Below, one piece after another: positions 1 to 56,619 of a stretch of DNA of 56,619 nt. The notes beneath the pieces were generated by a model. The model searched no databases and was not told the DNA's origin. It saw only the letters and a list, made by a program, of their open reading frames with translations. The stretch lies in the NCBI GenBank assembly GCA_029881495.1, contig JAOUMJ010000018.1:1-56619 (forward strand), in the 5' to 3' direction. Position numbers and translations under genes: made by a program. This DNA is from Nitrospinota bacterium. GTDB taxonomy: Bacteria; Nitrospinota_A; UBA7883; JACRGQ01. Position 1 is the first letter of the stretch, and each line of letters begins with the position of its first letter.

Positions 1-1
1 A

Positions 2-1285
2 ATATCCGAATATTTGCCAACACCAAACCAGGAGATAGGCAACCTTAGAATTACACAAGCCAGGGAGATGATCGCAAAAGGGGCCAATCCTGAAAATCCA
101 CAGGTAAAAGAACTTCTAAGAGATGCTATCGATAATTTTCAAACCGCATTTTCCAAAGCATCGCAGCTAAAACCGCTTGACCCCTACAAAGATACCGCTC
201 CCGACAAAGAGGCAACCGCAAAGATCGCCAGCGATATCTTCAGGCTAAATCTGAACGCCGATTTCGGGCATGGGAACGATATTGTTAAAAAACTGAGCGG
301 ACTTGCAAATGAATCCTTGAAAAACAGCACCGGCATTGATCCCGAACAGCTGCACCCGTCACAAACTATCAGCCTTGGTCTTGGCGCGCTTGACCGCGGC
401 GATTATGAAGAGGCTGAGAAACTTCTCTTCATGGCGGCTAAAAATCGGGACTATTTTTCCGATGCCACACATGAAATAAACTACTTGGGAACCAGAGTGA
501 GAAGAGAAAAGGGGGAGGATGAAGCCATAAAACTATACAACAGACTACTCACCTTAAATCCTCCAAACAAAGCGGCCGTTTACTTTAACCTGTCCGTAGC
601 ATGGAACAGGAAAAAACAGAACGCCAATGCCACCGGAGCGATCGTTAAAGCCATCTACATTGACCCTACCCTCCCGCTGGATAACTCCTTTTATCAAAGT
701 CCGGAGATCTTCGAAGTTCTAAAAAACATTATTCATGCCATAAATGAAATCGAAAAGAATTCCTCAAATATCACCGTTCCGGCTGAAACAAAGATCTACT
801 ATGAAATTGTTGAGAAATTCGAGGAGCTTATTCATGTCAACAAGGGTGAAGCTTTCAAATATCTCTATCAAATTGTGAACAGCACTCCAGGATTTTTCAA
901 GAATTCCCGAACTTATGTCAACACTCACTTAACGAACTTGATGGGGCTTGCATACAGTAAATTTTCTGCCATTCAAAGGCCCGATGCTCAAAAATTTGCC
1001 AAATTCCTTTTTGCCGCGATAAATTATGGAAAAAAATTGAGCATTCCGCAGAATTCAGTCACATGTGGGAATCTGCTCTCTCAGGTGATGGAGATACTAT
1101 ACACTTCCGCCGATCAGGCGGAGGCCGCATACTTCCTGTCGCAGGCAATTATCATCGACCCCGACTTTATGAAAAAACCCGATTTCTACGCAAGTTCGAC
1201 TTTTGTAAATCTTGCCAAGGAGATCCATAAAAAACTTTCAAGCGTAAAAGTTGAAAAACTGGTCATATCCGGCGAAACTGCATGA
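2..1285 (+). CDS. TPR-repeat protein, 5' end cut by window edge
   Basis: The reading frame is open from base 2, so the N-terminus lies outside the window; a TTG at 14 is only an internal leucine. The visible 420 or so residues align along their length with the C-terminal two thirds of the next gene (shared anchors such as LPTPNxEIGNL, FLGTRxRREKG and FYQSPEIFE), so the two are tandem paralogues. The content is helical repeat of TPR type, for example the segment with EEAEKLL, EAIKLYNRLLTLNPPN and AAVYFNLSVAWN. No catalytic motif is visible. By analogy with its neighbour the missing part probably carries a receiver-like N-terminal domain. The role is likely protein-protein scaffolding; the partner is unknown. 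Confidence 0.8.
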   Translation: MSEYLPTPNQEIGNLRITQAREMIAKGANPENPQVKELLRDAIDNFQTAFSKASQLKPLDPYKDTAPDKEATAKIASDIFRLNLNADFGHGNDIVKKLSGLANESLKNSTGIDPEQLHPSQTISLGLGALDRGDYEEAEKLLFMAAKNRDYFSDATHEINYLGTRVRREKGEDEAIKLYNRLLTLNPPNKAAVYFNLSVAWNRKKQNANATGAIVKAIYIDPTLPLDNSFYQSPEIFEVLKNIIHAINEIEKNSSNITVPAETKIYYEIVEKFEELIHVNKGEAFKYLYQIVNSTPGFFKNSRTYVNTHLTNLMGLAYSKFSAIQRPDAQKFAKFLFAAINYGKKLSIPQNSVTCGNLLSQVMEILYTSADQAEAAYFLSQAIIIDPDFMKKPDFYASSTFVNLAKEIHKKLSSVKVEKLVISGETA

Positions 1286-1463
1286 CTGTACAGTAACGTT
1301 TGGAAATCCGCGCAAGTTGCATCCAAGCTCCCCCCGCTAAAATCCCTATCCATTCATAAAAACCGCACTAATTGCTGTAGAATACTTCGAGTAAGCAATA
1401 ACTTGGTTTTGGCGGTCATGTTGCCGCAAAAACCTGTTAAATATCGATTTAGCATGAGGGATT

Positions 1464-3557
1464 ATGGGCGCTGGGAACGAAGCTGTGGACGCGGAAGATC
1501 CTTTATCGGATTACCTCGACAGCAAAATCAGGCTTTTTATCAACGACAAGGCCATCCTTTCCCAAACCAAGCAGTTCCTGCTCGCTTTGAAATTCACGAA
1601 CATCGAGGTAACCAATGTGGATCCGTCTTACACCGGAGCGCTTAACCAACTCCTGCCGTTGATGATGAAAGATACCGACCTGATACTGGTAAACTCCCCG
1701 ACCGCCGTGAGAGCCGGAAGAACCACGATAAAAAAGAACATCCTCGTTTTCTTTCACGATTTTAAACGGTTGCTGGAAGACAGGTCAAAAAGAGATTCAA
1801 TGACTTTGATTTCGAAATGCGTTCCGATATTTTCCGAAGCCTCGCTCCAGCAAATAAGGGAACAGCTAGTCGTCAATCTCTCCAAGTTCGGAGTCTCCAG
1901 CGCGTTCATTTTGAAGCAGCAGGAATCGCTGGTCGGCTTGAACCCCGGTGAACAAAAGGAGAAGAAAAACCAGCAGATGGTTGAAAGGTTCAATGAGATA
2001 AAAACCTACCTCATCGAATATTTTAACAAGGATCAGGACGCAGCGATTCAGAACATCAAATCCAAACAGAACGAAGTCGAGCTTTCCAGGAAAAAACAGG
2101 AAGCCGACAATCAAATGAAGAAGGGGGCCGAACTGAAAAAGGCCGGAAGATTTGAAGAAGCTATTGACTGCTACAGAAAAGCAATCGAATTGTACCCCGA
2201 TGATCCAGAGGCATATATGGAAAGCGGGAGAGCCTATACGAGGGTGCAAAAATACTCAAGCGCCATGACCCGATTCAAACAGGCTTCGGAAGTTTCAGAA
2301 GACCTGCCAACGCCCAACAAGGAGATCGGAAACCTGATAATCTCACAGGTAAAAGAAAAGATCAGAAAAGGGGCCGACCCCGAAAGCCCTGAAATAAAAA
2401 AGTATTTGAACAGCGCCGTGCAGAATTTTGAGTCCGCCATGAAAAAAGCTGAAGGGCTTAAAAAACTTTCGCCGGACGACAGCAGAGAACCGAGCATCGA
2501 AGCAGTATCGAAAATAGCGGGTGATATCTTCAAAATGAATTTGGGGACACTTCTTGGTAAAGACCATGAGATGGTTCGTAAAATCGGCTCGCTGGCCCAT
2601 AAAACATTAAATAACGCCGCTGGAGGAAATCCCGAGAAACTTCATCCTGCCCAGCAGATCACTCTCGGGCTTGGAGCTTTGGAAGCCGGGAACTACCAGG
2701 AGGCCGAAAAACTCCTTTTCCTTTCCGCCAAGGATGAAGAACATCTTGCGGACGCCGCCGAGGAAATTAATTTTCTTGGAACCCGCCTGAGGAGGGAGAA
2801 AGGGGCTGGAGAGGCTATTCGTCTTTATAAAAAATTGCTGGAGTTGAGTCCTCCAAACCAGGCTCCAATTTATTTCAATCTTGCTGTTGCCCTGAAAAAG
2901 ATGGAAAACACGCTTGATTGTGCCGGTTCAATAGTGAAATCAGTTGTTCTTGATCCTGACCTGCCAAATGAAAACGCATTTTACCAAAGCCCGGAAATTT
3001 TCGAGTTACTGAAAAAGATCATGAATCTGTTTTCACAGGCTGAAAAAAATTCGGCCCAGGTTGAGATATCGCCCGAAAACGCCGCCTTTTACAAATTCGT
3101 GGAAAAACTCGAAGCCCTTTCCCTGAAAAATATGGATGAGGCAATAAAATTCCTTTACCAGATAGCCATGAAGATGCCTGCCTTTTTTAAAAATCCGAAA
3201 ATCTATCTAAATAAAAGGATCATGGAGCTAGCCACCACCGCGGAATCCAGATTTTCTAAAGCCGCCAACGCTGATGCAAAAAAATTCGCCGAATATTTGG
3301 GATCTTTCATGGCACAAAGGGATCAGGCCAAATTCCCGCAGAATTTCGTGAACGCAATGCATTTTCTTGCGCTCACAAGAGAAGAATATTTCAAAAACAG
3401 CAATGAAGCCAATGCCTCCTATTTTTTAATACAGGCTTACATGAGCGCTGAAGAGCTTTTGGGAAAGCCGGACTTTTACGCAAGCCCGGTTATCGTCGGG
3501 ATCATGAAGACCACCAGAACCAAACTGGTAAACGTTAAAATAGACCAGCTCGGATAA
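1464..3557 (+). CDS. Pseudo-receiver domain plus TPR repeat protein
   Basis: This is a 697-residue protein. The ATG at 1464 follows GAGGG at 1456-1460, a close but usable ribosome site. Residues about 22-160 have the beta/alpha pattern of a response-regulator receiver (IRLFIND, then DTDLILVNSP), but the position expected for the phosphoryl-accepting aspartate is asparagine, so phosphorylation is unlikely. A charged helical linker (about 170-215) leads to canonical TPRs starting at AGRFEEAIDCYRKAIELYPD and a long helical C-terminus shared with the preceding paralogue. No signal peptide or membrane segment is seen, so it should be cytoplasmic. The function is unknown; a scaffold or adaptor is the most that can be said. 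Confidence 0.85.
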   Translation: MGAGNEAVDAEDPLSDYLDSKIRLFINDKAILSQTKQFLLALKFTNIEVTNVDPSYTGALNQLLPLMMKDTDLILVNSPTAVRAGRTTIKKNILVFFHDFKRLLEDRSKRDSMTLISKCVPIFSEASLQQIREQLVVNLSKFGVSSAFILKQQESLVGLNPGEQKEKKNQQMVERFNEIKTYLIEYFNKDQDAAIQNIKSKQNEVELSRKKQEADNQMKKGAELKKAGRFEEAIDCYRKAIELYPDDPEAYMESGRAYTRVQKYSSAMTRFKQASEVSEDLPTPNKEIGNLIISQVKEKIRKGADPESPEIKKYLNSAVQNFESAMKKAEGLKKLSPDDSREPSIEAVSKIAGDIFKMNLGTLLGKDHEMVRKIGSLAHKTLNNAAGGNPEKLHPAQQITLGLGALEAGNYQEAEKLLFLSAKDEEHLADAAEEINFLGTRLRREKGAGEAIRLYKKLLELSPPNQAPIYFNLAVALKKMENTLDCAGSIVKSVVLDPDLPNENAFYQSPEIFELLKKIMNLFSQAEKNSAQVEISPENAAFYKFVEKLEALSLKNMDEAIKFLYQIAMKMPAFFKNPKIYLNKRIMELATTAESRFSKAANADAKKFAEYLGSFMAQRDQAKFPQNFVNAMHFLALTREEYFKNSNEANASYFLIQAYMSAEELLGKPDFYASPVIVGIMKTTRTKLVNVKIDQLG

Positions 3558-3585
3558 TTCCTTCTAAAAGGTATAGAATTTAGAC

Positions 3586-4314
3586 ATGGGTGTAAATATT
3601 GGGATCACTTCCGATACCGGTACGTCGCCAAAACCGGTTCACAGGAAACATGAATACTTCTGGATCAAAAAGGACCTCGCCGAATCCGTTTTCAAGGCGG
3701 GCGGCATACCTTTCATAATTCCAGCATGTGGAACAAAGATTGAAGCTGAACAGATAATGAATTCTCTTGATGGCCTCGTCATATCGGGCGGCAATTTTGA
3801 CATTGACCCCGCGCTTTACGGCGCAAAAAGGAAAAAAGTTTCCAACATCAGAAAAAAGGAACGTACCATTTCGGAGATACTCCTCCTTTCGGAAGCAATA
3901 AGGCAGAACAAACCTGTCCTCGGAATCTGCGGAGGTGAACAGCTAATCAACGTCCATTTCGGCGGAACGCTTTACCAGGATATTCCAAGCGAAATTCCGG
4001 GAGCGCTTGATCATGTTCAAAAAACACATTTCAGCAAAACATGTCACGCCGTCAGTATCGAGAGAGGAACACTCCTCGCCGAAATAATGGGAGTTACATC
4101 GGCAAAGGTGAACTCTACCCATCACCAATCGATAAAGGACGTTGCCGCAGGTTTGACAGTATCCGCAATGTCTCCCGATGGGGTGATAGAAGCGATAGAA
4201 AAGCCGGGCGACCTGTTCCTGCTCGGTGTTCAATGGCACCCGGAATTCCTGTCGGGCGACGACCGGCAGATCGCCCTGTTTAAAACGCTAGTCGGAGAGG
4301 CAAAGAAAAAATGA
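3586..4314 (+). CDS. Class I glutamine amidotransferase-like hydrolase, peptidase C26 family (PuuD/gamma-glutamyl-GABA hydrolase-like)
   Basis: This is a 242-residue protein with the full C26/GATase1 triad: nucleophile Cys115 in GICGGEQ, His218 and Glu220 in VQWHPEF. The oxyanion strand ISGGNFDIDP (67-76) is the form typical of gamma-glutamyl-gamma-aminobutyrate hydrolases, which release glutamate from gamma-glutamylated amines in the cytoplasm. The length is normal for the family. The stop codon overlaps the start of alanine dehydrogenase by four bases (ATGA), so the two genes are translationally coupled, which hints at an amino-acid salvage role. The exact substrate cannot be read from the sequence; folate-type or other gamma-glutamyl substrates remain possible. 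Confidence 0.9.
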   Translation: MGVNIGITSDTGTSPKPVHRKHEYFWIKKDLAESVFKAGGIPFIIPACGTKIEAEQIMNSLDGLVISGGNFDIDPALYGAKRKKVSNIRKKERTISEILLLSEAIRQNKPVLGICGGEQLINVHFGGTLYQDIPSEIPGALDHVQKTHFSKTCHAVSIERGTLLAEIMGVTSAKVNSTHHQSIKDVAAGLTVSAMSPDGVIEAIEKPGDLFLLGVQWHPEFLSGDDRQIALFKTLVGEAKKK

Positions 4315-5417
4315 TCATCGGAGTTCCAAAAGAGATAAAACCGGATGAATACCGCGTGGGAATAATCCCCGCAGGTGTAAGACAACTGGTTCTTGCGGGG
4401 CATACCGTACTTATAGAAGAGTCTGCCGGCGTAGGGAGCGGATTCCCCGATTCCGCCTATATCTCCGAAGGGGCAGAAATTGCAGAAAGCCCAAAGGATA
4501 TCTGGTCGCGCTCGGACATGGTCATCAAAGTGAAGGAACCTGTCGAACCTGAATTTGAATACCTTCGAGAAGGATTGATCCTGTACACCTACCTGCATCT
4601 GGCGGCTGACAAAGAGCTTACCGAAGTTTTAGTAAAATCTGGAATTTCCGGCATAGCCTATGAAACGGTTCAGGAGAGAGACGGAAGTCTGCCGTTGCTG
4701 AATCCGATGTCGGAGATCGCGGGTAGGATGTCAATTCATGAAGGGGCGAAATTTCTCGAGAAGGAAAAAGGGGGGCGCGGGATTCTTCTTGGTGGGGTGC
4801 CGGGCGTCCCCTCCGGCCAGGTTGTTATTTTGGGGGGAGGCCTTGTAGGCCTTAACGCCGCAAAAATGGCGGTCGGTCTTGGGGCAAGGGTTACTGTGAT
4901 TGATATTTCGCTACCCAGGCTCCGCTATCTGGACGATATCTTTGCCAACAAGATCGAAACACTTCACTCAAACCCCCATACGATAAGAGAAAGCGTATCA
5001 ACCGCAGACCTGCTGGTTGGAGCAGTCCTTATTCCTGGCGCAAAGGCGCCGATGCTGGTAACCCGCTCGATGGTCTCCCGGATGCAGCCAGGTTCGGTGA
5101 TAGTTGATGTTTCCGTTGACCAGGGGGGGTGTATAGAGACATCCCGCCCGACAACCCACCATGATCCGACATACACCGTAGACGGCGTTACTCATTACTG
5201 CGTATCGAACATGCCTGGGGCCGTTCCCAGAACATCAACCATCGCGCTGACCAACGCCACATTCCGATATGCCTATGATATCGCTCAAAAAGGTTTTGAA
5301 AACGCCATGCGGAATAGCGAAACTCTCAGGAAAGGGGTGAACACTCATAAGGGAAAACTGACATATGAACAGGTTGCTGTCTCGCACGGTTTAAAATACA
5401 CCCCATTCGAGATATAG
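4311..5417 (+). CDS. ald: Alanine dehydrogenase
   Basis: NAD-dependent alanine dehydrogenase (L-alanine + water + NAD to pyruvate + ammonia + NADH), 368 residues, the usual length. It starts with the family signature [17 protein letters not shown] and carries the residues known in the Mycobacterium enzyme at the same numbers: Arg15, Lys75 in VKVKEP, His96 in YLHLA and Asp270 in DVSVDQGG. The Rossmann glycine loop is [14 protein letters not shown] (171-184). It overlaps the upstream amidotransferase gene by four bases. The protein should be cytoplasmic and hexameric. The pair would feed nitrogen from amide or gamma-glutamyl compounds and alanine into central metabolism; that link is inference. 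Confidence 0.97.
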
Positions 5418-5506
5418 GCTCACCCCTCATTACCGCTTGGCTACCCGCTGTTTCTTGCGTTACAATCACATAAGATATTTTGCATACGTTTTCAAAAGGT
5501 TTTCAT

Positions 5507-6652
5507 ATGGAGCAATTTGATTTATCATTTCCGACAGATACTCTGCTTGCGTATAAGATCGTCGGGATAGAGGTGAAACTGCTCGCATTGAGCTTTATCA
5601 TCCTCTTTATTACCTTTATCGCAAGGCGTTTCATTGTCAATAAAACAATGTCGGTCTTGACAAAAATCGCCGAAAAAACCCCCACCAAGTGGGATGATGA
5701 TCTCGTTGTAATTTCGAAAGGGCCTTTGTCCGCATCTATCATGGTGGTCGGCGTATGGATCGCGCTTTCAATACTTCCTCTGCCAACAGCGCCGATCAAT
5801 ATCGAAATATTCGTTCAGCGAACAGCCAATCTCGCTCTGATACTTATTTTCACGCTGTTCTTTTTCAAGGCGACCGATATCATTTCCCAACTCCTAAAGG
5901 AGAAAGCCTCCGATCCCAAACACTGGATGGATACGAGTCTCGTGCCTCTGATAATTCTCACTATCAAGGTATTTGTCGGCGTGGTCATCGTTGTATTCAT
6001 TTTTCAAAACCTCGGCTACTCCGTCAGCGCCCTTGTCGCCTCGCTCGGTATCGGCGGTATCGCGGTAGCGCTCGCCGCGCAGGGAACGCTTGCGAATTTT
6101 TTTGGCAGTCTCATGATCATGATAGACAGGCCGTTCCGTATCGGGGACTGGATACAGGCGGAAGGAGGAACCTATGAAGGAATAGTGGAAGAGATAGGCT
6201 TTCGCTCCACTAAACTGAGGACATTCGAAAAAACCGTCCAGGTGATACCAAACGACAAACTTGCGGCAATGGTTCTTGAAAACATGGATCGGAGGAAGGA
6301 TCGGAGCCTAAACATAAGGCGTATCAAAATGACTATCGGCGTAGAGTACAAGACTGCGCCCGAACAGATAGAGAAAGCGGTCCTGGCTATCCGAAATATC
6401 CTGAAGGAGAGCCCAAGGGTTGATGACAGGCAAATCTATGTATATTTCTCCGGGTTTGGTGACTCCTCGCTCAACATATTCATCTATTTTTTCGCCAACT
6501 CCACGATCTGGCGGCAATGGCTGGAAACACGACAGACGATATGCTTTGATATCATGAAAGTATTTAAGGAACTCGGAATTGTAATGGCGTTCCCGACACG
6601 TACCATCTACCTGGAAAAATCCGACGATTTTCCGGACATTATCAATGAATGA
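5507..6652 (+). CDS. MscS-family mechanosensitive ion channel
   Basis: The protein has 381 residues from the ATG at 5507, which follows AAAAGG at 5494-5499; an in-frame TTG at 5480 lacks a ribosome site. Several hydrophobic segments (about residues 20-40, 75-92, 100-120 and 150-175) precede the pore-lining helix, which is glycine/alanine rich (VASLGIGGIAVALAAQGTLA), and the MscS beta-domain entry motif FFGSLMIMIDRPFRIGDWI. A mixed alpha/beta cytoplasmic cage domain follows. MscS channels open under membrane tension and release solutes during hypo-osmotic shock. It is an inner-membrane protein, and it has the extra N-terminal helices common in the larger YnaI/YbdG-like members. The gene stands alone. 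Confidence 0.93.
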   Translation: MEQFDLSFPTDTLLAYKIVGIEVKLLALSFIILFITFIARRFIVNKTMSVLTKIAEKTPTKWDDDLVVISKGPLSASIMVVGVWIALSILPLPTAPINIEIFVQRTANLALILIFTLFFFKATDIISQLLKEKASDPKHWMDTSLVPLIILTIKVFVGVVIVVFIFQNLGYSVSALVASLGIGGIAVALAAQGTLANFFGSLMIMIDRPFRIGDWIQAEGGTYEGIVEEIGFRSTKLRTFEKTVQVIPNDKLAAMVLENMDRRKDRSLNIRRIKMTIGVEYKTAPEQIEKAVLAIRNILKESPRVDDRQIYVYFSGFGDSSLNIFIYFFANSTIWRQWLETRQTICFDIMKVFKELGIVMAFPTRTIYLEKSDDFPDIINE

Positions 6653-6754
6653 CCATCTCTCGGCAAGCTCCGGCTCCGTTCTCAATTCCACCGCATCATG
6701 CAGTGGCCATGGTACCTTATCAAAACCCAAACGGTATGATAGATTTATGGAAGT

Positions 6755-7306
6755 ATGAAAACCAAACTTGCGAACTGGCGTAAAACACAGGGATATCTCG
6801 ACCAGCTTATAAGCCTTTACGGAAAGATGATGGTGGGCAAACCACGTTCATTCATCTTCCTTCCTTTGGCGGACAGCTGTATAAAAGCCGGACGATTAAG
6901 GCTCGCCAACGAAGTTATAAACAGGGGGCTTTCGCATCATGCCGGCCTCACTTCAGGACTGCTCATGAAGGCCCGTATAATGATGGCTCAGGGGAAGCAC
7001 GAAGCGGCAGAAAAAATGATATCCCCGATAATCGAAAAATCTCCCGACAACTTTCTCGCTCGAAAACTTATGGCGGAAACTTGCCTGAAGCTGAATAAAC
7101 CAGGAATCGGCATCCAGCACCTTGAGCATGTGCGTAAAGCCGCCTGCGGAACCGGCATACGCGAGGATCTTTTTCGCATGCTTGAGGATGCCAGCCGGAA
7201 GAGGAACACTCCTGCGGAGGAGACAGGAGGGAACAGCAAGCAAAATATTGTAAATACTCTGGAACGGTGGCTCACCAATGCCGGAAAAATGATGATAAGG
7301 GAGTAA
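6755..7306 (+). CDS. Small TPR-like repeat protein
   Basis: This is a 183-residue protein with TPR-like helical pairs (for example LADSCIKAGRLRLANEVINRGL and ARIMMAQGKHEAAEKMISPII). No signal peptide or catalytic motif is visible. The ATG at 6755 has only a very close GGAAG ahead of it, so the exact start is uncertain. The gene ends four bases before aroQ and is probably its operon partner. Proteins of this kind with tetratricopeptide repeats are often found near aroQ and pepP in delta-proteobacterial-type genomes, but no specific function can be assigned. Confidence 0.75.
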   Translation: MKTKLANWRKTQGYLDQLISLYGKMMVGKPRSFIFLPLADSCIKAGRLRLANEVINRGLSHHAGLTSGLLMKARIMMAQGKHEAAEKMISPIIEKSPDNFLARKLMAETCLKLNKPGIGIQHLEHVRKAACGTGIREDLFRMLEDASRKRNTPAEETGGNSKQNIVNTLERWLTNAGKMMIRE

Positions 7307-7310
7307 AGAT

Positions 7311-7757
7311 ATGAAAAATGTCCTGGTAATCAATGGACCTAATATAAATCTTCTTGGAAAACGTGAGCCGTCGATATATGGAAGCGCCACATATGAAGAT
7401 CTTTGCAAAGACCTCCTGCGCGACGCCAAAGAAAAAAACCTCGGCCTTGAAATATACCAGTCGAACCATGAAGGGGAGATAGTCGACAAGATACAGGAAG
7501 CCTCGGAGAAAACCGACCTCATAATAATCAATGCCGGAGCCTATACCCATACAAGCGTGGCGATAAGGGACGCGCTGGCAGCGGTTTCAATACCGATAAT
7601 CGAGGTGCATATTTCAAACATTTATAAAAGGGAAAACTTCAGGCATCATTCGTACCTCTCTGAAATAGTCTCCGGTATAATTGCCGGGTTCGGAACGAAT
7701 TCCTACTTTCTTGCATTAAATGCCGCCTCAAGGATGCTCTCTAAATCAGAAAGCTGA
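7311..7757 (+). CDS. aroQ: 3-Dehydroquinate dehydratase, type II
   Basis: Type II dehydroquinase (3-dehydroquinate to 3-dehydroshikimate), the third step of the shikimate pathway. It has 148 residues, the standard length, with the diagnostic N-terminal block INGPNINLLGKREPSIYG containing the catalytic tyrosine (Tyr23), the substrate-binding INAGAYTHTS, and the histidine block EVHISN. A ribosome site GGGAG lies at 7301-7305. The enzyme is a cytoplasmic dodecamer in known members. It sits between the TPR gene (3-base gap) and an M24 peptidase gene (4-base gap), a common aroQ-pepP pairing. Confidence 0.97.
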   Translation: MKNVLVINGPNINLLGKREPSIYGSATYEDLCKDLLRDAKEKNLGLEIYQSNHEGEIVDKIQEASEKTDLIIINAGAYTHTSVAIRDALAAVSIPIIEVHISNIYKRENFRHHSYLSEIVSGIIAGFGTNSYFLALNAASRMLSKSES

Positions 7758-7761
7758 AATT

Positions 7762-8844
7762 ATGAAAACCGCCTCAATTCATCGTAAGAGGACGGCAAAA
7801 CTCGTTAAAGAACTTTCGCTTCTCGGCCTTGACGCCTTTGTTACATTCAATATGAAAAACATAAGATATCTCACCGGTTTCACCGGCACTTCAGCGGCAG
7901 TAGCAATCGCCGACGGCAAACCGCTGTTCTTCACGGATTTCCGCTATGCCACTCAGGTAAAAAAAGAGGTGACATCAATGAAAACGGTGATCGTGAAATC
8001 CACATGGCACGATGTAGCGAGCTACCTAACTTCCAAAAAAGCGAAAACGATCGGCTATGAGGGGAACTCTCTTACAGTCGATGTGCTCACTTCCCTGAAA
8101 AAACTTCATAAGGGGCATTGGAGAGGGGTTCAGCCGGTAGAAAAGCTTCGCACTATAAAGGATGACCTTGAAATTAAGCTGATAGAAAAGAATTTCAGAA
8201 TACTGGCAAAGGTCTTCAAAATGATCCCTGAAATGATACAGCAGGGCCGTATGGAGCGGGATATCGCATCCGAGATGGAATTCCGGCTCCGCCAGGCCGG
8301 AGGCGATGGAAAAGCCTTCGAATTCATCATCGCTTCCGGGAAACGCTCCGCGCTTCCACATGGCGTGGCTGGAATAAAAAAGATATCCAAAGGGGACAAC
8401 ATAACCGTCGATTGGGGTTGCGTGCTGGGAGGGTACCATACCGACAATACCCGTAATTTCTCCCTAGGCAAACCAAAAGCGGAGTTTTTGAAAATTCATG
8501 AGATCGTCCTGGAGGCCAACCGGCGGGCCACTGAAAAGGTGGCGCATGGTGTACCGCTAATGGAGATCGATGCGGCCGCCAGAAACTTTATTGCCGGAGC
8601 AGGATTTGCCCATCGCTTTGGACATGGTACCGGACATGGTGTCGGCCTCGATATTCATGAAACTCCGACAGTCGGTCCCCGTGCCGAAAATGTCATTGCT
8701 GAAGCGGGCATGGTATTTACGATAGAACCCGGCATATATCTCCCCGGCGTCGGGGGGGTAAGGATCGAAGATATGGTATTGGTTACAAAAACCGGTTGTC
8801 GCGTCCTTTCTCGCTCCATTCCTCAAGAGATCACATACATCTAA
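7762..8844 (+). CDS. Xaa-Pro aminopeptidase, M24 family
   Basis: The protein has 360 residues from the ATG at 7762, directly after the aroQ stop; a longer in-frame opening overlaps aroQ and is not preferred. The N-terminal creatinase-like domain ([14 protein letters not shown]) is followed by the pita-bread catalytic domain. All five metal ligands are in place: Asp in TVDWGC, Asp in YHTDNTRNF, His in [17 protein letters not shown], Glu in FTIEPGIYL and Glu in VRIEDMV. The enzyme removes N-terminal residues preceding proline, using two metal ions in the cytoplasm. An assignment as PepP/YpdF-like is clear at family level; substrate preference is not visible. It is the last gene of the aroQ cluster. 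Confidence 0.95.
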
Positions 8845-8909
8845 ATCGATCTCTTACCGCCTCGCTTTTCGCTGTTTAAAAGAAGGTGTAGAAGTGTTTT
8901 TAAATTATC

Positions 8910-8938
8910 TTGACCTTGTGGCTTCGAAGGCATAATAT
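8910..8938 (+). promoter_or_regulatory. Sigma-70-type promoter for the tetR-RND operon
   Basis: A -35 hexamer TTGACC (8910-8915) and a -10 hexamer TAATAT (8933-8938) are separated by 17 bases, close to consensus. The element lies 67 bases ahead of the TetR-family gene and directly abuts twin palindromes, which fits an autorepressed promoter. Confidence 0.6.
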
Positions 8939-8939
8939 T

Positions 8940-8968
8940 TAACCATCTGGTTATACTAACTGGTTAGT
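8940..8968 (+). promoter_or_regulatory. Twin palindromic operator, probable TetR-family binding site
   Basis: Two adjacent palindromes with six-base arms are visible: TAACCA-TC-TGGTTA (8940-8953) and ACTAAC-TG-GTTAGT (8955-8968). They share the two-base centre and a TGGTTA core, and start right after the predicted -10 box. Palindromes of this kind next to a tetR-family gene usually bind that regulator. Repression of the whole RND operon by the TetR protein is inferred. Confidence 0.65.
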
Positions 8969-9004
8969 TAAGAATTTACCTTTTCGGAGCCGCAACTGAA
9001 GATT

Positions 9005-9622
9005 ATGAAAAAAGAAGAAAAAAACGACAGCGTGACAGAGAAGATCCTTGAAACGGCGCGAGCAGTTTTCGCTGAGAAAGGATTTGACGGCGCACGCGTG
9101 GATGAAATTGCCCAAAAAGCAGGGGTAAACAAGGCTACGATCTATTATCACATTGGCGACAAGGAAAAGCTCTATAACAGTGTCATTAAAAATTCCATTA
9201 CTGCGATGGCCGAATCCATGGAAGAAAACGCCAAAGGAAACGAAGAGATAACTAAAAAGCTCCGCGCCCATATCCTCTCTCTTTTAAAAACCACGGGCAG
9301 CGCCAAGGGCTTTTCCCAACTCATGCTAAGAGAGGTAGCTTCCGGCGCAAACCGTATTTCGGATGATCTTATCGACCAGATGTTCAGAACATTCTTGGCG
9401 ACATCGGGGATACTCGGTGAAGGCGCAAGGAAAGGAGAATTGATAAAAGTAGAGCCAATGGTTCTTCACATGATAATAATGGGGAGCACGCTATTCCTTC
9501 ATGCAAGCGCCGGGTTAAGACAAAAAGTGGCGAAAAGAAAAAATCTGGAGCAGGCTACTCTACCCATTGAAAAACTTGCAGAACAGCTAGCTGATTTTTT
9601 TGTAGACGCGCTTAAAAAATAA
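9005..9622 (+). CDS. TetR/AcrR-family transcriptional regulator
   Basis: This is a 205-residue protein with a typical N-terminal TetR helix-turn-helix (residues about 12-58: ILETARAVFAEKGFDGARVD, then IAQKAGVNKATIYYHIGDKE). The C-terminal ligand-binding part is helical and family-variable, so the inducer cannot be predicted. It is the first gene of a cluster with an RND transporter, a LolA-like protein and an outer-membrane barrel, and it is preceded by a promoter overlapped by palindromes. It is probably a local repressor responding to a hydrophobic or toxic ligand handled by the transporter. Gap to the transporter gene: 24 bases. Confidence 0.93.
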   Translation: MKKEEKNDSVTEKILETARAVFAEKGFDGARVDEIAQKAGVNKATIYYHIGDKEKLYNSVIKNSITAMAESMEENAKGNEEITKKLRAHILSLLKTTGSAKGFSQLMLREVASGANRISDDLIDQMFRTFLATSGILGEGARKGELIKVEPMVLHMIIMGSTLFLHASAGLRQKVAKRKNLEQATLPIEKLAEQLADFFVDALKK

Positions 9623-9646
9623 ATTTTGCCAAAACAGGAGAAATAA

Positions 9647-12067
9647 ATGCATTTGTATCGAAAAGCTATTGAGAACTGGTTCGAACAGCTCACAAAACTT
9701 GTTTACAAAAAGAGGTTAACCACTATCTTCCTTATTCTGGCACTCGTAGGGGCAATCGCCTCCAATCTCCCAAACCTGAAAATTGATACCGAAACTGAAG
9801 GGTTCCTCCATGAAAACGACCCGACGCGAAAAGTCTACAACGAATTCCGCGACCAATTCGGCAGAGATGAACTGATAGTACTGGCACTCCACCCAAAAGA
9901 TGTTTTCGACATTACGTTCCTTTCCAAACTGCAAACCCTGCACAAGGAGTTGGAAGACAGCGTCCCGCACCTTGATGACGTAACCAGCCTCATCAACGCA
10001 CGAAACACGCGAGGAGAAGGAGATCAGCTCATCGTGGAGGATCTCCTTGAGAACTTCCCGCAATCGCAAAATGATATAACTGAATTAAGGGAGCGTGTGC
10101 TGTCCAACCCACTCTACAGGAACACCATGATTTCCGAAGATGGAAAATTCACCACTTTGATCATCAAGACAAGCGCTTTTGCCCCCTCAGACAATACTGG
10201 GGACATGCTTGGAGGCTTTGAAGATACCAAGACGCCCGAAATCGGAACAGCGCCTAAAAGAAAATTCCTCTCGGCGGAAGACAACAGGGAAACCGTAAAC
10301 AAGGTGAAGGAAATTATCGCAAAATACAAAAGTCCTGACTTCCCGATACTGATTGCCGGGTCACCCGTCATGACGAATGACCTGAAGGCCGCAATGATGA
10401 AGGATATGCAGAAATTCATGAAACTGCTTGTCGTTATCATCGCTATTTCTCTTTACGCTCTTTTCCGCCGGAAAACCGGCGTTCTAATACCTCTTATCAT
10501 CGTGATCCTTTCGCTCCTTTCAACACTTGGCTTGATGGCACTCTTTGGAGCCGCTATCAAACTGCCTACCCAGATACTTCCATCTTTCCTCCTCGCGGTC
10601 GGCGTGGGCGCGTCTGTCCATGTGCTCGCCCTCTTTTTCAAGGAATTCGATCACGGAAAAAGCGAAGAAGAGGCCGTTGTATTCGCAATGGGGCACTCCG
10701 GTATTCCAATTTTTATGACATCGCTTACTACTGCCGTTGGCCTTGCCTCGTTCGCCACAGCGGAGGTCGCGCCGATAGCTGATCTCGGTCTGTTTGCCGG
10801 TATCGGCGTTATGTTTTCTCTTCTATACACAATAGTCCTTATCCCGGCCTTGATATCCATTCTTCCCGTAAGCAGAAAGAGCACTGAAAATGAAATAGAG
10901 CGGCACGCGTTTATGGACGGCATTCTCAGAAAAACCGCCGACTTTGCCACCGGAAATGCAAAGGCGATACTTTCTGTCAGCGGAGTGATCATAGTCCTGT
11001 CGTTAATATCCGCATCCGGAATCAGGTTCTCGCATAATCCGATGGCGTGGTTCCCGAAAACATGGGAAATAAGGAAAGCTACTACCGAAATAGATACCAA
11101 TATGAGAGGCACCACATCGCTTGAGGTGATCCTTGATACCGGAAAGGAGAACGGGCTCCATGATGTCGAATTCCTGAACAAACTGCAGAATATGGAAGAC
11201 AGATTCTCAAAACTGGACAGAGGGGAGCTGTTTGTCGGCAAGGTGATCACTCTTGTCGACATGCTTAAGGAGATAAACAAGGCTTTGAACGAAAACAGGA
11301 GTGATTTCTACAAGGTCCCGCAGGATAGGCAGTTAATAGCCCAAGAACTCCTGCTGTTTGAAAACTCCGGCTCGGATGACCTGGAAGATATCGTCGACTC
11401 CCAATTCAGCAAGGTACGTTTTACGATGAAACTTCCCTGGATAGATTCCGTAGCGTATTCCAGGTTCATCAAGGAAGTTGAGGCTGAATTTGAAAATGAA
11501 TTCAAAGGACTCGCGACTGTCGAGGTTACAGGTCTCGCCACTCTGCTGGGGAGAACTCTCGGAGCAGCGGTTACAAGCGCCGGAAAAAGCTACCTGATCG
11601 CTTTCGCGATGATAACCATAATGATGATACTTTTGGTTGGCGATATCCGTATCGGTTTGTACAGCATGATCCCGAATCTCTTTCCAATAGTGGTGGCCCT
11701 TGGGATAATGATCCCGTTTGGCATGCCGCTCGATCTTTTCACAATGCTTATTGGAAGTATCGCCCTAGGACTTGCGGTAGACGACACCGTCCACTTCATG
11801 CACAATTTCCGCAAATACTATCACGAGAAGGAAGATGTATCAGACGCCGTAAGGCGGTCGCTGCACACAGCCGGAAGGGCAATGCTTGTTACCACAATAG
11901 TGCTTTCAACAGGATTTTTCATTTTCATGTTCGCGTCGATGAACAACCTGTTCAACTTCGGCTTTCTAACCGGCCTGACAATTATAATGGCGCTTGTCGC
12001 GGATTTCCTCATCGCGCCGGCATTAATGAAGGTGATAGACAAACCGGGAGCAGGTTATGACAACTAA
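9647..12067 (+). CDS. RND-superfamily exporter (MMPL/HpnN-like)
   Basis: This is an 806-residue inner-membrane protein with the RND two-fold layout: one membrane helix (about 24-42), a large periplasmic loop (about 45-255), five helices (about 258-405), a sixth/seventh boundary near 430-450, a second periplasmic loop (about 455-640) and five more helices. The acidic pair in LGLAVDDTVHFMHNF marks the proton-relay region typical of MMPL/HpnN-type members. The ATG at 9647 follows AGGAG. Members move lipids or hydrophobic compounds across the inner membrane by proton antiport. The downstream LolA-like and barrel proteins suggest an envelope-spanning lipid or hydrophobe export route; this is inferred from context. 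Confidence 0.93.
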   Translation: MHLYRKAIENWFEQLTKLVYKKRLTTIFLILALVGAIASNLPNLKIDTETEGFLHENDPTRKVYNEFRDQFGRDELIVLALHPKDVFDITFLSKLQTLHKELEDSVPHLDDVTSLINARNTRGEGDQLIVEDLLENFPQSQNDITELRERVLSNPLYRNTMISEDGKFTTLIIKTSAFAPSDNTGDMLGGFEDTKTPEIGTAPKRKFLSAEDNRETVNKVKEIIAKYKSPDFPILIAGSPVMTNDLKAAMMKDMQKFMKLLVVIIAISLYALFRRKTGVLIPLIIVILSLLSTLGLMALFGAAIKLPTQILPSFLLAVGVGASVHVLALFFKEFDHGKSEEEAVVFAMGHSGIPIFMTSLTTAVGLASFATAEVAPIADLGLFAGIGVMFSLLYTIVLIPALISILPVSRKSTENEIERHAFMDGILRKTADFATGNAKAILSVSGVIIVLSLISASGIRFSHNPMAWFPKTWEIRKATTEIDTNMRGTTSLEVILDTGKENGLHDVEFLNKLQNMEDRFSKLDRGELFVGKVITLVDMLKEINKALNENRSDFYKVPQDRQLIAQELLLFENSGSDDLEDIVDSQFSKVRFTMKLPWIDSVAYSRFIKEVEAEFENEFKGLATVEVTGLATLLGRTLGAAVTSAGKSYLIAFAMITIMMILLVGDIRIGLYSMIPNLFPIVVALGIMIPFGMPLDLFTMLIGSIALGLAVDDTVHFMHNFRKYYHEKEDVSDAVRRSLHTAGRAMLVTTIVLSTGFFIFMFASMNNLFNFGFLTGLTIIMALVADFLIAPALMKVIDKPGAGYDN

Positions 12068-12098
12068 ACCATACGAATATTCAAAAGGAGAATCCGTA

Positions 12099-12926
12099 AT
12101 GAAAAAAGCAATCTCTTTACAAAGGTTCCAAACACCTCTTTATTTAGCGGCGTTTTTTGCTCTACCCATGTTGCTAGGATATCCTGCCGCTTCCCACGCG
12201 GAGACCGCCGCGGAGATCATGCAGAAGGTGGAGGATCGCGACGAAGGGGACAACAGCATCGCCGAAATGGAGATGGTACTTATAGACAAAAGGGGGAATG
12301 AGAGGATTCGCAAAATCAAGAGCTTTACCAAGTTTAAGGGGAAAGACAGACAGCGGATCATGTTTTTTCTGCATCCTGCCGATGTCAAGGGAACAGGCTT
12401 CCTTACCTACGACTATGACGACCAAAAAGTCGATGACGACCAGTGGCTCTACCTTCCCGCGCTTCGCAAATCGAAACGTATCGCATCCAGCGACAAAGAT
12501 GGTTCCTTCATGGGCTCCGACCTCACATACGCAGATATGACTTCGCGAAACCTCGGTGATTACGAATTCAAACTCATCAAGGAAGATGCCGTGGAGGGGA
12601 AACCGGTATGGATAATCGAATCCAATCCGAATGAAAGAGCAATCGAAGAAACCGGGTATACGAAGTCGATACTTTTCGTAAGGAAAGACAACTATGTCGT
12701 TATCCGGGGCAAACATTGGGTCAAAGACGGCAACAAGGAAAAATACCTGGATGTTAAAAAACTTGAGCAGATAGATGGGATCTGGGTGACAACGGAAATT
12801 CACGTTACGACAAAAAAAGGAAAAAATACGCTTCACAAAACCGTACTCAATTTCAGCAACGTGAAATATAACCAGAATTTCCCCGAAGACATCTTCACTA
12901 TTAGAAATCTTGAAAAGGGACTTTGA
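12099..12926 (+). CDS. LolA-like outer-membrane lipoprotein-sorting protein
   Basis: The protein has 275 residues from the ATG at 12099, which follows AAAGGAG at 12084-12090; a longer in-frame ATG at 12057 lacks a ribosome site. It has a signal peptide with a hydrophobic core (LYLAAFFALPMLLGYPAA) and probable cleavage after SHA at about residue 36. The mature part is of the LolA/LppX-like fold type found next to MMPL transporters (DUF4292/PF17131-like), with the conserved block FLTYDYDDQKVDDDQWLYLP and the later KRIASSDKDGSFMGSDLTY. These are periplasmic carriers for lipid-type ligands. It is coupled to the RND transporter gene upstream and four bases from the barrel gene. Confidence 0.9.
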   Translation: MKKAISLQRFQTPLYLAAFFALPMLLGYPAASHAETAAEIMQKVEDRDEGDNSIAEMEMVLIDKRGNERIRKIKSFTKFKGKDRQRIMFFLHPADVKGTGFLTYDYDDQKVDDDQWLYLPALRKSKRIASSDKDGSFMGSDLTYADMTSRNLGDYEFKLIKEDAVEGKPVWIIESNPNERAIEETGYTKSILFVRKDNYVVIRGKHWVKDGNKEKYLDVKKLEQIDGIWVTTEIHVTTKKGKNTLHKTVLNFSNVKYNQNFPEDIFTIRNLEKGL

Positions 12927-12930
12927 TAAT

Positions 12931-14319
12931 ATGACATTCAGCAAAATTTTTGCATTTGCATTAACAGCGGCAATCTTCAGCACGACATTCTTTATCAACA
13001 CCGCGTTTGCGGAAGAAACGGAAACCGCTGGTAATGAAGACCTTCTTGGAGGTTTTGATGACGACACTTTTGACGGCACCGAAAATGTTTCCGGCGATTC
13101 AAAACCGAAAAAAAAGCTGGAGTGGCTCGATATCACCGGTCAACTGCTTCTCAGCTCTTCCTATAACTATTCCCACAAGGAACCTTCGACAGGGAAGACC
13201 GATTTTCGAGGTCTCAGCAGAATGCGTGCGGCGCTATTATTGGAATTTACTACCATCCTCCCGAACGAATGGAAGGGATTCGTGAGCGGAAGCGGTTTTT
13301 ACGACTACGCATACCAGATCAATGGCCGAGATGAATATACACAGGATGTTCTTGACCTTCACGAAAGGGAGAGCGAACTGCGGGAGGCGTTCATCGAAGG
13401 TTCGATCTTGAAGAGCGTCGATCTCAAACTCGGCAGACAGATCGTCGTGTGGGGGAAATCCGACAATATCAGGATTACCGATATACTCAACCCTCTCGAC
13501 AACCGTGAACCCGGTATGATAGATATCGAAGACTTGAGGCTTCCAGTGAACATGGCCCGCGCCAACATATATTTCGGGAGTTGGAACCTGGAGGCAATTT
13601 CAATACTTGAAAAAAGGTTTAACAAGAACCCCGCGTACGGAAGCGATTTTTACTACGCTCCTCAGAAGATGCCGGATGATGTCATCCCGTCCGAACCGGA
13701 ATACGCACTCGCCCTGAAAGGAGTTTTCTCCGGCTATGATGTCTCGTTTTTCGCGGCAAAGATCTATGACGATATGCCGCACGCGGAAGGGAGTTTCCCA
13801 AAAATAACCATTGAACACAGCTACCTCACAATGTTCGGGTTCGGTTTCAACCTGGCATCGGGAAACTTCCTGTACAAATCGGAAGCTGCATATTTCGACG
13901 GACTGGAATATCTCAATGCAAAGGGTGAGACAAAATCCCGCGCGGACATACTCCTGGGCGTAGAGTATCAGGGTTTCACCGACCAGGTTCTCTCATTCGA
14001 AATAGTAAACAAACATATTTTCGATTTCGTTGACAGCATGAAGAACATGCCAGACTACGCGCAGGAAGATAGCGCGCAAACCGCATTCAGGTATTCCGGA
14101 AACTTCCTGCATCAGCGGCTTCACATCCTTCTGCTTGTTGCCGGATTCGGCTCGCAAAGCGACGAGGGGGGATTCCAGCGATTCTCTGCCGGATACGACA
14201 TCGCGGACGCACTGCTGATAACCGCCGGGGTCATCAATTACGATTCAGGCAAACAGGGATTTCTGCAGAATATCGGAAATAACGACAGGTCATTCCTTGA
14301 ATTGAAGTGGAGTTTTTAA
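12931..14319 (+). CDS. Outer-membrane beta-barrel protein, DUF1302-like
   Basis: The protein has 462 residues from the ATG at 12931, behind AAAGGGA at 12914-12920. The signal peptide ends at AFA about residue 27. A short acidic, disordered segment with LLGGFDDDTFDG (38-49) precedes a long run of amphipathic beta strands ending in FLELKWSF, a terminal aromatic signature of outer-membrane barrels. The block VDLKLGRQIVVWGKSDNIRI is the kind seen in DUF1302 and alginate-export-like barrels that occur downstream of MMPL/LolA-like genes. It is probably the outer-membrane part of the exporter encoded here. The substrate is unknown. Confidence 0.85.
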   Translation: MTFSKIFAFALTAAIFSTTFFINTAFAEETETAGNEDLLGGFDDDTFDGTENVSGDSKPKKKLEWLDITGQLLLSSSYNYSHKEPSTGKTDFRGLSRMRAALLLEFTTILPNEWKGFVSGSGFYDYAYQINGRDEYTQDVLDLHERESELREAFIEGSILKSVDLKLGRQIVVWGKSDNIRITDILNPLDNREPGMIDIEDLRLPVNMARANIYFGSWNLEAISILEKRFNKNPAYGSDFYYAPQKMPDDVIPSEPEYALALKGVFSGYDVSFFAAKIYDDMPHAEGSFPKITIEHSYLTMFGFGFNLASGNFLYKSEAAYFDGLEYLNAKGETKSRADILLGVEYQGFTDQVLSFEIVNKHIFDFVDSMKNMPDYAQEDSAQTAFRYSGNFLHQRLHILLLVAGFGSQSDEGGFQRFSAGYDIADALLITAGVINYDSGKQGFLQNIGNNDRSFLELKWSF

Positions 14320-14334
14320 AACATACCTGCGCCA

Positions 14335-14366
14335 GGCCGTTTTCCTGAAACGGCCAAAACAGTTTT
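14335..14366. terminator. Hairpin between convergent genes
   Basis: GGCCGTTT (14335-14342) pairs with AAACGGCC (14348-14355) around a five-base loop, and a T-run follows at 14362-14366. It lies exactly between the convergent stops of the barrel gene and argZ and could end both transcripts; the T-tract favours the plus strand, although the tract is 6 bases away from the stem. Confidence 0.5.
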
Positions 14367-16457
14367 TCAGTTGCTGAATATTTTCAGCTCCTTTACCAAT
14401 TGCGAAAGGAACAGACCGACATCGGTGACAATGCCGACAGACTCAAGGCTCCCCCTGTCGGTCAACTTGGTAACGACGGCAGGATTGATGTCGACGCAAA
14501 CCAGTCTTACGTTGGCAGGTGTCATATTCCCGGTCCCTATCGCGTGAAGCATGCTTGAGAGCATCAGGATCATATCGGCCCCCTTGATGAGCCTTGAATA
14601 TTCAGCCTGCGCCTTTGTCAGATCCATTTCTGTATCAGGTAGCGGACCGTCATCGCGAATGCTTCCGGCGAGACAGAATGGGATATTGTTCTTCACAAGT
14701 TCATAGAACAGGCCGGACTTCAGCTCTCCGTTTTCCACAGCCTTGGCGATAGAACCGGCCCTCCTTATCCTGTTTATCGCGACGAGGTGGTTTCTGTGCC
14801 CCCCCTCAACGGAGCGCCCGGTTCTCAGGTCTATCCCAAGGCTGGTGCCGAGCATCGCCAACTCAATATCGTGCGCCGCCGTGCCGTTCCCCCCGAGCAA
14901 GGCGCTTATATAGCCGTCGCGAACCATCTGTGCCAAGTGTGCCGAACCGCCTGTATGCACAACCACCGGGCCAGCTACGACGACAAGGCGTCCATTAAGG
15001 TTCTTTATACGGTTCACCTCCCACGCAATCCTTTCAATCGTAAGTTCAGCCCGCCTTTCGCTTGAAATGTTCGCCCCCATGAAACTGAAAGTCTCCTGCC
15101 TGCTGTATTCACTCACAGGGCGCACTATCCTTATCCCTTCGCCGCCGGTAACCACCTTGTCCCCTTTTTCAAGCTCCCGAAACAGTTTGCATCTCGCCGT
15201 TTTCCCGGAAACGGCCACAACCCCGTCCATCCTGAGGTTTTCAACAGACACCCATTCTCCGTCCACTCGAATTTCCGTATGATAGATAGTCGTGCTGTAA
15301 AAATTTTCTGGCGCGACGCCATTTTTTCCCACTGCCGCCAGCAAGGCATCAGCTGATTCACCCTGCGGGGGAGTGGCCCCAAGCGGTATGATCTTGCGAA
15401 TGATCTTATCGAGCGCCTGTTCGCTAGGCGCGCTTACCTCTATCTCCGCCGTGGAGAGCTCGTTCCTTTTTCGGCCAAGACGCATCTCGTGCAGTTGGAA
15501 TGCGCCGCCGCCATAGATGATAGAATCGCAGACCCTGCTCATGAGGTGTGAATCTATCAACTGTCCTTCCATTTTTACTTTGCGGGTTGCAACAGTCGAA
15601 TGCGCGGTTCTTTTTACTGATGTTTTTTCGTTAAGCCTGAGAGTAAGGCATTTGGCACTCCCCCCCGCTTTCATGAATTCCGTCAGCGGTGTTTCGATAG
15701 GCTCAAAACCGCACTCGCTCAATCTCTTCCTTAATCCGCTGGAACATCGGTTCATGATCACTTTTTTACCTATGTTTACGGAGTTGGCTGAAAAATCAAC
15801 CGCTTCATCCATTCCCAACTCAATTCTTTTATCCGGCGGAACCCTCTCTTCCACTATCCTGTTTGAATTGGCGTCCAATGCGCCGGGATAGTACATCAAG
15901 TACCCATCTTCCATCGGCATGAAACAGGTATCAAGGTGATAAAATCTCGGGTCTGTCAATCTAAGGCTCAACACCTCTATGTTGAAGATCTTCGCCAGAT
16001 ACGGATGCGTTTCCAAAGATGTCCTATCGCCGTATGCTACCCATAGCCATCTGCCGCTCCCGTCCAGTAGCGCGTCACCGGCCCCTTCAAAAAGGAGGTT
16101 CGGCGGTATGAGATGAACACTTACCCCTCTCTCCTTAAACCATTTTTTAAACTGCGGTTCCTCCGGCTCTCTCTCCCTCTTGGCAAAGTGTGTCAGCACA
16201 AACTCATTTTCAATCAGAATTCCCGCGTTCGCAGTGAAAACCATATCAGGCAGTCCCGGCTGAGGCTCTATCAACTCCACCTCCGCAACGGATTTTAAAG
16301 CCTCGTACAATCTCTCCCACTGCATGGCCGCAACTTCCCTATCCGTGCGACCCACGTTCCCCTTCATCCACGGATTTATGACGTAATCGACTCCGAAATA
16401 CTCCGGCCTGCACATCAGGAATCTCACGCTTTGCGTTTCTGCTCCAGGATTTTTCAA
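14367..16457 (-). CDS. argZ: Arginine dihydrolase fused to LOR/SDH ornithine cyclodeaminase domain (ArgZ/AgrE type)
   Basis: The protein has 696 residues if started at the TTG at 16457, which has GGAGG five bases ahead; the frame stays open to an ATG at 16517 without a ribosome site. The N-terminal amidinotransferase-fold domain (about 1-300) closely resembles cyanobacterial ArgZ/AgrE, which turns arginine into ornithine, CO2 and two ammonia. Matching residues are Asn77 in FTANAG, FEGAGD (123-128), His174 and Asp176 in YHLDTCF, and the nucleophile Cys270 in GGSAKCLTLRL. The C-terminal LOR/SDH domain (about 310-690; SSERRAELTIERIAWE, VVAGPVVVHTGG, MLSSMLHAIGTGNMTP) makes proline from ornithine in AgrE. 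It is expected to be cytoplasmic, in arginine catabolism and nitrogen release. Confidence 0.92.
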   Translation of the reverse strand: MKNPGAETQSVRFLMCRPEYFGVDYVINPWMKGNVGRTDREVAAMQWERLYEALKSVAEVELIEPQPGLPDMVFTANAGILIENEFVLTHFAKREREPEEPQFKKWFKERGVSVHLIPPNLLFEGAGDALLDGSGRWLWVAYGDRTSLETHPYLAKIFNIEVLSLRLTDPRFYHLDTCFMPMEDGYLMYYPGALDANSNRIVEERVPPDKRIELGMDEAVDFSANSVNIGKKVIMNRCSSGLRKRLSECGFEPIETPLTEFMKAGGSAKCLTLRLNEKTSVKRTAHSTVATRKVKMEGQLIDSHLMSRVCDSIIYGGGAFQLHEMRLGRKRNELSTAEIEVSAPSEQALDKIIRKIIPLGATPPQGESADALLAAVGKNGVAPENFYSTTIYHTEIRVDGEWVSVENLRMDGVVAVSGKTARCKLFRELEKGDKVVTGGEGIRIVRPVSEYSRQETFSFMGANISSERRAELTIERIAWEVNRIKNLNGRLVVVAGPVVVHTGGSAHLAQMVRDGYISALLGGNGTAAHDIELAMLGTSLGIDLRTGRSVEGGHRNHLVAINRIRRAGSIAKAVENGELKSGLFYELVKNNIPFCLAGSIRDDGPLPDTEMDLTKAQAEYSRLIKGADMILMLSSMLHAIGTGNMTPANVRLVCVDINPAVVTKLTDRGSLESVGIVTDVGLFLSQLVKELKIFSN

Positions 16458-16709
16458 CAAAACCTCCAAAAAAAGAGTTTTCGACTTGCGATGAATTAGA
16501 TGACTGACTTCACACAAATATTATACGACATACCTGAAAAAGCGAAGGAAATGAATGTACCGCGGTACAAATCGAGGATAACACTTCTCAACAAAATATC
16601 GCCGATTGGTGTTAAACTTCTATTTAGGGAAACCGTCGAACAATGTGGGCTTGATTATTTCAAATCGGCGGACAGTCCAGACAAACTCTTTACTGGGACA
16701 GTTGAAATT

Positions 16710-17471
16710 ATGAAAGCAAATACTTTTATTATGGCCCTGCTTCTATTGTTGCCAATATACGCCTTCGCGAAGGACTCCGGTTCTCCATCGGTTTTCAGGC
16801 ATTACATGGTTGAAATATTTCAAAATTATCGAAACGTTTATCTTAGCGTACAGGAAAAAAAGTACGATGTTACCGACATTCATTTAAAACAGATGCAGGA
16901 GTATATCGCAAGAGCGCCGGGCATGACTCCCGATCTTCGAAAGGACGGGAAAAAGCTGGATAAAAAACTGTTTATGCAGCGGCTGAGCAGGCTTGAAAAA
17001 ACCGTCGCGGATATGAGGACCGCGCTGGCAAGCTATGATTTCAAGGCTGTTGACAGAATGCCGATGGAGATTTTCAATATCTGCGTTTTATGCCACGCAG
17101 ACATGAAAATGGAACAGCTTTTCCGAATACCGAAACATGCCACCCTTTTCGGAGAGTACATGCATGAGATATCAAAAATAATCGATACCGCCGAACTGTT
17201 TGTTGAAAATGGCGAACATAGCGAAGCGTATGATTACCTCTTGATCTCCAATTTTTACCTCGAGCTTCTTGAAAAAGTATTTCCGGCTGAGGGGAAATCA
17301 GGAATAATCATGGATAAAACCTCCTTTAATTCCCGCATCATGGAGGTCAAGAATTTCAATACCTCGCTTCAAGTAGACATAAAGGCAAACAAGCCTGTTG
17401 ATATCTCCAAGCTTAAAGATAAATTCAACAATTTATGCGTAGCCTGCCATGAACCTGATCGAATATTGTAG
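16710..17471 (+). CDS. Secreted protein with two CxxCH haem motifs (cytochrome c'-like repeats)
   Basis: The protein has 253 residues from the ATG at 16710, which opens a clear signal peptide (TFIMALLLLLPIYAFA, cleavage near residue 20). An in-frame ATG at 16500 would place the signal peptide inside the protein and is rejected. Two haem-attachment motifs are present, CVLCH (125-129) and CVACH (243-247), each at the end of a mostly helical stretch of about 100 residues, so the protein looks like two cytochrome c'/c-556-type four-helix units in tandem. It should be a periplasmic electron carrier or haem sensor. It is divergent from argZ. Its redox partner is unknown; fewer conserved residues beyond the motifs make the subfamily uncertain. 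Confidence 0.75.
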   Translation: MKANTFIMALLLLLPIYAFAKDSGSPSVFRHYMVEIFQNYRNVYLSVQEKKYDVTDIHLKQMQEYIARAPGMTPDLRKDGKKLDKKLFMQRLSRLEKTVADMRTALASYDFKAVDRMPMEIFNICVLCHADMKMEQLFRIPKHATLFGEYMHEISKIIDTAELFVENGEHSEAYDYLLISNFYLELLEKVFPAEGKSGIIMDKTSFNSRIMEVKNFNTSLQVDIKANKPVDISKLKDKFNNLCVACHEPDRIL

Positions 17472-17963
17472 CTAGAATTCCGCATTTTCAGGTCTATTTG
17501 TACTATTAGATAATGGTCTGCATCATGGAGGCTTTATCCCAAGCAGTCTACTTTAAAAGTGCCCACCTCTGCCGCATTGGCACATTCTCAAACTGGAAAC
17601 AGGAGTGCCAAATCTTCAAATCTCCCAAGTGGCGTAAAATATTAATATTTCTGTTATTTTGGTATATTATGGGGAGGTAGAGGTGGAGAACTTTTCGTTG
17701 CTGGCAACCCGAATTGGGGACCGAAAATGAAATATTCACCCCCTATTTCTACATTTACAATTGCCGACGGAAGATCACTTAACCAGAGGAATCTTCCTTG
17801 GCATGAATAACTGATTGAGGAGTTTTGAAGCAGACAAGGGTATCATAATAAAATCCGGCAGACATCATCTTGCATGGCAATTGATTTATTAACCGTTGTC
17901 GCTACAAACGGCAAATTACCTTGATTACGCACTATATTAAAATGTGCTTTGTAGGAACTGAAT
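17472..17963. other. 492-base intergenic region, no confident gene
   Basis: No credible coding region with a ribosome site is seen. A 63-codon minus-strand opening (17548-17739) has no support. The region holds an inverted repeat TTGGCAC (17577-17583) / GTGCCAA (17605-17611) and another GTGCC at 17559-17563, and is AT-rich near 17640-17680. It may be decayed coding sequence or regulatory DNA for the pseudo-receiver/TPR gene downstream. Confidence 0.4.
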
Positions 17964-19559
17964 ATGAGAATTTTGATAGTAAGTGAAAAGAAATACGAAA
18001 TCAGGCAGATTCGCGAACATATAGAGCAACTTCCATTTAAGGAATTTGCCAAGGACACAACAACCGAAATATTTGAGGAAACAGGGAGCAAAAACGCCTA
18101 TGACCTGATCGCTTCCAAGCTAAAGCAGAGTTTTACCTTTGACCTTGTTATCGCGTCACATCGCATGAAACTGGTAACCGGATTTCAGTTGGCCGAAAAA
18201 ATCCACAAGCTTGAATCGGATAAATTCATCCCTGTCGTAGTATTTGGAACCGGCATCATTGAAGACGCCAAAAATGAGCCAAACAGGGAGATCTTCGCCA
18301 ATGGAAGAACCTATGTTTCCGAATTGCCTATTACATTTGACGGTTTTAAAAATGTTTTCACCTCCATAGCCGAAACACTCGCCCAGAACGAGGATCAGCA
18401 TAGAAAAGAGGCAATAGAAAATCTGTTATCCTACAGGGACACGAATGATTTTCTTTCAACAATGGAAAATCTATACATGCTTTCTGCAAGAAAGGTGATC
18501 AACTATTCAGCCTATGCTCCATGGTCGCCTATACCTTTACTGAGCCTCGGCAGGATCTATATCGGCAGCAATATGTTCGACACTGCGATTCCCTATCTGA
18601 AAAGAGCGATCAATCTCGATTTTAGCCTGAAAGACGCGCATAAAAATTTGGCCATATGCTACAAAAAACTGGGGCAGGCCTATGAAGAACTGGAGGAGCT
18701 TAAACAGTTGCTCAAATCATCTCCTCAATCTTCATCTGTACTTTTCAAGGTAGGCGATTCGTATTTACGCGAGTCTGACTATGAAAAAGCTGCGGAGTAC
18801 TTTAAAAAAGCAATCGCTTCATGCAAACCGGACGATGGAGTTCGTCACAAAGCCAGGATCCATGTCGGTCTTGGAAACGCCTATGTAAAAGAAGGCGATT
18901 TCAAAAAAGATATCTCCAAATACACCATGGCTGAAGGGGAGTTTAAGACTGCGATATCAGTGGACCCTACCCTTCTTGCGGCGTATAACAGCCTCGTCAT
19001 CACTTATAAAAAACTGGGACAGGAAGAGCTGGCCAAGGAGGCAATGCAAAAAGCAATAAGCATCATGCCGGACAGTTCCGAAGGGTGGATCGCACTTTTT
19101 GAAATCTATCTGATAGATGGGGAATATGACAAGGCTAAATTTTCGCTTCAAAAGGCCATAAAATACGATCCTGAAAATCAGATCATTCTCTGCATAGCAG
19201 GCGAAACCTACGCAAGGCAGAATATGCTTCAGGAAGCGATAGAACTTTTTGAGAAGGCAATTGACATAAACCCGTCCGACCTCAGGCTTTACAATTATAT
19301 CGGTATTTGCTACAGACGCCTGAATGAGATCGGCATGGCGATTGAATATTATCAGAAGGCCCTGAAGATCGATGACAAGGATCCAAATATTCACTATAAC
19401 CTGGGCCGGGCTTATCAGCAGGGCAGCAATAATTCTCAAGCTGAAAAATCATACAAGAAAGCGCTTGCCCTGCAGCCTGATTTCAGCGAGGCAAAAAATG
19501 CGCTTGATAATCTGGCTAAATTCCCCGCCACTTCAAACAAGCGAAAATCAGTGCGATAA
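17964..19559 (+). CDS. Pseudo-receiver domain plus TPR repeat protein
   Basis: This is a 531-residue protein. Residues 1-140 have a receiver-like fold (MRILIVSEKKYEIRQIREHI, then FDLVIASHRMKLVTGFQLAE), but the phospho-acceptor position is serine instead of aspartate and the MP step is MK, so it probably cannot be phosphorylated. From about 200 to 520 there are eight or so TPRs with the usual W/L-G-Y-A-F-A-P pattern (DTAIPYLKRAINLDFS, KAAEYFKKAIASCKPD, EAIELFEKAIDINPSD, MAIEYYQKALKIDDKD). It is cytoplasmic by sequence. The histidine kinase gene starts 22 bases downstream, so the protein may dock that kinase or its partners. It is the third protein of this architecture in the window. Confidence 0.87.
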   Translation: MRILIVSEKKYEIRQIREHIEQLPFKEFAKDTTTEIFEETGSKNAYDLIASKLKQSFTFDLVIASHRMKLVTGFQLAEKIHKLESDKFIPVVVFGTGIIEDAKNEPNREIFANGRTYVSELPITFDGFKNVFTSIAETLAQNEDQHRKEAIENLLSYRDTNDFLSTMENLYMLSARKVINYSAYAPWSPIPLLSLGRIYIGSNMFDTAIPYLKRAINLDFSLKDAHKNLAICYKKLGQAYEELEELKQLLKSSPQSSSVLFKVGDSYLRESDYEKAAEYFKKAIASCKPDDGVRHKARIHVGLGNAYVKEGDFKKDISKYTMAEGEFKTAISVDPTLLAAYNSLVITYKKLGQEELAKEAMQKAISIMPDSSEGWIALFEIYLIDGEYDKAKFSLQKAIKYDPENQIILCIAGETYARQNMLQEAIELFEKAIDINPSDLRLYNYIGICYRRLNEIGMAIEYYQKALKIDDKDPNIHYNLGRAYQQGSNNSQAEKSYKKALALQPDFSEAKNALDNLAKFPATSNKRKSVR

Positions 19560-19581
19560 CAGATGAGGTATCACCCTCTTT

Positions 19582-21741
19582 ATGTCGAATAATAATTCAG
19601 AAATAGATTCTAGAAGGGGACATATTTACTGTTCTTTCCGTGTACTTTCTTTGACTCTTTTTTTCTGCATAGTCATCGTAGAAGCTATTTTCATTTCAGC
19701 CCTCTACTTTTTACCTGGATTGCCGCATGCCGTCCTTGTCGCAATCAGCGTTGGAGTATCCGCAATTATTATCCTGCCCGCCGTATATTTTTCCGTTTAC
19801 CTCCCATCCGCACAACAGGCTAAATCACCTGTTAAAAGCGAAGCAGAGCTGAGGGAAATTGCGGACACGCTTGAAGATGAAGTCCGCGAGAGAGTGGACA
19901 AACTCGCTGGCTCTGCCGCTGAATCCCGGGCTGTCCTGGAATCTTCCGCAGACGCCATTGTGAGGATAGATACGGATGGAAAAATTTACTCGGCAAACCA
20001 GGCGACCTATAAAATATTTGGTTATCGCAGCAGGGACCTTATCGGAAAAAACATATCCATCATCCTTCCATCGGACTATCAGAAGATACTGGTCGACGGA
20101 TTCCTCTCCACTCTGAGTGATTGGGGAACTGACAATGTAATCCCTTCCAATGAAGTGCAGGCTGTTACGCGCTTTGGCAATAGCATTCCGATAGAACTTA
20201 CAATCTCCGAATGCATAATCAAACCGAAACTATATTATGTAATGAACATGCGTGACGTGTCGGAACGCAAGATTGTCGAAGAGGCGCTTAAAGAGAGTGA
20301 AAAGAGATATCGCGCTCTCGCCGAGAACAGCATCGTAGGCATATGGCAGGTAACACCGGACGGCAAAACTCTCTATTTAAATCCTGCAATGCGTACACTT
20401 CTGGAAGTGGACAAAGATTACAATTTTTCGGAAGCCTCCTATCATTCCTTCTTTACTCTTGATAGCCGGATTAAGATCAGGCAGGAGTTTGAAAAGAGAC
20501 TGAAAAATATCGCCTCCACATACGATTCGGAAATTATCGGAAATCGCGGAACGATCAGCATCGTAAAGATCTCGGAAGCTCCGCTTCTTACGGATGATGG
20601 GGAAGTACACAGCCTGATAGGAACCTTTACCGATATCACTAGCATGAAAAAGGCAGAAGAAGAACTTCGCAAGGCAAAAGAGCTTGCGGAGGAAGCTACG
20701 CGTTTAAAGGACAAATACGTCTCGCTTGTTTCGCATGATCTCAAGGGACCGCTTGGAACGATGCTCGGGTATCTGGAGATGATCGAAGATTTTGATGAAA
20801 ATGGGGCAGATTCACAGCGTAAAAACCTTATTAATTCCGCGCGAAAATCGGGTCAAAACATGCTGCTCCTTATCAACGATGTCTTGAATGTAAGCAGACT
20901 GAAAGCCGGACAAATGATCAAGGATAAGAGTTTTATCGACGCATTCTCCATCGCCAACGAGGTTATCGAGAATTTTTTCATTCTAGCGCAGCAAAAGGGG
21001 ATTATTCTTAATAATGAGGTCAAGAAGCACAGCAGAATATACGCCGACGCCACCATGTATTTTGAAGTAATTCAAAATCTCGTTTCAAATGCGATAAAAT
21101 TCTGCAATCGGGATGATAAAGTTACGCTTTTTACACCGGAAGGAAAACCGGCTACGGTCGGCGTATCGGATACCGGTGTCGGCATAGACCCATATTATAT
21201 GGACAACCTTTTCAGCTACGAATTTAAGACATCCACAACCGGTACAGCCGGAGAAATCGGAACGGGATTTGGCTTGCCGCTTTCCAAAGATATTATGGAG
21301 GCCCATGGCGGTAATCTGACGGTTGAGTCCACGCAGGGAAAGGGAACCACTTTTCTGGCGTCACTACCCGATATCAAGCCAAAGATCATGCTGGTTGATG
21401 ACGAAAAGGAGCAACGCTACCTATTTTCCCTATACCTCAAGGATCTTGATATTGAATTGATAGAGGCGGAAAACGGCGCAATCGCGCTAGACATATTGAA
21501 AGTATCTCCGCCTCATCTGATGATAACCGATATCATGATGCCGGAAGTCGACGGCTTTGACCTCCTCATCCAGGTTAAAAGCGTACCATCCACAAAATCC
21601 ATTCCGGTTATGATGATCGCCTCTGATTCAGAGATCAAAACAAAGGAGAAGGCTTTAAGATTGGGAGCTGTCAGTTTCAATGTAAAACCGATAAGCCGCG
21701 ACGATTTCCTGGCACAGGTACGAAAATATATCGGGTATTGA
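19582..21741 (+). CDS. Membrane hybrid histidine kinase, PAS-PAS-HisKA-HATPase-REC
   Basis: This is a 719-residue protein. Two membrane helices (about 20-43 and 48-73) with almost no periplasmic loop precede two PAS domains (about 115-230 and 240-355). The kinase core has the phosphorylated His385 in VSHDLKGPLG, the N box NLVSNAIKF, the G1 box DTGVGID and the G2 box GTGFGLPLS. A C-terminal receiver (600-719) has Asp650 in ITDIMMPEVDG and Lys near 703. Signals are probably sensed through the PAS domains or the membrane rather than outside. It is coupled to the pseudo-receiver/TPR gene upstream. Ligand and output are unknown. Confidence 0.93.
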   Translation: MSNNNSEIDSRRGHIYCSFRVLSLTLFFCIVIVEAIFISALYFLPGLPHAVLVAISVGVSAIIILPAVYFSVYLPSAQQAKSPVKSEAELREIADTLEDEVRERVDKLAGSAAESRAVLESSADAIVRIDTDGKIYSANQATYKIFGYRSRDLIGKNISIILPSDYQKILVDGFLSTLSDWGTDNVIPSNEVQAVTRFGNSIPIELTISECIIKPKLYYVMNMRDVSERKIVEEALKESEKRYRALAENSIVGIWQVTPDGKTLYLNPAMRTLLEVDKDYNFSEASYHSFFTLDSRIKIRQEFEKRLKNIASTYDSEIIGNRGTISIVKISEAPLLTDDGEVHSLIGTFTDITSMKKAEEELRKAKELAEEATRLKDKYVSLVSHDLKGPLGTMLGYLEMIEDFDENGADSQRKNLINSARKSGQNMLLLINDVLNVSRLKAGQMIKDKSFIDAFSIANEVIENFFILAQQKGIILNNEVKKHSRIYADATMYFEVIQNLVSNAIKFCNRDDKVTLFTPEGKPATVGVSDTGVGIDPYYMDNLFSYEFKTSTTGTAGEIGTGFGLPLSKDIMEAHGGNLTVESTQGKGTTFLASLPDIKPKIMLVDDEKEQRYLFSLYLKDLDIELIEAENGAIALDILKVSPPHLMITDIMMPEVDGFDLLIQVKSVPSTKSIPVMMIASDSEIKTKEKALRLGAVSFNVKPISRDDFLAQVRKYIGY

Positions 21742-21781
21742 CAACCCTGTCGATGGAAAAATTATAAACCAGAGAAGAGTG

Positions 21782-23929
21782 TTACACTGCGAGAATTTTA
21801 TATTCTCCTTTTTCCCATCCGTCCTGTCCCGACAGATACCACTTGGAAAATCGACGGTCGGAAGGGCCTCCGGCCAGTGCAGTACGAATATAATTTTTAT
21901 CCATTTCCGCGATCATCCGGAATGTAGGGCAAAAACTGGTGGTTCTCCCGCCTGAATTGTATAACTGCCCCTGATGAATACTTGCGCGCCCTCCGCGCAT
22001 TTTTACCGGACCTCCGTCAAATCCAAACAAAGCCGGAAGCTTACCCCCAAAAAACATATTCGAAAGTTTATATTTTTTGCTTTCTCCCCACTCGACAGCT
22101 TCGCCTGAAAGCGCTTCCAGCGCACACTCGGAATATATCTCATTTCTTGACTTTCCATTGAACCACTCTGATCTTTCGGCCAGCAATACCCTGTCGAAGT
22201 TCCCGTAAAAATCGGCAAATATACCGGTCCCTTCGTGGAGCCAGCTGACCACCTCCTCACCCAAAGCGCTTTTACCGAAAACCTTGATCAACAGCTTCTT
22301 GTAAAACTCCTCAAACAGATAGGCACCTTTTGATTCCGGGTCATAACAGCAATCCCAATCGCGAAGAATATCCCCCTGCCGCGAAAACGGGAGGAGCGGA
22401 CGCAAAATATCCATGATTTTTTTTGCCTGCAGGGAATATGTATCGAACTGCATTTTCTCGCAGTATTCCGGCGTTAATTTTTCCCTCTCGTCGATCAATT
22501 GCCTTATGCGGTCCGCCCTGTAGCTTTCCATCGAGATGTTGCTAGCAGTGACCTTGCCCAGATGATTTAGATCATCATTGGCAGTGACTATATATTGCTC
22601 ATCCGGGTTATAGCTTCTTGGCAGATCGACATACTCAAAAAATCCCTGCCAGTCGTTCTCTTTTTTCCACCCCTCAAGCGGAACAAAGCCTGACGACCCC
22701 TTCCCCCTTTTCGGCAACAAGCCTGACATCTGATATCCGATGTTTCCGGCAACATCTGCAAATACCCAGTTAAACGACACCTCGAGATTCCCCAGGCAAT
22801 TCATCCCCTCTTCAGCGCTCTTCGCGCTCCAGATATCCGTGAACGCCTTTAACGATTTTACTCCCGCCTCTGCCGTGGCCCATCGCGTAGCCAGGTATAA
22901 TCCTTCTTCATAGGGGTCTCCATCCAGCACGCCATGTTCGTTTTCGTAAAATTTCACCTCTATCGGTTTCTTCCCTTTTCTTTTTATGATCTCCTTGCGT
23001 TCCGAAAAGGGAACCCATTTGCCGTCCTCTCGCTTAGCCTTCCCATCCTTGCACTCCTCCATCCATGAGTCGACGGAATCCATGAAACTGTAGGTCACCC
23101 CCCATGCAAGATCGTTTGTTTTCCCTATCACCAGCGCGGGAATACCCGGCATCGTTGCCCCCATACCGTAGCGTTCTCCCACGGAAAGCGATATCTCATA
23201 CCACACGTTTGGCAGACGATTATTTTCGAGATGCGGATCATTCGCAAGCATCGCCTGGCCGCTGGCGCTTCTCGCGCCTCCTACCACCCAATTGTTCGAC
23301 GCCATCACCCGCGGAACAATGGAGTTCCACTTCAGCCCTTCCGGCACTATCCTCTCGGAAAGTTTTATCCTCCGTATCAGCGCCTCATCCATATCCCCAA
23401 GAAGGCCGGGAAAAAGCTCTTCCAGTTTTTCCTTTTCAACGCCTCCCTGAACCATCTCCACCAGTAGCCGCTCTATCTCTCCCTGCGACTGTGCCAGCGT
23501 GAGATACCCGGTCATGCGGGAAAGAAGCATCGTATCGCCGATCGTCCACGCATCTGGTTTGTATCCCGCAAGCTTCAGCTCCCACGGATATTTTTTGGAT
23601 AAATATTCGTTCACACCTAGACAGTATGAATCTGAAAACTCCTTCAGGTCGGGCGTAAGTTTTGTGACTTCAGAATCGACCTTCCCGCTCCAGTTCATCT
23701 TGCGGAAAAAGATATCTATCTCCTCCATCTCTTTGGTTGACTGCAGAAGTTCGGAAGCGCGCCCGAGGCCGAGGATCCGCATAAGAAGCATTTGAAGCCC
23801 CCTGTCCATCGCATGACAATAACCAAGCCCTTTATAAAGGTCTGCGATGCTGTCAGCTTTTACATGCGGTACGCCGTTTTCATCACGACGGATGCTTATT
23901 GGCCCCTTCCCCATTATCAACTTTTTCAT
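21782..23929 (-). CDS. Penicillin-acylase-family Ntn-hydrolase without signal peptide
   Basis: This is a 715-residue penicillin amidase/acylase (peptidase S45) homologue. The autocatalytic junction and nucleophile lie at Ala210-Ser211 in MASNNWVVGG, followed by the conserved MLANDPHLENNRLPNVWYE. The N-terminal alpha-chain block DENGVPHVKADSIADLYKGLGY and the later VFADVAGNIGYQMSGLLP also fit. These enzymes self-cleave and hydrolyse amide bonds of acylated compounds such as N-acyl-homoserine lactones or beta-lactam side chains. The protein begins MKKLIMGKGPISIRRDENG with no hydrophobic leader, unlike most family members, which are exported. The gene stands alone, convergent with a kinase gene. 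The substrate is unknown. Confidence 0.9.
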   Translation of the reverse strand: MKKLIMGKGPISIRRDENGVPHVKADSIADLYKGLGYCHAMDRGLQMLLMRILGLGRASELLQSTKEMEEIDIFFRKMNWSGKVDSEVTKLTPDLKEFSDSYCLGVNEYLSKKYPWELKLAGYKPDAWTIGDTMLLSRMTGYLTLAQSQGEIERLLVEMVQGGVEKEKLEELFPGLLGDMDEALIRRIKLSERIVPEGLKWNSIVPRVMASNNWVVGGARSASGQAMLANDPHLENNRLPNVWYEISLSVGERYGMGATMPGIPALVIGKTNDLAWGVTYSFMDSVDSWMEECKDGKAKREDGKWVPFSERKEIIKRKGKKPIEVKFYENEHGVLDGDPYEEGLYLATRWATAEAGVKSLKAFTDIWSAKSAEEGMNCLGNLEVSFNWVFADVAGNIGYQMSGLLPKRGKGSSGFVPLEGWKKENDWQGFFEYVDLPRSYNPDEQYIVTANDDLNHLGKVTASNISMESYRADRIRQLIDEREKLTPEYCEKMQFDTYSLQAKKIMDILRPLLPFSRQGDILRDWDCCYDPESKGAYLFEEFYKKLLIKVFGKSALGEEVVSWLHEGTGIFADFYGNFDRVLLAERSEWFNGKSRNEIYSECALEALSGEAVEWGESKKYKLSNMFFGGKLPALFGFDGGPVKMRGGRASIHQGQLYNSGGRTTSFCPTFRMIAEMDKNYIRTALAGGPSDRRFSKWYLSGQDGWEKGEYKILAV

Positions 23930-24261
23930 TTACATATCCCCATCCGATAGTAATCATATGCTAAATGTTATTGGTTTTTCGACGCGTCTTGAAATTATAC
24001 CATTATTACCTGTTATCATAACTAATAATTCGAGAACGATCAGCCGGAAAAGATGCATGCATCGAAATATGCTTTTCAACACCTACTGATCAAGTGTTTT
24101 GAATCATGCCCTGACATGCCGCCTATACAAATACTTTGGTCAATATATTTACAATAAGGGCGTAACAACTGCACCCCAATACATTATAAAGGATATGAAG
24201 TCGATTGAACTCCCATTAGATTTTCCATCCATCCCCTTGAAAGATATTTTGCCCACCCCCC
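23930..24261. other. Intergenic region between divergent genes
   Basis: There are about 330 bases between the start of the penicillin-acylase-like gene (minus) and the sigma-28-type promoter (plus). It is AT-rich with no credible coding region. It presumably carries the minus-strand promoter, but no clear -35/-10 pair was identified. Confidence 0.4.
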
Positions 24262-24288
24262 TAATGTTTCCCGGTATTTCGCCGAATA
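24262..24288 (+). promoter_or_regulatory. Sigma-28 (FliA)-type promoter
   Basis: TAATGTTT (24262-24269), 11 bases, then GCCGAATA (24281-24288). The flagellar sigma-28 consensus is TAAAGTTT-N11-GCCGATAA, so the match is 7 of 8 and 6 of 8 with exact spacing. It lies 45 bases ahead of a YjfB-like motility gene. A transcript would start near 24295. Confidence 0.6.
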
Positions 24289-24333
24289 GTCTTATAAGGG
24301 CAAATAACTGTACGTCAATCTGGAGGACATTTA

Positions 24334-24543
24334 ATGAATATTGAGAGTTTATCAGGTGCGGTAAAATCACCGGTTGCCGGGGGAAAAGAGAATACTCCCG
24401 CCTTGAAAAAAGCGCTGGACGCTGAAAAACAGAATGGTTCACAGATCATGAAGATGCTGAACAGCGCTTCGAAAGTATCTGGAGCGCTTGGCGGCTCGAA
24501 AAAGCCCGAAGGCATCGGCAACGCGATCGACATGGTCGGCTAA
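24334..24543 (+). CDS. Small YjfB-like putative motility protein
   Basis: This is a 69-residue protein with a strong ribosome site GGAGG at 24322-24326 before the ATG. The pattern matches the YjfB_motility family: MNIESLSGAV at the start, a central LKKALDAEKQNGSQIMKMLNS helix, and the C-terminal GIGNAIDMVG corresponding to the family's LGxxID ending. In Bacillus the yjfB gene is under motility control; its molecular function is unknown. A sigma-28-type promoter upstream and a strong terminator downstream make this a single-gene motility-class unit. There is no signal peptide. The family call rests on a short protein, so it is moderately sure. Confidence 0.75.
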   Translation: MNIESLSGAVKSPVAGGKENTPALKKALDAEKQNGSQIMKMLNSASKVSGALGGSKKPEGIGNAIDMVG

Positions 24544-24555
24544 AAACCCCAATTT

Positions 24556-24592
24556 ATTTGTCTGTTTTACGGTTTCCGTAAAGCAGACAAAT
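24556..24592 (+). terminator. Strong intrinsic terminator
   Basis: A 17-pair stem, 24556-24572 with 24576-24592, contains one G-U pair and has a three-base TTT loop. T-rich sequence (TTCTTTT) follows. It ends the YjfB-like transcript 13 bases after the stop. Confidence 0.85.
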
Positions 24593-24630
24593 TCTTTTCA
24601 ACTCTCCCCCTTTCATGGCAAAGTGGGGAT

Positions 24631-25017
24631 ATGTTGAATACCCTCCTCCCGTTTCTGGACAGCTTCTTTTTCATATTCCATACGCTTATTCTTTTTTTCA
24701 ACCTCTTCGGCTGGATATGGCGGAGCACAAGAAAGGCAAACCTTGCATTGCTGTCGCTGACAGCCTTTTCATGGTTCGGTCTTGGGATATGGTACAGCTG
24801 GGGCTACTGTCCCTGCACCGATTGGCACTGGCAGGTCAAGAGGAGCCTCGGCCAGCAGGAGCTCCCTTACTCCTACATAAAATATCTTCTCGACACTCTC
24901 CTCGGCACCGACCTCGACGCCGGACTGGTGGACGCTACAACCGTCGCTCTTTTCCTTCTCGCCCTCTTCATTTCCGCCTACCTCAACTACAAAGAGTGGA
25001 AACAAGGCAGATTATAG
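24631..25017 (+). CDS. DUF2784-family small membrane protein
   Basis: This is a 128-residue protein with three hydrophobic helices (about 6-28, 38-58 and 103-118). The conserved block WYSWGYCPCTDWHWQVKR followed by PYSYIKYLL is the signature of DUF2784. The function is unknown; the protein should sit in the inner membrane. The ATG at 24631 follows GTGGGGA. A longer reading frame in another phase (24615-25097) covers the same bases but shows no family resemblance. The gene stands between a terminator and the VapBC module. Confidence 0.85.
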   Translation: MLNTLLPFLDSFFFIFHTLILFFNLFGWIWRSTRKANLALLSLTAFSWFGLGIWYSWGYCPCTDWHWQVKRSLGQQELPYSYIKYLLDTLLGTDLDAGLVDATTVALFLLALFISAYLNYKEWKQGRL

Positions 25018-25024
25018 TTTGGCA

Positions 25025-25056
25025 TATACACATAATTATGCTAATTTATGTGTATA
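25025..25056 (+). promoter_or_regulatory. Long palindromic operator of the vapBC module
   Basis: TATACACATAA (25025-25035) and TTATGTGTATA (25046-25056) form a perfect inverted repeat with 11-base arms and a 10-base spacer, 22 bases ahead of vapB. Type II toxin-antitoxin complexes bind such sites to repress their own transcription; this binding is inferred. Confidence 0.75.
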
Positions 25057-25077
25057 AACGAAGGGAGATATTTTCAT

Positions 25078-25278
25078 ATGACACGGACAAATATTGAATT
25101 GGACGAAATACTTGTTGCGGAAGCAATGAAGCTCACCAGGAAGAAGACCAAAAAGGAACTGGTAAATTACGCGCTGGAGGAACTTGTCCGAAAGAAAAAG
25201 AGGAAAAAACTCCTTGAGTTTGAAGGCAAGGTAAAATGGTCCGGTAATCTTGTCGAGATGAGAAAAAGCAGGGGATGA
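25078..25278 (+). CDS. vapB: VapB-family antitoxin
   Basis: The protein has 66 residues from the ATG at 25078 behind AAGGGAG (25061-25067). The N-terminus MTRTNIELDEILVAEAMKL is a ribbon-helix-helix DNA-binding motif typical of VapB antitoxins of the DUF2191 type, followed by a basic helix (ELVRKKKRKKLLEF) and a C-terminal toxin-binding tail. The last four bases overlap the start of vapC (ATGA). It should neutralise the PIN-domain toxin and, as a complex, repress its own promoter through the palindrome upstream. Confidence 0.92.
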   Translation: MTRTNIELDEILVAEAMKLTRKKTKKELVNYALEELVRKKKRKKLLEFEGKVKWSGNLVEMRKSRG

Positions 25279-25679
25279 TACTTGTTGATACCAGCGTATG
25301 GATCGATTTCCTAAGGGGCACCCCTTCCCCTCAGCGGCATCTCCTTCACAGACTTATAGAGGAAGAGGAGGATATTTCCATTACCGGGATTATTCTTACG
25401 GAAATCCTTCAGGCCATTAGGGAAGATAAACAATTCAATGCCGTTAAAAGCTATCTTATCGAACTCCCCATCTTTGAACCTGAGGGCGTCGATACATATC
25501 TGAAGGCGGCAAGCATCTACCGCGATTGCAGAAAAAAGGGGAAGACCGTAAGGAAGACGGTCGATTGCGTCATCGCCGCCATATGCATCGAAAACAGGCT
25601 CCCCCTCCTCCACAAAGACAACGACTTCACCAATATCGAATCATGTACCGACCTGAAATTGTTATCAACTAATCAGTAA
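25275..25679 (+). CDS. vapC: VapC-family PIN-domain ribonuclease toxin
   Basis: This is a 134-residue PIN-domain protein with the expected acidic site: Asp5 in ILVDTSVWIDF, Glu43 in LTEILQAI, Asp97 in KTVDCVIAA and Asp115/Asp117 in HKDNDF. VapC toxins are magnesium-dependent endoribonucleases that cut tRNA or rRNA when the antitoxin is degraded. The gene is translationally coupled to vapB. It lies at the edge of the AT-rich defence-like gene, a usual place for such modules. All catalytic residues are present, so it is probably active. Confidence 0.94.
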   Translation: MILVDTSVWIDFLRGTPSPQRHLLHRLIEEEEDISITGIILTEILQAIREDKQFNAVKSYLIELPIFEPEGVDTYLKAASIYRDCRKKGKTVRKTVDCVIAAICIENRLPLLHKDNDFTNIESCTDLKLLSTNQ

Positions 25680-25924
25680 CGCCACCCGCATACTCTACGA
25701 CTCTTTTGCAACTTTTCTATTCGCAAAGTGCATTAACTAGTTTGATAATTATGTATGAATATTTACAGCCATAAGCAGAAGCTGATACAGAATTCTCTTT
25801 TCTTTATTTTACTGTCACTTACATGTTATTCTTTAATTAACAAAATAATCGGCATATAAAATATATTATAAAAGGTCAAAATAATTTATAAATGTTTAAA
25901 TTCTGTGTAAAATAATCGAAGATT

Positions 25925-28339
25925 ATGGATTATGAAACTGGAAAAATAAATTTAATCAAATTAGGAAGTGATTATTCTGCATCAAACAGAAATGAAGCTT
26001 CAACAAGATTTCACCTAATTGATCGCCTTTTTTGTGAATGCTTAGGCTGGGAAAGGGAAGACTGCTCACTGGAAGAATCTTATGCTGGTGAGTTTACAGA
26101 TTACACCTTCAAAATCAGCAGTAGAAGAGTCCTAGTTGTTGAAGCCAAGAAGGAAGGTGATTATTTCGAGGTCAGTGTTGAAAAAATTAGAAAAAAAGAA
26201 TACTTAATTTCGACTTTATGCAAAGACAATCCTAACCTCAAGAAAGCAATAAACCAAACAATTAGCTATTGCCAAGCTAGAGGCGTTCCGGTCGGATGCG
26301 TTTGTAATGGACCTCAGATCGTAATATTTATTGCATGCAGAACAGATGGCATATCTCCTCTAGAGGGTCGAGCAGTAGTTTTTGTTTCATTTGACCATAT
26401 GATAGATAACTCTTTAAAACTATGGAATTTCATGTCCAAGGAGGGCATAAAAGATGAAAGAATCATTTTTCATTTACTAGAAAAACCTCTACCTGTTGTA
26501 CCTAATAAGCTTTCAAGTAGGTTGCTAAACTATCCTGGTCTTAAAAACAGAAATAGCTTTCAAATTGATTTACAAATGTTAAGCGATATCGTACTTGAAG
26601 ATATGCCAAACACAAAATCAATGGAAAAAGAGTTTCTCTCGTACTGTTACTGTCCGAGTGGAGCACTTTCTCAACATGCAATGATTAGCAAATCTCTTTT
26701 GAGGGCACGACATACTGCGCTGTTTAGTTCTGATATTAAAGCTCCAAAAATTGAACAAATTAGTGGAAAAAAGGGAATTGCAGATAATTTTATTGCTGAA
26801 AGCATCAGCAAACGTCCAATTTTGCTGATTGGCTCTGTTGGCTCTGGAAAAACGATGTTTACTAGACATTTGATTAATATTGAAGCATCAGAAATATTTG
26901 AAAAAGCCATCACTCTACACTTAGACCTTGGTGAAACAGCAATACTTGGCAGAGATATAAAAGGCAGTATTGTAGATATTATAATCAAGCAACTTATAGA
27001 AATATACAATATTGACATATTCGAAGATACCAACATTAGGAAAATTTACCCAGATGAGATCAAGAGGTTCGATAAATCAATATATGGAAAACTTAAAAAA
27101 ACAAACGACCTTACGTTTGTTAAAAAAGAAATTGAAATGCTCGAAAAACTTACCTCTCAAACCGAGAAGCATCTTAAAAATTCATTAACATTCTATTCCA
27201 ACGTTAACAGGAAACAAGTTATTATCTTCCTTGATAATATTGATCAGAGATCTGAAGATGATCAGCAATCTGCATTTCTAGTTGCCCAAGAACTAGCGGC
27301 TAACTGGAAATGCACGGTATACTTAGCCTTAAGACCAGAAACATTTCATCGATCTGTAAAATCTGGTGCACTAGATGCTTATCATCCAAAAGCATTTTCT
27401 ATTGCTCCACCTCGAATTGACGATGTAATTGAAAAAAGGTTAAATTTTGCACTCCAAATTCTAAGGAAAAAACTAATTAGTCGCGATGAAACACTGAATA
27501 CACTGTTTGACGTAAATTATTCAAAAATGGAAATAATCATAAAATCATTTAAAACAACATTGCTACGAAAAAAAGATACAGTTGAGGCTATAGATAATAT
27601 ATCCGGTGGAAATGTTCGAAAAGCTTTAGGATTTGTAAAAACCTTTTTTTGCAGCGGACATGTAGATACTGAAAAAATAGTTGCTAAGGGAGAAGGGTAT
27701 TCCGTCCCACTCCATGAATTCTTAAGGGCCATTATCTTTGGGGACTCCATCTATTACAATCCAGAAAGCTCACCAATAGCTAATTTATTTGATGCTACTA
27801 GGAATGATCCAAAAGAGCACTTTTTAATACCAGTTTTGTTATCAATACTTAATTCTCTTACATCTTCAAACAGTGAAGATGGATTTATCAACATGAGTAA
27901 AGTTATTGAAAGCTCACAAGGAATAGGCCTTACACCAACACAAATTAATGAAACAATCAACAGATGTATTAAGTATAGTTTGTTAAAATCATCTGGTTCA
28001 TCTGATAAAAATGAAGAGGAACCTATCGCTGTCAGGATTACTACTGTTGGTGAGTATCATAGGAAAAAGCTTCTATTACTATTTGTTTATTATGACGCCA
28101 TAATTGTTGACACCCCCATCTTAGATCACAGCTTTAAAAGTCAAATTAAAGACGAACAAACAATACTTGGTAGATTGAATCGTTGTGATATATTTTGCGA
28201 TTACTTAGACCTAATGTGGGAACAGAGCAATCTACCTACGGATGTCTTTGATTGGAAAATCTATTCTAATGCCATTAGGAATAATATATATACTATAAGG
28301 AGAGAACTTTCGTCCCATAGAGCGCAGAAAAATGATTAA
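25925..28339 (+). CDS. Putative defence protein: PD-(D/E)XK nuclease fused to P-loop NTPase
   Basis: This is an 804-residue protein. The N-terminus (about 20-135) resembles the HsdR-type nuclease domain: Glu24 in NEASTRFHLID, Asp59 in EFTDYTF, Glu73-x-Lys75 in VVEAKKE, the QxxxY motif QTISY (111-115) and CNG (127-129). The middle is a P-loop NTPase with Walker A GSVGSGKT (303-310) and Walker B VIIFLDNID (432-440), then an arginine-containing LALRPETF (467-474). The C-terminus is helical and may contain winged-helix segments. It is AT-rich (two counted 60-base lines are 38% and 30% G+C) and differs from its neighbours. A single-gene anti-phage or plasmid-defence role is inferred. There is no obvious Shine-Dalgarno before ATG 25925. 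Confidence 0.75.
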   Translation: MDYETGKINLIKLGSDYSASNRNEASTRFHLIDRLFCECLGWEREDCSLEESYAGEFTDYTFKISSRRVLVVEAKKEGDYFEVSVEKIRKKEYLISTLCKDNPNLKKAINQTISYCQARGVPVGCVCNGPQIVIFIACRTDGISPLEGRAVVFVSFDHMIDNSLKLWNFMSKEGIKDERIIFHLLEKPLPVVPNKLSSRLLNYPGLKNRNSFQIDLQMLSDIVLEDMPNTKSMEKEFLSYCYCPSGALSQHAMISKSLLRARHTALFSSDIKAPKIEQISGKKGIADNFIAESISKRPILLIGSVGSGKTMFTRHLINIEASEIFEKAITLHLDLGETAILGRDIKGSIVDIIIKQLIEIYNIDIFEDTNIRKIYPDEIKRFDKSIYGKLKKTNDLTFVKKEIEMLEKLTSQTEKHLKNSLTFYSNVNRKQVIIFLDNIDQRSEDDQQSAFLVAQELAANWKCTVYLALRPETFHRSVKSGALDAYHPKAFSIAPPRIDDVIEKRLNFALQILRKKLISRDETLNTLFDVNYSKMEIIIKSFKTTLLRKKDTVEAIDNISGGNVRKALGFVKTFFCSGHVDTEKIVAKGEGYSVPLHEFLRAIIFGDSIYYNPESSPIANLFDATRNDPKEHFLIPVLLSILNSLTSSNSEDGFINMSKVIESSQGIGLTPTQINETINRCIKYSLLKSSGSSDKNEEEPIAVRITTVGEYHRKKLLLLFVYYDAIIVDTPILDHSFKSQIKDEQTILGRLNRCDIFCDYLDLMWEQSNLPTDVFDWKIYSNAIRNNIYTIRRELSSHRAQKND

Positions 28340-28386
28340 TTAGAATTATACCTGCATTAACAAGTAGGAGTGCTCTCCCTTAAAGG

Positions 28387-29868
28387 CTATAGTAACACTC
28401 GTTTGATGGCGGAGAGCCAGCCGGAGTAGAGGGCGTCGCGTTTCGCGTTGTCCATCGACGGGATGAAGCGTTTCTCGGATTTCCATAGGTCGCGGATCTC
28501 ATCGAGCGAACCATATACCCCCGTCTGCAATCCGGCAAGGAACGCCGCGCCGAGTGCGGTCGTCTCCGTTATCACCGGGCGGTCAACCTCCGCGCCTGAA
28601 ATATCGGCAAGGAACTGCGATAGCCAGTCGTTCTTCACCATCCCGCCGTCAACTCGTATAACCGGAGGTCTAGCGGCGCCGTCCATTACAAGCGCTTCAA
28701 TCAAATCCCTGCTCTGGTAGCAGACCGCTTCCAATCCGGCGCGGACGATATGCTCCTTCGTGCTGTCTCGCGTGAGACCGAAGATCGCGCCTCGCGCGTC
28801 CGGATCCCAGTGCGGAGCGCCAAGCCCGGTGAACGCAGGGACAAGATAAACGCCACCCGTACCATCAACCGATCTTGCCATCGCTTCGGTCTCGCTCGCG
28901 TTTGCGAAGAGTTTCATCTTATCGCGCATCCACTGCACGGTCGTCCCTGCGTTGAATATCGAACCCTCCATCGCGTATACGACTTTCCCGTCGAGGCGAT
29001 AGCCGACCGTCGTAAGCAGGCGGTTCTTCGACGCGACCCCCTTCTCACCCGTATTGATTATCATGAAACAGCCGGTGCCGTATGTGCTCTTCACCATCCC
29101 CGGCTCGAAACAGCACTGCCCGAAAAGGGCCGCCTGCTGGTCACCCGCCATCCCGCCAATCGGGATCTCCGCTCCGAGGAGCGACGCGTCGGTCGTGCCG
29201 AAATCGGCGGCGTTATCGAGAACATCCGGCAACAGCTTTTCCGGAACATTGAAGATCTTCAACAGCTCCCCGTCCCACTCCTGCGTATGGATATTGAAGA
29301 GCGACGTGCGCGCCGCGTTTGTAGCGTCTGTCGCGTGGCTCTTTCCTCCGGTGAGACGCCAAAGGAGGAAAGTGTCGATAGTGCCGAATGCAAGCTCCCC
29401 CGCATCGGCCCTCTTCCGTGCGCCCGGGACGTTATCGAGGATCCATGCTATTTTTGTCGCCGAGAAGTAGGGATCGACGACCAGCCCGGCCTTTGCGCGG
29501 ATGGTCTCCTCATGCCCGCCTTCTACGAGCTTTCGGCAAATCTCGGCTGTCCGCCTGTCCTGCCAGACTATCGCCTTATGAATCGGCTTTCCTGTTTTCC
29601 TCTCCCATATGACGGTCGTCTCCCGCTGATTCGTTATCCCGATAGCGGTAATATCCTTTGCCTTGACCGATTTCGTTGAAAGCGCTTTCCAGCAGACTTC
29701 AAGAGTGGTATTCCAGATCTCTTCCGGGTCGTGCTCCACCCAGCCGTCGCGGGGGAAATACTGCATGAACTCCTTCTGATCCTGCGATACCAGGTTTGCG
29801 TAGCCGTCGAAGAGAATAGCGCGGCTGCTGGTCGTCCCCTGGTCGATGGCAAGTATATAGTCCGGCAT
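28387..29868 (-). CDS. glpK: Glycerol kinase
   Basis: This is a 493-residue FGGY-family kinase that makes glycerol-3-phosphate from glycerol and ATP. The signature blocks are all present: N-terminal [17 protein letters not shown], the substrate-binding NQRETT and [28 protein letters not shown] and the C-terminal [18 protein letters not shown]. The length is normal. It acts in the cytoplasm. No glycerol facilitator or glpD gene is adjacent. It is G+C-rich compared with the preceding AT-rich gene (57% and 68% in two counted lines). Confidence 0.98.
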
Positions 29869-29948
29869 GAATAAATCGTATCACAGACGGAAACGAAACG
29901 CAGTCCCGCCCTTGTCAGGCGCCCCGGAAAGCGTTATGGAACCAGACG

Positions 29949-31259
29949 CTAAATAAGGAAGCGCTGAAAGATAACCGCAAGACCGAGAAAGGCGAAGAAT
30001 CCTACGATATCGGTGATCGTGGTGAGGATGATGCTTGAACTTTGCGCTGGATCAAGGCGGAGGCTTTTCATGGCTATCGGGATGAACGCCCCGGCGAATC
30101 CGGCAACCACCAGGTTGATCAGCATGCCAAGACCGATGACGAATCCGAGCATCGGGTTCGACTTCCAGAACCACGCGACGAGCCCTGTAACTATACCGAC
30201 TACCACGCCGTTGATAAGGCCGATGGTCGACTCCTTTATGATAAGGGCCTTCACCTTGGCAGGAGGTATCTCGCGCATTACTATCCCCCTCATTACAACG
30301 GCAAGCGATTGCGCCCCCGCGTTCCCCCCCTGCCCGGCTACGACAGGGAGATAGATAGCCAAGACTGTTATCTTCGCGATGATATCCTCAAACAGCGAGA
30401 CTACTGACGCGGCGAGAAACGCAGTAGCAAGATTGATATGGAGCCAGGGGAGGCGGCTTTTTATCGAATCCTTGATGGGAGAGAAAGCCCTCTCATGACC
30501 GCTTGCGCCGACCATTTTCTGGATATCCTCCGTGGTGGATTCCTTTATCTCCTTTATAAGATTTTCCGTCTTGATGATGCCGAGGAGTCTTTTGTTTGCG
30601 TCGACAACCGGCGCGGCAAAAAAATGATGCTCCTTCAGCTTTGCCAATATTTCTGAACTGTCGGCAAAGCAGTCGATAGCTAGAACATCCGTGCGCATAT
30701 GCTGAGCGAGCTTGTCCGTCCCGTGGGCGAGAAGCATGTCGCGCATGTTCATAACCCCTTTGAGGTGATTTCCTTCATCCACGACATATATATACGAATC
30801 GGGAAAACCTTTTGCCGACAGCCTTCGAATCTTCTGAATTGCGTCGCGCTGCAGGACGTTTTCGTTAAACGCTATTACCTTTGTCGTCATCAGCCTTCCG
30901 GCGCTCCCTTCTGGATAGGTTAGAAGCTCCTGTATCTCGCTTTTCTTTTTCTCGTCGATGATCCCCAGGAGAACTTCCCTTTTCTCGGAAGAGACCTGCA
31001 TCAGGATCGAAGTTGTTTTCTCGGAATCAAGATAGGCGGTTATCTGCGCGAAATTGGCCTCAGGCAGGCGCTCCATCAGCGAAGCGGCGTATGAGTCATT
31101 CAGATATTTCATTGCTTCGGCTACAACCGAAGCCGGGAGGAACTTGAATATTTCGATCGCATCCTCTTCCGGCATTGTTTCCAGCGTCCTCGCCGCGGCG
31201 ACCGGATCCTGCTGAAAATACTTTTGCGTGACAGATACAAAGGCCTGATTTTTTTTCAT
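29949..31259 (-). CDS. mgtE: MgtE-type magnesium transporter
   Basis: This is a 436-residue protein. The N-terminal superhelical MgtE_N domain (about 15-125; DAIEIFKFLPASVVAEAMKY, SAGRLMTTKV) is followed by two CBS domains (about 128-250), a connecting helix, and five membrane helices. The pore-helix motif VVAGQGGNAGAQS and the C-terminal TTITDIVGFFAFLG with its conserved Asp are present. MgtE is a Mg2+-selective channel gated by intracellular Mg2+ through the N and CBS domains. The protein is slightly shorter than the usual 450 residues. No Mg2+ riboswitch is visible in the short upstream region. Confidence 0.96.
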   Translation of the reverse strand: MKKNQAFVSVTQKYFQQDPVAAARTLETMPEEDAIEIFKFLPASVVAEAMKYLNDSYAASLMERLPEANFAQITAYLDSEKTTSILMQVSSEKREVLLGIIDEKKKSEIQELLTYPEGSAGRLMTTKVIAFNENVLQRDAIQKIRRLSAKGFPDSYIYVVDEGNHLKGVMNMRDMLLAHGTDKLAQHMRTDVLAIDCFADSSEILAKLKEHHFFAAPVVDANKRLLGIIKTENLIKEIKESTTEDIQKMVGASGHERAFSPIKDSIKSRLPWLHINLATAFLAASVVSLFEDIIAKITVLAIYLPVVAGQGGNAGAQSLAVVMRGIVMREIPPAKVKALIIKESTIGLINGVVVGIVTGLVAWFWKSNPMLGFVIGLGMLINLVVAGFAGAFIPIAMKSLRLDPAQSSSIILTTITDIVGFFAFLGLAVIFQRFLI

Positions 31260-31447
31260 TTTACTCTCTATTGCCAGCCGGGATTTTCAACATCGGTCCG
31301 TCAAAGCACATGATAACCGATTTGTGAAACGCAATCACCTTCCGCCGGGCTTGCGATATAAGGATCCATATTTTATTTTCTGCCGGATATCCCTTATACT
31401 CTGTTAAGCAAGCAAATATTCTAAATACTATCTATGAAGATCGGCAA

Positions 31448-32629
31448 ATGAAAATAATAGAAGATTTTATAAAGAAAGAATCCTCCAGCGGCATTATTCT
31501 GATAATTGTCACAATTCTGGCACTTATACTGAAAAACTCCCCACTTTCGGATATGTACGAATCTTTTCTCCATACACCTGTTGAGGTCCGCTTCGGAGCG
31601 CTTCACATAGACAAACATCTATATCACTGGATAAATGATGGCCTGATGGCAATATTTTTCCTTCTTGTAGGAATAGAAGTAAAAAGAGAAATTCTTGAAG
31701 GTCACCTCTCTTCCTTTTCACAGCTGGCGCTGCCCGGGTTTGCCGCCGCGGGGGGCATGATAGTCCCCGCTCTCATATACGCATCATTCAATTATTCCGA
31801 TCCTGTTGCCTTGGCCGGGTGGGCTATACCTACCGCCACCGATATTGCTTTCGCGCTCGGCATTCTTTCTCTTCTTGGCGACAGGGTACCTATCTCGCTG
31901 AAAATATTCCTTATGGCGCTAGCCATTATAGACGATCTTGGAGCAATACTTATAATCGCAATTCTTTACACGACCGACCTCTCCCTACTCTCCATCACCT
32001 GTGCCGCGAGCGCCCTTGCTGTTCTTATCTCTTTAAATTGGCTGGGTGTCGTCAAAAAAACCGCCTATTTCATAGTCGGAGTGGCGCTATGGGTTAGCGT
32101 ATTAAAATCTGGGGTGCATGCCACACTTGCGGGGGTAGCCCTCGCTTTCACATTACCCCTTAGAGGTACCGGAGAAAATGGCGTCGCGCGTTCGCCCGCT
32201 ATAGAAGTTGAACACGACCTTCATTTTTGGGTGGCATTTTTCATTCTTCCTCTTTTTGCATTTGTGAATGCTGGGGTTACGCTTGGGAACATATCGCTTG
32301 AACAGATGGCCGGCCCTGTTCCTCTCGGAATAATGCTTGGCCTGTTTTTCGGGAAACAGGTTGGCGTATTCGGATTTACCTGGCTGTCGATAAAACTCGG
32401 CTTCGCACAACTTCCAAAAGGAGCCAATTGGATAAATCTATACGGTGTTTCCGTTCTAACAGGCATCGGTTTCACGATGAGCCTGTTTATAGACTCGCTT
32501 GCTTTCGAAGATGACCACACCTTCCTTTTCACCGACAAACTTGCCATATTGCTCGGCTCCTTCTTTTCGGCTGTGGTCGGCTATCTTATTATCCGAGCAG
32601 GGAGCATAAAGGGGAAAATAGAAAAATGA
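31448..32629 (+). CDS. nhaA: Na+/H+ antiporter NhaA
   Basis: This is a 393-residue inner-membrane antiporter that exchanges internal Na+ (or Li+) for protons. Conserved residues match E. coli NhaA: Thr131-Asp132 in PTATDIAFALG, the transport pair Asp162-Asp163 in AIIDDLGAI, and the lysine in FGKQVGVF. About 11-12 hydrophobic segments are evident, and the C-terminal block NLYGVSVLTGIGFTMSLFI is typical. The start at ATG 31448 has a weak ribosome site. It is divergent from mgtE. Expression and pH regulation cannot be seen. Confidence 0.97.
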   Translation: MKIIEDFIKKESSSGIILIIVTILALILKNSPLSDMYESFLHTPVEVRFGALHIDKHLYHWINDGLMAIFFLLVGIEVKREILEGHLSSFSQLALPGFAAAGGMIVPALIYASFNYSDPVALAGWAIPTATDIAFALGILSLLGDRVPISLKIFLMALAIIDDLGAILIIAILYTTDLSLLSITCAASALAVLISLNWLGVVKKTAYFIVGVALWVSVLKSGVHATLAGVALAFTLPLRGTGENGVARSPAIEVEHDLHFWVAFFILPLFAFVNAGVTLGNISLEQMAGPVPLGIMLGLFFGKQVGVFGFTWLSIKLGFAQLPKGANWINLYGVSVLTGIGFTMSLFIDSLAFEDDHTFLFTDKLAILLGSFFSAVVGYLIIRAGSIKGKIEK

Positions 32630-32686
32630 AAATAACCGGTTTTTCCCAACAGAGATTTGCCATATTTGAGGTTAAAATATATAGCT

Positions 32687-33268
32687 ATGGAAAGACCAAA
32701 AGGGATACCGGCGGACAAGGCGCTTGAGATACTCCTCACTGGAAACAGGCACTTCGTAGAGAACCATCAGGAAAATGCAAGCCGCGCGAGTACCGTCGTG
32801 CGCAAGCTCGACCAGGAGCAGCGGCCTCTGGCGGTCATAGTAGGCTGTTCAGACGCGCGCGTTCCCCCTGACGTTATCTTCGATACCCATCTTGGGGATC
32901 TCTTTACCATCCGCACGGCCGGTCATGTCATAGGAGCCGTTTCGCTAGGAACAGTTGAGTACGCTGTGATGGTTCTTGGCGTAAACCTTGTTGTCGTGCT
33001 AGGTCATGGCTACTGCGGAGCTGTGACATCCGCTCTTTCCGACGCCGAAACTATCGGACTTGCGCCAGTGCTGGCGCCGATTCGCGAAATAGTGGAAAAA
33101 GCTGGAGGAAATATGACAGTTGACGACGCGGTACGTCTGAATGCCCGTCACACCGCAGAACTGTTAAAATCATCACGCCCCGCCTTTCAAAAAATGATGA
33201 GCGACGGTACGCTTAAGATAGTTGCTACTTACTACGACCTGAATACAGGGAAAGTGGAAATTCTATAA
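32687..33268 (+). CDS. Beta-class carbonic anhydrase
   Basis: The protein has 193 residues from the ATG at 32687 (GAGG at 32668-32671, rather distant; an in-frame TTG at 32657 is possible). The zinc ligands Cys54 in VGCSDARVPP, His107 and Cys110 in LGHGYCGAV, and the Asp56-Arg58 dyad are all present. The enzyme interconverts CO2 and bicarbonate. No signal peptide is visible, so it should be cytoplasmic. It lies 57 bases after nhaA on the same strand and may share its transcript; together they could help pH and ion balance, which is inference. Confidence 0.94.
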   Translation: MERPKGIPADKALEILLTGNRHFVENHQENASRASTVVRKLDQEQRPLAVIVGCSDARVPPDVIFDTHLGDLFTIRTAGHVIGAVSLGTVEYAVMVLGVNLVVVLGHGYCGAVTSALSDAETIGLAPVLAPIREIVEKAGGNMTVDDAVRLNARHTAELLKSSRPAFQKMMSDGTLKIVATYYDLNTGKVEIL

Positions 33269-33408
33269 TCATAAGGCCAATTGAGTTTTGACAACCTGCT
33301 ACTTTTAACCATCGCTATCAGCGATCTAACACGAGGTTCCAGTTCCCTGCAAACTCGAGTTATCGTCATCGCCAGCGGTAATTTGAGCTCTCCATGATTT
33401 CGAGAGTA

Positions 33409-36120
33409 TCAGCTATATCTACCCAAAGCTTCCATAAGTTTGGCTTTTCTTATTGGTTTTGTGAGATGGTCATCACAACCGGCTTCCCTGCTCTTGGTTT
33501 CATGCTCCATTAGCGCGTGAGCCGTCAGCGCCAGGATGGGGGTACGCTTCATTTTTTCCCTGCTTTCCCATTCACGGATCTTTTTAGTCGCAGTAAGTCC
33601 GTCCATCACCGGCATCTCAATATCCATCAACACAAGATCGTATTTCCCTGAAGTGAATTTATCAAATGCGATCTGTCCGTTTTCAGCTATATCTATTTTA
33701 TGTTGTGTGCTTTTAAGGTATGCGAGGACAAGATTTCTGTTGTCCAAGTTGTCCTCTACTAGAAGAATTGCCAGATCGCGCATGCCTTCTCTCTCTCCAG
33801 CACTCTCCTTCGTCTCCACAACCGACATTTTCACCTTGCCGGAACTGGCCTTGTTCAAATCGAATATGGCGTTGAAAATAAAATCACTCCCCTTGCCGAC
33901 TTCACTCTTAAGACCTATTTCGCCCCCCATCAAATTGATAAGAGTCTTGGAAATTGTCAGCCCAAGCCCCGTGCCACCATATTTTCGTGTCACACTGGCA
34001 TCGGCTTGCGAGAATGCGTTGAAAATCGAATTCTGCATTTCAGGCGGAATGCCTATCCCTTCATCCTTTACCGAAAAGAGAAGATCTGCTTTATCATTCA
34101 CTAATCGATTGATCTGCACTGTTATGCTGATGGCCCCCTTTTCCGTAAATTTCACCGCGTTACCAAGCAGATTAATGAGTATCTGCTGGAGACGCATGGA
34201 GTCACCTAGCAATTTGCGCGGCACATCCGGCTCTATGGAGTAGGCTATTTCCAGTTTTTTCTCTCTTGCGCGGAATTTCATTATCTCCACAACATGCAAG
34301 ACGATCTCGCCAAGATCGAATCCGTTGTTCTCAAGCTCCAGATGACCTGCCTCTATTTTCGAGATATCTAGAATATCGTTGATGATCCCAAGAAGATTTT
34401 CTCCTGCGTTTTTAAACGTGTTTATGTAGTTTTTCTGAACCTCTGTAAGCTCGGTTTCAGACAGCAAGTCTGCCATCCCTATAATGGCATTCATTGGGGT
34501 CCTTATCTCATGGCTCATGCTTGCGAGAAATTCGCTTTTTGCCTTTGTGGCTGTTTCGGCCTCCCTTGCAAAACTTTCGGCTTCTTCCTTCGCTTTCTGA
34601 GCTTCTTCGCGCAAGCCTTCAGAGATTAAAAGTGTGTGTTTCAAATCGGCGGCATAGCTTTCTGCCGCTTTCCTTGCTTCGATGATCTCCTGCTCAGCTT
34701 TCTTCTGTTCAGAAATGTCCGAAACTATTCCCAGAAACAATCGCTTGTCATCCAAAATCATCTCGCTTACCGCCAGAGATATCGGAAAAGTAGAACCATC
34801 CTTGCGAAGCCCCACAACTTCGCGCCCTATCCCGATTATTTTCTTTACGCCAGTGTTGCGGTAATTAGCCAGATAGCCGTCATGACTCCCCCGATACGGC
34901 TCTGGCATGAGCATCTTGATATTTTTCCCGACAACTTCGGCGGCAGTATAACCGAATATCCTTTCCGCGCCTGGATTAAAGGTTTCCGCGATCCCATTTT
35001 CATTGATCGTAATAATGCCGTTTAACGCCATATTTACAATCGTAGAAAAACGTTTCTCGCTTTCACGCAATTCCCCGGTCATTCTTTGAGCCATCCTTAA
35101 CGAACGCCCTTGCGATGTCACCACACTCCAGGTGAATGCGAAGATAAGGATGCTGAAAATTACACCGCCAGTAGCGGCTATTACAGGCTTGGTGAAATCC
35201 AGGCTTTTCATGAACTTTTTATTGCTAAAATACTTCAACGTCCATTCATGCCCGGCAATTTCTACAATCTCTTGTATGCTGAAAACCGGGGATACATCAT
35301 GAGTCAATATCTCGTCCGAATCAAACATTAGGGAAGAAGGCTCTGGATCCTTTCCGTCAAAAATATGCACATCAATCAGGTCATATCCTGTGTCAAATAT
35401 ACCGACCATCAGATCATCTATCCTGAATGGGGCATATACATAACCGATTATCGCTTCTCTTCGCTCCTCCAAAGTTGAATTCGCCGGCATCGATTTATCG
35501 TACACCGGCAGAAACAACAATGTACCAGCCTGCACCTTTCCTTTAATTTCCTGCACAAGGGTCACCTTGCCGGAAAGCGTGGGGAGACCGGTATCCCGCG
35601 CATGCTCCATCGCTATTCGCCTTGTCGGATTTGAAAACATATCATAGCCAAATGCCTGGCGGTTACGCTCGTCAAAGGGTTCAAGGAAAATAATGCTTGT
35701 GTATATTTCTCTTTCCCCTTCCGGGCGAATTTTATAATCAGGAAAACCTTCCCCCCTTATTGCGACCAAATGCCCCTGCAAATCCTCCGGCTTGATAAAA
35801 ATGGACAAACCATAACCTTGAATACCTGGAAATATCTTCTCTAAACGTAAAGATTCAACAAAGGTCCTCCATCCCTCCCGTGTAACTTTGTCGGAAGCAT
35901 TGAAAAATGCGACGCCTCCCCGCAAGGCCTGCTCGTAAGTTTGCATACGATTTTTGACTGATCGGGTGTGTTCTCTAGCTATGTTTCTAAAAGCTTTTTC
36001 TGCCTCACGTTCCACTTCCTGGCTGGTGTATTTCCAGCCAAAATAAGTGATCAACAATCCGAACATGAGAACGAGTAGAGGCGTAATCCTCGATACATAT
36101 ATGGTTATGTTTTTTCTCAC
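33409..36120 (-). CDS. CHASE-domain hybrid histidine kinase, PAS-HisKA-HATPase-REC
   Basis: This is a 903-residue protein. Membrane helices at about 12-30 and 312-334 bracket a periplasmic CHASE domain (about 60-290; TRRIAMEHARDTGLPTLSGKV is characteristic). A PAS domain (about 355-470) and a coiled coil lead to the kinase core, with His537 in FLASMSHEIRTPMNAI, the N box NLLGNAVKFT, the G1 box DEGIGIP and the G2 box GTGLGLTI. The C-terminal receiver has Asp833 in VLMDIEMPVMDG. The extracellular ligand is probably a small molecule, but CHASE ligands cannot be predicted from sequence. No cognate regulator is adjacent. Confidence 0.94.
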   Translation of the reverse strand: MRKNITIYVSRITPLLVLMFGLLITYFGWKYTSQEVEREAEKAFRNIAREHTRSVKNRMQTYEQALRGGVAFFNASDKVTREGWRTFVESLRLEKIFPGIQGYGLSIFIKPEDLQGHLVAIRGEGFPDYKIRPEGEREIYTSIIFLEPFDERNRQAFGYDMFSNPTRRIAMEHARDTGLPTLSGKVTLVQEIKGKVQAGTLLFLPVYDKSMPANSTLEERREAIIGYVYAPFRIDDLMVGIFDTGYDLIDVHIFDGKDPEPSSLMFDSDEILTHDVSPVFSIQEIVEIAGHEWTLKYFSNKKFMKSLDFTKPVIAATGGVIFSILIFAFTWSVVTSQGRSLRMAQRMTGELRESEKRFSTIVNMALNGIITINENGIAETFNPGAERIFGYTAAEVVGKNIKMLMPEPYRGSHDGYLANYRNTGVKKIIGIGREVVGLRKDGSTFPISLAVSEMILDDKRLFLGIVSDISEQKKAEQEIIEARKAAESYAADLKHTLLISEGLREEAQKAKEEAESFAREAETATKAKSEFLASMSHEIRTPMNAIIGMADLLSETELTEVQKNYINTFKNAGENLLGIINDILDISKIEAGHLELENNGFDLGEIVLHVVEIMKFRAREKKLEIAYSIEPDVPRKLLGDSMRLQQILINLLGNAVKFTEKGAISITVQINRLVNDKADLLFSVKDEGIGIPPEMQNSIFNAFSQADASVTRKYGGTGLGLTISKTLINLMGGEIGLKSEVGKGSDFIFNAIFDLNKASSGKVKMSVVETKESAGEREGMRDLAILLVEDNLDNRNLVLAYLKSTQHKIDIAENGQIAFDKFTSGKYDLVLMDIEMPVMDGLTATKKIREWESREKMKRTPILALTAHALMEHETKSREAGCDDHLTKPIRKAKLMEALGRYS

Positions 36121-36689
36121 AAATTCCGCCCTTTATTCAGCTTGAACTGGCCGGCATCCTGTCGCCATGCATTTAAAATACCCAAAATCAAAAGCTCTCC
36201 AATCGCCTTCTATAAGTTGGTGGGTATGACAGTCTTCCTCAAATGAAAACCATGCAATATCACCCTCCTGGTTCCTGTGCATTGCCTATCCAACACTATG
36301 CATTTGAGTCCTAAATGTATCGCTATTTGCGTTAATGTCTCATAGTCTGAAATAGGAAGTATTTGGCGATATTTTACGTTCTGGCGCCGTTTCTCCTTCT
36401 ATTATAAGAGGATTTTACCAAGCCCTGCAAATACGTCAAACATATTACTACAAATAATTTTGTATATATTATGCTTTTACAAACAGATGCTCGCTTCTTT
36501 GACTAATTGGGTTTAACTGGTAAAAAGAGCAGAAATGACTTTAACAGTTTTCCTGTTTTTACTTTTTTTCAACGGAAACTATAGCGCTGAAGATGCTGCA
36601 GTGGCTTGCACCGAGGCTATGAGATGAATGAAATTCGGCTATTTTACAGAGTGACGAAGATAATAGTTTATTTTGCTCACATTGAGCGG
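36121..36689. other. Long intergenic region, no gene seen
   Basis: About 570 bases lie between the start of the CHASE kinase and the terminator of the porin gene. The region is AT-rich from about 36390 to 36580. No reading frame with a ribosome site or family resemblance was found on either strand, and no convincing promoter pair was recognised. Confidence 0.4.
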
Positions 36690-36727
36690 AGAAAAATAGC
36701 AGGATGGCCCGTTTAATTGGGCCATCC
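36690..36727 (-). terminator. Intrinsic terminator of the porin gene
   Basis: A nine-pair G+C-rich stem GGATGGCCC (36702-36710) / GGGCCATCC (36719-36727) has an eight-base loop. On the minus strand it is followed by TGCTATTTTTC, giving a T-run five bases after the stem. It lies 31 bases past the porin stop. Confidence 0.85.
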
Positions 36728-36758
36728 CGACCTCAATATCCTTTAACCCGGGCAGTTC

Positions 36759-37814
36759 TCAAAACGAATAGGTCATTTCAGCCGCGATTACAGACTGGCT
36801 TTTCTTTCCTGCTCCGTCCTTATCTACCCACGCTTCCTTGTCCGAACTTGTGGAGCGATATTCCACCAGCAGGCCAAGGCCTTCCGCGATAGACATCGAA
36901 GGAGATACGGTTATTGAACTCCTTTTTTCCTCCGAGCCGGAACCGAATACGGCGCCATTCGTGTCGTTGAACGTGTCATAGCGGAGAGTCAGCCCGAAAG
37001 TGTCGTTTATCGCGTAATTTGCCATCACCAGCATGCCGTCCCACTTCGATGTGCCGCCGCTTGATTCGATGACTCCCATATTGTATTCACCACCTATAAG
37101 GAGATTTTTTACAGACTTTATCGTAAAATCGACGTCAGTTATTGTAGTCTTGTCGAGCGTGGTCGTTACAGGATCCCCCTGCGCATCCTTGTCGTCGGAT
37201 GTCGCACCTGTAAGGAAGCTGATACCGAGGTTTATCCCTTCCGCGGGAGAAAGCCCTACCCTCGTACCGACCGTTTTATCCTTGTTGTTGTCGGTATTAT
37301 TATCCATCCCATTCACATAATAGGCCGCGATATCGAATATCCCGCCGTTGAAGTGCCCCATGAATCCGGTGAGGTTCGTCGGCAGGCCGTAATCGAACAC
37401 CATAGCGTGGGAATACTGATACATATCTGGAGCATCCAGCAGCTCGAAGCCTATTGGAGCGTTAAACTTTCCAAGTGTGAGGGTAATTTTTTCTGAAGGA
37501 GTTACAGCGATGAAACCCTGTTCAACGCCGCTTTCCGTTTCAGTGAAATCGATATCTATCCTGAAAGAGGCTTTATCGCCCGTCTTGCCGGTAAAATCGA
37601 TCTCGGCGCTGTCCATGCCAAAGGAAGCTCTATCAGTTGACGCTTTTGTTGCGGCCGCGTCGTCAGTGACAGCCGCCGTGTCGTTCGTGACATATGACAT
37701 ATCCACAAATCCGTGAATTCCAAGCTCAACGGAATTTTCCGCCGCCTGAGCATTTATTGCCAAGCCTCCGCCAATTGAAAAACATAGTGCAACTAAAAAT
37801 ATATATTTCCTCAT
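36759..37814 (-). CDS. Outer-membrane beta-barrel porin
   Basis: The protein has 351 residues from the ATG at 37814, which follows GGAGAAG; a longer in-frame start at 37829 lacks a ribosome site. The signal peptide MRKYIFLVALCFSIGGGLAI ends near NAQA (about 24). The mature part begins ENSVELGIHGFVDMSY and consists of alternating beta strands ending MTYSF, a terminal Phe typical of barrels inserted by BamA. The block ITLTLGKFNAPIGFELLDAP is typical of the OmpL-like putative beta-barrel porin-2 family. It is probably a general diffusion channel. The gene is separated from the chemotaxis operon by about 110 bases and has its own terminator. Confidence 0.87.
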   Translation of the reverse strand: MRKYIFLVALCFSIGGGLAINAQAAENSVELGIHGFVDMSYVTNDTAAVTDDAAATKASTDRASFGMDSAEIDFTGKTGDKASFRIDIDFTETESGVEQGFIAVTPSEKITLTLGKFNAPIGFELLDAPDMYQYSHAMVFDYGLPTNLTGFMGHFNGGIFDIAAYYVNGMDNNTDNNKDKTVGTRVGLSPAEGINLGISFLTGATSDDKDAQGDPVTTTLDKTTITDVDFTIKSVKNLLIGGEYNMGVIESSGGTSKWDGMLVMANYAINDTFGLTLRYDTFNDTNGAVFGSGSEEKRSSITVSPSMSIAEGLGLLVEYRSTSSDKEAWVDKDGAGKKSQSVIAAEMTYSF

Positions 37815-37923
37815 AACTTCTCCTTCCACTATTTAAAAAAATGTTGACTGAACGAGAACTGGCGCACTGCGCGCAAAGGCTATGAAACTTGTTTTAGAGC
37901 TATTAATACTTCCTCCTTCTTTT

Positions 37924-38412
37924 TTAATTAATTTGCTCAAAGGTAAACTCAACCGAAAAACTCTCTTCCTTGTCGGTTTTCAGGGGGATTGCAACCGTTT
38001 TTGCCGACTCTGAAATATTTGAGTATATATTGCCACTGCCGTTCAGGAATATTTCAGGGATTCCAGCTTCAAGCTTCATGCCAAGCGCTTCCAGATTTTT
38101 ACGCGAATCCCCGGCGATCATATTGGTAATTTCTCCAACTGCATCCTTTACCTCCGCGTCAATTTCGCTTTTTTCCTCATACAGCATTCTGGAAACAATG
38201 GTTATTATCGCCTCTTTGGAAAATGAAAGAACAACAATGCCGCGCTTATCGCCTGTCAGCGGTATCGCGCCGCTGATATCCCCTCCCGGCTCCCTTTCCG
38301 TTTTCAAGGAGGCCTTGCCGGACACAGGAACAGTCTGGCACATTGTTTTCAGGACATTGATCGTGCCTCCCAAAAAGGCGTTTACCATTTCCGCGTCAAC
38401 CGCACCGCTCAT
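37924..38412 (-). CDS. cheX: CheX-like chemotaxis phosphatase
   Basis: This is a 162-residue protein with the single ExxN phosphatase motif of CheX: Glu94 and Asn97 in VGEITNMIAGDSRKNL. The two-fold CheC/CheX/FliY pattern (AFLGGTINVLKTM near the N-terminus) also fits. CheX dephosphorylates CheY-P or similar receivers to end the signal. It is the last gene of the chemotaxis cluster, 46 bases after cheD. No cheY with a stand-alone short receiver was seen next to it, so the substrate could be the receiver encoded at 49273-49743 or a CheY elsewhere. Confidence 0.9.
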   Translation of the reverse strand: MSGAVDAEMVNAFLGGTINVLKTMCQTVPVSGKASLKTEREPGGDISGAIPLTGDKRGIVVLSFSKEAIITIVSRMLYEEKSEIDAEVKDAVGEITNMIAGDSRKNLEALGMKLEAGIPEIFLNGSGNIYSNISESAKTVAIPLKTDKEESFSVEFTFEQIN

Positions 38413-38458
38413 TTTTCCTCCCCATCGACAATATAAATAATCATACTACAAAAACAAT

Positions 38459-38986
38459 TTACAATTCCCGGCAGTTCCCTGAAGAGTCATAGATCTTTAC
38501 CGTGCCAGAGGAAACATATGCCAATACAGTTCTACTCAAATGTCCGCCCGTATCAGCCGAAACAGGGCTCATATTGTTCATCCATAGGATCCTTTTAATC
38601 GCTGTGACATTCCGGTTGCCTATTTCAAACACATTATTTTCATCCAAGGTTTGCGCTCCACCAGCGATTTTCACAATCATTTTGCTAGTATTAATTGTGG
38701 ATCCACAATCATGCATCATATTTATCAGCGCCGGGATACCTGTGTTGGCAAAATATCCAGGGCGCTCTTCGGCAATACCCCTGTCTATATTTGAATCCGG
38801 AAGCGCTACATGAACCATGCCGGTTATCCCAGAAATCGGATCCCGCACTATGACCGCAACGCAGGAACCAAGTCCATATGTTTTAATTTTCGTGCCTGCA
38901 TCTCCCGACACAGCCATTTCCCCAACGCCAACTATTATATTATTTCCAATGTTTTCGCTTTTTCGCCCATCCATGCAGTTAATCAT
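38459..38986 (-). CDS. cheD: Chemoreceptor glutamine deamidase CheD
   Basis: This is a 175-residue protein with the CheD catalytic pair: Cys42 in YGLGSCVAVIV and His59 in GMVHVALPDS, plus the later KIAGGAQTL block. CheD deamidates glutamines of chemoreceptors and can act with CheC/CheX phosphatases. Its start overlaps the end of cheB by eight bases, indicating coupled translation. The protein is cytoplasmic. The presence of both cheD and cheX suggests an adaptation system of Bacillus/Thermotoga type. Confidence 0.96.
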   Translation of the reverse strand: MINCMDGRKSENIGNNIIVGVGEMAVSGDAGTKIKTYGLGSCVAVIVRDPISGITGMVHVALPDSNIDRGIAEERPGYFANTGIPALINMMHDCGSTINTSKMIVKIAGGAQTLDENNVFEIGNRNVTAIKRILWMNNMSPVSADTGGHLSRTVLAYVSSGTVKIYDSSGNCREL

Positions 38987-40040
38987 TTTTGCCTCCTGTA
39001 ATCATGTTTATGACTGTGTGAGCAATATCGTCTATTGGAATGAGTTGATCTGCCCCTCCATATTTATAAGCCTCGTTTGGCATACCGAACACCACTGATG
39101 TTTTTTCATCCTGTGCGACATTTTTCGCACCGCTTTTTTTCATTGCGAGCATCCCTTCTGCTCCGTCACGCCCCATTCCGGTCAGCATTATTCCATACCC
39201 GTTTTTCCCGACATGCTGGGCCACAGAATGCATCAATACGTCCACAGAAGGCATATGACCGCTCACTTTTTCACCTTCCTTGCAAACCACTTCGTAATGC
39301 CCACCCGACCGTATTACCGTCATATGCTTTTCACCAGGGGCAATAAGAGCCCTTCCTGGAATTATCCTGTCTCCTGTAGTTGCTTCCCTGACCTCCATCG
39401 GCACTATCTTGTTTAACCGTTCCGCGAATAGTTTTGTAAATCCTGGCGGCATATGCTGAACGATAACCGTTCCTGGAGCATTTACTGGAAATTTCTCCAG
39501 CACCTTTCTTATGGCTTCGGTTCCTCCGGTAGACGCCCCGATGGCTATTACCTTGTCGGTAGATTCCGCGAGAGCCTTTGAGGCCTTTACGTCGACCTTG
39601 AACAGGTTCTCCCGTTTACCTTTCCAGTGAGAGACATTCGCGGTAGATGCTATTTTCACCTTTGTCCTTAGCTGAACCATCATACCGTTCAACCCGCGCG
39701 ATATATTTGAGGTAGGCTTTGAAACAAAATCGACCGCGCCGGCATCCAAAGCGTCAAACGTTATCTGTTTCCCCTTCTGGGTGAGCGAGCTCACCATTAC
39801 CGTTGGTATCGGATACTGAGGCATCAACAATTTCAAAAACTGGACCCCGTCCATTCTAGGCATTTCGACGTCAAGCGTGAGAACATCCGGCTTCAGTTCG
39901 ATAATTTTATCCCTCGCAATAAAGGGATCAGCCGCGCTTCCCACAACTTCAATACCCGGATCCATTGAAAGCCCCTTGGAAAGCGTATCCCTAACAAGGG
40001 CGGAATCATCCACAACCAATACCCTGATTTTATGCGACAT
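38979..40040 (-). CDS. cheB: Chemotaxis methylesterase/response regulator CheB
   Basis: This is a 353-residue protein. The N-terminal receiver has Asp57 in LTLDVEMPRMDG. The C-terminal methylesterase has Ser170 in IGASTGGTEA, His196 in QHMPPGFT and Asp292 in TGMGRDGAEG, the complete triad, in the same spacing as E. coli CheB. It removes methyl groups from chemoreceptor glutamates once phosphorylated by CheA. It overlaps cheR upstream by 11 bases and cheD downstream by eight, so cheR-cheB-cheD are tightly coupled. Confidence 0.97.
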   Translation of the reverse strand: MSHKIRVLVVDDSALVRDTLSKGLSMDPGIEVVGSAADPFIARDKIIELKPDVLTLDVEMPRMDGVQFLKLLMPQYPIPTVMVSSLTQKGKQITFDALDAGAVDFVSKPTSNISRGLNGMMVQLRTKVKIASTANVSHWKGKRENLFKVDVKASKALAESTDKVIAIGASTGGTEAIRKVLEKFPVNAPGTVIVQHMPPGFTKLFAERLNKIVPMEVREATTGDRIIPGRALIAPGEKHMTVIRSGGHYEVVCKEGEKVSGHMPSVDVLMHSVAQHVGKNGYGIMLTGMGRDGAEGMLAMKKSGAKNVAQDEKTSVVFGMPNEAYKYGGADQLIPIDDIAHTVINMITGGKND

Positions 40041-40941
40041 TATACGGCTCTTTTCTGTAGATTGCCGGCTTCACATATGTATAATCCGTAGCCCTTCTAT
40101 CCAGAGTTTCAGAATGACCAACAAAAAGATATCCGCCGACTGTAGTAAAATCGTAAAGTTTGTCCACCAGACTATTGCGCGTTTCCTGGTCAAAATAGAT
40201 CATCACATTCCGGCAAAAGATTATGTCGAATCTTTTCTTGAACGGAAATACCTTGTTAATGAGATTAAATCTTCTGAACGTAACCATTCTTTTGATATCA
40301 CTAGATACCGCATACATATTGTTGCTCTGCTTAGTGAAATATTTCAGTTTGTAATTCTGAGGCACCCTGCTGACCTTATCAGCTGAATAAACCCCTTCCA
40401 TTGCCGTTTTTAACGCTGTACCCGAGATATCAGTCGCCAGCACACCCGTATCCCATTGATGAAATTCCTGGCCAAGACTTTCTCGTAAAATCATCGCTAG
40501 AAGATATGGCTCTTCGCCTGTGGATGAAGCAGCGCACCAGATACGGATATCGCGCGAATTGCGTCTTTTTAATTGTTCAATTACATCGGGCAGTGCATGT
40601 TCGATCAGATATTCAAAGTGACCATGCTCGCGGTAAAAATATGTATAATTTGTGGAAATGGAATCTGCGAGATCCACTAGCGCCTGGCCGGACGAATCAC
40701 CAAGAATATATTCGTAATACTGCTTAAAACTGCTGAAACCGTTTGTGCGAAGATTGTTTTGCAAACGGCCGACTACGAGCGCCCGTTTTTGATCGCTAAG
40801 ATTAATCCCCATCTTTTCATAAACAAGCGTTCTGATAAGATTGAATTCATCTGAGGAAATGCCTGTCGACCTTACGGGGAACCCCTCAGGCAAGAGATTT
40901 TGTATGTCTGTTTTGTCGTTCATGATGTTACTCATTATCAT
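40030..40941 (-). CDS. cheR: Chemotaxis methyltransferase CheR
   Basis: This is a 303-residue SAM-dependent glutamate methyltransferase. The N-terminal helical domain (about 20-95) is followed by the SAM-binding block RIWCAASSTGEEPYLLAM and by DIIFCRNVMIYFD, both hallmarks of CheR. It methylates chemoreceptor glutamates during adaptation. It lies 144 bases after the NIT-domain receptor gene, with a pair of alternative hairpins in the gap, and overlaps cheB. There is no TPR extension. Confidence 0.97.
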   Translation of the reverse strand: MIMSNIMNDKTDIQNLLPEGFPVRSTGISSDEFNLIRTLVYEKMGINLSDQKRALVVGRLQNNLRTNGFSSFKQYYEYILGDSSGQALVDLADSISTNYTYFYREHGHFEYLIEHALPDVIEQLKRRNSRDIRIWCAASSTGEEPYLLAMILRESLGQEFHQWDTGVLATDISGTALKTAMEGVYSADKVSRVPQNYKLKYFTKQSNNMYAVSSDIKRMVTFRRFNLINKVFPFKKRFDIIFCRNVMIYFDQETRNSLVDKLYDFTTVGGYLFVGHSETLDRRATDYTYVKPAIYRKEPYNVA

Positions 40942-40966
40942 TTCGATCTCTTTTTATAACTCTTCC

Positions 40967-41005
40967 CGGAAAACTTGGGGAGTTTTCCGACTGGAATACT
41001 CCCCA
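40967..41005 (-). promoter_or_regulatory. Two mutually exclusive hairpins ahead of cheR
   Basis: On the minus-strand transcript, TGGGGAGT (41005-40998) can pair with ACTCCCCA (40983-40976), or CGGAAAACT (40989-40981) can pair with AGTTTTCCG (40975-40967). Both stems use the bases 40981-40983, so only one can form. No T-run follows, so a simple terminator is unlikely. A role in setting cheR expression relative to the receptor gene is possible. Confidence 0.4.
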
Positions 41006-41085
41006 TAAAAAACGCCATTAACTGAGTCGGCACAAGATCGCGTTGATCTTGCCATCGTTTAAAATTTTCACGGCTTGCACCTTTT

Positions 41086-43176
41086 TCAGTTGAAGCTTTC
41101 CTCCCTGTTTCCGTCACTTCCATATGCCGCCACAACTTCCTCATCAGTGCCCATATCCCACTCGTCATCCATAGCATTTTGTTCATGCGTATGACTCCTT
41201 TCATGGATCGGGTAATCGGAGCTTTCAGATCCGTTCCTGTTTTCTCCGTTTCTTCCATAATTTTGTTCCCTGGTCCTGAACCTGGAGAGCATTTCCTTGA
41301 GATTAATCGCCTGACCCGCCAACTCCTCGGAAGCCGCGGCCGACTGTTCGGCATTTGCAGTATTTTGCTGGGTCACCTGATCGATCTGACCAAGAGCCTG
41401 ACTAACCTGGGATATTCCCTGCGCCTGCTCGTTGGAAGCCCCGGCTATTTCTTCAACCAGGTCGGCGACCTTTGTTACGCCACGGACTATATCGGTAAGC
41501 GATTTTGAAGTTCTGCTTGCGATGGTAGCGCCGTTTTCGGCCTTCTTTACGGATCCCTCTATAAGATCTGCCGTCTCTTCCGCCGCCTTTGCGCTCCTTG
41601 CCGCCAGATTCCTCACCTCTTCGGCGACAACCGCGAAACCTTTGCCATGACGCCCGGCGCGAGCCGCCTCAACAGCCGCATTCAACGCAAGCAGGTTCGT
41701 CTGGAACGCGATTTCGTCTATTGCCTTGATGATTTTCGAAATATTCTTGCTCGATTCATTGATCTCCGCGACTGCGGCGACCATCTCATCCATTTGCTGA
41801 TTTCCATCCTCCGCCATTTTTCGCGCTTCAGTAGAAAGAGTGTTCGCCTGCGTTGCGTTTTCGGCGTTAAGCTTTGTCTGTGAACCGATCTGAGTTAGCG
41901 AACTGGTGATCTGTTCAAGCGAGGCGGCTGATTCGGTAGAACCTTGCGACAGTGATTGGCTAGCGGAGGAGACCTGGTCAGAACTGGTTGAGACCTGGTC
42001 TGCCGCCATATTTATTTCGCCAATCACATCGCTCAGGTTTTCGGCGAATGCGTTTAAAGACGTTACCATCATCCCAATTTCGTCTTTTCTTTCCATCTTT
42101 AAACTTACATCAAGCCTACCTTTGGAAAGCTCATCAATAAGCGACATCATTCTCGCTATCGGCCCGGAAATATCCCTGCCGATCACAACTCCAAGCGCGA
42201 TAGAAATAACCAGGACAACAGCGCTTAACGTAAGATAGAAAAGCATTGCCTGATATGCTCCTTGCTTCAGATCTCCGGCTTTCTGTTTCAGATCTCCTGA
42301 AAGACGATCTTCTACCTCCTTCAATAGATTTATTTTTACCGTGATGGTTTCGAACCATTTGGTAGAGCTTATGCCGAACATCCCGGTATCGGATTTCTCA
42401 AAAAGAATATTACGCATATTTTCCACTTCGCTTACAGCCGGACTTTTCATTTTGTCATTGAAATACGCTATCTGGCCTTCAGTAGCTAGCAGAACAAACA
42501 GCTCCGTATAAACCTTTTGCTGTGATACCAGCTCACTATACTTGTTAAACATCCCTTTCCCGAACTTGTCGGCGGCAAAGGTATTGCTACCGACGGCTCG
42601 CTCAATCCCTGCTCTTTCTTTACCCTTAAGAAAATTCGAGTAAGTCATTGTCATCGTAGAAATCTCAGCGTTCGAACATATTTTTACCATGGATGCAATA
42701 ATGTCGAGAAACCCAGCGTTCATGTCGGTGTAATATCCGATAGCTTTGCCAGTCTCTATATCAAGCTTGGCAACTGAGCTTCTTATACTTTCGATCTCCT
42801 CCAAGTCCTCCAGGTTATGATCAAGAGCTTTTTTCAACTCTGCGCCAAAGTATAACGCGTCAAAAGTTTCCAGAAACTGCTTTAACTCTGCGGTTTTAAC
42901 GTCAGTTTGCTTTCTCTGGTCGCTTAATATCGTGCCAAAAGAGTTTCCCTTGCTCCCCAGAAAGCCCGCTGTGGCCCCTCTTTCTTTCTGAGTTTCGTGC
43001 ACCAAAGCGCTTAACTTCACTGCCAGATCCGACAGTTCATAAAGCGCGCTCATCTCCTCCGATATGTTTTTCTTTTCAACTATTCCGTTAACTGCAAAGA
43101 AAAGAAAACTCATCAATAACGGTAACAACATGAGCGCTATTTTCTTTCCTATCTTCATATTGGCTACGTACTTCAT
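41086..43176 (-). CDS. Methyl-accepting chemotaxis protein with NIT (nitrate/nitrite-sensing) domain
   Basis: This is a 696-residue receptor. A membrane helix at about 12-30 is followed by a periplasmic helical domain (about 45-300) with the NIT-domain motif [15 protein letters not shown], then a second helix (about 309-332), HAMP, and the cytoplasmic signalling domain. The tip motif [22 protein letters not shown] is intact. NIT domains bind nitrate or nitrite in characterised proteins; the ligand here is inferred. The start overlaps the stop of the adjacent cheW by four bases. The tail (after FRTREQ) is long and acidic with no clear CheR-docking pentapeptide. Confidence 0.93.
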
Positions 43177-43688
43177 TTTCTGCTCCCTTCAGCCGTGCGC
43201 CTATTTACAGATGCAAATAGTTCCTGCACATTTAACAACACTTTCCTCTTTTCCTTATTTTTTTCCATTCCAATTGCGTAATTCAGCACCGCATTATTCG
43301 AGTGATAATCCACCTGTTCAATATCAGAACCGGGGATTTTCACAACTTCCCTTACCCTATCCACAACAAGACCGGCGCTTAACCCGTCAATCTCTATGAT
43401 GATTGCGCAAGAACAATAATCGTATTCACGGTGCGGCATTCCGAAAAGAGACCTGAGATCAATTAAAGGGATCGATTTTCCATGAAAACCGAGCCTTTCT
43501 GAAAGATACTTGTCTGTATTTGACCTTTCAACAATTCCCTGCAACCCGGTTATTTCCGCGATGTTGCATATCGCAATGCCAAATATTTCAGATCCCAGTT
43601 CAAATGTAAGGAACAGATCTTTTTGCGAATCATCTCCAGAGTGAGACACAAACAGTTCATCTGCCAATTCATTGTTGCATTCCATCAT
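43173..43688 (-). CDS. cheW: CheW-like coupling protein
   Basis: This is a 171-residue CheW. After a short variable N-terminus the CheW fold runs from [17 protein letters not shown] through [13 protein letters not shown] to [14 protein letters not shown], all expected motifs. CheW links receptors to CheA. It is the second cheW in the cluster and is translationally coupled by a four-base overlap to the NIT-domain receptor downstream, so it may serve that receptor in particular; this pairing is inferred. Confidence 0.95.
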
Positions 43689-43775
43689 CTTGCTTCCTTA
43701 TCACTCCTAATTTCGTAATGTTCATGTCCCAAACGAAGTTCATGATCCGTATTTCAAATCACACTTGCATGTAGC

Positions 43776-43795
43776 GCCGGGCCGCAAGGCCCGGC
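43776..43795. repeat. G+C-rich hairpin between receptor and cheW genes
   Basis: GCCGGGCC (43776-43783) and GGCCCGGC (43788-43795) form a perfect eight-pair stem with a GCAA loop inside the 125-base gap of the chemotaxis operon. No T-run follows on the minus strand, so it resembles a REP-type element or an mRNA-stabilising hairpin more than a terminator. No second copy was spotted in the window. Confidence 0.5.
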
Positions 43796-43813
43796 ACATA
43801 TGCTCTGAATAAA

Positions 43814-46381
43814 TTAAAACTTCCCAAACTCCTCGTCCGTCAAGGCGATCACCAGGTTCTCCTTTTTGCCGTTACCTGTTGAACGCACCTTCTCCTTCAC
43901 ACCGGGGTGGAAGCCTTTACCATTTCCGCTTTTTACTGGAGCGCTATGGCTGATAACCACATTCCTGCTGTTCCGCTTATGGTTTGACTCCCTGTCCATG
44001 CCTTTTTCGTTCGGGTGGTTGTATGCGGGAAGACTTCTCCTGCCGTTCTCCGCCTTTAGCGTAAATCTTGCAAGCATTTTCTTGAGGTTAATTGCCTGTC
44101 CTGCAAGCTCCTCAGCCGCCGCCGCAGACTCTTCGGCATTCGCCGTATTCTGCTGTGTAACCTGATCGATCTGCCCTAACGCCTGATTTACCTGCGAAAT
44201 ACCTTGCGCCTGTTCGTTTGACGCTCCAGCGATCTCTGCAACCAGATCAGTCACCTTGGTGACGCCGGAAACTATTTCGGCAAGAGATTCCGAAGTTCTG
44301 TGGGCCATGGCAGTGCCATTTTCCGCCTTTTTCACGGAACCTTCGATTAGTTCGGCGGTCTCCTCAGCCGCTTTCGCGCTCCTTGCCGCCAGGTTTCTAA
44401 CTTCTTCAGCGACAACTGCGAATCCTTTTCCGTGACGCCCCGCGCGAGCCGCTTCTACCGCGGCGTTCAGAGCGAGCAGATTTGTCTGGAAAGCGATCTC
44501 GTCAATCGCCTTTATGATCTTCGAGATGTTTTTGCTGGACTCATTGATCTCCGTCACAGCCGAAACCATCTCTTCCATCTGCTTGTTGCCGCCCTCTGCC
44601 ATTTCTCTCGCCTGAGTTGATAGGCTGTTTGCCTGAGACGCGTTTTCTGCGTTCAGTTTCGTCTGCGATCCTATCTGGGTAAGCGAGCTTGTAATTTCCT
44701 CAAGGGACGCGGCTGACTCTGTAGCTCCCTGGGAAAGCGACTGGCTTGAATCCGAAACCTGCGCCGAGCCTGTGTTTACCTGCTCCGCCGCCATATTGAT
44801 CTCCCGAATTACACTGCTGAGATCGCTTGAAAATTTATCCACGGCGCTAAGCATCTGGCCGATTTCATCCTCCCTGTCCGTCTCGACAGAAACATTGAGG
44901 TTTCCTTTTCCAAGCTCATTGAGAACCTCAACCGCCTTGATTACCGGATTGGATATCGACCTGGCAATAACCAGCGCAACGGCGATGATCGAAGCGACGC
45001 CTATTATCGCTATTATCGCCATCAATGTCTTCAGGGCGTTGATGGCCGAGAACGCCTCTGATTCATCTATCTCCGCAAGAAGCCCCCATGTTGTCGAGCC
45101 TACCTTCACAGGAGTATACGCGGAGAGAACAGGATTACCGTTGTAATCGATAATGATCTTTGCGTCGGTATTCCCTGCGACCGCCTCTCTTGCAGCTTCG
45201 GTATCCACTTTACCCTTTGCCGGGTTCGCGAATGACGCCGATACGGTATGATTGACCGGATCAAGAAACGAATCGGACCTCATAAGAAGGTCTGAGCCTA
45301 CCAGATAGGTTTCTCCAGTTTCCCCCATTCCTTCCCTCTGCTTCATTATCTTATTGATCGCTTCGAGAGAAAGCTGGAGAGCGATAATCACTTCAATCTC
45401 ATTGTCTTTTTTATGCACTAGAGGAATAGCGATAAATGAAGCTGGCTCCCCATTGCTCGGTTCGTATGGCTCAAAATCGGCCAACGCAAACTGCCTGGTT
45501 TCAAGAACCTTTCTTGTCAATTTACCCAGATTCGAGCTCGCGTATTTTCCGTTTACCATATTGGTCTGGTAGTCCGGCTCCCTGGAGGCTGAGTAGAATA
45601 CATAGCCTGAAGGGTCTATAAGGAACATGTCGTAGTAGCCGTACATCTTTACATATTCCGCATAAAACTCCTTCCCCTCTTCATCAACAGGGCTGAATGC
45701 CTCGGCCACATCCATTTCCGCTATTACTATCCATCTTTCTCCGTTTACATTCAAAGGAGAAAATATGGAAAGCACCGGATTACCGTTGTAGTCGACAATT
45801 ACATCCGACCCCGATTCTCCGGCAAGCCCACGCCTTACGGCTTCGGTGTCTACTTTGCCTTTTTCAGGATTCGCAAACGACGCTCTGACTGAGTGGTTTA
45901 CCGGATCCAGAAAGGAGTCCGAGCGCATCAGCTTGTCCGGCCCGACGAGATATGTCTCGCCAGTTTTGCCCATACCATCACGTTTCTGCATTATTTTGTT
46001 AATGCCGGCGAGTGTTTCCGGGTACTTAAAGAGATTTCTATTATCTAGCTTGTTCGCTCTTAGAAATTCCCTGATCTGATCAACTTTTATTGAGTGCACC
46101 GCCTCAAGTCTCTGGAAAGCGCGATCCCTAAGCGTATTCACCGTCAGTGTCAGCACTCCGATATCGCCCTGTCGCTCAGCAAAGAACTGCTCTATCTGGG
46201 TTTTCTTTATCTCCCTTACCGCTTTGAGCTGGTTAAACGCGTTTTTTTCAAGCGCGGCGCTTGATTTTTCCAGAGCGATGTAGCCCATGATCGAAAAGGG
46301 GAGAAGACCCACCGTTAAAAAGGCTGCAAGCAGTTTTGTCCCCAGCTTTGCGTTCTTGTACCATTTTGAGAAACTGTTCAT
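43814..46381 (-). CDS. Methyl-accepting chemotaxis protein with duplicated Cache-like sensor region
   Basis: This is an 855-residue receptor. A first membrane helix (about 17-36) precedes an unusually long periplasmic part (about 40-448) with two copies of one unit: 127-230 and 341-444 both read [12 protein letters not shown], [13 protein letters not shown], [15 protein letters not shown] and [10 protein letters not shown] second helix (about 450-472), HAMP and the signalling domain with [20 protein letters not shown] follow. The C-terminus is a long flexible tail ending EEFGKF, whose last five residues fit the CheR-docking pentapeptide pattern. The start lies 13 bases after the first cheW. 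The ligand is unknown; small organic molecules are usual for Cache domains. Confidence 0.93.
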
Positions 46382-46394
46382 TTTAATATCTCCC

Positions 46395-46934
46395 TTACTT
46401 ACCGGTTTTGTCTTTATTAGGTTCTTCCGCTATGGAGCCGACAAGCTCAAGCTCCTCCTCTTCCAACAGCTTGTTCACATCAAGAAGTATTTTCACTTCA
46501 TCTCCTACCTTGCCCATTCCCTGCACATACATGCTCTTTCGCTGTTTCTGCATCCTTGGGGCTGGTTCAATTTCTGATTCCGGGATGTTTACAACTTCCC
46601 TTACTCTGTCTACGATCAATCCCGCGCTGTTGTCGCTCATATTCACGACTATTATGCAGGAGCGGTTATCGTACTCCCTGAAAGGGAGACTGAACCTTGT
46701 CCTAACATCCATTACCGGTATAACCTTGCCTCGAAGATTGATCATCCCTTTAATGAAGTCGGGCATATCCGGCACCGCTGTTATTTTCTGCAGACCGATA
46801 ATTTCTGTAACGTACCTTATCTCTATCCCGTACACCTCTTCCTGGATTTGAAACGTCAAATACATATCCTTTTGGGTATCTTCGTCTTCGTCAAAAATAT
46901 CGTCCAGAACCATGTCCTCACTCGCTTTTGCCAT
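46395..46934 (-). CDS. cheW: CheW-like coupling protein
   Basis: This is a 179-residue CheW directly downstream of cheA (33-base gap) and upstream of the large receptor (13-base gap). The core motifs are [19 protein letters not shown], the invariant [18 protein letters not shown] and [15 protein letters not shown]. It has acidic extensions at both ends (DEDEDTQKD, then the C-terminal [19 protein letters not shown]). It couples receptors to CheA at the membrane. Confidence 0.96.
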
Positions 46935-46967
46935 ACCATTCCTCCTTATAACTATTTTTATGTCTGT

Positions 46968-49256
46968 TTAAACGTACTCTAAAGATTTTGTTTCATCCGG
47001 CGTCCTCTTTCTTTTTTCAGTAATTGACCACAGGGTGCCTACATCCAAAACAAGACTGACGTCTCCATTTCCGAGGATCGTGCATCCTGATACGCCTCGA
47101 ACATCTTTCATGTAGCCTGGAAGACCTTTTATCACCGTCTGTTGCTGTCCTATCAGCGAATCAACAAAGATGGCAAAATTCATCTCCTGGAAGTCAACTA
47201 TGACAAGGATGCCCTCATGTAGATTTTCCTTATTCGCTTTTACTCGATGCAATTCACCTAATCTGATAATCGGCAGGAATTTCCCGCGCAGATTAACAAC
47301 CTCTTCTCCATCAACCAGCGTTATCTGTGACGGATTCGGCCTGATCGACTCCCGAATGGCCAACAGCGGGATCGTATAGCTTGAGTCCCCAATTTTCACC
47401 AGCATCCCCTCAATAATGGCGAGCGTCAGGGGAATTCTTATCGTGAACTTGCTGCCAGTTCCGGGAGTGCTTTTTATTTCCACGCGCCCCTTGATCTTTT
47501 CAAGGTTGCGCTTTACAACATCCATACCTACCCCGCGCCCGGAGATATCCGAAACATTGTCCGCTGTCGAAAATCCCGGCTCGAAAACAAGTTTGTAAAT
47601 GTCATCATCGCTGAGATTTGAACCGTCGCCGCTGACCAAGCCGCGCTCGATCCCCTTTTTCAATATTTTTTTCTTATCCAGGCCTCTTCCATCATCGGTT
47701 ACCGCTATCAAAACCTCTTCGCCTTCATGACTTGCCTGGATTGTGATCGTTCCTTTTGGGTTTTTCCCCGCCAATTTTCTCTTTTCCGGCGATTCAAGAC
47801 CGTGATCTATAGCATTCCTTACTATGTGCACAAGGGGATCAGAGATCAGCTCGATCACTGTTTTGTCTACTTCCGTGTCTTCACCAACAAGATTCAACTC
47901 CACTTCTTTCCCTACTTTCTGGGAAAGATCGTGAACCAGCCTGATCATTTTCCTAAAAGTATTGGATACTGGGATCATCCTTATCGACATCGTTATATCC
48001 TGCAAATCACGGGTAATCTTGTGAAGATGCAAGGAGGCCTTCTCAAATGATTCAAACTCGTAGCCTTCCAGGTCAGGATTTTGAATTACCATATTTTCAG
48101 CGACGATAAGCTCTCCAACAAGTTCCATCAAGGCATCAAGTTTTTTAAGGTCGACTCGTATATCCTGCCTTCCGGAATTTTTTCTGTCGGTGGCCCTTCG
48201 GTCATACGTTCCCGTTTCAAATTCCCTGCCCGGCTCCGGCACATCCTTTGAGCTTGTCCGGGCCGAACCGGTATCATCCGACATCAAGATATTGAGCCCG
48301 GCATCTAAATCAATGTTAATGTCCTCCTGCTCTTTATCACTTTTGCTTTTGTTTTTTTTCTTTCCGCTGTTTTTGTGTTTGTCAACCAGCTCGCCCAGGA
48401 ATTTTGTAAATACAAGGAGTTCCTTTATCTCCCCATCTTCGTTTTCCGAAATCCCTTTCAATGCCTTGCGAAGCGAATCTATGACAGAGAGAAATATTCT
48501 GGAAAAATCCTTGTCGAATTTCCCGGGATTGGTTCTTGCGAAATCAAGCGCGGTTTCGGCGCTATGGGCCAGCTTCTCCATATCGGAATAGCCGAAGAAT
48601 CCGCAATTCCCCTTTACCGTGTGAATGCACCTGAATATATTCTCGACCAAATCACCGCTTCCGGGATCTTTTTCCAACGCGATTATCATCTGTTCTATCT
48701 CGTCGAGAAGCTCCGTCGTCTCCCTGACAAAATTGCTTTTCATGTCAGCCGTAACTTCCATCTCTCGGACAACTTCACTGTCTTTTTCAATGGCATCATC
48801 AGGCTCAATCGTCTGTTCGCCCATGATTTCTGCGAATTTGGAGCCTCCGTCCAAGATAGCCTTGCTCAATTCCTTCATTACTGTCGTCGCGTCCTCTTCA
48901 GCGCCGCTGTCGTTAAGCTGCATCTCTACTCTATGCAACAGTCCGCGAAGAAAGTCTGCAGTGCTTACCATCAGATCAACATGCCTTGGAGTAAGCTGCA
49001 TCTCCCCTTTTCTCAACATATCCAGCAGGGTTTCGCCTTCATGCGTAACCTTCTGAATAGTGTTGAAATTCAGAAAGCCAGCGCCCCCTTTTATTGAATG
49101 GAACAACCTGAAAATCGAATTTATGAGCTGATCATCTACGGTGCCATCTGCTATGCCTTTGGTCATTTCGATTAATTGCGGCTCTATCTGGTCAAGCATC
49201 TCCTGGCTGTCCGCAACAAACTCCTGGACAATATCATCTGAAAATTCGCCTGACAT
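46968..49256 (-). CDS. cheA: Chemotaxis histidine kinase CheA with two Hpt domains
   Basis: This is a 762-residue CheA. Two phosphotransfer domains are present: His53 in FHSIKGGAGFLNF and His212 in IHTVKGNCGFFGY. After an acidic linker comes the dimerisation domain (DLKKLDALMELVGELIVAENM), then the kinase domain (HIVRNAIDHGLE, AVTDDGRGLD, GRGVGMDVVK) and a C-terminal CheW-like domain (VNLRGKFLPIIRLGELH). It phosphorylates receivers such as CheB and a CheY. Having two Hpt domains, rather than the usual one, suggests more than one phosphate acceptor or a phosphate-sink arrangement. It starts 16 bases after the receiver gene. Confidence 0.97.
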   Translation of the reverse strand: MSGEFSDDIVQEFVADSQEMLDQIEPQLIEMTKGIADGTVDDQLINSIFRLFHSIKGGAGFLNFNTIQKVTHEGETLLDMLRKGEMQLTPRHVDLMVSTADFLRGLLHRVEMQLNDSGAEEDATTVMKELSKAILDGGSKFAEIMGEQTIEPDDAIEKDSEVVREMEVTADMKSNFVRETTELLDEIEQMIIALEKDPGSGDLVENIFRCIHTVKGNCGFFGYSDMEKLAHSAETALDFARTNPGKFDKDFSRIFLSVIDSLRKALKGISENEDGEIKELLVFTKFLGELVDKHKNSGKKKNKSKSDKEQEDINIDLDAGLNILMSDDTGSARTSSKDVPEPGREFETGTYDRRATDRKNSGRQDIRVDLKKLDALMELVGELIVAENMVIQNPDLEGYEFESFEKASLHLHKITRDLQDITMSIRMIPVSNTFRKMIRLVHDLSQKVGKEVELNLVGEDTEVDKTVIELISDPLVHIVRNAIDHGLESPEKRKLAGKNPKGTITIQASHEGEEVLIAVTDDGRGLDKKKILKKGIERGLVSGDGSNLSDDDIYKLVFEPGFSTADNVSDISGRGVGMDVVKRNLEKIKGRVEIKSTPGTGSKFTIRIPLTLAIIEGMLVKIGDSSYTIPLLAIRESIRPNPSQITLVDGEEVVNLRGKFLPIIRLGELHRVKANKENLHEGILVIVDFQEMNFAIFVDSLIGQQQTVIKGLPGYMKDVRGVSGCTILGNGDVSLVLDVGTLWSITEKRKRTPDETKSLEYV

Positions 49257-49272
49257 ATTCCTTACCCCCTGC

Positions 49273-49743
49273 TCACTTTAGTAAATGCGATATCTCTTTT
49301 GACAATGCTTCATAGGCGTTGTGCAGTTTTTTGTATTCTTCCATCCAGACTTCATTTGGCACCATTCGCCTTCCCATATTTTCGCTTTCATGAATGATTT
49401 CTTCGATGGTGGCCAACATGTCATTTATGTCAATCGGCTTTCTGAAAAACGCGTAGGCGCCATAATTGACGGCGTCTATGGCGCTTTCAACATCTGCGTG
49501 CCCCGTAAGCATAAGAACACTTACCGACGCATACTGTTTCTTTATCAGTTTCAATAACTGTATTCCCGTCATTCCGGGCATCTGGATATCCGATATAACA
49601 ATCCCGATTTTAGGGATGTTATCTATCATCTCGATCGCCTCTTCAGCCAGTGAAGCGATGTGGCATATGTATCCCTTCTGCCTTAAAAGCCTGCTAAGGG
49701 AATCCCTGATAACTTCTTCGTCGTCAACAATTAAAATTTCCAT
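49273..49743 (-). CDS. Single-domain response regulator with helical tail
   Basis: This is a 156-residue protein. The receiver (1-122) has the acidic pair Asp7-Asp8 in ILIVDDEE, phospho-acceptor Asp52 in VISDIQMPGMTG, Thr in MLTGH and Lys in FFRKPIDI. The last 30 residues form a helical, possibly coiled-coil tail (WMEEYKKLHNAYEALSKEI), not a DNA-binding domain. It is the first gene of the chemotaxis cluster, so it may act as a CheY-like output or phosphate sink. The start MEILIVDDEE is the expected receiver start, yet it has no Shine-Dalgarno and a sigma-54 element lies immediately upstream. Confidence 0.92.
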   Translation of the reverse strand: MEILIVDDEEVIRDSLSRLLRQKGYICHIASLAEEAIEMIDNIPKIGIVISDIQMPGMTGIQLLKLIKKQYASVSVLMLTGHADVESAIDAVNYGAYAFFRKPIDINDMLATIEEIIHESENMGRRMVPNEVWMEEYKKLHNAYEALSKEISHLLK

Positions 49744-49755
49744 GGCATGGGTAAG

Positions 49756-49771
49756 AGCAAATAGAGTGCCG
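49756..49771 (-). promoter_or_regulatory. Sigma-54 (-24/-12) promoter of the chemotaxis cluster
   Basis: Read on the minus strand the site is CGGCACTCTATTTGCT. The consensus is TGGCACG-N4-TTGCT, so the invariant GG and GC are present with exactly ten bases between them and only two other positions differ. Transcription would start near 49745, almost at the start codon at 49743. Confidence 0.6.
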
Positions 49772-49856
49772 AACTCAAACTAACTGTAATTACAGCCTTT
49801 TTTAATTGCATAGATGAAGCTCGGTTAGGCTTTAACCGCGACCGGACAACTGACTA

Positions 49857-49913
49857 TCCGTTTTCGGAGAATAGGTCAAAAAGTAAGAGAAAAACGCTGT
49901 CCGTTTTCGGACA
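49857..49913. promoter_or_regulatory. Paired palindromes, candidate sigma-54 activator (enhancer) sites
   Basis: TCCGTTTTCGGA occurs at 49857-49868 and again at 49900-49911, extended in the second copy to TGTCCG-TTTT-CGGACA (49898-49913). The copies are 43 bases apart (about four DNA turns) and sit about 100-145 bases upstream of the sigma-54 element. A further half site CGGACA is at 49843-49848. They are probable binding sites for an enhancer-binding protein, perhaps the one encoded next door. The second copy is followed by ATTTTTCT on the plus strand and could also act as a terminator there. Confidence 0.5.
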
Positions 49914-50042
49914 ATTTTTCTGCTCGATTTGTTACTATTCTGTTTTTATAACATTAGGAGAAAAAGTGAATCGCCTTTTTACAGATATAATTCAATACAA
50001 AAGTGAGGCTGAAATAATTCCGGTGACAAAGAGAAGTTCAAT

Positions 50043-51443
50043 TCAATCAACAGTTATTCCGTATTTTTCCATTCTTCTGTAGAGCGACTGAGTTGTAATT
50101 CCAAGAGCCCTTGAAGCGCTGGAAAGATTATTTCCTGATTCTTCGATAGCGCGGATTATCAGCAATTTTTCATTTTCTTCGATTTTCAGGCTTTCTGGCA
50201 ATCGTGAACTACTCCCGTTGCCACCATTAGAAATGGAATCATTTTTTTTCAATAACCGCAAATCACTGTAATCGATCTTCTCTCCCGCGGATAATATCGC
50301 CGCGTTTTGCAGTATATTCCTTAATTCTCTTACGTTTCCCGGATAATCATATGAGAGGAGAACCTTCTCGGCAGAAGGGGTTAGTGAAATATTTCTCCCC
50401 TGAAACAATGTTCTCAAGATATGCCTTGCCAGCAGCAAAATATCTTCTTTCCTCTCCCGTAGCGGCGGTATTTCAATTAACAGCACATTCAATCGATAAA
50501 ACAGATCTTGCCTGAAGTTCCCTTCAGCTACAAATTTACCAAGATCCCTGTTGGTTGCGCCGATTATCCTAGTATCTCCAAGACTTATCTCCGACGTTCC
50601 GCCAACTCTCTTGAATGTTCTTTCCTCCAGAACGCGTAAAAACCTTGTCTGAGCAGTCATGCTCATTTCTGATATTTCATCCAGCAGAACCGTGCCACCG
50701 AGAGCTATTTCAAAAAGCCCAGGCGATCGTTTTTCCGCGCCGGTAAACGCACCTTTCTCATGCCCGAAGAGCTCCCGTTCCAGAAGATTTTCGGCAACGC
50801 CTCCGCAATTGAAAGCCACGAACTGCTTCTCTTTATCCTTGCTCATCTTGTGGAGCATTTGAGCAACTACCTCTTTCCCCGTTCCGCTCTCGCCTGTCAA
50901 AAGAACCGTCGCATCGGGATACATGGCTATCTTTTTCATCTGTTCATAAATTTTATTAAACGCCGGCGACTCGCCAATAAAATCTCCCTTTCCTTCATAT
51001 GTCAGGCGCGACACAAGGCTCGACAGCAAAACATTCTTCGATTTCAGTTCCAGCATTCTTTTTGCTCTGTTAAGCGAGGCTAATATTTCACTTCCATTAA
51101 TCGGTTTCCTGAAATAATCAAATGCTCCAAGCCTCAGGGCTTCAATCGCCGTCTCTTCAGAACTAAATCCGGTCATCATTACAACTTCTACGTCAGGATC
51201 GGTTTTGCGGATAGCCTCCAGCAGGGTCAATCCGTCCATATCAGGCATGTTGATATCCGAAATTACCAGCCGTATATCAGTCGTGCGAATCTTTTCGATA
51301 GCCTCATTTGCCGTATTGGAGCAAACGGGATGCCATTTTTCCTGCGTTAAAAAACTGGAGAGACTGTCCAAAACAGCATTGTCATCATCTACGACCAGCA
51401 CCACCGGTCTACCTTCCGCAATCACTTTCCCATCCTTCGGCAT
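50043..51443 (-). CDS. Sigma-54-dependent response regulator (NtrC family)
   Basis: This is a 466-residue protein. The receiver (about 13-125) has Asp63 in VISDINMPDMDG. The AAA+ domain (about 155-390) has Walker A GESGTGKE (184-191), the sigma-54 contact loop GAFTGA (231-236), the Walker B GGTVLLDEISEM and the arginine fingers in FRQDLFYRLNVL. The C-terminal Fis-type helix-turn-helix is at about 438-464 (NNLSSASRALGITTQSLYRR). It activates sigma-54 RNA polymerase when phosphorylated. It follows the receiver-kinase gene by two bases, which suggests that kinase is its partner. The chemotaxis cluster beginning 300 bases downstream is a likely target. Confidence 0.96.
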   Translation of the reverse strand: MPKDGKVIAEGRPVVLVVDDDNAVLDSLSSFLTQEKWHPVCSNTANEAIEKIRTTDIRLVISDINMPDMDGLTLLEAIRKTDPDVEVVMMTGFSSEETAIEALRLGAFDYFRKPINGSEILASLNRAKRMLELKSKNVLLSSLVSRLTYEGKGDFIGESPAFNKIYEQMKKIAMYPDATVLLTGESGTGKEVVAQMLHKMSKDKEKQFVAFNCGGVAENLLERELFGHEKGAFTGAEKRSPGLFEIALGGTVLLDEISEMSMTAQTRFLRVLEERTFKRVGGTSEISLGDTRIIGATNRDLGKFVAEGNFRQDLFYRLNVLLIEIPPLRERKEDILLLARHILRTLFQGRNISLTPSAEKVLLSYDYPGNVRELRNILQNAAILSAGEKIDYSDLRLLKKNDSISNGGNGSSSRLPESLKIEENEKLLIIRAIEESGNNLSSASRALGITTQSLYRRMEKYGITVD

Positions 51444-51445
51444 TT

Positions 51446-52588
51446 TTATTTCGCCTTCTTGAATATCACTCTAAAGGTTGTTCCTTCAGGCCCGGTCTCA
51501 AGCAACTTGATCTCGGCCTCAAAATCCTCAAGTATTCTTTTACATATTGAAAGCCCCAGACCGGTTCCTTTCCCGCTATTCTTTCCGCTAACAAATGGCT
51601 CGAAGATTCTGTCCTTTATCTTTTCAGGCACTCCGTTCCCCGTATCGGTTATATCAACGTTTATGGACTCGCCGTCCTCTCTCCCCTTAATGCATATTTT
51701 CTTTTGAGGCTGGTTTTCCGATGAAGTTCCGGCCTTTTCCAAAATGCTGTCCCTGGCGTTGTATACAAGGTTTATCAGCACCTGCTCGAACCTTCCGGGA
51801 TTTGCCCTTATAGCCAAATCCTCCGGGATATCCACCTCCAGGCTTATCCCGCTTTTATTCATCTGTACGTTGAACAATTCTGAAGACCTTTTCACAATTG
51901 CCAGAAGATTTACTTTCCATATCTCCTTGTTTTTCGTGTCTGATGAAAATTCTCTCATGTGTTCAATAATTCCCGACATTCTTTTGATCTGCGACTCGAT
52001 TTTCTCCGCTATCTCCACAACCTGGGAGGGATTCAACAACTCACCACTGGAGGCCATGCTCTTGAGAGTAGCAACATACAATCCAATCCCGCTAAGAGGC
52101 TGGTTTATCTCATGGGTGATACCGCCGGCGATAACCGCAAGAGACGCGAGTCTTTGCGTGAAAAGCGTCTGCATCAGCAGTTCATTTTTCATATTTTCAA
52201 CTACCTCTTTTTCCATCTCACGACCATGAATGACCGATACCGCCTGGTTCAGCCTGTGCAGCAAATATTTCACATCAACAGGCTTGGTAACAAATGCGAA
52301 AGCTCCTTCGTTCAACGACTCTGTAACGGCACTTATGTCGGCAAAACCTGTCATGAGGATAATTTCCGTATTTTCCGATATCTTTTTCAGAGTCCTCAGA
52401 ATATCCACTCCCCCCAGGCCAGGCATGCGCACATCGGTCAGAACAATGTCAAAATCACCTTCTCCGAACATCGCTAACGCGCTCGCTCCGCTTTCGGCGC
52501 ACTTTGTTTCATAATGCTCGCGAAGCACCTTTTCCAAATACTCCCGAACAGGTTGATCGTCATCCACAATAAGAAGTTTACGTTTCAT
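51446..52588 (-). CDS. Soluble receiver-histidine kinase (REC-HisKA-HATPase)
   Basis: This is a 380-residue protein. An N-terminal receiver (1-120) with Asp52 in VLTDVRMPGLGG is followed by a kinase core with His159 in GGITHEINQPLSGIG, the N box NLVYNARDS, the G1 box DTGNGVPE and the G2 box GTGLGLSI. The H-box HEINQPL is typical of NtrB/DctB-type kinases that pair with sigma-54 activators. No membrane helix is present, so the input comes through the receiver, probably from the large kinase upstream. It overlaps that gene by four bases and the sigma-54 regulator follows two bases later: a phosphorelay cassette. Confidence 0.94.
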   Translation of the reverse strand: MKRKLLIVDDDQPVREYLEKVLREHYETKCAESGASALAMFGEGDFDIVLTDVRMPGLGGVDILRTLKKISENTEIILMTGFADISAVTESLNEGAFAFVTKPVDVKYLLHRLNQAVSVIHGREMEKEVVENMKNELLMQTLFTQRLASLAVIAGGITHEINQPLSGIGLYVATLKSMASSGELLNPSQVVEIAEKIESQIKRMSGIIEHMREFSSDTKNKEIWKVNLLAIVKRSSELFNVQMNKSGISLEVDIPEDLAIRANPGRFEQVLINLVYNARDSILEKAGTSSENQPQKKICIKGREDGESINVDITDTGNGVPEKIKDRIFEPFVSGKNSGKGTGLGLSICKRILEDFEAEIKLLETGPEGTTFRVIFKKAK

Positions 52589-55500
52589 TTCATTTGTTCT
52601 CTGGATTCCGTGACAAGCAGGCTGACGAATTTATCAAAGCCGTCATCTATGAGAGCCTTGCATAGTTCGCTTGAACCATTAACGACGATATTTTTCCCGC
52701 TCTTTTTTGCATTGGCATACAAGTTCAAAAGCGATGCCTTTTCCGAGGTGTTCAAAGCGATGTTTCCTGTTATCGTCACGACATCTTTATCATCCCGGCT
52801 TTCAAGCTGTAACCTCGATTTTTTTTCTCCCTCAACGTAGGCTTTGTCCTCACTCCTCTTCTTGATCCCTGATTTCTCCGCGGAGTGTGTCCTGTTCTTC
52901 TCCTTTACGGCATTATCGATAGTTTTTCGCACCAGCATCCCCATCTCCTGCAACCCGATAGGTTTGCGCGCGATTTCGCTTATACGGATACTTCCACGCT
53001 CCGTATCCTCTATCCCTATAATGGAGCCGGTAAACAGAATGCTCGGCAGATTATTCCTTGATGCGGAAATCTCACTGAGGAACTGGGTTCCTTTCATTTT
53101 GGGCATATTCTGATCGCATATAACGAGATCATACTTTTCAGGGTTTTCCATAAATGACTCAAGCGCCTTTGCCGGGTCTGTAAAGCCGAAGACTTTATAT
53201 CCCGAAGCTTCCAATGCCTTTTTGCACATCTCCACGATCGACGCCTCATCATCAACTACCAGAATCGTCTCCTTCCCCGAAATATCTTTCTTGATCGACT
53301 CAGTTTTCTTATTTTCGCAGTTAGCAATTGCGGGGAAAGTGAGCCTGAAAGTGGTTCCCTTTCCAACTTCGCTCTCAACGGCAATATCTCCTCCAGCTTG
53401 CTGTACAATTCCAAATACCAGCGATAGACCAAGCCCGGTTCCTTCGCCGACGCTCTTTGTGGTGAAGAACGGTTCAAATATCCTGTCAAGCACATGCTTT
53501 TCCATACCGGTTCCCGTATCGCTAACCTCCAGTAGCACGTTCATCTCTGTATCCGGAGATCCGGTTTCCGGATTTTCCACGGCGATTTCAGAATTGGAAA
53601 CGGCTATTTTCAGCATCCCCCCGTTCGGCATAGCCTGAGCGGCATTGATACACAAATTCATCAATACCTGCTGGATACTGGAAACCTCGGACATGATATT
53701 TTTTATCCCTTTCTCTATCGAGGTATGGAGCAGTACGCTTTTAGGGAGGTACGATTTAAGGAGCTTTGTATTTTCCGAAACAACATCGCCAAGATTTATG
53801 GGATACGCCACCCCGCCGCTTTTTCTGCCAAACTGAAGCAACTGAGCGACAATGTCCTTCGCCAGCCTTGCCGGCTTTAAAACGGCGGCAAGGTCCTTGT
53901 ATTCTTCCGAATCCTTCGCAAATATCTTTTGAGTTACTTCTGTATAACCTATGATCGGCGTAAGGAGATTGTTAAAGTCATGCGCTATCCCTTCAGTCAG
54001 AGTCCCTAAAGCGGTCATCTTTTCCGACTGGCGCATTCTGGCTTCATTTTTATTCAGCGCAGTTTCTATTCGTTTCCGTTCTGCCGTTTCAAAAGCGAGG
54101 GAGATCATGTCAGCGACGGATATTGCGAAATCCTGCTCTTCACCGGTCCACTCCCTTTTTTGTCCGATGTGCTCATGGCAAATAACGGCAACCACCTTTC
54201 CGTGGAGCCACACCGATACATCGAGCATTGAGGTTATCCCATGCCTCAACGCATATCCATCTCGAAACTCGCTTGTTCGGGGATCATTAAACGAGTCATT
54301 TACCACAAGACACCTGTTTCTCCCCATCGCCTTGAAATACTCAGGAAACTCGGCCCTATTCAAGGTTTCACCGTAATCATGGCGCCTGCTCTTGCGGTCA
54401 TAACTGTCCATACATACAAGCTCTGAGTAGTCGTTTCTATACGACCATATGCTGGCTCTGGCTACGTTAAGCGTATCCGAGCTTGCCTCCGTCAATGTGT
54501 GAAGCATCATATTAAAATCGGTAGAGTCTATTTTCGCCAGCTCTATAAGTGTTTTCTGGTTTTTAATTATCTGCCTCGCCCTTCTCTCCTCTTCCTGCCA
54601 TGCGAGCCTTCTTTCCGTAATATCATGGACTGCCATGGTGAAGAATCTGTCGTTGCTGTCGACAACCGTTTCTTCGATCCTCATCTCTACCGGGATCGCG
54701 GATTCGTCTTTTCTCATGCCGTCCATCTCGATCCATTTGCCGATTTTTTCCTGTTTTCCTTTAGCAAAATATTTTTCAAATCCGGGAACATCTTTTTCAC
54801 CTGCTCTTTCGGGGAACAGCATTCCGATCCTCTTCCCAAGCAGCTCTTCTTCCGTATATCCAAACATCCCGCAAAGCTCCCGGTTCACAAACCGTATGCC
54901 GAAATCCTCCCCAAAACTGATGACCCCTTCGCCTACAGTGGACAGGATCGCTTTGCTCTTCTGCTCCGACAATCTCAGCTTCTCTTCAGTGGCTTTCCTT
55001 CGCGTAATATCAGTGACGAGACCTTCGACGATCACATCCCCGCTCTCAGCGACGATCGATATGCTTCTGTCACTAAACCACCTCCAACCCCCCTTCGCAT
55101 CCCGAATCCGGTACTCGATATCGAATCCATTCATGTCGGTAATCGCATTTGCGACCTTGAGTTTGTCATCGGGGTGTATGCTGTCGTCCCAAAGCGACTT
55201 ATGCTCCAGCAGGTATTCGGGCGTATATCCGAGAATATCTTTAACTCTCGATGAAAAGAATATCCCGGCATTCTTGTGCGAATAGCGGTAAACAATATCA
55301 GGCGAATTTTCTACCAATCTGCGGTATTGCTCCTCGCTCTCGCGAATTTTTCTTTCAGCCTTTTTTCTCTCCGTTATATCAGTCGCCATTCCCTCTATTT
55401 CCGAATACCCGTCCTTGCTCAGAATGGATATGCACCTGTCCCGAAACCAGAGCCACTCCCCCCGCGCGTTCCTGATGCGGTATTCAATGTCAAACCCCTT

Positions 55501-56619
55501 TCCGTCACCCAGCCCTTTAACAGCCTCCTCGGCTATACGTTTGTCTTCCGGATGAATGCTTTCGTTCCATAACTTCGGCCTTTCGATCAGATATTCAGGC
55601 GTGTAGCCAAGGATGTCGAGAACACGCGGAGAATAGAAGGTTCCAAAATCGAGATTTGAAAAGCGGTAGACAATATCCGGGGAATTCTCTACCAGTCTGC
55701 GATATTTATCGGCGCTTTCCCTGATCGCCTTTTCCGATTCGAGCTTCTGGCTGATGTCGCGCAGAATTCCGTATGTAACCCTTCTCCCTCCATGATTGAT
55801 TACGTTGCCGCTGATCTCCACAGGGATGCGGCGCCCATCCTTCCTGTTCAATATCACTTCGTCTGAAAGATTGCGCTTCCCCTCGCCGTATTCTCCGAAC
55901 TGCTTTTTTGACGTTTCCCGCAACTCTTCAGGGTGCAATTCCGTTTGGTGCATTCCAATGATCCTGTCGGCAGGGAGACCGACCATCTCTTCAGCTTTTT
56001 TATTCAACTCCAACACTATACCGGTTTCTGTGTCCGCGGCGATTATGGCATCGTAGGCGTATTCTATGATCGTTCTGTACTTCTCTTCCGATGTTCTCAG
56101 CATTTCGGTAAGGCCGGAATGCTCTGCTCTTGCCCGGATGGACATTATCCCGTATGAAAGTTCTTCAGCCAGATTTTCAAGGAGTTTTATCTCTTCTTCG
56201 TCAAAAGCGCCAGGCTCCTGGGCATACATGTTCATCACCCCGAATACCTTCCCTCCGCTTATCAGAGGAACACTGATCACTGAAGCGAAACCCCGCTTCT
56301 CCGCCTCTTCCCGCCATGGTTGAAACCTCGGATCGGAATGTATGTCCCTCGTGACGCAATGCTTCCCCGTCCTTATGGCTGTGCCTGTAGGGCCTCGCCC
56401 CCTTTCAGTATCGGCCCATGTCACGTTCAGCTTTTCAAGGTAGCCGGATTCATAACCTGAATGCGCTACTGGCACCACCCGCTTCAAAAGGTCATATTCG
56501 GCATAGCCGACCCAGGCAAGCTTATATTTACCTGTCTCTGTAGCTATCTCGCAAATCTTTTTCAACAGCGCGTCTTCCGATTCCGCGTGAACAAGCGCCT
56601 TGGTGGACTCATTCAAAAC
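52585..56619 (-). CDS. Multi-sensor hybrid histidine kinase with GAF, four PAS, GAF, kinase core, REC and STAS-like tail; 5' end cut by window edge
   Basis: 1343 residues are visible; the frame runs off the right edge, so the N-terminus is missing and TTG 56616 is not a trustworthy start. In order: GAF (about 10-160), PAS (about 175-295), two near-duplicate PAS with PAC (about 300-420 and 425-545; both VENSPDIVYR...LGYTPEYL), a fourth PAS (about 550-670), a second GAF (about 690-845), and the kinase with His879 in GIAHDFNNLLTPI. The receiver follows with Asp1168 in VICDQNMPKMKG. The last 65 residues (about 1277-1340) resemble a STAS/anti-sigma-antagonist fold. It is probably cytoplasmic, integrates several signals, and overlaps the next kinase gene. 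Confidence 0.92.
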   Translation of the reverse strand, partial: VLNESTKALVHAESEDALLKKICEIATETGKYKLAWVGYAEYDLLKRVVPVAHSGYESGYLEKLNVTWADTERGRGPTGTAIRTGKHCVTRDIHSDPRFQPWREEAEKRGFASVISVPLISGGKVFGVMNMYAQEPGAFDEEEIKLLENLAEELSYGIMSIRARAEHSGLTEMLRTSEEKYRTIIEYAYDAIIAADTETGIVLELNKKAEEMVGLPADRIIGMHQTELHPEELRETSKKQFGEYGEGKRNLSDEVILNRKDGRRIPVEISGNVINHGGRRVTYGILRDISQKLESEKAIRESADKYRRLVENSPDIVYRFSNLDFGTFYSPRVLDILGYTPEYLIERPKLWNESIHPEDKRIAEEAVKGLGDGKGFDIEYRIRNARGEWLWFRDRCISILSKDGYSEIEGMATDITERKKAERKIRESEEQYRRLVENSPDIVYRYSHKNAGIFFSSRVKDILGYTPEYLLEHKSLWDDSIHPDDKLKVANAITDMNGFDIEYRIRDAKGGWRWFSDRSISIVAESGDVIVEGLVTDITRRKATEEKLRLSEQKSKAILSTVGEGVISFGEDFGIRFVNRELCGMFGYTEEELLGKRIGMLFPERAGEKDVPGFEKYFAKGKQEKIGKWIEMDGMRKDESAIPVEMRIEETVVDSNDRFFTMAVHDITERRLAWQEEERRARQIIKNQKTLIELAKIDSTDFNMMLHTLTEASSDTLNVARASIWSYRNDYSELVCMDSYDRKSRRHDYGETLNRAEFPEYFKAMGRNRCLVVNDSFNDPRTSEFRDGYALRHGITSMLDVSVWLHGKVVAVICHEHIGQKREWTGEEQDFAISVADMISLAFETAERKRIETALNKNEARMRQSEKMTALGTLTEGIAHDFNNLLTPIIGYTEVTQKIFAKDSEEYKDLAAVLKPARLAKDIVAQLLQFGRKSGGVAYPINLGDVVSENTKLLKSYLPKSVLLHTSIEKGIKNIMSEVSSIQQVLMNLCINAAQAMPNGGMLKIAVSNSEIAVENPETGSPDTEMNVLLEVSDTGTGMEKHVLDRIFEPFFTTKSVGEGTGLGLSLVFGIVQQAGGDIAVESEVGKGTTFRLTFPAIANCENKKTESIKKDISGKETILVVDDEASIVEMCKKALEASGYKVFGFTDPAKALESFMENPEKYDLVICDQNMPKMKGTQFLSEISASRNNLPSILFTGSIIGIEDTERGSIRISEIARKPIGLQEMGMLVRKTIDNAVKEKNRTHSAEKSGIKKRSEDKAYVEGEKKSRLQLESRDDKDVVTITGNIALNTSEKASLLNLYANAKKSGKNIVVNGSSELCKALIDDGFDKFVSLLVTESREQMK

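Follow-up and report, generated by a model that had tools for sequence, protein, structure and literature searches.

A single AT-rich gene in a 56,619-nucleotide stretch of a Nitrospinota bacterium genome (the window, meaning the whole stretch of DNA analysed) probably encodes, at roughly three chances in four, a one-protein defence factor against phage that has spread horizontally and in which a STAND/ORC-Cdc6 NTPase switch would activate an HsdR/BpuSI-type DNase. The open reading frame has an ATG start, codes for 804 amino acids without interruption, as the original prediction had read it, and is present in one copy in the 2.82 Mb assembly. Searches of the query protein against Pfam and NCBIfam returned no model at the curated cut-offs, and PADLOC gave none below E = 0.05. 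Sequence searches against the PDB yielded no informative match. The family is without a Pfam, NCBIfam, or PADLOC-DB 2.0.0 model and is covered only by PHROG_14719, a cluster annotated as function unknown; residues 16-796 align with positions 20-805 of its 833-position profile (E = 1.2e-87), a full-length match. A literature search on the domain architecture found no paper on this family.

The N-terminal domain is predicted to be an HsdR/BpuSI-type PD-(D/E)XK nuclease, and comparisons of profile and fold confirm the assignment. All of the elements from which an HsdR-type nuclease had been proposed (Glu24, Asp59, Glu73-x-Lys75, QTISY at residues 111-115, and CNG at residues 127-129) are present in the reading frame, and E24, R28, D59, E73, K75, Q111, and Y115 are identical in each of 55 aligned homologues (20-44% identity). 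We take QTISY to be the QxxxY motif of RecB/HsdR-type nucleases. When modelled alone (pLDDT 89.5), the domain matches BpuSI (3s1s) and a Vibrio HsdR (3h1t) in Foldseek searches, both with probability 0.99 and E values of 3-4e-3, with lower-confidence matches to DrdV, Cas4, and EcoR124I HsdR. The Pfam model HSDR_N_2 is found in 7/55 homologues (best E value, 3.1e-7), and HSDR_N scores 36.8 bits against a Pfam cut-off of 25.1 in one member of a sister clade (locus L030); the query protein alone has no HSDR_N match in Pfam.

The proposed Walker A/B NTPase is likewise borne out, and the motif residues are invariant throughout the alignment (Table 1). Because the nuclease and Walker residues are identical in all 55 homologues, these motifs are not chance matches, and strong constraint must act on both of the presumed enzymatic centres. 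Across the same homologues, Pfam reports AAA_22 in 50/55, and the best E values are 1.3e-8 for AAA_16, 1.8e-8 for NACHT, 2.1e-7 for nSTAND_NTPase5, and 1.3e-6 for KAP. Foldseek searches of the PDB place Cdc6/ORC1 first (1.1e-6), followed by a plant NLR resistosome, CED-4, and RdrA (E = 0.002). The features of the STAND class are found, namely a P-loop core, R470, which is presumably the sensor-1 arginine as in STAND NTPases, a winged helix in the model, and fold matches to NLR, CED-4, and ORC proteins; we assign the modelled domain to a joint STAND/ORC-Cdc6 clade, within which STAND and ORC/Cdc6 are not cleanly separable here. The SGGNVR segment may represent a sensor-2-like G-N-x-R motif as in ORC/Cdc6. 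NTPases of the STAND/ORC-Cdc6 clade are used by known immune proteins. In the full-length AlphaFold model (pLDDT 86.1, pTM 0.83), the long helical C-terminus described in the original prediction is recovered as a set of helices, but the region is not only helical, and a unit with H-H-H-E-E secondary structure that is probably a winged helix precedes them. The C-terminal helices are candidates for a sensor or oligomerisation part.

Table 1. Positions of the gene, its predicted domains and motifs, and its upstream neighbours in the window
Feature	Position	Strand	Basis
VapB-VapC toxin-antitoxin pair	25048..25679	+	Pfam VapB_antitoxin 3.1e-16, PIN 5.9e-15
AT-rich upstream spacer, 245 bp	25680..25924		G+C 0.273 (27%)
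Single gene for 804-aa nuclease-NTPase protein, PHROG_14719-type	25925..28339	+	ORF; PHROG_14719; AlphaFold
Predicted N-terminal PD-(D/E)XK nuclease, HsdR/BpuSI type, residues ~1-180	25925..26464	+	Domain model, Foldseek, HSDR_N_2
Core catalytic motif D59 ... E73-A-K75	26099..26149	+	Invariant in 55/55 homologues
Q111-T-I-S-Y115	26255..26269	+	Q and Y invariant in 55/55 homologues
P-loop NTPase core, STAND/ORC-Cdc6 clade (predicted), residues ~291-495	26795..27409	+	Pfam in homologues; Foldseek
Walker A GSVGSGKT, residues 303-310	26831..26854	+	G303, G306, G308, K309 invariant (55/55)
Walker B QVIIFLDNIDQR, residues 431-442	27215..27250	+	D437, N438, D440 invariant (55/55)
R470 in LALRP	27332..27334	+	Kept in 53/55 homologues
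SGGNVR, residues 560-565	27602..27619	+	R565 in 54/55 homologues
Winged-helix-like unit (predicted), residues ~629-705	27809..28039	+	H-H-H-E-E secondary structure of model
C-terminal helices (predicted), residues 706-804	28040..28336	+	AlphaFold model

Homologues number about 100 from five phyla, and the relatives recovered lie on 28 plasmids, on 43 viral or proviral contigs, and at 54 bacterial-genome loci, with Bacteroidota, Pseudomonadota, Actinomycetota, Acidobacteriota, and Verrucomicrobiota among the hosts. The plasmid-borne copies, some of them on conjugative plasmids, include proteins with 39% identity (Shewanella) and 32% identity (Paracoccus). Searching the genome contigs required a profile built from eight sequences, as a scan with the single query found nothing. 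The distribution is patchy. In 59 relatives there is no good homologue, one genome besides the query itself giving a partial P-loop match only (9e-5), and in a quick tree the query groups with two Bacteroidota sequences (support 91). INPHARED phage records gave no tblastn match with three queries, so the viral carriers are prophages and prophage-like contigs, not sequenced phage isolates. The family falls into two clades of about 820 and about 890 amino acids, the latter drawn largely from P2-like prophages and homologous to the query clade over 706 columns (hhalign E = 3e-64). A sister-clade protein (L030, 3677-6340) ends in an S1 domain and a Rhodobacteraceae homologue (L010, 8001-10874) in two cold-shock repeats; in both, nucleic-acid-binding modules are fused to the nuclease-NTPase. 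Broken copies, some interrupted by stops, occur at six loci (L074, L078, L095, L097, L099, and L105), and in Escherichia coli one copy carries an IS1 insertion (H7) and another is a split reading frame (C8). Such broken copies are usual for defence genes.

The surroundings of the homologues are strong evidence for a defence role. Homologues constantly accompanied by a housekeeping gene would have pointed elsewhere; we looked for such a gene and found no constant partner across the homologue loci, and the recurrent neighbours are those of the vehicles, namely tyrosine integrases (20 loci), serine recombinases (11 loci), and P2 core genes. The defence-island association that the original prediction depended on is evident. 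When the nearest reading frames on each side of chromosomal homologues were compared with PADLOC models (counted at 1e-10 or better), 130 neighbours gave 136 matches, against three for 116 control reading frames taken 90 kb or more from the gene on these contigs; the 136 are models and not proteins, with 25 from HamB and 58 from one methylase, and defence proteins are nearer ten, although the contrast is still large. These neighbours include HamA and HamB of Hachiman (L062), a C5 methylase, an HpaII-type enzyme, a type IV restriction enzyme, a SIR2-Argonaute, and several PDC candidates. We also observed, directly upstream of a Rhodobiaceae homologue, a 1640-residue protein matching PDC-S37 (E = 0) and Hhe (L081, 3973-8892). 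In Vibrio sp. ES.051 (L061, 3487-9499), two large proteins, PIN-TPR-GreABC and a permuted GreAB-C, lie just upstream of the homologue; this pair is a predicted biological-conflict system.

Two prophage settings are particularly well defined. On viral contigs, 13 loci have the gene no more than 1.5 kb from the P2-type portal gene, and in 9/13 P2 gene A is on the other side; this gpA-gpQ interval is the P2 defence hotspot that holds old and tin (Rousset et al., PMC9122126). In E. coli the gene is rare prophage cargo, present in 16/5,426 genomes; Rac-like prophages carry it between DUF1367 and DUF977, and Qin-like ones between DUF977 and hokD. WP_045170235.1 is a homologue from Rac and WP_001349602.1 one of the Qin type. 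In strain T-HYM1 this Rac slot is occupied by PARIS (AriA, 1.2e-39; AriB, 1.8e-12), and in strain PapM-32-1 by an ATP-dependent nuclease with a C5 methylase. The slot (L151, 3129-5287; L152, 2573-5466) thus varies in content between strains and looks like a defence hotspot. Taken with the mobile carriers and the want of an obligate partner, these contexts support the proposal of a horizontally acquired, stand-alone defence gene, as a candidate identified from sequence.

The gene is also a compositional stranger at its own locus. Its G+C content is 34.2% and that of the spacer 27%, against a window mean of 46.2%, and its GC3 is 0.27 compared with 0.46-0.72 in nine other genes of the window; it is therefore foreign-looking and AT-rich. 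The original prediction of an AT-rich island holds against the window mean, but its comparison with the neighbouring glpK exaggerates the contrast, as glpK (G+C 0.582) is itself an outlier in the opposite direction. The 245-bp spacer presumably carries the gene's own promoter; a promoter scan over the region gave 9 promoter-like matches against 11.8 expected, which is not above chance. A VapBC pair directly upstream had been noted, correctly, as flanking the gene, but that the two form one acquired module is not supported: VapBC has a host-like G+C content (0.41-0.46), and no VapB or VapC homologue is found among 1,822 reading frames flanking the gene's homologues, and for these reasons we do not regard them as the same cassette. 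We found no tRNA at the locus, and a search for flanking repeats or a target-site duplication gave short imperfect repeats only, with no convincing boundary. An empty-site comparison was attempted with 22 relatives of the same family and class; glpK (28387-29868) and a penicillin acylase gene (21782-23929), one on each side of the gene, are both missing from all 22, and matches to mgtE are distant. Because both flanking genes are missing, the whole stretch around the gene, and not that gene alone, seems to be lineage specific. The query's own locus is no defence island, its neighbours other than VapBC being penicillin acylase, glpK, mgtE, and nhaA. The right part of the contig (~36759-56616) appears, by sequence reading, to be a long chemosensory and response-regulator cluster with CheA-, CheB-, CheW-, and receptor-like genes.

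From the architecture and these contexts we infer nuclease and NTPase activities, their coupling, a trigger, a DNA substrate, and protection against phage. The NTPase, winged helix, and C-terminal helices would together serve as sensor and switch. The trigger would be phage derived, most likely phage DNA or a phage protein bound to it, and would provoke an NTP-dependent rearrangement or oligomerisation that switches on the N-terminal nuclease; this might then cut either the invading DNA or the cell's own, the latter leading to death of the infected cell. We favour nucleic-acid sensing by the family, given its winged helix, its kinship with ORC, and the S1 and cold-shock domains in which some relatives end. 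Nonetheless, cargo genes of prophages and plasmids can serve other ends, and several competing explanations merit consideration.

The first, which we consider a substantial possibility at rather less than even odds, is that the protein is a direct restriction enzyme, type IV- or IIG-like and dependent on modification or sequence. Here the NTPase and winged helix would recognise foreign or modified DNA, or travel along it, for the nuclease to cut, and the cell would not kill itself. The two closest nuclease folds, BpuSI (type IIG) and HsdR (type I), are both restriction enzymes, and the likeness extends to the E...D...ExK...QxxxY order of the PD-(D/E)XK residues; one plasmid homologue (H14) bears the annotation 'Predicted type IV restriction endonuclease', DNA binding is a property of ORC/Cdc6-type ATPases that have winged helices, and the S1 or cold-shock C-termini are nucleic-acid-binding domains. 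However, neither a methylase nor a specificity partner is constant, no modified-base reader domain is found by Pfam in the 55 homologues, and the NTPase is more like a switch NTPase than a translocase or helicase. Unlike HsdR and BpuSI, the protein joins its nuclease to a STAND/ORC NTPase, without an SF2 translocase, methylase, or specificity subunit. Type I restriction-modification itself was rejected, as no HsdM, HsdS, or SF2 helicase is found in the protein or adjoining it, and HsdS lies within 20 kb of a homologue in only 2/39 homologue-bearing genomes; the original prediction had likewise set aside an ordinary type I system for want of a methylase or helicase.

A second alternative bears on novelty and not on function: the gene could be a distant member of the DefenseFinder system FS_HsdR_like, an identity that has a real chance of being correct although we would sooner expect otherwise. 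This system is described as one HsdR-like protein on phage-inducible islands of enterobacteria, and so may resemble the present family; PADLOC-DB 2.0.0 has no matching model for the family. More distant is the suggestion that plasmids or rival mobile elements, and not lytic phage, are the main targets of the protein, or that it works in exclusion between elements. Homologues are frequent on conjugative plasmids and islands, and an ORC-like ATPase could recognise replication origins, but anti-phage cargo is what the best-defined homes of the gene (the old/tin interval of P2 and the Rac slot where PARIS is also found) are known to carry, and we think this improbable. It is highly improbable that the gene encodes an initiator- or partition-like maintenance or replication protein of mobile elements with an attached nuclease. 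In its favour, Cdc6/ORC initiators head the PDB fold matches of the NTPase, and replication genes are close by in Rac/Qin and P2 prophages. Yet the gene is cargo, absent from most prophages of a given type, in which other genes fill the slot; it also occurs in chromosomal islands beside Hachiman or restriction-modification genes, and it has no constant replication partner.

The favoured reading, an NTPase-switched DNase in one protein, is of a kind already known from Avs proteins and from the P4 hotspot. The family shares with Avs (AVAST)/bNACHT NLR proteins the combination, in a single protein, of an N-terminal nuclease effector and a STAND-clade NTPase, as well as residence in prophage, satellite, and defence hotspots. 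The C-terminal repeat sensor of Avs proteins binds terminase or portal. In contrast, the proteins of the present family are only ~800-890 amino acids long, the NTPase fold is closer to ORC/Cdc6, and the model predicts a winged helix and about 100 helical residues with no C-terminal repeat-array sensor; Avs models in PADLOC match neither the query protein (E up to 10) nor the 55 homologues. Nucleic-acid sensing would set the family further apart from Avs proteins, which read phage proteins via repeat arrays. The P4 hotspot holds Mrr_cat- and BpuSI_N-STAND proteins (PMC9122126). RADAR RdrA and BREX BrxC/BrxB are also STAND/ORC-type ATPases in anti-phage systems, BrxC being classed with ORC/Cdc6 (PMC12839542), but these need partner genes, whereas here a lone gene carries its own nuclease. 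Weak matches to MADS (mad8) in 12 homologues (best 3.9e-6) were taken as shared domain similarity and membership was rejected. PHROG_14719 is the same protein family, as a function-unknown cluster without a proposed mechanism.

A more ambitious proposal treats these proteins as a superfamily of their own, made up of compact immune receptors of one protein each, with ~820- and ~890-residue clades in several phyla, plasmids, and prophages, outside any described defence system. Their ORC/Cdc6-like STAND NTPase would detect phage nucleic acid directly and set off an HsdR-type DNase, and their C-termini (winged helix, S1, or cold shock) would be interchangeable. We offer this tentatively and regard it as somewhat unlikely; the claim to novelty is lowered because of the possible identity with FS_HsdR_like. 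Nonetheless, the family is a well-bounded candidate, with about 100 proteins, fixed catalytic residues, and strong genomic evidence for defence, of which the curated libraries searched give no functional description, naturally broken copies exist, and the E. coli prophage versions lend themselves to assay in laboratory strains. Such a system would connect HsdR-type nucleases with switch ATPases of the STAND/ORC type in the absence of repeats or partners, and would show whether an NLR-like protein of this small size is able to sense DNA on its own.
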